Positions 1-30,257 of a stretch of DNA of 30,257 nt are shown piece by piece (position 1 is the first letter of the stretch; every line of letters begins with the position of its first letter). The stretch spans positions 1 to 30,257 of the IMG/VR virus record IMGVR_UViG_3300044732_002244. One strand, written 5' to 3'. Made by a program: the position numbers and the translations under genes. The DNA is from a virus. Under the pieces are notes generated by a model. That model was given only the letters and a program-made list of their open reading frames with translations, ran no database searches and was not told where the DNA came from.

Positions 1-410
1 TTTATGTAACATCGTCTGCTATGTCTTCTGGCCAGTCCGTTTCAGTCGTCTGCTACAATGTAGACTCTTACGGGAAACCGTCGACGCTGGCTTGGTCTCA
101 AAGCATTACGGTTGGTACTGCAGGTAGTTCATTTTTAGGCGCTGTAACTTCGCAGACAATACCTGCTCAGTCTTGGCTTGGTGTATTCAACCCTTCGACA
201 AATGCAGGGTCCGTTACATTCACTTCTGTTGTTCCGGTTTCTGGACCATTTACTCTGACGCCTTCAAGTGGAAATTCTGGTAGGCATGTCATAACTGTTG
301 GTAGTCAGGGTAGTAGTGTCCCGTCAGACTTGTCTGCATACCCCTTCACTGGCGCTGGTGCTTGGTCTATGGTAAGTGGAATTCCTGGCATTTACGGGAG
401 AGCATCATGA
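1..410 (+). CDS. Structural protein, C-terminal part (5' end outside window)
   Basis: The frame is open from base 3 to a TGA at 408-410 with no stop, so the gene begins upstream and the ATG at 21 is probably internal. The visible 135 or so residues are rich in Ser, Thr, Gly and Val with few charges (for example SVTFTSVVPVSGPFTLTPSS). That composition is typical of beta-rich virion surface or appendage proteins. The next gene starts inside its stop codon (ATGA), so the two are translationally coupled. Its position just before the tail genes supports a head-decoration, neck or fibre role, but I do not recognise the family. Confidence 0.6.
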   Translation, partial: YVTSSAMSSGQSVSVVCYNVDSYGKPSTLAWSQSITVGTAGSSFLGAVTSQTIPAQSWLGVFNPSTNAGSVTFTSVVPVSGPFTLTPSSGNSGRHVITVGSQGSSVPSDLSAYPFTGAGAWSMVSGIPGIYGRAS

Positions 411-700
411 TAAAGACGGTGGAGTACTGGTCAGACGGCTCAACTTTAAAAAGTGTTCTTGAAGACAATGGTGATGGAACCGGAACTTTTGTTGTCTACA
501 ACGAACAAGGCGAACAAATAGGCTCGCAAAACATGGTAAACCTTCCTCCGGTTGTCTATGCTCCATTAGACGCAGCTGGAGCATTGGCAACCTTGCTTGT
601 CGTAGAAGGCCTCGTCTCTATAACTGATGCAGCAAATGCAATTCGCACAGAAGAAGTTCATTTAGAGCATGAAGCACTTGCTTGGGGCCTTTGGAGTTAA
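407..700 (+). CDS. Small phage protein of unknown function, 97 aa
   Basis: The ATG at 407 overlaps the stop of the preceding gene (ATGA). A frame extension back to 362 exists but would lie inside that gene, so 407 is preferred. The N-terminal half has a short beta-hairpin-like stretch, VLEDNGDGTGTFVVYNEQGE, of the kind seen in small virion-associated proteins. The C-terminal half is Ala/Leu-rich and probably helical. There are no membrane segments or catalytic motifs. It lies between a structural protein and a tail-chaperone-like gene, so a virion-assembly or appendage role is likely but inferred only from position. Confidence 0.65.
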   Translation: MIKTVEYWSDGSTLKSVLEDNGDGTGTFVVYNEQGEQIGSQNMVNLPPVVYAPLDAAGALATLLVVEGLVSITDAANAIRTEEVHLEHEALAWGLWS

Positions 701-714
701 AGAAAGAGTCATTC

Positions 715-1257
715 ATGTTAAAGCTTTTGGTTCCTGGGCAAGAGATTTATGATGAAGAAACCGGAGAGTTTAGCACAATAGGAGACTTTTCTTTAGAGCT
801 AGAGCACTCTCTTCTGTCAGTGTCAAAATGGGAGTCAAAATACCAAAAACCTTTCTTGGGTCCAACCGAGAAAACAAACGAAGAAGTTTTCGCTTATATT
901 CACATGATGCTCCTAAATGAAAACACTTCTGAAAACGAAATCCTAAAAATTTCCCGGGGGAACATCGACGAAATAAAATCGTACATTGACTCTAGTCAGT
1001 CTGCGACAACTTTCACCGAGCTTCCTGGTAGACCAGGTAGGCGAGAGATCATAACTTCCGAACTCATATACTACTGGATGATCTCGTTCAACATACCCTT
1101 TGACTGTGAAACCTGGCATTTGAACAGGCTTTTTGCCCTGATACGAATCTGCAACCTGAAGAATTCTCCTCAGAAGAAGATGTCTAGGCGAGAGATAGCC
1201 GCTCAGAACCAGGCTCTAAACCAGCAGAGAAAAGCACAACTAGGAACGAGCGGATAA
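715..1257 (+). CDS. Tail assembly chaperone-like protein, 180 aa
   Basis: The ATG at 715 is preceded by AAAGAAAGAG at about 8 bases. An upstream TTG in frame at 682 overlaps the previous gene and has no better RBS. The protein starts with MLKLLVPGQEIYDEETGEF and carries SVSKWESKYQKPFLG, then a helical region with ELIYYWMISFNIPFDCETWHLNRL, and ends in a basic, Gln-rich tail (KKMSRREIAAQNQALNQQ). This pattern resembles proteins annotated as tail-assembly chaperones or tail proteins beside the tail-tube gene in Gram-positive siphophages; I recall the family from memory only. Its stop overlaps the next start (TAATG). No convincing slippery sequence for a G/GT-type frameshift was found. Function is inferred. 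Confidence 0.6.
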   Translation: MLKLLVPGQEIYDEETGEFSTIGDFSLELEHSLLSVSKWESKYQKPFLGPTEKTNEEVFAYIHMMLLNENTSENEILKISRGNIDEIKSYIDSSQSATTFTELPGRPGRREIITSELIYYWMISFNIPFDCETWHLNRLFALIRICNLKNSPQKKMSRREIAAQNQALNQQRKAQLGTSG

Positions 1258-1874
1258 TGGCCAAGTTGACTTGGGACGCAATGAGCGACCGGACTTATGA
1301 GTATGGCGTTTCAAAAGTTGTTTTGTACAGCAAAGACGGCACAAAGTTTTCAAAGTGGTCTGGTGTAACTTCGATAAAAGAAACTTCCGTGAATTCAAGT
1401 TTCGAAGAGCTCTACTTCAATGGGCAGAAGTTTTACAACTACCCTTCATCTGGAGACTACCAGGCCGACGTTTCCGCTCTTTCTTTCCCCAAAGAGTTTC
1501 TTGGCCCACTTGGGGTAAAAGAAAGTAGGCCCGGCTTCTTCCTGACAAACCAGGATCGAGAAGTTTTCCACATGACTTATCAGACTCAGACAAGTTACGA
1601 CGGGTACAAAATACACTTTGTTGCAAACATAGTTTCGTCAAGAGCTTCTTCTGAAAGCAAAACATTAGACAGTTCAACAAACCCTGAAGTTTTTAGCTGG
1701 AAGTTTTCGGCAGTTCCACCGGATGTTATTTCTGGCGTAAGGCCTTATCCTAAAGTGATTGTTGATTCTGAAAAGATAGATCCAGAATCTTTGACTATCA
1801 TTGAGAACTATATTTATGGGTCTGAAGTTGAAGACCCAAGGTTCCCAATAGAAAACCTATTTGTCGACATCTAA
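1257..1874 (+). CDS. Major tail (tube) protein-like, copy 1, 205 aa
   Basis: The protein opens MAKLTWDAMSDRTYEYGVSK, followed by a VVLYSKDG strand, WSGVTSIKET and a DGYKIHFVANI motif. This is the layout of a tail-tube family in Gram-positive siphophages that begins with TWD..G.R.YE.GV and later has GYK.H..YN. Such proteins stack as rings to form the inner tail tube. The start overlaps the chaperone-like stop (TAATG). The following gene is a clear paralogue with the same opening (MARITWDEIGERIFEAGVFN), so the window holds two tube-like genes. Which one builds the tube is not clear; this shorter one lacks the extra C-terminal domain. Confidence 0.75.
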   Translation: MAKLTWDAMSDRTYEYGVSKVVLYSKDGTKFSKWSGVTSIKETSVNSSFEELYFNGQKFYNYPSSGDYQADVSALSFPKEFLGPLGVKESRPGFFLTNQDREVFHMTYQTQTSYDGYKIHFVANIVSSRASSESKTLDSSTNPEVFSWKFSAVPPDVISGVRPYPKVIVDSEKIDPESLTIIENYIYGSEVEDPRFPIENLFVDI

Positions 1875-1886
1875 CTTGGAGAACTT

Positions 1887-2687
1887 ATGGCTCGAATAAC
1901 ATGGGACGAGATAGGCGAACGCATATTTGAAGCTGGAGTTTTTAACTGCGTTCTATACAACGAAGAAAGACAAGGAACTGCCTGGAATGGAATAACTTCC
2001 ATAAAAGAGAGCGTTTCTTCAGATGCTGTTGATGAACTATATTTTGACGGTAAAAAGATAGCGCCATATATTGGCGAAGAAGATTTCTCTGGCACAATAA
2101 CGGCAGTTACCTACCCAGATTCTTTTTTGGACTTTACTGGGGAGTCAGAGCTATATCCTGGTATAAACTACTCGGCACAGTCTCCAAAAAAGTTTCACCT
2201 TAGCTACAAAACTAATGTCGGAAACTATGTTGATGGTATTGACCACGGCTACAAAATACATATATTGTACAATTTGACGGCAAAACCAAGTTCTATAGAC
2301 AACTCGACAAACAATGAGTCAATTTCGATTCTTGATTTTTCTTGGGAGATAAACAGCCTTCCGGAAATTGTTGAACACCATAGACCAACTGCTCATATAA
2401 TAATAGATGCAAGTACAATAAATGAAGATGTTTTAGACTACATAGAAAATGCTCTTTATGGAACTGAGACCTCAGACCCAGAACTTCCTCTTCTGTCTGA
2501 GTTTGTCAAAAACATAAATGAGTGGGGGCTGATAATCATCACCGACAACATGGATGGTACTTGGACCGCAACCGGGCCGGATGAGTATTTTTCCATGATT
2601 GACTCCACAACTTTTCAGATCACTGGTGTTGATGGAACGTACAGTGATGCAGACACTTATACCATATCTAGCACAACGCCAACATAG
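1887..2687 (+). CDS. Major tail protein-like, copy 2 with extra C-terminal domain, 266 aa
   Basis: The start at 1887 follows GGAGAACTT, a good RBS. Residues 1-210 parallel the previous gene (TWDEIGERIFEAGV, WNGITSIKES, DHGYKIHILYNLTAKPSS, FSWEINSLPE). Residues 211-266 are an added small beta domain (WGLIIITDNMDGTWTATGPD). Some siphophages carry a comparable add-on, often Ig-like, on the tube protein that projects from the tail surface. Because it keeps the family's tail-tube motifs and has the extra domain, it is the better candidate for the main tube subunit or for a decorated variant. The two copies suggest duplication and divergence. Confidence 0.78.
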   Translation: MARITWDEIGERIFEAGVFNCVLYNEERQGTAWNGITSIKESVSSDAVDELYFDGKKIAPYIGEEDFSGTITAVTYPDSFLDFTGESELYPGINYSAQSPKKFHLSYKTNVGNYVDGIDHGYKIHILYNLTAKPSSIDNSTNNESISILDFSWEINSLPEIVEHHRPTAHIIIDASTINEDVLDYIENALYGTETSDPELPLLSEFVKNINEWGLIIITDNMDGTWTATGPDEYFSMIDSTTFQITGVDGTYSDADTYTISSTTPT

Positions 2688-2696
2688 GAGTGACAA

Positions 2697-3905
2697 ATGG
2701 CTACTGTTACCGGGTTCACCGCCCAGAGAATGGCCGCGATCGAAGCTGCTTCTGTCGTAGACGGCGATGTTGTTGGAAACGACCTTATTCTGACCAAACA
2801 CAATGGGCAGACCATAAATGCAGGAAACGTCCGGGGTATTCCTGGAGAAGGCGCTTACATAAAAAAAGTCCTTCTACCAGCAGTAAAACTACTAACTAGT
2901 GGCCCTAGCACTGAACTAACTTCTCCGTCTACACTACCGACCGGTCAGGGTATTTCAATTTCTTGGACCCCAGACCAGAAGTTTGTGACGGTAGGTCACG
3001 AGACTGCTCCGTTTATATCTACGTATGCGTTCAATGGGCTTGACTTGACCAAGCTCGCGAATCCGACTACAATACCGACCAACAGAGCCAATGATGTTTG
3101 TTGGTCCAAAGATGGTGCATATTTAGCTGTTGCCCACAACTCGGCGCCATTCATAAGCGTCTACAAGTTTGATGGTAGTACGCTTAAGAAGATTGCAAAC
3201 CCAACAAGTCTTCCTAGCGGAAACTGTCTTGGGGTTTCTTGGTCTCCTGATGGAAGATATTTGGCTGTTTGCGGAGAAACTGCCCCCTACGTCTTTCTAT
3301 ATTCTTTCTACAAAGATACGCTGACAAAGTTTTCTGATCCGGACTTTACGCCGACTTCTTTGGTGAATAAAGTTTCTTGGTACCCAGATGGTTCTTTGGT
3401 CTCGTTTGCAGCAACATCAGCTCCTTATGCTTTGAACTACTCTTTTGACGGTTCTTCTCTAGAAAAAGTTGATTTGATAAGCACGCTGCCTACCGTTGCG
3501 CTCAATGATATTTGTTGGTCTCCGAATGGCGCATTTTTGGCTTGTGCTCAAAACAGCGGTTCGGACATACTCGTATATCCATATGATGGGTCTGCATTTT
3601 CCAATCCTTCATCTCCAGCCACTAATGCGGCAAATGCTACAAGATCAATTTCTTGGTCCCCAGACAGTGGGATGATAACTGTTTCTTTTGACGGCCAGGA
3701 AAAACCAAAGTCTTACATATTTAAAAGTGGGGCTGTTGGGCTTATGATCACTGGAACGGGAACCAACTTAACCAGGAAGAGGTCTAGTTGGTCTCCAGAC
3801 GGACAGTTTGTGGCTTACGCGACGACGGAAAGTCCCTACATAAAGGTCCATAAAACCTTTGCTTCTTATTTTACTGATGGTTCGTACGCATACGCTTTTA
3901 GATAA
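2697..3905 (+). CDS. Tail fibre-type beta-propeller protein 1, 402 aa
   Basis: The ATG at 2697 follows TAGGAGTGACAA, a good RBS. Residues 1-55 (MATVTGFTAQRMAAIEAASV, then VVGNDLILTKHNGQTINAGN and a Gly-rich stretch) match the N-terminal virion-anchoring segment of many actinophage tail fibres. From about residue 85 there are seven WD40-like blades of about 45 residues. Each blade carries a [V/I].WSPDG.[Y/F]LAVA core and an ISVYKFDGS-type strand. Seven blades suggest a closed propeller that could bind a host surface ligand or a partner protein. Two more propeller genes follow directly. Receptor binding is an inference. Confidence 0.8.
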   Translation: MATVTGFTAQRMAAIEAASVVDGDVVGNDLILTKHNGQTINAGNVRGIPGEGAYIKKVLLPAVKLLTSGPSTELTSPSTLPTGQGISISWTPDQKFVTVGHETAPFISTYAFNGLDLTKLANPTTIPTNRANDVCWSKDGAYLAVAHNSAPFISVYKFDGSTLKKIANPTSLPSGNCLGVSWSPDGRYLAVCGETAPYVFLYSFYKDTLTKFSDPDFTPTSLVNKVSWYPDGSLVSFAATSAPYALNYSFDGSSLEKVDLISTLPTVALNDICWSPNGAFLACAQNSGSDILVYPYDGSAFSNPSSPATNAANATRSISWSPDSGMITVSFDGQEKPKSYIFKSGAVGLMITGTGTNLTRKRSSWSPDGQFVAYATTESPYIKVHKTFASYFTDGSYAYAFR

Positions 3906-3916
3906 GAGAGGGTTTC

Positions 3917-5113
3917 ATGGCAACTCCAAATTTTGGTGAATTGGTCAAACTAAACAGAAGTGTTCCGGAAGATTTTTCGTTCAACGGAAAAACTACCCGG
4001 GCCAGTCTTCTCTACGGAGAAGTTCCTTTTGGTGGAAAGCTTCCAAACCAATCCATAAGCACTGTTCCGGCAAACACCGGTCGAGTTGTTTCTTGGCACC
4101 CGTCAGGTCGACTACTTGTCGTCGGGCACGACACAACGCCACACTTCTCAGCATATTACTTTACCGGGACAAGCCTGACCAAAGTCGCAAATCCAGCATA
4201 TATTTCACCTGGAACGACCAATGCTGCCAAGTGGTCTCCAGACGGAAAATTTTTGTTTGTCGGAAGTAGTGATACGCCAAACATGCTCGTATATTCGCTA
4301 GATCTTAGTGCTTCGGCGCCTTTCTTGACGAAGGTTGCAGAAGCGAACGAAGTTGGATTCAGCGATGCTCACTGGTCTCCAGACAGCAAATACCTCGTTG
4401 TAACGAACTTAAATCTTGGGGCGACTTCTAACTGGATCAAAATATATCCTTTTGACGGTACTTCTTTTGGGGCCCCAATCCTTCCTAGTGGCCCAATTTC
4501 TAGCAGCCTAAAGTTCGCCACTTCTGTTGCCTGGTCCGAGTGCGGGCGTTATATTTCAGCCGGATACTTTGGCCCCGGCGCAACCTCTACGTCTTATCTT
4601 GCCGTATATGCTTTTAGTGGGAGCACATTCTCCGAGATCACAACGGCCGTTGGTGCAAATGCTCTTCCTAGCTGGGTGAGTGGAGTAGCTTGGTCGCCAG
4701 ACAGCAAATATTTAGCTGCTTCTCATAACAGTGGTTACAAAAGCACGGTATATTCTTTTGAGAACGACTCACTGACAAAGCTAAATACTTCTGGTGTGGC
4801 CCCATCTGGAGTTGGCCTGGCTGTCGACTGGTCTCCAGATGGGAGACACTATGCCGTTACCACAGACACTACACCATATTTGGTTGTCTATGTGTTTGAG
4901 GACCAAACCATATACTATACTCTTTACGCATATGTCTCGGGCGCTCTACCAGTAGGCTCGGCCAACGACGTTTCTTGGTCTCCCGACGGCAAGTTTGTTG
5001 CCGTAGCACACAGTGGACATCCACATCTTACCGTTTATACTTCCAGCACGGGAACCATTAGGCCTGGAAACATGCTTAACATAGAGCCACCGTCAAACCT
5101 TCCTCATATTTGA
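3917..5113 (+). CDS. Beta-propeller virion protein 2, 398 aa
   Basis: The ATG at 3917 has GAGAGGG 5 bases upstream. It lacks the fibre-like anchoring segment of the previous gene and instead starts MATPNFGELVKLNRSVPEDF, with FSFNGKTTRA shared in style with the next gene. Seven blades follow, for example VSWHPSGRLLVVGHD, AKWSPDGKFLFVGSS, AHWSPDSKYLVVTN, VAWSPDSKYLAASHN and VSWSPDGKFVAVAHS. It is a tandem paralogue of its neighbours and is probably part of the same tail structure. Blade spacing is less regular than in the first copy, with longer loops after blades 3 and 4 where specificity could vary. Confidence 0.78.
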   Translation: MATPNFGELVKLNRSVPEDFSFNGKTTRASLLYGEVPFGGKLPNQSISTVPANTGRVVSWHPSGRLLVVGHDTTPHFSAYYFTGTSLTKVANPAYISPGTTNAAKWSPDGKFLFVGSSDTPNMLVYSLDLSASAPFLTKVAEANEVGFSDAHWSPDSKYLVVTNLNLGATSNWIKIYPFDGTSFGAPILPSGPISSSLKFATSVAWSECGRYISAGYFGPGATSTSYLAVYAFSGSTFSEITTAVGANALPSWVSGVAWSPDSKYLAASHNSGYKSTVYSFENDSLTKLNTSGVAPSGVGLAVDWSPDGRHYAVTTDTTPYLVVYVFEDQTIYYTLYAYVSGALPVGSANDVSWSPDGKFVAVAHSGHPHLTVYTSSTGTIRPGNMLNIEPPSNLPHI

Positions 5114-5127
5114 GAAAGTGAGTTTTT

Positions 5128-6360
5128 ATGGCAATCGTTTGGGAGCCTAGACGTCCTATATTCTTGAACCCAAAGAATGTTTCTATTGAAGAGAACTTCT
5201 CTTTTAACGGGAAACCAGTAAAAGCTGGACGATTTTACAACAACTACCCTTCTGGATCATTTTTCACAAGTTTTACCCAGCTTCCTTCTCAGTCAATAGA
5301 AGCGGTTTCCTGGTCCCCAAGAGGACGACTTGTTTCTTTCGCCTGTTCGGGTCTTGCTACCCCAGAAACCACTTCGTCGATGGCTACTTTCTACTACACG
5401 GGTTCCAGCTTTGCCTATGCACCTAGCCCGACGTCATATCTTCCTGGCTCTTGGGTCGAAGGTGGGTTTACCGACGGTGCAGATGCTTACGCAATAGAGT
5501 GGTCTCCGGATGGTAAAAAACTTGCTGTCGGATCTAGTGGTAGCTACAAGGTAAACATATATTCTTTCAACGAAGGTTTGCTTCAGTTCTCAAACATATT
5601 ACAGCCAACTCCTCCGGAGAACTTTAGCGATAGTGCGATATGTACCGACGTTTCCTGGTCTCCTGACAGCACATTAGTAGCTGCTTCATTTTCTGAAGAT
5701 CCTTTCGTCTACATATTCAGAGTTCTTGACGAAAGCTTTGAGTTGTTTGCGTCTCTTGACCAGAACTACTCAATAGGGGCAAACTCTTGTCGGTGGTCTC
5801 CAGATGGACGATACTTGTGCATTGGATATTCTCGTACTCCATACATAGGGATCTACGAGTTCAACGGATCGAACTTCAACAAGCTTCCTGACGCAAACAC
5901 TCTTCCGCCAGCATACGTAAACAAAGTTGCCTGGTCTCCGGACGGAACTACACTAGCTGTTGCTCATGCAAAATCTCCGGCGCTTACTGTATATTCTTTT
6001 GACGGAAAAAGACTCAAGCGAATAGTCGTTGAGCATGACCGCCCAGAAGTCGATCTGGAAGACGACATGGTTTCTAACGATTTTGACAACGATGCTGCAT
6101 ACGACCTTAACTGGTCCAGTGATGGAAGGTATCTTTCAGCAGCCTTTACCATCTTTCCAAGACTGTATATTTACACGTTTGATGGTAAAAAACTTGAAAA
6201 GATTCACCACAAGCAGCCCGGCGGAACTGGAGATGTTTGCGCCTGGAGCCCTGACGGAGAAGTTCTTATTTCTGGAACAAACTACACAACATCCGGGCTT
6301 GGAAACGCTGGCTCGGGTCCTATGTTAAAACTAGAAAGTCCAAAAAACAAGCCGGTTTAA
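5128..6360 (+). CDS. Beta-propeller virion protein 3, 410 aa
   Basis: This is the third tandem propeller gene. The start at 5128 follows GAGAAAGTGAG. The N-terminus (MAIVWEPRRPIFLNPKNVSI, then NFSFNGKPVKAGRFYNN) resembles copy 2, not copy 1. Seven blades are visible: VSWSPRGRLVSFA, IEWSPDGKKLAVG, VSWSPDSTLVAAS, CRWSPDGRYLCIG, VAWSPDGTTLAVA, LNWSSDGRYLSAA and CAWSPDGEVLISG. An acidic insertion of about 20 residues (EVDLEDDMVSNDFDNDAAY) sits between blades 5 and 6 and may be a metal- or ligand-binding loop. A role at the tail tip or surface is inferred from its place before the tape measure. Confidence 0.78.
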   Translation: MAIVWEPRRPIFLNPKNVSIEENFSFNGKPVKAGRFYNNYPSGSFFTSFTQLPSQSIEAVSWSPRGRLVSFACSGLATPETTSSMATFYYTGSSFAYAPSPTSYLPGSWVEGGFTDGADAYAIEWSPDGKKLAVGSSGSYKVNIYSFNEGLLQFSNILQPTPPENFSDSAICTDVSWSPDSTLVAASFSEDPFVYIFRVLDESFELFASLDQNYSIGANSCRWSPDGRYLCIGYSRTPYIGIYEFNGSNFNKLPDANTLPPAYVNKVAWSPDGTTLAVAHAKSPALTVYSFDGKRLKRIVVEHDRPEVDLEDDMVSNDFDNDAAYDLNWSSDGRYLSAAFTIFPRLYIYTFDGKKLEKIHHKQPGGTGDVCAWSPDGEVLISGTNYTTSGLGNAGSGPMLKLESPKNKPV

Positions 6361-6372
6361 GGTCGTGCGCCC

Positions 6373-6747
6373 ATGATAACCTTCACATCAAGTGGTTCGT
6401 TTGACAAAACTGAAGATTTTTTGAAAAGGATGAGTCGAGTAGATGTCGTCCCGCTCCTTAAATCAGCAGGAGAGCGTGGCGTACAGATCTTGTCCATAAA
6501 TACGCCGGTTGATACCGGTAAAACCGCCCAGTCCTGGACCTATAAGGTTACTCGAACAAAAAATTCCTACCGTCTAGACTGGTCCAACTCAAACAGTCAA
6601 AATGGGAGTAATGTTGCCATACTTCTACAGTATGGACATGGCACAGGAACTGGCGGATACGTCCAAGGAATAGACTACATAAACCCAGCCGTACGCCCTA
6701 TATTTGAGGCGTTGGTGGCAGAGATCTGGGGGGAGGTAACTAGATGA
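6373..6747 (+). CDS. HK97 gp10-like tail-completion protein, 124 aa
   Basis: The protein contains NTPVDTGKTAQSWTYKVTRT, the signature PVDTG..A.SW of the HK97 gp10-like family, followed by AILLQYGHGTGTGGYVQGID and a C-terminal helix with INPAVRPIFEALVAEIW. Members act in head-tail joining or tail completion. The RBS (AAGG, 10 bases before the ATG) is weak and overlaps the end of the preceding gene. The stop overlaps the tape-measure start (ATGA). In many siphophages this family lies further upstream with the head-tail genes; here it sits directly before the tape measure. Confidence 0.82.
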   Translation: MITFTSSGSFDKTEDFLKRMSRVDVVPLLKSAGERGVQILSINTPVDTGKTAQSWTYKVTRTKNSYRLDWSNSNSQNGSNVAILLQYGHGTGTGGYVQGIDYINPAVRPIFEALVAEIWGEVTR

Positions 6748-9700
6748 CCACGATCGACAACCGCGTAGTGTCAATGAAGTTTGACAATGCTGGGTTTCAG
6801 GAAAAAGTTTCTGCAACTCAGAAGAACCTGGAGGGTTTGAAGCAGAGTCTAAACTTCACTGGCACTGGCGCTTCTTTAGCTGATATTCAGACTGGGCTAA
6901 ACCGGATAAACCTAGGGCCTCTTAGCGTCGCAGTAGACGGTGTTTCTACCAAATTCTTGGCGCTTGCCACTGCAGGTGTTGCTGCTCTTGGCACGATCGT
7001 TTCAAAAGCCACTAGCGCTGGTGCCCAGATCGTAAAGAGTCTTGCCATAACTCCGATCCTTGATGGTTATCGTGAGTACGAGACCAACATGACGTCGATC
7101 CAGACGATCTTGGCGAACACCAAGAGCAAGGGGTCTAACCTTGCTGACGTCAACCGGGCTCTCGACGAGTTGAACGAATATTCTGACAAGACTATCTACA
7201 ACTTCGGTGAGATGACCAAGAACATTGGTACCTTCACCGCAGCTGGTGTCGACCTGGACAAATCTGTTCTTTCAATCAAGGGTATTGCAAACCTTGCGGC
7301 TCTGTCTGGCTCAAACTCTCAGCAGGCTTCGACAGCAATGTACCAGCTTTCTCAGTCGATCGCTTCTGGTAGCGTGAAGCTGATGGACTGGAACTCGGTC
7401 GTCAATGCTGGTATGGGTGGTGAGGTCTTCCAGAAAGCGCTTTTCGAGACCGGAAAGCAGATGAAGACCATTGCCGGTGTTCCTATGGACATGACGTTCG
7501 AGCAGTGGACCAAAGCTGGCAATACTTTCCGTGGTTCTCTGGAGAAGGGCTGGCTTACTGCTGACGTTCTTACCACCACTCTAAGCGCATTTACTGGCGA
7601 TCTTGATGCGGCTCAGCTGAAAGCCGCTGGTTACACCGACCAGCAGGTCAAAGACATGATGATGCTGGCCGAGACGGCAAAAGCTGCTGCGACCGACGTC
7701 AAGACCGCAACTCAGCTTGTTCAGGTCGTCAAAGAGTCTATCGGCTCTGGGTGGTCCCAGTCTTTCCGGACGATTGTCGGTGACTTCGAAGAGTCGAAGA
7801 AGCTGTTCAGTGGTCTTTACGGATATTTCAACGGGATCATCGGAAACTCGGCCGAAGCTCGCAACAACCTTCTTGCTGGATGGAAAGCATTTGGGGGCCG
7901 AGATACTCTGGTCCAGGCTCTTACGCTTGGGCTTAACGCTCTCCAGACTGCCGTGGCTCCAATCCGGCTTGCATTCCGAGAGTTCTTCCCGAAAACGACC
8001 GCTCTTCAGCTCATAAACTTTACCAACGGTATTCGCGATCTTATGCTGCGTCTTACTGCTGGCCAGGGAACAGTTAATACAATATACAGAATATTTTCCA
8101 CTTTTTTCTCAACACTAAAAGTCGGCTGGATAATTATCAAAGGACTCTTTAGTATTCTGAGTAGTATATTTGGAGTGTTTGGTTCTGTTGTTGGAGAAGT
8201 TTTAAGAGTTACCTCTGTCTTTGGCGGTGGAATAACTGATCTCAATAAGAAATTAATATCAGGTGGGTTGTCTAGTATCTTTGAAAAGATATCTAGCGCA
8301 ATAAGTGGTTTTGGTAACATTGTTATTAGTATACTAAGTCCTGCTGTAGATAAAATAATTATTTTAATAAATGCAGCTCGCTCTAGCATTGGAGACTTCT
8401 TATCCATATTAGACGACATGCTTGGCGCTGGTGGTAAGTTAACGGCTGGGTTCGAAAAGATAAAGAGTTTCTTTGCAAACCTCTTCCCTAAAGACACTGC
8501 GGATAGTGCAAAAAATGTCACAGACTCTGTCGGTATAGTCGAGAAAGCTCTAGGTAAACTAGGTGCAGTTGGAGACTACCTTCAGAAGATGTGGGACAAA
8601 ATTGTCAGCGCATTTTCTGGAGCAGGCCAGCAGCTTGCCGGTGTCGGAGACTTCTTCGTATCCGCCTGGGAAGCCGTTGTTGCGGTGTTCAACTCGGCAA
8701 GTCGAGCCATATCCAACGCAATAGACTCTGTAAAAAATGTAGTCAAAGAACTTTGGGACGGAATAGCAGCTGCATTCAGCAGCGATGCATTTAGTAACGT
8801 CACAAAGGGCGTCAGCGTTGGCTTTCTCGGTGGATTGTTGTTCTACTTCCGAAAGTTTGTTAACGAAGGCCTGAACTTTAATATAAGCACCGGCCTTCTA
8901 GACAGCGTAAAAGAAGCCATCGGTGCTTTTACGGGCAAACTCGAAGCTATGCAGAACAACATCAAAGCCGATACGCTTATGAAAATAGCAAAAGCAGTGG
9001 CAGTTCTTACTGCTTCTGTTGTTGTTCTTGCGTTTATCGACTCAAAGAAACTTGCTGCGGCTATGACCGCAATTGTCGCTGGCTTTGCGGCTCTTGTCGG
9101 GACGATGCAGGCAATAAACAAAGTTGGACTTGCTGGTGGAAAACTGATAGCACTTGCTGTCGGCCTGACATTCTTGTCTACTGCGATATTAGTACTGTCC
9201 ATTGCGATGAAGATAATGTCTACTTTGTCCTGGGGCGAGATTGCCAGAGGGCTTGTCGGTCTAGCTGGTGTGCTATATTTGATCATCGGTGCTGCAAATG
9301 CTCTTGAGAATGAGACTGCAGACATGATCCAAGCTAGTATTGCCATTATAGCGATATCTATAGCTATAAGAATTCTTGCAGTAGCAGTTGGTGCTTTTGC
9401 AGCTATGTCCTGGAAAGAAATAGGAACTGGTTTAGCTGGCGTTGCCGGTAGTTTGGCGCTCGTCATTGCTGCGATGAAGTTGATGCCAAAGGACGGAGAG
9501 TCTAAGGCCGCAACCATAATTGCACTTGCTCTTGCAATAAAAGTCGTTGCAAATGTTGTCGAACAGTTCGGTTCGATGGACACAAAAACCATTGTACAGG
9601 GCCTTCTTGGTGTTGCTGCTACTCTTGCGATTATTGTTATTGCAATACGCAGTTTCCCTAAAGAAATGCTTAAGATTGGTGGCCAGCTGATTGCTATATC

Positions 9701-11474
9701 TATAGCTATAGGTATCATGGCTCTTTCTGTCGCACTTCTCGGCACGATTGGTGTTGAAAAGCTTATTACTGGCGTCCTTGGCATAGCAGTTATGCTTGGT
9801 ATATTGGCTGTTGCGGCCAACTTGATGAGCGGTTCCCTTGCTGGGGCAGCTGCTATTGTTATTCTTTCTGGTGCAATGTGGGTTCTTTCTCGTGTAATCA
9901 TAGAGCTCGCTAAACTTAGTCTGAAAGAAGTTGGTATAGCGATATTGGCTCTGGCAGCAGCACTTGCAGTTCTTGGGCTAATGGCATTTGTCCTACAGCC
10001 AGTTATTCCTGCAATAGTCGCACTTGGCGTCGGCCTTATGGCGCTTGGACTTGCGTTTGCACTTGTTGGAGCTGGCGCATATCTGGTCGCTGAGGCATTT
10101 AAGATATTTGCCGAGGCTGGGACCAAGGGTCTAACTGTATTTTCTGGTATGCTTGCCGCTATCGGCGGGGCTCTACCTGCAATAATAGAAGGATTTGTCA
10201 TTGGTCTTATTAGTGGTCTTACCAGGATTCTACAAGCGGCTCCAGCTCTTGTCGGAGCAATAGTAAAGATATTTGGGGCTATTCTTGACGGAATAATTAC
10301 AATTCTACCAAAGGTTGGGAAACTTTTCGGTGAGTTGATCGATCTTATTGCGCAAATAGTTATTGAAAAAGCACCCATTATCGTTCTGGCTGGGCTTAGC
10401 CTTCTTCAGTCGCTTCTTGACGGCATAAAGCAGAAGATACCCGAGCTTGTTACAACGGTTGGCGATATAATAGTTACTTTCTTGGACACTTTGAGCGAGC
10501 AGCTTGATGATATAATTGATGCGGGAGCAAATCTTATCGTTTCGCTTCTTAAGGGCATCGCCGAAAATATGAAAAAGGTTATTGATGCGGGCACAATAGT
10601 TGTCGTTGCTATGCTCAATGGAATAAGCAAAAACGTTACTACTCTTATCACGGCTGGCGCAAACCTCATTATCAGCATAATGAAAGGTATCGGCGACAAC
10701 CTAGACCGCATAATTACAGAAGGCGTTAAGGTTATTCTGAAGTTCCTGGACGGCATCCAGAGGAACCTTTTCCTTATTATCAACGCAGGTTGGAATCTAG
10801 TTCTTAGCATTCTTGACGGTCTTACAAACAGCATCAGAACAAACGCTCCTATATTTAGGCAAAAAGCAAAAGAGCTTGTCGAGGCTATTATTGAGGGCTT
10901 TGGGTTTGATCTTAAACAGATCAAGCGAATCAAAGATGCTATGCTCAAGCCCTTCACCGCGGCTTGGGACGGAGTCAAAAACCTGTTCGGCTGGAACTCT
11001 CCCGCTAAAGCAGCAACAGATCTTGCTGGTGGTTTGGCGGAAGGTCTTCAGCTTGGTCTAAAGCAGAACACAAGAAGTTCTGTAACCGACATGGAGCGTT
11101 ACGGTTATAAGGTTAAAACTGCTCTTGAAAAGTCAATTAGTGATGCCAATCTTAAAATGAGTGGTATTTCTAACTTCAACCCTGTCATAGCTCCAGTTCT
11201 TGACCTCTCTGGTGTGAGAAGTGAAGCAAGTAAGCTTGACGGGATATTGGGGACCAGTGCTATATCTGCAGCAGTTTCTTATGACCAGGCGTCTGTTGTC
11301 TCGGCACTTTCCGAGCAGGTAGCCGCACTAACGTCTGCTCCAACAACCACTTCTCCGACCGAGATAAGGTTTGAGCAGAACAACTACTCACCAGAGGCCC
11401 TCTCTGTCAATGATATTTATCGTCAGACCAGAAGCCAGATCGAGCTTGCAAAGCAGGAGTTGAATGTTTCATGA
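6744..11474 (+). CDS. Tape measure protein, 1576 aa
   Basis: This very long protein scaffolds tail assembly and sets tail length. At about 1.5 angstroms per residue it implies a tail of some 230-240 nm. Residues 1-75 are a polar start with QEKVSATQKNLEGLKQSL. The conserved tape-measure core includes SGSVKLMDWNSVVNAGMGGE near residue 212. Residues about 740-1130 hold a run of strongly hydrophobic segments typical of tape measures that insert into the host membrane. Near residues 1250-1370 there are about five degenerate 24-residue repeats (pattern IIDAGANLIVSLLKGI). The end has the usual GWNSPAKAATDLAGGLAEGL motif. The gene is coupled at both ends by ATGA overlaps. Bases 8080-8500 are clearly more AT-rich than the flanking sequence, which suggests internal recombination. 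Confidence 0.93.
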   Translation: MTTIDNRVVSMKFDNAGFQEKVSATQKNLEGLKQSLNFTGTGASLADIQTGLNRINLGPLSVAVDGVSTKFLALATAGVAALGTIVSKATSAGAQIVKSLAITPILDGYREYETNMTSIQTILANTKSKGSNLADVNRALDELNEYSDKTIYNFGEMTKNIGTFTAAGVDLDKSVLSIKGIANLAALSGSNSQQASTAMYQLSQSIASGSVKLMDWNSVVNAGMGGEVFQKALFETGKQMKTIAGVPMDMTFEQWTKAGNTFRGSLEKGWLTADVLTTTLSAFTGDLDAAQLKAAGYTDQQVKDMMMLAETAKAAATDVKTATQLVQVVKESIGSGWSQSFRTIVGDFEESKKLFSGLYGYFNGIIGNSAEARNNLLAGWKAFGGRDTLVQALTLGLNALQTAVAPIRLAFREFFPKTTALQLINFTNGIRDLMLRLTAGQGTVNTIYRIFSTFFSTLKVGWIIIKGLFSILSSIFGVFGSVVGEVLRVTSVFGGGITDLNKKLISGGLSSIFEKISSAISGFGNIVISILSPAVDKIIILINAARSSIGDFLSILDDMLGAGGKLTAGFEKIKSFFANLFPKDTADSAKNVTDSVGIVEKALGKLGAVGDYLQKMWDKIVSAFSGAGQQLAGVGDFFVSAWEAVVAVFNSASRAISNAIDSVKNVVKELWDGIAAAFSSDAFSNVTKGVSVGFLGGLLFYFRKFVNEGLNFNISTGLLDSVKEAIGAFTGKLEAMQNNIKADTLMKIAKAVAVLTASVVVLAFIDSKKLAAAMTAIVAGFAALVGTMQAINKVGLAGGKLIALAVGLTFLSTAILVLSIAMKIMSTLSWGEIARGLVGLAGVLYLIIGAANALENETADMIQASIAIIAISIAIRILAVAVGAFAAMSWKEIGTGLAGVAGSLALVIAAMKLMPKDGESKAATIIALALAIKVVANVVEQFGSMDTKTIVQGLLGVAATLAIIVIAIRSFPKEMLKIGGQLIAISIAIGIMALSVALLGTIGVEKLITGVLGIAVMLGILAVAANLMSGSLAGAAAIVILSGAMWVLSRVIIELAKLSLKEVGIAILALAAALAVLGLMAFVLQPVIPAIVALGVGLMALGLAFALVGAGAYLVAEAFKIFAEAGTKGLTVFSGMLAAIGGALPAIIEGFVIGLISGLTRILQAAPALVGAIVKIFGAILDGIITILPKVGKLFGELIDLIAQIVIEKAPIIVLAGLSLLQSLLDGIKQKIPELVTTVGDIIVTFLDTLSEQLDDIIDAGANLIVSLLKGIAENMKKVIDAGTIVVVAMLNGISKNVTTLITAGANLIISIMKGIGDNLDRIITEGVKVILKFLDGIQRNLFLIINAGWNLVLSILDGLTNSIRTNAPIFRQKAKELVEAIIEGFGFDLKQIKRIKDAMLKPFTAAWDGVKNLFGWNSPAKAATDLAGGLAEGLQLGLKQNTRSSVTDMERYGYKVKTALEKSISDANLKMSGISNFNPVIAPVLDLSGVRSEASKLDGILGTSAISAAVSYDQASVVSALSEQVAALTSAPTTTSPTEIRFEQNNYSPEALSVNDIYRQTRSQIELAKQELNVS

Positions 11475-12334
11475 TTGCAAACAAGTTCAGGATAAGATCT
11501 GAGTCTTCTGGGGTTATAGCTACGTTTGACCTCTCTAGTATGACGCCGAACTCACCTTATATTCTAAAAGGTGTGACTGGGCTTAGTGCTAGCGACGTCA
11601 TGCCAATGAACTACGGTTCAAGTTTTACCGGTGTGCCTTATTACGAAATGTCTTTAGGAAACAGGGACATATCATTGAAAATTGGGTTGAATCCGGTATA
11701 TTCTGAGAGTGGAACAAGAGTCGATCTTCGTGACACCCTCTACAAAGCTATATATTCTGCTCGGGATCCTAGACTTTGGTTCGATATTTACAACGGAACA
11801 CTGCATGTCGCCACAATAGGTGGACTTGTCACGAAACTAGAGGCTTCGCATTTTACGGCAAAGCCGGATGTAGAACTGACAATAAGGTGTTCTGATCCAT
11901 TTTTTAAGGCCAACAGCAGGACTGAGATAGAGACAACGAACTACAACCAGCTTCCGCATCTTGTCGTAGACTACAACAACGGAACGGCTCCTGTCGGGTT
12001 CAGGGCTTCGTTCCAGCTAAACAGCTCTGCGGATTCTTTTGGCTTTTTGTCTGGTGACGACTGCTGGGAGTTTATCGTAGAGCACGAGTTTCTTGCTGGA
12101 GACATAGTATATTTTTCCAGTGAGTATGGCGAAAAGAACATATATTCTTACAGCCCCTCGCTTCACACTTCAACTTTTAGTGGAATAACAAGACTCGCCG
12201 ACAAGCTGACAAGTACGGCAATATGGCCTGTTTTGTTCCCTGGAACGAACAGTTTTGAGTTGACCGCTCCTCCGGGAGTTTCTAACTTCACGCTTGTGAC
12301 CTGCTCATACCATGCTTCTTTCTGGGGGGTGTAA
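11471..12334 (+). CDS. Distal tail protein-like (Dit / siphovirus tail component), 287 aa
   Basis: The gene directly follows the tape measure with an ATGA overlap, the usual place of the distal tail protein that forms the hub at the tail tip. The N-terminal domain holds PYILKGVTGLSASDVMPMNY, YEMSLGNRDISLKIGL and DLRDTLYKAIYSARDPRLWF, a pattern common in the siphovirus tail-component family. The region with LTIRCSDPFFKA is characteristic of the end of that domain. The C-terminal part is beta-rich and may be a galectin-like or carbohydrate-binding add-on. It is coupled to the next gene by TAATG. The length of 287 aa fits Dit proteins. Confidence 0.78.
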   Translation: MIANKFRIRSESSGVIATFDLSSMTPNSPYILKGVTGLSASDVMPMNYGSSFTGVPYYEMSLGNRDISLKIGLNPVYSESGTRVDLRDTLYKAIYSARDPRLWFDIYNGTLHVATIGGLVTKLEASHFTAKPDVELTIRCSDPFFKANSRTEIETTNYNQLPHLVVDYNNGTAPVGFRASFQLNSSADSFGFLSGDDCWEFIVEHEFLAGDIVYFSSEYGEKNIYSYSPSLHTSTFSGITRLADKLTSTAIWPVLFPGTNSFELTAPPGVSNFTLVTCSYHASFWGV

Positions 12335-13443
12335 TGCTTGACCTGTTTACTATGGACCGATATTTCAGTCAGGGTAAAGTTCTCAACGGGCTGAAGAACA
12401 TTGTGTGGACCGAGCGCTACAACACATACTCGGACTTCAAGATAGTTTCGGACGATGTCCAAAAGATCACCAAAGAGTTGCCTCTAGGCACATATTTGTC
12501 GCATTCAAAAACTCGTGAAGTGATGGTTGTAGAAGACATCGAGATTTCGAAGAACAGCGGCGAAGCGCCAACCATATCAGTCACCGGTCGAAGCATAGAA
12601 GCTGTTCTACTCGAAAGCCGGATATCTCTTCCTAACATGCGAGAAGGACAGTTTTCTTCTGCAGGAGAAGATCTTGTCACGAACCAGTATGTTCTAAACA
12701 ACATAAGTTCTTGGCACCAGGCAGCCCAGCTGATAATTGACCATTTGATCGATCCTGAGTTCTTATTCTGGTCGAACAATGCGATAGACAACATAGCTTG
12801 CTACACGACCATATCTGGGATAGAGCAGGACCGCCTTTCTCGTGTCGTCGAGCCAGGTGTTCTTTACGAAAAAGTCCTTGAAATTCTAAAAGTATCTAAT
12901 TCAGGTCTGAAGACGATGCGCCCAGAATCTGGTTTTGGAAAGCTCGACCTTGTCATACACCAAGGCGAAGACATCAGTGATTCGGTCAGTTTCTCTTCTG
13001 TTCTTGGAGACCTTGACTCAATCTCATATTTTTGGTCTTCAAGAAGCTACAAGAATGCGGCATTTTCTCGAGGGACAAAGGCTTCTTCGTACTATATTCC
13101 GCTAGAAAACACTCCTTTCGAGCCTGTTGGTGTAGATTTAAAGTGGGTGTATGCGGATGCTGGGTCTATAACGGATGACGGAAACCCGCAGCAGTACCAG
13201 GAGCAGGTCTCTGCGCGCGCAAGAGAAGCACTCGCGGCAAACCCAAGAACAACAATAACACAGGCAAAAGTCGCAAAAGACACTTCGTTTGTTTACAATC
13301 GCGACTACTTTATTGGTGACATAGTCGGTATATTTGGCGACTACGACACCGAGACAAAGATGCGTGTCAACGAATTCAGCTGGTCGATAGACCAGGACAA
13401 AATTGAAGGTTATCCTTCTCTTTCACCAGTAGAAACGGCGTAA
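12334..13443 (+). CDS. ReqiPepy6 Gp37-like tail protein, 369 aa
   Basis: The N-terminus (MLDLFTMDRYFSQGKVLNGL, IVWTERYNTYSDFKIV) followed by GTYLSHSKTREVMVVEDIEI and TGRSIEAVLLESR matches the siphovirus ReqiPepy6 Gp37-like family. Its members follow the distal tail gene and resemble baseplate-hub or tail-associated-lysin N-terminal domains. The C-terminal part includes ARAREALAANPRTTITQAKV, DYFIGDIVGIFGDYDTETKM and VNEFSWSIDQD, as in hub proteins. No lysin domain is attached. It is the last recognisable tail gene in the window and is coupled to the previous one by TAATG. Confidence 0.82.
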   Translation: MLDLFTMDRYFSQGKVLNGLKNIVWTERYNTYSDFKIVSDDVQKITKELPLGTYLSHSKTREVMVVEDIEISKNSGEAPTISVTGRSIEAVLLESRISLPNMREGQFSSAGEDLVTNQYVLNNISSWHQAAQLIIDHLIDPEFLFWSNNAIDNIACYTTISGIEQDRLSRVVEPGVLYEKVLEILKVSNSGLKTMRPESGFGKLDLVIHQGEDISDSVSFSSVLGDLDSISYFWSSRSYKNAAFSRGTKASSYYIPLENTPFEPVGVDLKWVYADAGSITDDGNPQQYQEQVSARAREALAANPRTTITQAKVAKDTSFVYNRDYFIGDIVGIFGDYDTETKMRVNEFSWSIDQDKIEGYPSLSPVETA

Positions 13444-13452
13444 AGGGGCGAA

Positions 13453-13803
13453 ATGGTAGTAAACAATTCTGCGGCAATAATAATTAGCACGATTACAGCA
13501 CTGCTTGCCTCTTCCGGGTTCTGGGCATTCATAATGTCTCGAAATACCCAGAAGAGTGCGACCGTTCGGCTAATAATGGGCCTCGGCTACAGTAAAGCGA
13601 TAGAACTCGGTATAAAGTATATCGACAGAGGCTATGTTACAGACGATGAACTTGCCGACTACAGGAAATACTTGTACGAACCCTACGTAGAACTTGGCGG
13701 AAATGGCGTTGTAGAGCGAATAATGACAGAAGTTATGGCGCTTCCGATAAAACACCACAAGTCAGACTTTACAATAGATATGCGAAGGATTGATGATATA
13801 TGA
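13453..13803 (+). CDS. Small membrane protein, possible lysis accessory, 116 aa
   Basis: The RBS AAAGGGG lies 6 bases before the ATG. An N-terminal membrane segment (about residues 8-28, AAIIISTITALLASSGFWAF) is followed by a soluble region, LIMGLGYSKAIELGIKYIDR, then YRKYLYEPYVELGGNGVVER and MTEVMALPIK. Phage proteins with a membrane start and this Y..Y.ELGGNG pattern are often found beside holins in Gram-positive phages; I recall this from memory, not from a search. Its end overlaps the holin start. A holin partner or antiholin role is possible but unproven. Confidence 0.65.
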   Translation: MVVNNSAAIIISTITALLASSGFWAFIMSRNTQKSATVRLIMGLGYSKAIELGIKYIDRGYVTDDELADYRKYLYEPYVELGGNGVVERIMTEVMALPIKHHKSDFTIDMRRIDDI

Positions 13804-14207
13804 GCACTGAAGAGAGCGGTTACGGAGAGTACACTCCTGACGAGTACGACTTTGTCGATGATTCTTGGACTGAGCCCAAGGGGCCGTTCTTGAGCGATGC
13901 CGTGTTTAGAAAGCTTCGGATATTTGTCGAGATACTCCTTCCCGCGGTGTCTACACTATATTTTACCCTGGCACAGATCTGGGGATTCCCGAACCCGGAG
14001 AAGGTTGTCGGCTCGATTGCCGCCATAACGACCTTCTTAGGTCTTATTCTTCGCAGTGCTCGTAAGTCGTACAACAAGAGCGACGCTAAGTATGATGGTC
14101 ACCTTAACGTGGTCGAGGAAGATGGTAAAAAGGTGTTTTCGCTAGACCTGATGTCAGACCCAGAGAAGTTGGCTGACAAGAAAGATATCCTGTTCAAGGT
14201 TCAGTAA
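13800..14207 (+). CDS. Holin, r1t type, 135 aa
   Basis: After an acidic, soluble N-terminus of about 35 residues come two membrane segments, about 41-60 (VEILLPAVSTLYFTLAQIWG) and 68-86 (VVGSIAAITTFLGLILRSAR). The motif LPA..TLYF.LA.IWG.P...KVVG.IAA..TFLG is the hallmark of the r1t holin family, which makes membrane lesions that start host lysis. The usual order of lysis genes after tail genes is kept. No endolysin gene lies next to it, so the endolysin is probably outside the window unless the small transglycosylase-like protein at 28501 serves. The start overlaps the previous gene by 4 bases (ATGA). Confidence 0.85.
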   Translation: MSTEESGYGEYTPDEYDFVDDSWTEPKGPFLSDAVFRKLRIFVEILLPAVSTLYFTLAQIWGFPNPEKVVGSIAAITTFLGLILRSARKSYNKSDAKYDGHLNVVEEDGKKVFSLDLMSDPEKLADKKDILFKVQ

Positions 14208-14232
14208 TCGTAAAGATTACACACATTATAGT
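14208..14232 (+). promoter_or_regulatory. Phage promoter P1 (TCGTAA-13 bp-TATAGT)
   Basis: TCGTAA at 14208-14213, ATTACAC inside the spacer, and TATAGT at 14227-14232. It lies directly after the holin stop and starts the transcript for the 97-aa membrane protein at 14258. It is the leftmost of 12 copies and marks the boundary between the long virion operon and the cassette region. Confidence 0.8.
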
Positions 14233-14257
14233 GAGAGAACCATCGAAAGGATATTTG

Positions 14258-14551
14258 ATGTTTGGAAAATCACCTAGAGTTGAAAACGTCAAGCTGGACG
14301 CGGCCATGAACCGTGTACTGGACGATATGGACGGCGTTGATACCAATGACGAAGGATATTCCGAGCTTCTGTCACACCTGGAACGGCTGAGCAAGCTCAG
14401 GACGCACGAGCGTCCTTGGCGAGTCAGCCCCGACACGGTTGTGATGGTTGCCGGAAACCTCATCGGCATTGCGATCATCGTCTCATTCGAGCAGTCGCAC
14501 GCACTGACCACCAAAGCTGTCGGGTTCATCTCGAAGCTGAAGACTCCCTAG
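14258..14551 (+). CDS. Small membrane protein, 97 aa
   Basis: The ATG at 14258 has GAAAGGA 6 bases upstream. The in-frame GTG at 14231 would lie in the promoter's initiation region. Residues 1-60 are soluble (MFGKSPRVENVKLDAAMNRV, then EGYSELLSHLERLSKL), and SPDTVVMVAGNLIGIAIIVS forms one membrane segment at about 60-80. I recall similar small proteins (..VSADTV..V.ANL.GI..I..FE..H..T.KA.GF) in many actinophages; their role is unknown. Its codons are mostly C- or G-ending, which suggests high expression. A strong terminator follows at 14582, so it forms a one-gene transcript from P1. Confidence 0.8.
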   Translation: MFGKSPRVENVKLDAAMNRVLDDMDGVDTNDEGYSELLSHLERLSKLRTHERPWRVSPDTVVMVAGNLIGIAIIVSFEQSHALTTKAVGFISKLKTP

Positions 14552-14581
14552 TCAACGACTTAAGGGGTTCGAACAAACACG

Positions 14582-14628
14582 GAAGCCGTGCAGGACTATA
14601 GTAATGTCTTGCACGGCTTCTATGTTTT
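14582..14628 (+). terminator. Strong intrinsic terminator
   Basis: The arms GAAGCCGTGCAGGAC (14582-14596) and GTCTTGCACGGCTTC (14606-14620) pair over 15 bp with one G-U, around a 9-base loop. TATGTTTT follows. It ends the transcript of the 97-aa membrane protein. It differs in sequence from the repeated terminator used further right. Confidence 0.9.
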
Positions 14629-14649
14629 ACATGGATTATCATTTTTGCC

Positions 14650-14674
14650 TCGTAAAAATTACACCGTTTATAGT
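14650..14674 (+). promoter_or_regulatory. Phage promoter P2 (TCGTAA-13 bp-TATAGT)
   Basis: TCGTAA at 14650-14655, AATTACACC inside the spacer, and TATAGT at 14669-14674. Transcription should begin near the GAGAAG that forms the 5' arm of the folded leader at 14675-14779. Confidence 0.8.
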
Positions 14675-14790
14675 GAGAAGAGACAAGACACGAATGTGCG
14701 GGTGCAAGACCCGCCTGTCTGGTGCGGGAGCAAAACCGCTAAACTACAGTTTTCGTTGGGCTGTAGACCCTTGCTTCTCATTTTACTTTT
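14675..14790 (+). promoter_or_regulatory. Folded 5' leader RNA (cloverleaf-like), leader 1
   Basis: GAGAAG (14675-14680) pairs with CTTCTC (14774-14779), extended by CAAG (14684-14687) with CTTG (14770-14773). This closing stem encloses three hairpins: GCGGGT/ACCCGC (14698-14714), GCGG/CCGC (14724-14739) and CTACAG/CTGTAG (14744-14766). The closing stem is followed by ATTTTACTTTT and then the RBS GGAG for the gene at 14810. The first base of the stem lies where P2 should start transcription, so the mature 5' end would be base-paired. Stabiliser, attenuator or protein-binding leader are all possible. Confidence 0.7.
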
Positions 14791-14809
14791 CACACAACTA
14801 GGAGAAAAA

Positions 14810-15121
14810 ATGAAGGAAAAAGTCAAGAAGTTTCTAAAGGACAACAAGAACGACCTAATCGACAGCGCTGTGATCGGCGTCGGCTTTGGCGTGGCTCTTT
14901 GTGCTACTTACGTAGTTGGGCGACGCCTCGGGTATGATGCCGCAAAGAAAGACTTTTACGTCGTTAGCGGCGATATCTACCAGGCTTTTAGTGGTGACCG
15001 CACCCGGACGGCGATCATCGTACGCCTTAAGAACTCAGACCCAGTTATCCTAGAGAGCGCTGGAGGATCTGGGATCCTTTCCGTCGTTCCGGAAGTCGTT
15101 AAGGATGTTACTGAAGGCTAG
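14810..15121 (+). CDS. Small membrane protein, 103 aa
   Basis: The ATG at 14810 follows TAGGAGAAAAA. The longer frame from 14588 runs through the terminator, promoter P2 and the leader, so it is not used. A lysine-rich start (MKEKVKKFLKDNKNDLIDSA) precedes one membrane segment (AVIGVGFGVALCATYVVGRR, about 20-39). A short beta-rich tail with AIIVRLKNSDPVILES follows. Function is unknown. An 18-base perfect palindrome spans the stop codon, and a terminator of the repeated family follows. Confidence 0.75.
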   Translation: MKEKVKKFLKDNKNDLIDSAVIGVGFGVALCATYVVGRRLGYDAAKKDFYVVSGDIYQAFSGDRTRTAIIVRLKNSDPVILESAGGSGILSVVPEVVKDVTEG

Positions 15122-15128
15122 CCTTCAG
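15111..15128 (+). repeat. Perfect 18-bp palindrome over a stop codon
   Basis: CTGAAGGCTAGCCTTCAG reads the same on both strands and includes the TAG stop of the 103-aa gene. As RNA it could pair only with another copy or as a tight hairpin, so it may be a protein-binding site or an extra 3' barrier next to the terminator. Confidence 0.7.
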
Positions 15129-15129
15129 G

Positions 15130-15158
15130 CCTAGGATCCTACATGGATTCTAGGTTTT
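15130..15158 (+). terminator. Repeated-family terminator T2
   Basis: CCTAGGATCC (15130-15139) pairs with GGATTCTAGG (15145-15154) around TACAT, then TTTT. It belongs to a dispersed family whose 3' arm is ATGGATTCTAGG. Promoter P3 begins 5 bases later. Confidence 0.85.
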
Positions 15159-15162
15159 CCAT

Positions 15163-15187
15163 TCGTAAAAAATACATGCCATATAAT
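15163..15187 (+). promoter_or_regulatory. Phage promoter P3 (TCGTAA-13 bp-TATAAT)
   Basis: TCGTAA at 15163-15168, AATACATGCC in the spacer, and TATAAT at 15182-15187. It drives the transcript with leader 2 and the 249-aa membrane protein. Confidence 0.82.
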
Positions 15188-15273
15188 GAGAGGAGACAAA
15201 CTAAACTCGGACCTAGTCCGACGCTAGAACGTTCGAAAGAACGGTTTCCTTCTCATTTATTTTTTCTTTTCAC
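15188..15273 (+). promoter_or_regulatory. Folded 5' leader RNA, leader 2
   Basis: GAGAGGA (15188-15194) pairs with TCCTTCTC (15247-15254) with one bulged U. Inside are TCGGAC/GTCCGA (15207-15221, 3-base loop) and CGTTC-GAAA-GAACG (15230-15243), a hairpin with a GNRA tetraloop. A U-rich run (ATTTATTTTTTCTTTT) follows. The layout matches leaders 1 and 3: the closing stem starts at the expected +1, internal hairpins follow, and the 3' arm ends in CTC before a U-rich stretch. Confidence 0.7.
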
Positions 15274-15302
15274 AGCCAAACGAACAGGAGTCATATTTAG
15301 AC

Positions 15303-16052
15303 ATGGGGCTAAACCAGATAGTTTCATCGACAAAACAGTTAGCTCACGATAATTCGACCCAGATACTTAGTGCTATCGGCGTTGCGGGAACTGTCACTAC
15401 GGCATATTTGGCCGGGCGTGCGTCATATTTCGCCGCCTACATGGTCAACCGAGAAGAGGAAGAGCTTGATCGGACTCAGGACCCTCTGACCTTTAAAGAA
15501 AAAACTCAGCTTGTGTGGACCCTCTACGTGCCAGCTCTTGTATCTGGTGGTGCGACAGTAACTGCTATTATCATGGCAAATCGCATCAGCAGCAAAAGAA
15601 CTGCAGCGTATGCGGCCGCATATTCTGTTCTCGAGACCACGTTCGTGGAGTACCAGAACAAAGTTGTCGACGAGATAGGAAAGCGCCGGGAGCAGAACGT
15701 CAAGGACGAGATCGCTCAGGACCGCGTCAAAGCACTACCTCCGTCAAAAGAGCAGATCATTGTTACTTCTGGCGGTAAAGTGATGTGCTGCGAGTTGCAC
15801 ACCAGGCGATATTTCATGAGTGACATGGAGACTCTTAGGCGTGCCCAGAATGACATAAACGCAAAGATCATCCACGAACTGTATACGTCGATGAGCGAGT
15901 TCTATGACGCCATAGGCCTTCCTCACACGACTCACTCCGACAATCTTGGCTGGAACTCCGACAGACTGATGGAGCTTGTGTTCAGCACAGTTCTTTCTGA
16001 GGACGGAACTCCTTGTATTGCGTTTGACTACAACTATGTCAAGCCGATCTAG
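15303..16052 (+). CDS. Two-pass membrane protein of a conserved phage family (DUF6353-like), 249 aa
   Basis: The ATG at 15303 is preceded by AACAGGAG at about 11 bases. There are two membrane segments, about 20-40 (ILSAIGVAGTVTTAYLAGRA) and 70-93 (VWTLYVPALVSGGATVTAII). A long helix (YAAAYSVLETTFVEYQNKVV) and a C-terminal domain with MSEFYDAIGLPHTTHSDNLG and AFDYNYV follow. I assign it tentatively to DUF6353-type phage membrane proteins, a family of unknown function. The gene at 17473 has the same plan, and the C-terminal signature also appears in the gene at 16806. Expressed from P3 through a folded leader. Confidence 0.72.
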   Translation: MGLNQIVSSTKQLAHDNSTQILSAIGVAGTVTTAYLAGRASYFAAYMVNREEEELDRTQDPLTFKEKTQLVWTLYVPALVSGGATVTAIIMANRISSKRTAAYAAAYSVLETTFVEYQNKVVDEIGKRREQNVKDEIAQDRVKALPPSKEQIIVTSGGKVMCCELHTRRYFMSDMETLRRAQNDINAKIIHELYTSMSEFYDAIGLPHTTHSDNLGWNSDRLMELVFSTVLSEDGTPCIAFDYNYVKPI

Positions 16053-16077
16053 TCGTAATATTTCCATGGCATATAAT
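16053..16077 (+). promoter_or_regulatory. Phage promoter P4 (TCGTAA-13 bp-TATAAT)
   Basis: TCGTAA at 16053-16058 and TATAAT at 16072-16077, with TTTCCATGGC between. It begins directly after the stop codon at 16050-16052, with no terminator between, and drives the 57-aa gene. Confidence 0.82.
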
Positions 16078-16102
16078 GAGGAAACCCTACGAAAGGAATG
16101 TT

Positions 16103-16276
16103 ATGACTGAAGAGACTAGCCCGTTCAAGAAGATGCTTGCGGAGAAGCTGGACCCAGACAAGCTTGCTATCGGCCTGATCACGACTGTGGCCGGGTGGAT
16201 GGTTAGCGCTGCTGTGGCAACGGCTTACACCAAAATCGTCATTGAGCCTAAGTCACTCACCGAAACTACCGACTAG
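16103..16276 (+). CDS. Small single-pass membrane protein, 57 aa
   Basis: The ATG at 16103 has GAAAGGA about 6 bases upstream. The longer frame start at 16076 lies within the promoter's -10 box and cannot be in the transcript. The protein reads MTEETSPFKKMLAEKLDPDK, then one membrane segment (LAIGLITTVAGWMVSAAVAT, about 21-40) and a short polar tail. Its size and layout match the other cassette proteins to the right. Function is unknown. It is flanked by P4 and a repeated-family terminator. Confidence 0.78.
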   Translation: MTEETSPFKKMLAEKLDPDKLAIGLITTVAGWMVSAAVATAYTKIVIEPKSLTETTD

Positions 16277-16282
16277 AGTTAC

Positions 16283-16317
16283 CAAGGCTTAGAATCCAAC
16301 ATGGATTCTAGGCTTTT
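16283..16317 (+). terminator. Repeated-family terminator T3 (identical to T4)
   Basis: AAGGCTTAGAATCC pairs with GGATTCTAGGCTTT around AACAT (14 bp, with G-U pairs), then TTTTCATTTTT. The 35 bases are identical to those at 27498-27532, 11.2 kb away. No TCGTAA promoter follows, so the gene at 16343 must rely on read-through or another promoter. Confidence 0.85.
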
Positions 16318-16342
16318 CATTTTTCACAAACAAAGGAACAAA

Positions 16343-16795
16343 ATGTTAAAGAAGACCATTACGTACGAAGACTACAACGGAAACTCCGTTACTGAGTCTT
16401 TTTATTTTCACCTTTCCAAGCCTGAGCTCATTGAGCTTGAGGTCGACTACGACAAAGGTCTAGCTGCCGAGATCAACAAGATTGTCGAGACTGACAACAA
16501 CAAAGAGCTCATCGCCATATTCAAGCGGATCATCGCTCTTTCCTACGGCGTAAAGTCTGAGGACGGAAAGCGGTTCTCCAAGTCTGAGGATATTCGTAAC
16601 TCGTTCATGGAGACGGCTGCTTACAGCGAGCTTTTCATGGAGCTTGCGACTGACGCAGATGCGGCGGCAGAGTTCATCACGGGTCTTCTGCCCGCAGACA
16701 TGGCGGCAGAGGCCGAGAAGGCTCAGGCTGAGTCTGTCGTCTCAGCTCCTGCGCTAGAGGCGTCCGAAGAGAAAAACGAAACCCCTAACACCTGA
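16343..16795 (+). CDS. Conserved phage protein, possibly chaperone-like, 150 aa
   Basis: The ATG at 16343 follows AAAGGAACAAA. An in-frame ATG at 16301 lies inside terminator T3 and is rejected. The protein starts MLKKTITYEDYNGNSVTESF, YFHLSKPELIELEVDY, then IFKRIIALSYGVKSEDGKRF, SELFMELATDADAAAEFITG and LLPADM, and ends in an acidic, Ala/Glu-rich tail. I recall the ITY.D.NG...TE.FYF.L and SYG.KS.DG.RF patterns from widespread phage proteins sometimes placed near tail genes, but I am not sure of the function. It opens the operon that runs to the polymerase. Confidence 0.7.
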   Translation: MLKKTITYEDYNGNSVTESFYFHLSKPELIELEVDYDKGLAAEINKIVETDNNKELIAIFKRIIALSYGVKSEDGKRFSKSEDIRNSFMETAAYSELFMELATDADAAAEFITGLLPADMAAEAEKAQAESVVSAPALEASEEKNETPNT

Positions 16796-16805
16796 AAGGT
16801 AACTG

Positions 16806-17459
16806 ATGGATTTTCCCAGTAATTCTGAAAAGGGAAAAGCTAGGCCAGTAAACAAAGACAACAAACAAGGCGCAAAGAAGAAGGCTCCGGACAAGCATAT
16901 TGAGAAAGTAGTTACCGGAGAGGTTACCAAAAAGCCAAAGTCTGCAAGCCGAAGGGCAAAAGATGTTATATTTGGCGAAGAGTTCAAAGCAGCTGCGCAC
17001 TATGTGATGAACGAGGTTCTTATTCCTGCCGTAAGAAACCTTATTGTGGACACGACCACGAAGGGTATCGAGCGCGTCATATACGGAGAGAACTCGCCTC
17101 GTCGAAGCAGCTCAATGGGCTCTGGTAGCCGATATTCCTACAATGCGCCCGTAAACCGTGGCACACAGCGTAGGGGCAATCTGCCGGACCAGTCCACGCG
17201 TTTTTCCACGAACAGGCGGAAGCACAATGTAGATGATATTCTACTTACGTCTAGGAGTGAGGCAGAGACTGTTGTCGAGAGACTGCTTGACATCATCGAC
17301 ACCTATGACTGTGCTTCGGTTGCCGACCTTTACGAACTTGTTGGATTCCCAGCAAGTTATGTGGACAACCAGTGGGGCTGGTTCTTCCTGCACCCAGTAA
17401 ACATCCGCCAGGTTCGAGAAGGATATTTGATTGACCTTCCGCCGGTAGAGCCAATCTGA
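16806..17459 (+). CDS. Conserved phage protein of unknown function, 217 aa
   Basis: The start at 16806 follows GAAAGG at about 6 bases. The N-terminal 60 residues are strongly basic and disordered-looking (GKARPVNKDNKQGAKKKAPD). The middle carries EFKAAAHYVMNEVLIPAVRN, and a low-complexity Ser/Arg/Asn stretch spans about residues 95-140. The C-terminal domain has VDDILLTSRSEAETVVERLL, VADLYELVGFPASYVDNQWG and a short sheet ending DLPPVEPI. That last signature recurs in the membrane proteins at 15303 and 17473. The basic region may bind nucleic acid. Part of the 16343-23299 operon. Confidence 0.72.
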   Translation: MDFPSNSEKGKARPVNKDNKQGAKKKAPDKHIEKVVTGEVTKKPKSASRRAKDVIFGEEFKAAAHYVMNEVLIPAVRNLIVDTTTKGIERVIYGENSPRRSSSMGSGSRYSYNAPVNRGTQRRGNLPDQSTRFSTNRRKHNVDDILLTSRSEAETVVERLLDIIDTYDCASVADLYELVGFPASYVDNQWGWFFLHPVNIRQVREGYLIDLPPVEPI

Positions 17460-17472
17460 ATTAGGAGCAATT

Positions 17473-18375
17473 ATGAGTATAATCCCACAGAACATGACCC
17501 AGTCACTAGGGCGTCATATTCTTACCATGAAGAAGAACCAGCCTGACGCAATGTTTGCTTTTGGCATCGCAAGCGTTCTAGGCGGTACGATATTTGCCTG
17601 CCGTGCAACGCTCAAGGCAAAGCCTGTTGTTGAGAACATCCAGAACCAGGTAGAGTCGGTTCGAGAGCTCAACTCGAGCAAAAGTGCTCATCCGTCGTAC
17701 AACGCAAACGACTACGGTAAAGACCTGGCCTATATTTACATGATGGGTGCCTATGACATCCTGAAACTTTACGGGCCTGCTATTCTTCTTACCGGCGCTG
17801 GCGTTGCTGCGCTTTCAAACTCCCACAACACGCTCAAAGAGAGGAACGCTTCACTTACTGCGGCATATGCTGTCGTGTCTGAGGCGTTCGAGGCTTATCG
17901 CAGCCGTGTTCGTGAAGAAGTTGGCGAGGAAAAAGAACTCGATCTTTATGTTGGTCGTTCTATGATTTCTATCGAGAACGAAGACGGAGAGAAAGAGGAG
18001 GCTTACGTGATAAGCGCCAGTGGTCTTTCGCCCTACGCCAGGTTCTTCGACGAGGCTTCTAGCAGCTTTCAGAAGAACCCAGAGATGAACAAACTGTTCA
18101 TCCAGTGCCAGGAGAGTTTTGCAAACGACCTTTTGTATGCTCGTGGGCACGTGTTCTTGAACGACGTCTACGACATGCTTGGACTTGAGCGGTCTTCTGC
18201 TGGCGCAGTTGTTGGCTGGATCCTTGACGGGGACGGCGACAACCATATTGACTTTGGCATATTTGACGTGAGGAACGAGCATTTCCTCAAGTCTTGGGAG
18301 CCACGAGTGCTGCTCGACTTCAACGTCGACGGCATCGTCTACGACAAGATTGAAAACAATAAGTTGGAGAAGTGA
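17473..18375 (+). CDS. Two-pass membrane protein (DUF6353-like), 300 aa
   Basis: The ATG at 17473 follows TAGGAGCAATT. There are two membrane segments, about 25-42 (DAMFAFGIASVLGGTIFACR) and 95-113 (LYGPAILLTGAGVAALSN), then the helix LTAAYAVVSEAFEAYRSRVR. The C-terminal domain carries GHVFLNDVYDMLGLERSSAG, GWILDGDGDNHIDFGIF and RVLLDFNVDG. The plan and motifs parallel the 249-aa protein at 15303 and fit the DUF6353-type family (function unknown). Bulky soluble C-terminal domains on a double-pass anchor suggest a scaffold or sensor at the membrane; this is inference. Confidence 0.75.
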   Translation: MSIIPQNMTQSLGRHILTMKKNQPDAMFAFGIASVLGGTIFACRATLKAKPVVENIQNQVESVRELNSSKSAHPSYNANDYGKDLAYIYMMGAYDILKLYGPAILLTGAGVAALSNSHNTLKERNASLTAAYAVVSEAFEAYRSRVREEVGEEKELDLYVGRSMISIENEDGEKEEAYVISASGLSPYARFFDEASSSFQKNPEMNKLFIQCQESFANDLLYARGHVFLNDVYDMLGLERSSAGAVVGWILDGDGDNHIDFGIFDVRNEHFLKSWEPRVLLDFNVDGIVYDKIENNKLEK

Positions 18376-19049
18376 TGGATATTCAGGAAGTTATTCACAA
18401 CAAGAACGTGCAGATTGGAGGTGTCGGCATCGGCTGCCTAGCAGTCGGTGCTGCCGCCGGATTCTTTTTTGCCAAGAACAAGTACCAGGCCGAGGAGTTT
18501 ATTTTTGTCGAGGAGGAAGTTATGACGCTTCCTTTTGACGACGAAGAGCCTCCGTCGGAGCACCTGGTGCACTCTCTCGATGACGTCTACGTCTCCGAGA
18601 AGGTGCAGAAAATTGAGCATATCGGGGCCTCTGACGAACCGGAGGAGCCCGTGAAAAACATATTTACCCGTGAGGACAACTGGAACTACGACGAGGAGAT
18701 TTCTCAGCGTACTTCTGAGAAGCCGTACGTGATCCACAGGGACGAGTTCTTCTCTGACGAGATGGGACTCAACCAGCTGACTTTCACGTACTACGCCGGT
18801 GACGATATTCTGACCGACGAGCAGGACAAGCCTGTGCACAACTACGAGACTGTGGTTGGCGATATTCGCTTTGGTCATGGGTCGCTGGATCCGAACGTGT
18901 TCTATGCTCGTAACGAAGAGCTTGGGTCTGAGTATGAAATCCTCCACACGGACGGGTTCTACTCTATCGAGGTTCTTGGCTACGGCCTCGAGAGCGAGTA
19001 CGAAGAGCAGGACGAAAAAGAGATACTCTTAAAGTTTAAGGACGAGTAA
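18375..19049 (+). CDS. Single-pass membrane protein with conserved phage domain, 224 aa
   Basis: The ATG at 18375 overlaps the preceding stop (TGATG); a GTG one codon earlier is also possible. A membrane segment spans about residues 12-32 (VQIGGVGIGCLAVGAAAGFF), then an acidic linker and a C-terminal domain with KPYVIHRDEFF, LTFTYYAGDDILTDEQDKPV, FGHGSLDPNVFYARNEELGS and YSIEVLGYG. The TYYAGDD.L.DE and DPNV.Y.RN motifs recur in phage proteins that I recall as neighbours of DUF6353-type genes. Function is unknown. It probably acts with the proteins at 16806 and 17473. Confidence 0.72.
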   Translation: MDIQEVIHNKNVQIGGVGIGCLAVGAAAGFFFAKNKYQAEEFIFVEEEVMTLPFDDEEPPSEHLVHSLDDVYVSEKVQKIEHIGASDEPEEPVKNIFTREDNWNYDEEISQRTSEKPYVIHRDEFFSDEMGLNQLTFTYYAGDDILTDEQDKPVHNYETVVGDIRFGHGSLDPNVFYARNEELGSEYEILHTDGFYSIEVLGYGLESEYEEQDEKEILLKFKDE

Positions 19050-19591
19050 TGTTGGACGTCCTGCTTGAAGAAGAATATTTCGACTGTCTCTACGACAGTA
19101 TGGTCGGGGGGATTACTTTACCGGCTGGAGAGGAATTCTACAAACTCTTCAAGCAGTTGTATACTTCCAGGTTCTACTGGATCGTTCCAGGTGATGAGAA
19201 CCGGGCAGAAGACGGGGTCGACCTCAGAAAGCAGTTCATATCTGCAAGAAAGGTCGACCCCGTCGTACCCGGCTGGACCGAAGAAGCTTGCTCTATACTA
19301 GAGATGCTTGTTGCTTTTTCTGACATAGCTGAATTTGAGACTGATGAAAAAGCAAGCGAATGGTTCTGGATATTTCTGGACAACCTCGACCTGAGTGGTA
19401 TGCATGACGGGGCTTTCGACGAACTAAAGTTTGAAGAGATAATCTACCGGTTTGTCTCTAGAGACTACAAATACAACGGCCAAGGCGGACTATTTCCGCT
19501 AGAACATCCAACCAAAGACCAACGAGAAGTCGAGATTTGGTACCAGTTCTGTGCCTATATTTCAGAACTGAGCATTTTTGAAAGGGACTAG
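19049..19591 (+). CDS. Conserved phage protein of unknown function, 180 aa
   Basis: The start overlaps the previous stop (TAATG). The protein is soluble and acidic. It contains FYWIVPGDENRAEDGVDLR, CSILEMLVAFSD, WFWIFLDNLDLSGMHDGAFD and YNGQGGLFPLEHPTKDQREV with EIWYQFCAYI at the end. The FYW..PGDENR.EDG.DLR and REVEIWYQ patterns mark a family found in many phages; I do not know its function. It sits directly upstream of the replication protein, whose GTG start follows its stop immediately, so the two are translationally coupled. Confidence 0.75.
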   Translation: MLDVLLEEEYFDCLYDSMVGGITLPAGEEFYKLFKQLYTSRFYWIVPGDENRAEDGVDLRKQFISARKVDPVVPGWTEEACSILEMLVAFSDIAEFETDEKASEWFWIFLDNLDLSGMHDGAFDELKFEEIIYRFVSRDYKYNGQGGLFPLEHPTKDQREVEIWYQFCAYISELSIFERD

Positions 19592-22500
19592 GTGGACTTC
19601 TATACGATAAAGACAAAAGAGTCTAAGGACGGAACTCTTACCGTATATCCTGATTTTACCGTAGGTAGGTCCAAAGATCTCATGATCAGAGGACGTTCGT
19701 TCTATGCCATATGGGACGAAGAGCGGGATATTTGGTCTACGGACGAGTACGACGTCCAGAGACTTGTCGATGCAGACCTGAAGCGATATTCTGAAGAATT
19801 AAATGCTCCGTGCAAAGTCTTGACCATGAAGTCTTTCAACACCAAGACCTGGAGCAACTTCAAGTCTTTCATGCTCAACATGAGTGACAACAGCCACCCG
19901 CTGGATGAAAAACTCATATTCTCGAACACGGACGTATCGAAGACGGACTACGCAAGCAAGAAACTTCCATATCCTCTGGAAGAGGGGTCTATCGAAGCTT
20001 GGGACGAACTTCTTACTACACTATATTCTGAAGAAGAGCGTGCAAAGATCGAATGGGCTATCGGGGCAGTCGTATCTGGTGATTCGAAGAAGATCCAGAA
20101 GTTTCTGGTTTTCTACGGTCCTGCTGGTAGTGGTAAATCCACAATTCTGAACATTATTCAGAGCCTTTTTGACGGCTATACCGCCACTTTTGACGCAAAA
20201 GCTCTTGGTAGTAGCAACGGAGCATTTGCCACTGAGGTGTTCCGCTCAAACCCTCTGGTCGCCATTCAGCACGACGGAGACCTTTCCAGGATAGACGACA
20301 ACACCAAACTCAACTCTATCATATCCCACGAAGACATGACCATGAACGAAAAGTACAAGCCCAGCTACACTGCTAGGGTAAATGCTTTTTTGTTCATGGG
20401 GACGAACCAGCCAGTTAAGATCTCGGATGCAAAGTCTGGCATCATACGAAGGCTTATAGACGTTCATCCTAGTGGGCATCGTGTCGACAACAGTCGGTAC
20501 CATATTTTGATGAGCCAGATAGAGTTTGAGCTCGGCCCTATTGCATACCACTGTCTTAAGCGGTACAAAGAAATGGGTAGGAACTACTATGGTGGCTACC
20601 GTCCTCTTGAGATGATGCTTCAGACTGACGTTTTCTACAACTACGTAGAAGCATATTACGACTTGTTCAAGTCTCAGGACGGTGCCAGTCTGAAGCAGGC
20701 ATACAGTCTTTACAAAGAGTTTTGTGAAGAAACAGGAATTGAGAAGCATCTTCCGCAGTACAAGTTCCGGGAAGAACTTAGAAACTATTTTGAAAGGTTC
20801 CAGGACCGTGCGATGGTGGATGGTATTCAGATCCGGAGCTACTACAGCGGGTTCAAGGAGATCGGTTCTTTTGGAACTGTTGCTCCGACAAAGCCGTACG
20901 ACATAGTCTTCGAGCACGAGGACTCTATATTTGACGAGCTGATGGCGACCATGCCTGCCCAGTACGGCAAGCAGAGTGGATTTCCTGGTCGACGCTGGGA
21001 AAACGTAACGACTACTCTCTCCGACCTCGACACCACAAAACTTCATTTTGTCAAGGTCCCCGAGCAGCATATTGTAGTCGACTTTGACCTTGTCGACGAG
21101 AACGGAGAAAAAGACCTGCAGAAGAACATTGAAGCAGCGTCAAAACTTCCGCCAACATATTCTGAGTTGAGCAAGAGTGGTGCTGGTATACACCTGCACT
21201 ATATTTACAGTGGAGATGTCCATGAACTTGCGTCTGTCTATGACGTAGGCATCGAGGTCAAAACTTTGTTGGGGGACTCTTCTCTTCGGAGAAAACTCAC
21301 CAAGTGCAACAATTTACCAATAGCAACCATAAGCGGCGGTCTGCCGAAGAAAGAAGTTCCCGTGCTTGACATTAAGAGTGTGCAGAGTGAGAAGGGGCTT
21401 CGTGATCTTATCGGGAGGAACCTCCGCAAGGAGATCCACCCGGGTACGAAGCCTTCCATTGATTTCATCCACAAGATTCTTGCGGATGCTTACGAGTCTG
21501 GGCTTGCCTACGACCTTACGGACATGAAGCCGACTATATTTACGTTTGCTGCGATGAGCTCGAACCAGGCAGCTACCTGTCTCAAGACTGCTCAGTCCAT
21601 GCAGTTCGTCGGTAAGGACCATATTCCCCCGCCAGTTGAAGTGACTGAGTCAAAGCTTGCATTTTTTGACGTCGAGGTCTACCCTAACCTGTTTGTAGTC
21701 TGTTGGAAGTTCGAGGACTCTGACGAAGTGGTAAAGATGATCAACCCTTCCCCAAAGGAAGTGGAGGATCTGTTCTCCCTCAAACTCGTCGGGTTCAACA
21801 ACCGCCGGTACGACAACCATATTCTTTATGGTAGGTTCCTGGGGTACTCGCTCAAAGACCTGTATGTTCTTAGCCAGAAGATCATATCTGGCGACAAGAA
21901 CTGCTTCTTCCGAGAAGCGTACAACATATCGTACACGGACATCTACGACTTCAGCTCGAAGAAGCAGGGTCTAAAGAAGTTCCAGATCGAGCTTGGTATC
22001 CAGCACATGGAGATGGATATTTCATGGGACGACCCTGTCGACGAAGAGTTGTGGCCCAGAGTCATCGACTACTGTGCGAACGACGTCATATCTACGGAGA
22101 AGGTGTTCAAGTACCGGGCTCAGGACTTTGTAGCAAGGGAGATCCTGGCTGAACTGTCCGGCTTGAGTGTCAACCACAGCACTCAGGCACACACAGCAAA
22201 GATCATATTTGGGGACGAGAAGTACCCACAGAAGAGCTTTATTTATACCGATTTGAGCAAAGAATTCAAAGGATACAAATTTGATGGAAAGGAAAGCACC
22301 TACCGTGGCGAGGTCACAGGTGAGGGTGGATACGTATACGCAGAGCCGGGCATATATGAGAATGTTGCCCTTCTGGACGTTGCGTCTATGCATCCAACGA
22401 GTATCGAAGCCCTCAATCTATTTGGACCCTACACAAAGTCGTTCTCCGATCTTAAACAAGCTCGTATGGCGATCAAGCATAAGGATTACGAAGCGGCCCG

Positions 22501-23299
22501 ATCTCTACTTGGAGGTAAACTCAAACCATTTTTGGGAGATAGTGCTGATGACGCTGAGGGGCTCTCATATGCTCTTAAGATCGTCATCAACATCGTCTAC
22601 GGCCTCACAAGTGCGCGTTTCGAAAACCCTTTTAAAGACAACCGAAATGTAGACAACATCGTCGCAAAGCGTGGCGCACTGTTCATGGTGGACCTGAAGC
22701 ATGCGGTCCAGGAGCAGGGATATTCTGTGGTCCACATCAAGACGGACTCCATCAAGATCCCAAATGCTACTCCTGAGATCATATCCTTCGTGACCGAATT
22801 TGGAAAGAAGTACGGCTACGACTTCGAGCACGAGACGACCTACGACAAGTTCTGTCTTGTCAACGACGCTGTCTATATTGCTCGGGCCGATGGTAAGTGG
22901 ACCGCTGTTGGGGCACAGTTCCAGCATCCTTACGTCTACAAGTCGCTCTTCTCCAAAGAGACTCTTGAGTTCAAGGACTTCTGTGAGACCAAGAACGTCA
23001 CGCAGGGTGTCATGTATCTTGACTATACCATGAGCGATCCCCCTGATGTGGCGTCCATGACCCACGTAGGGAGGACTGGAAGCTTTGTCCCAGTAGAAAC
23101 TGGCGGCGGGCTTTTGTGGCGCATCAAGGACGACAAGCACTATGCTGTTGTCGGAACAAAAGGATATTCTTGGCAGGAGAGCGAGGCCGTCAAAGATCGT
23201 GACGACCCTAACATCGACCTGTCATATTTCGAGGCGCTCGTGGATGCTGCCGTCAAGGCTATAGAGAAGTACGGCTCTTTCAACGACTTTGTTGCGTAG
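19592..23299 (+). CDS. Fused SF3 helicase / primase-like / family B DNA polymerase, 1235 aa
   Basis: The GTG start follows the previous stop directly, with GAAAGGGA upstream. Three units are visible. (a) SF3 (D5-type) helicase, about 150-330: Walker A GPAGSGKST (176-184), acidic HDGDL near 226, FLFMGTNQ (about 266-273) as motif C, and IIRR near 285; a winged-helix-like stretch follows. (b) AEP-primase-like, about 485-600: VVDFD (D497, D499), SKSGAGIHLHY and GIEVKT, the usual order DhD, SxH, hE. (c) Family B polymerase, about 690-1150: exonuclease FDVEVYPN (D693, E695), GFNNRRYDNHIL and YCANDV; motif A DVASMHPTS (about 929), B KIVINIVYG (about 996), C KTDS (D1052). Motif C has Lys where DTD is usual, but the catalytic second Asp is kept. 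It probably unwinds, perhaps primes, and copies phage DNA. No separate helicase or primase gene is in the window. Confidence 0.9.
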   Translation: MDFYTIKTKESKDGTLTVYPDFTVGRSKDLMIRGRSFYAIWDEERDIWSTDEYDVQRLVDADLKRYSEELNAPCKVLTMKSFNTKTWSNFKSFMLNMSDNSHPLDEKLIFSNTDVSKTDYASKKLPYPLEEGSIEAWDELLTTLYSEEERAKIEWAIGAVVSGDSKKIQKFLVFYGPAGSGKSTILNIIQSLFDGYTATFDAKALGSSNGAFATEVFRSNPLVAIQHDGDLSRIDDNTKLNSIISHEDMTMNEKYKPSYTARVNAFLFMGTNQPVKISDAKSGIIRRLIDVHPSGHRVDNSRYHILMSQIEFELGPIAYHCLKRYKEMGRNYYGGYRPLEMMLQTDVFYNYVEAYYDLFKSQDGASLKQAYSLYKEFCEETGIEKHLPQYKFREELRNYFERFQDRAMVDGIQIRSYYSGFKEIGSFGTVAPTKPYDIVFEHEDSIFDELMATMPAQYGKQSGFPGRRWENVTTTLSDLDTTKLHFVKVPEQHIVVDFDLVDENGEKDLQKNIEAASKLPPTYSELSKSGAGIHLHYIYSGDVHELASVYDVGIEVKTLLGDSSLRRKLTKCNNLPIATISGGLPKKEVPVLDIKSVQSEKGLRDLIGRNLRKEIHPGTKPSIDFIHKILADAYESGLAYDLTDMKPTIFTFAAMSSNQAATCLKTAQSMQFVGKDHIPPPVEVTESKLAFFDVEVYPNLFVVCWKFEDSDEVVKMINPSPKEVEDLFSLKLVGFNNRRYDNHILYGRFLGYSLKDLYVLSQKIISGDKNCFFREAYNISYTDIYDFSSKKQGLKKFQIELGIQHMEMDISWDDPVDEELWPRVIDYCANDVISTEKVFKYRAQDFVAREILAELSGLSVNHSTQAHTAKIIFGDEKYPQKSFIYTDLSKEFKGYKFDGKESTYRGEVTGEGGYVYAEPGIYENVALLDVASMHPTSIEALNLFGPYTKSFSDLKQARMAIKHKDYEAARSLLGGKLKPFLGDSADDAEGLSYALKIVINIVYGLTSARFENPFKDNRNVDNIVAKRGALFMVDLKHAVQEQGYSVVHIKTDSIKIPNATPEIISFVTEFGKKYGYDFEHETTYDKFCLVNDAVYIARADGKWTAVGAQFQHPYVYKSLFSKETLEFKDFCETKNVTQGVMYLDYTMSDPPDVASMTHVGRTGSFVPVETGGGLLWRIKDDKHYAVVGTKGYSWQESEAVKDRDDPNIDLSYFEALVDAAVKAIEKYGSFNDFVA

Positions 23300-23324
23300 T
23301 CGTAATTTTTACATGCTTTATAGT
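23300..23324 (+). promoter_or_regulatory. Phage promoter P5 (TCGTAA-13 bp-TATAGT)
   Basis: TCGTAA at 23300-23305, beginning one base after the polymerase stop; TTTACATG in the spacer; TATAGT at 23319-23324. It starts the transcript of the 92-aa protein and the ssDNA-binding-like gene. Confidence 0.82.
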
Positions 23325-23400
23325 GAGAGAACATGTAGTATGCGTGATGACTAGAAAATATCTAGTCGGAGAAAGCTACATGTCCTCTCATATTTGCTTT
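23325..23400 (+). promoter_or_regulatory. Folded 5' leader RNA, leader 3
   Basis: GAGAG plus ACATGTAG (23325-23338) pairs with CTACATGT plus CTCTC (23376-23389): 5 bp and 8 bp around one mismatch. Inside is GACTAGA/TCTAGTC (23349-23367, loop AAATA). The sequence then runs into ATATTTGCTTT and the RBS AAGGAG. The closing arm begins right after the -10 box, as in leaders 1 and 2, although sequences differ inside the fold. Confidence 0.72.
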
Positions 23401-23423
23401 CCCGTCAAACAAGGAGAATTACA

Positions 23424-23702
23424 ATGAAAGCAATCAACGTCAGCCAGGTTCCTAAGGGAGCACGAAAGCTGCGGGCATCCAAGTGGGAGTTCGTCTCGAA
23501 GACCTTGCTGGATGGCAAGGCCTGCGTGATCGAGCCCTCGGACTACAAGGACTACAAGACCGAGAGCGCACTGCGCAGTTCACTCTCGTCGCACATGCGG
23601 TCCCGAAAGATCAAGTACTCCATCCGGAAGGACGCCTCTACGGGGAACTTCTACGTCATTCCGAAGCAGGAAGACTCCTGGGAGCAGGCCCACTCGATCT
23701 AG
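23424..23702 (+). CDS. Small basic protein, 92 aa
   Basis: The ATG at 23424 follows AAGGAGAATTACA. An in-frame start at 23394 lies in the leader and has no RBS. The protein has many Lys and Arg (KGARKLRASKWEF, SLSSHMRSRKIKYSIRKDAS) and a beta-like end (GNFYVIPKQED). It could be a small nucleic-acid-binding protein, but no known fold is recognised. Codon choice is strongly C/G-ending compared with the neighbouring genes, which together with the own promoter and strong RBS suggests abundant expression. Confidence 0.72.
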   Translation: MKAINVSQVPKGARKLRASKWEFVSKTLLDGKACVIEPSDYKDYKTESALRSSLSSHMRSRKIKYSIRKDASTGNFYVIPKQEDSWEQAHSI

Positions 23703-23715
23703 TGGTAGATGTCCT

Positions 23716-23748
23716 GAGCATGACTAAAAACTGCTCTTATCATTTTTA
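23716..23748 (+). terminator. Weak hairpin with U tract
   Basis: GAGCA (23716-23720) pairs with TGCTC (23732-23736), followed by TTATCATTTTT. With only 5 bp it may be a partial terminator or a processing site between the 92-aa gene and the ssDNA-binding-like gene, which has no promoter of its own. Confidence 0.45.
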
Positions 23749-23767
23749 CTCAAACAAAGGAACAACA

Positions 23768-24214
23768 ATGTCAGAGCAGAAGACTTTCATGCTTGAAGAT
23801 GCACGAATCATTTTCAGGAACTTTGCAGGAAAAGAAGGCCAGTACAACCGTGAGGGCGACCGCAACTTTGCAGTTGTCCTTCCTGATGAACTTGCCGAGC
23901 AGCTTGTCAAGGACGGCTGGAACGTCCGTTTTCTCAAGGCTCGCGAAGAGGGCGAGAGCGACACGCCCTATGTCCAGGTCGCTGTGAACTACTCGAACCG
24001 TCCTCCCCGGATCACGATGATCACGACCAACTCCCGTACCGTCATGGGCGAGGAGAGCGTAGACGTCCTTGACTGGATGGAGTTCAAAACTGCAGATCTT
24101 ATTTGCCGTGGGTACGAGTGGACAGTCAACGGCAAGTCTGGTGTCAAAGCATATCTTCAGTCTCTCTTCGTCACCATCGAAGAGGACGAGCTCGAGCAGA
24201 AGTACGCCGAGTAA
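23768..24214 (+). CDS. Probable phage single-stranded DNA-binding protein, 148 aa
   Basis: The ATG at 23768 follows AAAGGAACAACA. The frame is open back to 23483, but that part overlaps the preceding gene. The protein has LEDARIIFRNFAGKEGQYNR, EGDRNFAVVLPDELAEQLVK, DGWNVRFLKAREEGE, YVQVAVNY, PPRITMITTNSRT and GVKAYLQSLFVTI. I recall this RNF.G.E...N.EGDRNF and DGWNVK pattern from phage proteins described as ssDNA-binding with an OB-like fold. Its position after the polymerase fits coating of single strands during replication. Function rests on recalled family similarity and context, not a search. Confidence 0.68.
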   Translation: MSEQKTFMLEDARIIFRNFAGKEGQYNREGDRNFAVVLPDELAEQLVKDGWNVRFLKAREEGESDTPYVQVAVNYSNRPPRITMITTNSRTVMGEESVDVLDWMEFKTADLICRGYEWTVNGKSGVKAYLQSLFVTIEEDELEQKYAE

Positions 24215-24237
24215 CTCTTAACGAAAGGATATTTACA

Positions 24238-24651
24238 ATGGATTTCAAGGACTACGTTCGAAAGCCGTTCACCATCAAGGCTGTCGAGGTTACCGACGAG
24301 AACTTCGAGGAGGTTGCAGCATTTTGTGGAAAGAGCATCCAGGTCACCCAGAAGGGCGATCGCTTTATCCTGGTCAACCGACGAATCATCCCTACTGGGA
24401 CTAAGATTTTTGTCGGCTGGTGGATCACTGTAATGGACGACAACATCCGCTGCTACCCGCCCCGTTCCTTCGAGTCTCAGTTCACCAAGGCCACCGAGTC
24501 TGGTGAGATCGGCTCGAGCATCGACAATGCTCTTTCGATCCTCGACGAGGTTCAGAAGACGAACCGGGAGATCATCGATATTCTGGACGGGAACCCCGAG
24601 CAGGTTCTCACTACTAACTCCCCGATCGACCTTGAGGTTGACGAGGACTAG
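24238..24651 (+). CDS. Conserved phage protein of unknown function, 137 aa
   Basis: The ATG at 24238 follows GAAAGGATATTTACA. The protein starts MDFKDYVRKPFTIKAVEVTD, then ENFEEVAAFCG, a small beta region with FILVNRRIIPTGTKIFVGWW and ITVMDDNIRCYPPRSFESQF, then a helical acidic tail (LSILDEVQKTNREIIDILDG). The Y.RKPF.V.AV.VT and VG.W.T.M.DNIRCY motifs are shared by a widespread small phage protein family of unknown role. It ends the P5 operon and is followed by the gene-free structured region. Confidence 0.72.
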   Translation: MDFKDYVRKPFTIKAVEVTDENFEEVAAFCGKSIQVTQKGDRFILVNRRIIPTGTKIFVGWWITVMDDNIRCYPPRSFESQFTKATESGEIGSSIDNALSILDEVQKTNREIIDILDGNPEQVLTTNSPIDLEVDED

Positions 24652-25165
24652 TACGTCGTTTGGGCGACGTTAAAAAGCTCTTAGGCCCAAAGCGGCTGGC
24701 CTTGTGTCGGTAAAGAATATGCTAGCGCCCGTGCTCCATCGGGCGGCCACATCCCTTCCTCTCCTTCAACCCGTGGCTGATGACACTAACTATGCATATT
24801 TGCCAGCATGAACTGTGACGGAACAACACAGACGGCCTGTGCGGTAGCACCCGCAGGTTTACGTAAACAAAAAACCGGCCGCCATATCTGTATACACAAA
24901 CTCAGGGGTGCATGCAGATCTCCAGGCTCCTGACTGGAGAAGCGGTGACGCTGCACGGTAGACATAGGCGCCCACTATGGTGACCTGCTCTGCCGTGCGG
25001 CAAGATCTATATTTCCACTGGCCCGGTGGGAACGGTTTAAGACAACGACCGCTGGTCTACATCGATGGTTTTCTCAGAAAACAGACCGGTTTACGTTTTT
25101 GTCGCCGACAGACTGATAAAGGCATTCGCTGATTAAACAGTCAGACCATATTTGGTCGGGCACCT
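24652..25165 (+). ncRNA. Candidate large structured non-coding RNA, about 510 nt
   Basis: No plausible gene lies here on either strand, but hairpins are dense. Examples are ACGTCG/CGACGT (24653-24670), CGCCCG/CGGGCG (24726-24745), GCCAC/GTGGC (24746-24777, pyrimidine-rich loop), CTGTG/CACAG (24813-24831), TCTCCAG/CTGGAGA (24919-24940), GCACGGTAGA/TCTGCCGTGC (24953-24998) with CATAG/CTATG stacked inside, GGTCT/AGACC around GTTTTC/GAAAAC (25054-25087), GACTG/CAGTC (25111-25142) and GACCA/TGGTC (25144-25157). A 12-base palindrome lies at 24857-24868. It abuts tRNA-Lys. Large phage RNAs such as GOLLD and ROOL also occur near tRNAs, but I cannot confirm membership. No TCGTAA promoter is present, so it probably arises from read-through and processing. 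Confidence 0.6.
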
Positions 25166-25239
25166 GCGCCTCTAGCTCAATTGGTTAGAGCACCGGACTT
25201 TTAATCCGATGGTTCTGGGTTCAAGTCCCAGGGGGCGTA
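25166..25239 (+). tRNA. tRNA-Lys (anticodon UUU)
   Basis: The acceptor stem GCGCCTC pairs with GGGGCGT (with G-U pairs). The D arm is TAGCTC...GAGC, the anticodon loop is CTTTTAA with TTT at 25200-25202, and the T arm is CTGGG-TTCAAGT-CCCAG. The discriminator is A and no CCA is encoded. The first pair of the anticodon stem is a C-A mismatch. It reads AAA and, by wobble, AAG. Confidence 0.93.
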
Positions 25240-25274
25240 CTATATTCACCCAAACAAATTGAAAGGCTATTACA

Positions 25275-25574
25275 ATGGACAACGAAACCCTTCAGGCTGA
25301 GCTTGAGCAGGCAATTGCCGATATTTCCTCCAACGCCTCTGCCATGGAGATCATTCCAGGAGAGATCAACTCATCTGCCATGATCCTTCTCGAAGAGGAG
25401 AATGTCAACGGAGACAACTGCGTAGTTACGATCGCGCAGCGTGCGGACAACACCGCATATGTTTCTTTCTACAACGACTACTACGACCCAGACAACTGCA
25501 CCGAGCACTTCGAGTGCAAGGACATCCGCAGTGCGATCAAGCTTCTGGCGAGCACCCTGGTTCGAGAGGACTGA
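25275..25574 (+). CDS. Small acidic protein, 99 aa
   Basis: The ATG at 25275 follows GAAAGGCTATTACA. The sequence starts MDNETLQAELEQAIADISSN and has a beta-rich centre (AMILLEEENVNGDNCVVTIA, TAYVSFYNDYYD) and a helical end (IRSAIKLLASTLVRE). No membrane segment or catalytic motif is seen and I do not recognise the family. It lies 35 bases after tRNA-Lys with no promoter between, so it is probably cotranscribed with the tRNA. Its stop overlaps the next start (TGATG). Confidence 0.72.
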   Translation: MDNETLQAELEQAIADISSNASAMEIIPGEINSSAMILLEEENVNGDNCVVTIAQRADNTAYVSFYNDYYDPDNCTEHFECKDIRSAIKLLASTLVRED

Positions 25575-25849
25575 TGGTAAACATCCCGAACGGGCCTCTT
25601 GGAGAGCGTCCAGAAGAAGTAGAAGATCAGAGCAGGGTAGCATATCTTGAAGCGGCAATCCGTCAACACCGTTTTGCTGTCGGAAGAGGATACCACTACC
25701 ACTCGTTCAAGTCTGTCTACGATGCAAACATGGCATTGTGGTCCACCGTGACCGACCGTTCTGTATATTCTCAGGACGAGCCCGACACACCAACATTGGC
25801 GCAGGAAGCACCACTGGCGCGACCTGCAATGATGGAAGATACTGAGTAA
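25574..25849 (+). CDS. Small hypothetical protein, 91 aa
   Basis: The ATG at 25574 overlaps the previous stop (TGATG), which decides the start over the longer frame from 25514. The sequence has VAYLEAAIRQHRFAVGRGYH, then YHSFKSVYDANMALWSTV, and an acidic, Pro-rich, disordered end. Function is unknown. It forms an operon with the 99-aa genes on both sides. Confidence 0.65.
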   Translation: MVNIPNGPLGERPEEVEDQSRVAYLEAAIRQHRFAVGRGYHYHSFKSVYDANMALWSTVTDRSVYSQDEPDTPTLAQEAPLARPAMMEDTE

Positions 25850-25866
25850 CTATTCAAGGAGATATT

Positions 25867-26166
25867 ATGACTGATATTGTTGACACAGGTATTTATGTGG
25901 AGATTCTAGGCACGAACATCCGCGCCACGAACATCCAGGTTACGGGCTACCCCGCAGTTATTGACGGAGAGAGCTACCCGCTCTACTTCGAGATCCCGTT
26001 TAAGAGTGGAAAGCTCTGGGTCGTGGAGAAGTCTGACGGGCCGATCCAGATCTCAGTCTTCAGCAACTACAAAGAGGATCCGGACGCTCCGGCAGACCTG
26101 CGGCTGCAGGCCAACGACTGGCAGCTGTTCCTCGACTTCTACAAGCTCAGTGTACTGGAGGAGTGA
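25867..26166 (+). CDS. Small hypothetical protein, 99 aa
   Basis: The ATG at 25867 follows CAAGGAGATATT, a strong RBS. It is a beta-rich acidic protein (GIYVEILGTNIRATNIQVTG, YPLYFEIPFKSGKLWVVEKS) that ends in WQLFLDFYKLSVLEE. No family is recognised. The stop overlaps the next start (TGATG), so it is coupled to the glycosylase-like gene. Confidence 0.7.
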   Translation: MTDIVDTGIYVEILGTNIRATNIQVTGYPAVIDGESYPLYFEIPFKSGKLWVVEKSDGPIQISVFSNYKEDPDAPADLRLQANDWQLFLDFYKLSVLEE

Positions 26167-26612
26167 TGCAGACATTTCTTCCTTACGAAGACTTTGCGAA
26201 GAGCGCGCTTGTCCTGGACCGTCTGCGTCTAGGCAAGCAGCGCGTCGAGACTCTTCAGATTGCAAAAGTTGTTTCTGGGCAGAGCAGCGGATGGGAGCAC
26301 CACCCGGCTGTTCTCATGTGGAAAGGATATCCTGAAGCACTCATGTCGTACCAGACAGCTGTGTGCGACGAGTGGACGCAAAGAGGTTACGTAGACTCTT
26401 GTCTCGACAAGACTGCGTATATTCTTGGCGTGCCACCTGTTCGGCAGGAGAACCTAAACCCGGAACTTCTTCCACCCTGGTTGGGCGACGAAGAGTTCCA
26501 TATTTCACATAGGTCGAACCTTGTGCGGAAAGACACAGAATACTACGGTTCTGAGTTTTCCGACGTTCCACCAAACCTACCGTATATTTGGCCGGTCCAG
26601 ATAGTTCGGTAG
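26166..26612 (+). CDS. MSMEG_6728-type pyrimidine-dimer glycosylase-like protein, 148 aa
   Basis: The sequence begins MQTFLPYEDFAKSALVLDRL with RLGKQRVETLQI, then GWEHHPAVLMWKGYPEAL, CDEWTQRGYVDSC, PPWLGDEEFHISHRSNLVRK and PYIWPV. These motifs match the MSMEG_6728 family, common in actinobacteria and their phages and related to T4 endonuclease V (pyrimidine-dimer glycosylase/AP lyase). It probably repairs UV damage or makes nicks at base lesions. The length is close to the family norm. The ATG at 26166 overlaps the previous stop; a GTG one codon earlier is an alternative. tRNA-Ile follows 8 bases downstream. Confidence 0.86.
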   Translation: MQTFLPYEDFAKSALVLDRLRLGKQRVETLQIAKVVSGQSSGWEHHPAVLMWKGYPEALMSYQTAVCDEWTQRGYVDSCLDKTAYILGVPPVRQENLNPELLPPWLGDEEFHISHRSNLVRKDTEYYGSEFSDVPPNLPYIWPVQIVR

Positions 26613-26620
26613 TGCTGTTC

Positions 26621-26697
26621 GGGCCAGTAGCTCAGTTGGTTAGAGCAGCGTTCTTATACAGCGTTTGTCGAGGGTTCAAGTCCCTCCTGGCCCACCA
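26621..26697 (+). tRNA. tRNA-Ile (anticodon UAU), CCA encoded
   Basis: Acceptor GGGCCAG/CTGGCCC, D arm GCTC...GAGC, anticodon stem GCGTT/AGCGT (with G-U pairs) and loop CTTATAC with TAT at 26655-26657. The T arm is GAGGG-TTCAAGT-CCCTC and ACCA is encoded at the 3' end. Anticodon UAU would read AUA directly. Most bacteria read AUA with a CAU tRNA that needs lysidine modification. Of the three tRNAs here only this one encodes CCA. Confidence 0.93.
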
Positions 26698-26717
26698 TAT
26701 TCTTCAGAAAGGAAACC

Positions 26718-26933
26718 ATGTTTACTACAGCCACCTTTTGGTTCGGATTTTTTGCCGGGATAATCTTCGTAATAATACTGGCCTACCTCTACAACTACCT
26801 GGTTGAGAAAAAGGTCGACTACTGTTTGTCCTGCTACAGTGACATAAAGAACGAGCGCTACATGACCTGGGCCGATTTCCCCGACAAGAAAAGTCGCCTG
26901 GTCAAGTGTACGGACGAGTGGCACGACAAATGA
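26718..26933 (+). CDS. Small membrane protein with Cys pair, 71 aa
   Basis: The ATG at 26718 follows GAAAGGAAACC. One strong N-terminal membrane segment (about 5-27, ATFWFGFFAGIIFVIILAYL) is followed by a soluble tail with CLSC and a later Cys (VKCTDEWHDK), which could bind metal or form a disulfide. Function is unknown. It lies between two tRNA genes and has no recognisable promoter of its own. Confidence 0.72.
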   Translation: MFTTATFWFGFFAGIIFVIILAYLYNYLVEKKVDYCLSCYSDIKNERYMTWADFPDKKSRLVKCTDEWHDK

Positions 26934-26939
26934 TATTCC

Positions 26940-27025
26940 GCCCCCATGATGGAACAGGCAGACATATTCGGCTTAAACCCGAAGGGCCTTAACCGGCCGT
27001 GTGGGTTCGAGTCCCACTGGGGGCA
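26940..27025 (+). tRNA. tRNA-Leu (anticodon UAA)
   Basis: Acceptor GCCCCCA/TGGGGGC, anticodon stem TTCGG/CCGAA with loop CTTAAAC (TAA at 26974-26976), a long variable arm built on GGGCC/GGCC as in class II tRNAs, and T arm GTGGG-TTCGAGT-CCCAC. The discriminator is A and no CCA is encoded. It reads UUA, a codon that is very rare in GC-rich actinobacteria. Confidence 0.92.
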
Positions 27026-27028
27026 CGA

Positions 27029-27099
27029 GGGGTCTAGCACTAGATAAGAGTGTGGTTTGAAAAGCTGCTTGAGAGTGAGTAAAGCCGCCACACCGCCCC
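27029..27099 (+). other. Possible small structured RNA after tRNA-Leu
   Basis: GGGG (27029-27032) can pair with CCCC (27096-27099) and GTGTGG (27050-27055) with CCACAC (27088-27093), enclosing about 70 bases. The size is tRNA-like, but there is no T arm or clear anticodon arm, so it is not called a tRNA. It may be a spacer hairpin or terminator-like element for the tRNA transcript. No gene is seen here. Confidence 0.3.
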
Positions 27100-27103
27100 A
27101 TAG

Positions 27104-27128
27104 TCGTAATTTTTACACGGCATATAAT
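27104..27128 (+). promoter_or_regulatory. Phage promoter P6 (TCGTAA-13 bp-TATAAT)
   Basis: TCGTAA at 27104-27109, TTTTTACACGGC in the spacer, and TATAAT at 27123-27128. It drives a short RNA with no real gene (27129-27228). Confidence 0.85.
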
Positions 27129-27228
27129 GAGGAATTAATCCTCAGTCACAAACAATAGAACAAGGAGAATTGGCGGTGGCATCTAAGCCATAGGTGTCAC
27201 CGCCACCCATGCTTGGATTATTGTTTTT
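27129..27228 (+). ncRNA. Small hairpin RNA with own promoter and terminator, about 100 nt
   Basis: The predicted transcript starts with a 5' hairpin (GAGGA/TCCTC, 27129-27143). It has a perfect 13-bp stem with two G-U pairs, GGCGGTGGCATCT/AGGTGTCACCGCC (27172-27204, loop AAGCCAT). Outer helices CAAG/CTTG and AACAATA/TATTGTT (27151-27157 with 27219-27225) run into GTTTTT, a natural terminator. The next promoter, P7, begins 3 bases later, so this is a self-contained unit in place of a gene. A five-codon GTG frame after AAGGAG lies inside the stem but is unlikely to be the product. Confidence 0.72.
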
Positions 27229-27230
27229 GC

Positions 27231-27255
27231 TCGTAATTTTTACACGGCATATAAT
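27231..27255 (+). promoter_or_regulatory. Phage promoter P7 (TCGTAA-13 bp-TATAAT)
   Basis: TCGTAA at 27231-27236 and TATAAT at 27250-27255. The 25 bases are identical to P6. It drives the 68-aa gene. Confidence 0.85.
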
Positions 27256-27286
27256 GAAAGTACTCACCCATTGAAAGGAAATTATC

Positions 27287-27493
27287 ATGGACAAGAACAA
27301 GCTGAAGGAGACCGCTACGAAGGTCAAGAACCACCTTCTGCGACAGAAGTTCGCGTACGCTTTCGGCGCGATCGCACTCGGTGCGGTTGTGCTGCAGCAG
27401 AGCAACAACAAGTCGTGGACGGAGTTCCTGACCTCGAAGGGGATCGACCCGGACGAGTTCTTCAACCCTGAGGCATTCGCAGAGATGCAGTGA
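27287..27493 (+). CDS. Small membrane-associated protein, 68 aa
   Basis: The ATG at 27287 follows TTGAAAGGAAATTATC, the shared cassette RBS. The sequence starts with a Lys-rich helix (MDKNKLKETATKVKNHLLRQ), then a short hydrophobic segment (FAYAFGAIALGAVVLQQ, about 22-38), then a soluble end with TSKGIDPDEFFNPEAF. Codons are nearly all C- or G-ending, which suggests high expression. Function is unknown. It is flanked by P7 and terminator T4. Confidence 0.75.
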   Translation: MDKNKLKETATKVKNHLLRQKFAYAFGAIALGAVVLQQSNNKSWTEFLTSKGIDPDEFFNPEAFAEMQ

Positions 27494-27497
27494 TACT

Positions 27498-27540
27498 CAA
27501 GGCTTAGAATCCAACATGGATTCTAGGCTTTTGTTTTTAG
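27498..27540 (+). terminator. Repeated-family terminator T4 (identical to T3)
   Basis: The first 35 bases are identical to 16283-16317: a 14-bp stem, loop AACAT, then TTTTGTTTTT. The next gene (27549) lies directly downstream without a TCGTAA promoter and has its own RBS AGGAG, so some read-through seems necessary. Confidence 0.87.
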
Positions 27541-27548
27541 GAGCTGAC

Positions 27549-27704
27549 ATGTCAAGCAGAACATATTTTCTATCAGGAAACAAGGTGGTTGTAGTGAAGA
27601 AGAGTTACGGCTTTTTGAACTTCCTATTTGATTCGTTCATGGTCATCTGCACAGGTGGGCTTTGGCTCATCTGGATCTTTGTGCGGGAGATGAGGAAGCA
27701 GTGA
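27549..27704 (+). CDS. Small membrane protein, 51 aa
   Basis: The ATG at 27549 follows TTAGGAGCTGAC. An in-frame ATG at 27516 lies in the terminator hairpin and is rejected. The protein reads MSSRTYFLSGNKVVVVKKSY, then one membrane segment (about 24-45, LNFLFDSFMVICTGGLWLIW) and a short basic end. Function is unknown. The stop overlaps the GTG of the next gene. Confidence 0.68.
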   Translation: MSSRTYFLSGNKVVVVKKSYGFLNFLFDSFMVICTGGLWLIWIFVREMRKQ

Positions 27705-28003
27705 GAGAGCAGTACCCTGTGGGACAGGTCTATCCCATATCTCCGACCGTTTTCCGTTTTCCGGAAACAGGAGAAGATCCGACACACTACCTGTACGACG
27801 GCTCATACTGGAGCGCGTCAGACTGGGACCGTGTGAAGGGTGGGATGGGGCCAGAAGAGACGGCAACGCCTCTTGTTATTCTTACATTGAAAGAGATCTG
27901 GGACGGAAACCCTGGGAACCAGACCATATGGCACGGATCAGGGTGGTTCATATTTGACGACATCGGGCACCGCATTGCCCGGGTCGACGGCATTCAATTC
28001 TGA
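27701..28003 (+). CDS. Small hypothetical protein, 100 aa, GTG start
   Basis: The GTG at 27701 overlaps the previous stop (GTGA), with GATGAGGA upstream. The frame extends further back only within the preceding gene. The sequence (MREQYPVGQVYPISPTVFRF, HYLYDGSYWSASDWDRVKGG, IWHGSGWFIFDDIGHRIARV) is aromatic-rich and beta-like. The middle and end segments look like two related W...D..R-type strands, but no family is recognised. It is part of a three-gene unit ending at 28115. Confidence 0.65.
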   Translation: MREQYPVGQVYPISPTVFRFPETGEDPTHYLYDGSYWSASDWDRVKGGMGPEETATPLVILTLKEIWDGNPGNQTIWHGSGWFIFDDIGHRIARVDGIQF

Positions 28004-28016
28004 CAAAAGGACAAAC

Positions 28017-28115
28017 ATGACTATTTTCGAGTTCATTATCTCAGGTATTTGCTGGGGAGCAATCTGGCTAGCTGTGTTCATGCTGATCGACATTGTTCGA
28101 GACATGCGTGGGTAG
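28017..28115 (+). CDS. Mini membrane protein, 32 aa
   Basis: An ATG at 28017 follows AAAAGGACAAAC and opens a 32-codon frame ending in TAG at 28113-28115, right before promoter P8. It reads MTIFEFIISGICWGAIWLAV, then FMLIDIVRDMRG: a single membrane helix with a charged end, typical of real mini membrane proteins. The strong RBS, hydrophobic pattern and neat fit between the previous gene and P8 support it. Function is unknown. Confidence 0.62.
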   Translation: MTIFEFIISGICWGAIWLAVFMLIDIVRDMRG

Positions 28116-28140
28116 TCGTAAAGATTACATCGCATATAAT
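28116..28140 (+). promoter_or_regulatory. Phage promoter P8 (TCGTAA-13 bp-TATAAT)
   Basis: TCGTAA at 28116-28121, AGATTACATCGC in the spacer, and TATAAT at 28135-28140. It begins one base after the stop of the 32-codon gene and drives the 85-aa gene. Confidence 0.83.
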
Positions 28141-28171
28141 GAGAACTACTCACCATTGAAGGGAATTTGAA

Positions 28172-28429
28172 ATGAAGATCAACATTCGCTCGAGAGAGTA
28201 CGAGATCAAGAAGAAGCACATTTACCGTGCAGCTTTCTGCGGAGCCGTTGGCTGCGCCATTTTCTACCGCAGGCGGAACAACCAGCTCATCGAGCTGCTG
28301 GACGACTGCAACAAGACGATGGCTCAGGCCAAGGTTGTCGTGGACGAGCTGACCGGTCACTGTGTGAACTCTGGTATCGCTACTCTCGACAAGACGAAGT
28401 CTGTTACTCAGATTAAGTTCGACTACTAG
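28172..28429 (+). CDS. Small membrane-associated protein, 85 aa
   Basis: The ATG at 28172 follows TTGAAGGGAATTTGA. The N-terminus is basic (MKINIRSREYEIKKKHIYRA), then a short hydrophobic, Cys-containing stretch (AFCGAVGCAIFY), a basic RRR, and a helical soluble end. It may be anchored to or lie on the membrane. Function is unknown. P8 and terminator T5 flank it. Confidence 0.72.
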   Translation: MKINIRSREYEIKKKHIYRAAFCGAVGCAIFYRRRNNQLIELLDDCNKTMAQAKVVVDELTGHCVNSGIATLDKTKSVTQIKFDY

Positions 28430-28440
28430 GTGTAGTTGAA

Positions 28441-28472
28441 AGGTCTAGGATCCACATGGATTCTAGGCTTTG
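28441..28472 (+). terminator. Repeated-family terminator T5
   Basis: CTAGGATCC (28445-28453) pairs with GGATTCTAG (28458-28466) around ACAT, extended by outer pairs, then GCTTTG. The U tract is short, so it is probably leaky, which fits the promoterless gene at 28501 downstream. Confidence 0.75.
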
Positions 28473-28500
28473 CTCTTATCCAACTATGAAACGGGGTAGT

Positions 28501-28863
28501 ATGAAGTTCAAGCTTATTTTCACGACAGTTGTAGTAGCAGCGAGTGTTATGGTGCCTTCTGTCGAGGTGTCTGCGCATCCAGGATATTCTGGGCCGTGCC
28601 ATGCGGCTGTGGATATCCACTGGCCGGCAAACCTTCGGCCGTGGGCGCACCGGATTGTCCATCGAGAGTCTCGAGGAATCCCGACGGCAGCGAACAGGCG
28701 AAGCTCAGCCCGAGGCTGTTTTCAGATGCTTCTTCGGTACAGCAACCCGTTCTACCGGTCTGTCGGTTGCACGAACTACAACTGGGCAAACGCAACCTGC
28801 AACGTCCGAGCCGCATATTCCATGTACAAAAAGGCTGGCGCACGGCCTTGGCGGGTTTACTGA
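28501..28863 (+). CDS. Secreted transglycosylase/lysozyme-like protein, 120 aa
   Basis: The ATG at 28501 is preceded by ACGGGG; an in-frame ATG at 28486 has no RBS. A signal peptide is clear: KFK, a hydrophobic core, and VSA before HP (cleavage after residue 25). The mature part has IVHRESRGIPTAANRRSSAR and GCFQM, the catalytic-Glu (E56) and GxFQ motifs of transglycosylase SLT or lysozyme-like domains, then VGCTNYNWANATCNVRAAYS, MYKKAG and PW. Four cysteines (33, 73, 90, 100) could form disulfides outside the cell. It may help cut peptidoglycan during lysis or be exported early. It is small for an endolysin and has no wall-binding domain. Confidence 0.82.
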   Translation: MKFKLIFTTVVVAASVMVPSVEVSAHPGYSGPCHAAVDIHWPANLRPWAHRIVHRESRGIPTAANRRSSARGCFQMLLRYSNPFYRSVGCTNYNWANATCNVRAAYSMYKKAGARPWRVY

Positions 28864-28870
28864 GGGGAAG

Positions 28871-29041
28871 ATGGCAGGTATATCCTACAACGCAGTCTCA
28901 GACCTGTTGTCAGACATTCTTCTGAGTGTCGAGAACAAGTCTTCGGACGAGATCAAAGAGTTGATCTGGCTCTGGCTCGAAGAGCAGCCCGAGAAGCTCG
29001 AGGACAAGGTCTTCGACAAGTTGAACTATCCAAAGGTCTAA
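28871..29041 (+). CDS. Small acidic helical protein, 56 aa
   Basis: The ATG at 28871 follows TGAGGGGAAG, with only 7 bases after the previous stop. The protein (MAGISYNAVSDLLSDILLSV, ENKSSDEIKELIWLWLEEQP) is acidic, leucine-rich and probably all-helical. No family is recognised. It is cotranscribed with the transglycosylase-like gene and ends just before terminator T6, so it may serve as a partner or regulator of that protein, which is inference from position only. Confidence 0.65.
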   Translation: MAGISYNAVSDLLSDILLSVENKSSDEIKELIWLWLEEQPEKLEDKVFDKLNYPKV

Positions 29042-29049
29042 GTCTAGAG

Positions 29050-29089
29050 CCTAAGGTCCATGTGAGAAATTACATGGATTTTAGGTTTT
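29050..29089 (+). terminator. Repeated-family terminator T6 (16-bp stem)
   Basis: CCTAAGGTCCATGTGA (29050-29065) pairs with TTACATGGATTTTAGG (29070-29085) around GAAA, then TTTTG. It is the long form of the family, with the stem extended to the TTACAT side. Promoter P9 follows within 4 bases. Confidence 0.88.
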
Positions 29090-29092
29090 GCT

Positions 29093-29117
29093 TCGTAATA
29101 ATTCCACGGTATATAAC
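29093..29117 (+). promoter_or_regulatory. Phage promoter P9 (variant -10 TATAAC)
   Basis: TCGTAA at 29093-29098, AATTCCACGG in the spacer, and TATAAC at 29112-29117. The spacing of 13 bp is kept although the -10 box differs from the consensus in its last base. It drives the 97-aa gene. Confidence 0.75.
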
Positions 29118-29147
29118 GAAGGAACCAAACTACTGGAAGGAATTGTA

Positions 29148-29441
29148 ATGGAAAACAACGAGTTTACAAAGAAGATCGTCATGCCTGTTCTGGCTGGCTA
29201 CGGCTTGTGGTTTGCTGTCAACGTTACTGCTTCTGTGATGAGTGACTTCATCAGAACCCGAAAGAACAATCGAGTTGACGAAACCGTAAAGGTTGACGTC
29301 AACGCTTTGTGCGTCGGGGTGATGGAGCGTCTGAACGAAGCAGCTGAAGACGACAGCATCGACAAGCAGGCCTTTCTGAACATTTTCATGGACGAAATGA
29401 ATTGGCTCGGGACTGTTTATAGCGAGACCACCACGGACTAG
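29148..29441 (+). CDS. Cassette membrane protein A, 97 aa
   Basis: The ATG at 29148 follows TGGAAGGAATTGTA. The sequence begins MENNEFTKKIVMPVLAGYGL, with one membrane segment (about 10-32), then basic RTRKNNR, and ends with a helical domain holding VMERLNEAAEDDSIDKQAFL and MDEMNWLGTVYSETT. It is a clear paralogue of the gene at 29817, which shares LAGYGL, the basic KN.. turn, L..A.ED...DK, and the E.(N/D)WL..V.ETT end. Function is unknown. Confidence 0.75.
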   Translation: MENNEFTKKIVMPVLAGYGLWFAVNVTASVMSDFIRTRKNNRVDETVKVDVNALCVGVMERLNEAAEDDSIDKQAFLNIFMDEMNWLGTVYSETTTD

Positions 29442-29450
29442 TTCCAAAGA

Positions 29451-29490
29451 CTTAGAGTCTATGTAAGTAATTACATGGATTCTAGGTTTT
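29451..29490 (+). terminator. Repeated-family terminator T7 (16-bp stem)
   Basis: CTTAGAGTCTATGTAA (29451-29466) pairs with TTACATGGATTCTAGG (29471-29486) around GTAA with a few G-U pairs, then TTTTAC. Promoter P10 follows within 5 bases. Confidence 0.88.
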
Positions 29491-29494
29491 ACAT

Positions 29495-29519
29495 TCGTAA
29501 TTTTTCCATGGCATATAAT
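29495..29519 (+). promoter_or_regulatory. Phage promoter P10 (TCGTAA-13 bp-TATAAT)
   Basis: TCGTAA at 29495-29500, TTTTTCCATGGC in the spacer, and TATAAT at 29514-29519. It drives the 52-codon gene at 29552. Confidence 0.84.
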
Positions 29520-29551
29520 GAAAGAACTACTCACTATTGAAAGGAATTGTC

Positions 29552-29710
29552 ATGGACGAGAACACCAAGAAGGAGAACCGCCAGAACGTGGCTGGTGCTG
29601 CTGTGTGGATCGCTGGAATCAGCGGCTACACCGCGTACAAGATCACGCAGCTGGTGCTGAACCACAAGGGCAAGATCGAGCACATGCACATCGCCCACAA
29701 CAGCAAGTAG
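29552..29710 (+). CDS. Cassette membrane protein B, 52 aa
   Basis: The ATG at 29552 follows TTGAAAGGAATTGTC. The frame runs 52 codons to TAG at 29708. It reads MDENTKKENRQNVAGAAVWI, then AGISGYTAYKITQLVLNHKG and KIEHMHIAHNSK: a charged start, one hydrophobic helix (about 13-36) and a His-rich end. Codons are almost wholly C/G-ending, unlike the tail genes, which suggests high expression. Function is unknown. It has its own promoter (P10) and terminator (T8). Confidence 0.72.
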   Translation: MDENTKKENRQNVAGAAVWIAGISGYTAYKITQLVLNHKGKIEHMHIAHNSK

Positions 29711-29717
29711 TTAGAGA

Positions 29718-29757
29718 CCTGGGATCTATGTAAGAAATTACATGGATTCTAGGTTTT
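29718..29757 (+). terminator. Repeated-family terminator T8 (16-bp stem)
   Basis: CCTGGGATCTATGTAA (29718-29733) pairs with TTACATGGATTCTAGG (29738-29753) around GAAA, then TTTTAC. Compared with T7, several 5'-arm bases differ, but pairing is kept through G-U or compensating changes. Confidence 0.88.
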
Positions 29758-29761
29758 ACAT

Positions 29762-29786
29762 TCGTAATGTTTACACGGCATATAAT
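29762..29786 (+). promoter_or_regulatory. Phage promoter P11 (TCGTAA-13 bp-TATAAT)
   Basis: TCGTAA at 29762-29767, TGTTTACACGGC in the spacer, and TATAAT at 29781-29786. It drives the 95-aa gene at 29817. Confidence 0.85.
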
Positions 29787-29816
29787 GAAGGAACCACACT
29801 ATTGGAAGGAATTCAA

Positions 29817-30104
29817 ATGGACATTGACGAGAACATCGCAAAGGTCGCTGTAGCAGCTCTGGCTGGGTACGGCCTTGGAACCATTGCCGTCAAGATCACG
29901 AAAAAGATGCACAAGACCATCTCTCGAAAGAACCAGTTCGTCGACCCGTTTAGGGGCGAGACGATCGAGGCTTCTGCCGAGAAGATGATGTTGCGCCTCT
30001 GGGACGCGGTCGAGGACGAGCATGTCGACAAGGAGTACCTGTTCGGACTGTTCTGCAGCGAGCTTGACTGGCTCGCAGTGGTCGTTGAAACGACCAAGAA
30101 CTAG
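29817..30104 (+). CDS. Cassette membrane protein A', 95 aa
   Basis: The ATG at 29817 follows TTGGAAGGAATTCAA. Residues 8-28 (AKVAVAALAGYGLGTIAVKI) form a membrane segment, then a basic stretch (TKKMHKTISRKN) and a helical end with LRLWDAVEDEHVDKEYLFGL and FCSELDWLAVVVETT. It is a paralogue of the 97-aa protein at 29148, with a similar leader and RBS, so a whole cassette appears to have been duplicated. Function is unknown. Confidence 0.75.
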   Translation: MDIDENIAKVAVAALAGYGLGTIAVKITKKMHKTISRKNQFVDPFRGETIEASAEKMMLRLWDAVEDEHVDKEYLFGLFCSELDWLAVVVETTKN

Positions 30105-30113
30105 TTTCAAAGA

Positions 30114-30153
30114 CCTGGGGTCTATGTAGATAATTACATGGATTCTAGGTTTT
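30114..30153 (+). terminator. Repeated-family terminator T9 (16-bp stem)
   Basis: CCTGGGGTCTATGTAG (30114-30129) pairs with TTACATGGATTCTAGG (30134-30149) around ATAA, using several G-U pairs, then TTTTAC. Promoter P12 follows within 5 bases. Confidence 0.86.
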
Positions 30154-30157
30154 ACAT

Positions 30158-30182
30158 TCGTATTATTTACACGGCATATAAT
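30158..30182 (+). promoter_or_regulatory. Phage promoter P12 (TCGTAT variant)
   Basis: TCGTAT at 30158-30163, TATTTACACGGC in the spacer, and TATAAT at 30177-30182. The upstream box differs from the consensus in one base. It is followed by the shared RBS region and only a seven-codon frame. Confidence 0.78.
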
Positions 30183-30219
30183 GAAGGTATTCGCACCCAC
30201 ATTGAAGGAGAGATTTAAG

Positions 30220-30243
30220 ATGGGCGTGATGTCTCAACAATAA
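30220..30243 (+). other. Seven-codon open frame in an otherwise empty cassette
   Basis: After P12 and TTGAAGGAGAGATTTAAG, a strong RBS, ATG opens a frame of only seven codons (MGVMSQQ) ending in TAA. The bases GACCTAGGGTC at the end of the window match the 5' arm of the next repeated terminator. It is either a decayed cassette or a deliberate mini-ORF. Confidence 0.4.
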
Positions 30244-30257
30244 GAAGACCTAGGGTC

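Follow-up and report, generated by a model that had tools for sequence, protein, structure and literature searches.

The fusion of a family B DNA polymerase (PolB) with N-terminal SF3 helicase and PrimPol domains defines the HelPrimPolB group, named in 2020 by Kazlauskas et al. (PMC7544198), who cite a 2016 paper for the first report of the fusion. The group falls in an EpsilonN-like clade and is profoundly divergent in motif C and KxY (PMC7544198). High activity is possible in PolBs that lack the first Asp of motif C, as stated for primer-independent PolBs (PMC7544198).

GP55 of lactococcal phage 1706 was purified by Zhang et al. in 2025 and described as a "four-in-one replicase", with helicase, primase, polymerase and 3'-5' exonuclease activities in one chain in vitro (PMC12205980). 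Its unwinding depends on UTP or dTTP, and it copies M13 de novo. RNA priming takes place at 5'-CCAAC-3' and needs both AEP and aHD; residues Y655 and F667 are required for priming, and the D509A substitution abolishes it. Mutants showed that each of the active sites is needed. GP55 was a dimer by SEC-MALS, in contrast to the hexameric rings of other SF3 helicases (PMC12205980).

Results

An intact gene for a probable four-in-one replicase of the HelPrimPolB / GP55 family

The window analysed here is an entire IMG/VR virus record of 30,257 bases, possibly a genome fragment. Its main features are listed in Table 1. The original prediction of an uninterrupted 1235-codon frame was confirmed, and every motif that it quoted was found at the predicted residues. 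Reading of the sequence showed that the GTG start follows immediately on the TAG stop of the preceding gene. In a profile search, phrog_4210 ("DNA polymerase") spanned residues 1-1234 of the protein with E = 0, which speaks against a chance string of motifs.

An initial IMG/VR scan yielded 80 loci. Among the loci tested that hold a complete or almost complete copy, 64 of 65 were open throughout (1226-1306 aa), and the frame was broken in one (L012). Because the frame is uninterrupted in 64 of these 65 loci, it is not an accident of assembly.

Aligned end to end, the window protein and GP55 (YP_001828703) gave 506/1312 identities (39%), the window protein being 82 residues shorter. The mapped mutation sites of GP55, K189, D509, Y655, F667, D712, E714 and D949, correspond to the identical residues K182, D499, Y640, F652, D693, E695 and D929, respectively. 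The protein is thus of GP55 type, with full-length homology and identity at catalytic residues K189, D509, D712, E714 and D949. GP55 and the window protein are further alike in domain order, in motif C (KTDS), and in a phage-encoded ssDNA-binding/annealing gene. Comparison with the HelPrimPolB group revealed no difference: N-terminal SF3 and PrimPol domains and divergent motif C/KxY are common to both. In the window gene the single frame is intact, no catalytic residue is missing, and the homology to GP55 runs over the full length. The gene is real and intact, and we are highly confident that it encodes a four-in-one replicase of the HelPrimPolB / GP55 family.

Table 1. Features of the replicase locus in the window.
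Feature	Coordinates	Strand	Residues	Basis
HelPrimPolB replicase gene (1235 aa)	19592..23299	+		Open frame, GTG start, without internal stop
Shine-Dalgarno-like GAAAGGG	19580..19586	+		5 bases before GTG; sequence read directly
SF3 helicase domain	19697..20818	+	about 36-409	DUF5906 E = 5.9e-13; SaPI5 primase-helicase 7ola E = 1.8e-7
AEP / Prim-Pol catalytic core	20921..21358	+	444-589	Predicted fold; Pfam Prim-Pol in relatives
Four-helix module, equivalent of GP55 aHD	21389..21595	+	about 600-668 (Y640, F652)	Four helices in model
Family B DNA polymerase with DEDDy 3'-5' exonuclease	21635..23287	+	682-1232	phrog_1252 E = 2.1e-45
PolB motif C, KTDS	22739..22750	+	1050-1053 (D1052)	Invariant in 66/66 members including GP55
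Putative ssDNA-binding / annealing protein gene	23483..24214	+		PF24083 E = 6e-61; phrog_4787 E = 3.3e-59
180-aa gene, phrog_4678	19049..19591	+		Directly upstream of replicase in 54/54 loci with 4 kb flank

Helicase domain

The 66 aligned proteins in which residue conservation was assessed comprised 64 IMG/VR members whose frames are complete, together with GP55 and the window protein. The SF3 hallmarks (Walker A, Walker B, sensor 1 Asn and arginine finger) were all present in the window protein. K182 of Walker A (GPAGSGKST, residues 176-184) and sensor-1 N272 of FLFMGTNQ (residues 266-273) were invariant in all 66 members. Walker B was placed at 223-230 by motif reading; its D228 and D230 were kept in 65 of 66. 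The arginine finger pair R286/R287 was invariant (alignment A2). The predicted helicase fold is shared with the SaPI5 primase-helicase (7ola/7om0); model residues 1-374, equal to protein residues 36-409, matched 7ola with Z 23.0 and rmsd 3.6 over 338 aligned residues. As in HelPrimPolB proteins, the SF3 domain lies N-terminal of PolB in a single chain.

AEP core and aHD module

The original prediction had named an AEP-like fold of residues 480-620 as the check on its primase claim. This check was run with an AlphaFold2 model of residues 410-690 (mean pLDDT 87.9), in which residues 444-589 fold like an AEP core. The best fold match was phage NrS-1 PrimPol 7rr3 (Z 10.2, rmsd 3.3 Å, 140 aligned), followed by pRN1 primase 1ro0 (Z 6.8, rmsd 3.4, 126 aligned); unrelated rows in this search start at about Z 5.5. 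The window's own AEP segment had no Pfam match by itself, and a sequence-only profile of the segment found no AEP among solved structures. Pfam Prim-Pol matched 39 of the 64 IMG/VR members, with a best E of 4.4e-5. Since the sequence profile search was empty, the AEP assignment is carried by the fold comparison and by the weak Prim-Pol matches of relatives.

AEP motifs are defined as hhhDhD/E (I), sxH (II) and hD/E (III) (PMC5862659), and VVDFD, GIH and IE in the window protein agree with them. Motif I lies at 495-499 with the Asp pair D497/D499, motif II in SGAGIHLHY at 529-537 with H534, and motif III in GIEVKT at 553-558 with E555; these Asp, His and Glu residues were invariant in 66/66 members. 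The domain lies between helicase and PolB, as in HelPrimPolB. NrS-1 PrimPol (6a9w, 7rr3) has the same AEP fold; however, its AEP precedes the helicase and no PolB follows, whereas in the window protein AEP comes after the helicase and PolB is attached.

An aHD module between AEP and PolB was an element absent from the original prediction. Its Y640 and F652 align with the GP55 residues required for priming, as in a GP55-type aHD.

Polymerase domain and motif C

The polymerase part had a predicted PolB fold, matching KOD polymerase 8s84 over 440 aligned residues (Z 16.4, rmsd 6.9) and E. coli Pol II 3k5n over 438 (Z 15.0, rmsd 5.8). The model of residues 36-1235 had mean pLDDT 84.3 and pTM 0.49; because of this low pTM, the mutual orientation of its domains is not reliable. 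Each of the three enzymatic domains is backed by a predicted fold. The domain identities and the order helicase-AEP-polymerase are right as originally read.

Exonuclease motifs were located at 691, 733 and 827, and polymerase motifs A and B at 927 and 996. D693, E695, D741 and D831 of the exonuclease and D929, K996 and Y1003 of the polymerase were invariant in 66/66 members. Motif C departs from the canonical PolB form DTDS with its two Asp: it reads KTDS, in which the second Asp (D1052) is kept. Reading of the sequence after motif C found no KxY; VNDAVYIA stands there instead. Exonuclease and polymerase motifs with divergent motif C and KxY are those of HelPrimPolB. The original prediction treated KTDS as an oddity; because it is present in all 66 aligned members, it is the family consensus rather than a deviation. 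The possibility that KTDS signals an inactive polymerase was rejected on the same ground and because GP55, which carries KTDS, is active.

The polymerase part was 24-26% identical to the stand-alone PolBs of Listeria phage P35 (gp33), Listeria phage LM 4-14-1 and Enterococcus phage Q69. These three also lack the first Asp of motif C (NTDG, NTDG and NTDA, respectively), but they are not fused. In P35, a separate protein, gp34, adjoins the PolB and contains VIDLD near its N-terminus followed by a helicase match.

Distribution in public phages

A total of 383 public phage records matched the replicase, and 252 of them hold at least 80% of the protein; the latter are mostly actinophages. By genus, all matches included Enterococcus (105), Arthrobacter (95), Gordonia (55), Streptomyces (54), Lactococcus (13), Curtobacterium (7) and Rhodococcus (4). 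Among the matches listed, those from Enterococcus covered the polymerase part only. The best public relatives had 62% identity at 100% length coverage and mostly carried the annotation "DNA primase/polymerase". Proteins so named in Gordonia, Rhodococcus, Arthrobacter, Streptomyces and Curtobacterium phages (phrog_4210) share neighbours with the window and differ from its protein in sequence divergence only. The view that the arrangement is unusual is therefore out of date: it is the defining HelPrimPolB layout (PMC7544198) and is annotated in hundreds of phage records. A literature search on the actinophage side of the family returned no match.

Streptomyces phage Thiqqums, in which helicase and primase/polymerase looked separate, was considered as a case of natural fission. 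This was rejected, because gene 59 encodes the entire replicase, whereas gene 55 (L083:3980-4477) is an extra, 165-aa partial helicase copy, about 2.3 kb upstream of the intact replicase. Gene 55 is a recent or decaying partial duplication.

Neighbouring genes

What is new at this locus is minor: a constant putative ssDNA-binding/annealing gene downstream of the replicase and a constant 180-aa gene upstream. The ssDNA-binding gene was downstream of the replicase in 49/49 loci with 4 kb of flank on that side, and its homologue in phage 1706 is GP66. It occurred in 250 phage records, compared with 252 for the full-length replicase, with nearly equal genus spread, the comparison being one of genus counts and not of record lists. 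Its product is likely the SSB partner of the replicase.

The 180-aa gene (p180) occurred in 236 phage records, from the replicase's genera minus Lactococcus, again as compared by genus counts. A tblastn search (E up to 1) of phage 1706 positions 20000-55597 did not find the block p217, DUF6353, p225, p180 that lies upstream of the replicase in the window. One tentative reading makes p180 of the actinophage branch an accessory subunit dedicated to the replicase and without lactococcal counterpart, serving as loader, in origin recognition or as processivity factor. Together, p180, HelPrimPolB and the ssDNA-binding protein would then make up a minimal phage replisome; we regard this reading as rather doubtful. 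The neighbour linkage could also be explained by shared phage descent, without joint function.

Several other features of the window were recorded. Between the major tail protein and tape measure genes, 2697-6360 (+) holds three consecutive genes of about 400 aa each, all phrog_19311, which suggests tandem paralogues. DUF6353 / phrog_2152 is present in two copies, 15303-16052 and 17473-18375 (+), flanking a Phage_TAC_17 gene (tail-assembly-chaperone family) at 16301-16795. This block lies between the tape measure gene and the replicase, and the order recurs in Gordonia phage Gill. Three tRNA genes (Lys-TTT, Ile-TAT and Leu-TAA) are located at 25166-27026 (+), downstream of the replication genes. 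In Lactococcus phage 1706, gp75 (L082:32083-35172) has the public-record label "RNA-dependent RNA polymerase", in a dsDNA phage.

Discussion

By analogy with GP55, we infer that the window protein retains the four GP55 activities. The SF3 domain would open the duplex, and the AEP core with the adjacent aHD would prime the exposed strand with a short piece of RNA. PolB would extend the primer with 3'-5' proofreading, the helicase assisting strand displacement, and the protein of 23483-24214 may cover the single strands. The original suggestion that a single chain makes up a near-complete replisome is a fair one in this respect; such a chain has been shown for the relative GP55 (PMC12205980), and for the window protein it is presumed from that relationship.

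An alternative is that one module is an inactive relic, e.g., that AEP serves as a DNA-binding domain or that motif C impairs the polymerase, with host enzymes performing the step. The missing first Asp in KTDS is consistent with this idea, as is the failure of the window AEP segment to find a Pfam match of its own or, by profile, a solved AEP. However, across the 66 members the catalytic residues checked in AEP, SF3, exonuclease and polymerase show little or no variation, and lack of the first Asp is compatible with high activity in primer-independent PolBs (PMC7544198). Moreover, GP55 polymerizes with KTDS and loses priming on substitution of D509, the equivalent of D499 here (PMC12205980). 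We consider an inactive module improbable. The altered motif C also raises the question of a repair or translesion enzyme that is not the main replicase, since archaeal B2 PolBs with altered motif C act in translesion synthesis (PMC7544198). This role is more improbable still: the exonuclease motifs are intact, GP55 is efficient and proofreading, and the scanned genes of the window, which is perhaps a fragment, included no further recognisable polymerase, primase or replicative helicase.

A chance string of motifs, or separate genes fused in assembly, has practically no probability. No point in support of it was found, and the full-length frame recurs in 64 viral contigs and, at a coverage of at least 80%, in 252 phage records, which refutes it. 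A working four-in-one replicase remains our preferred reading.

The window protein is a new copy of a known, biochemically characterised enzyme family. Its novelty is low, because the HelPrimPolB layout has been published and the assays of GP55 included catalytic mutants, and it changes no concept. Its 39% identity to GP55 leaves room for altered nucleotide use or a different primer site. As an environmental member of the smallest known multi-activity phage replicase family, it is useful for comparison with GP55, and it is a possible enzyme for primer-free DNA amplification. The GP55 study put its emphasis on human-associated phages (PMC12205980); the genus spread in public phage records suggests that the family is also common among actinophages.
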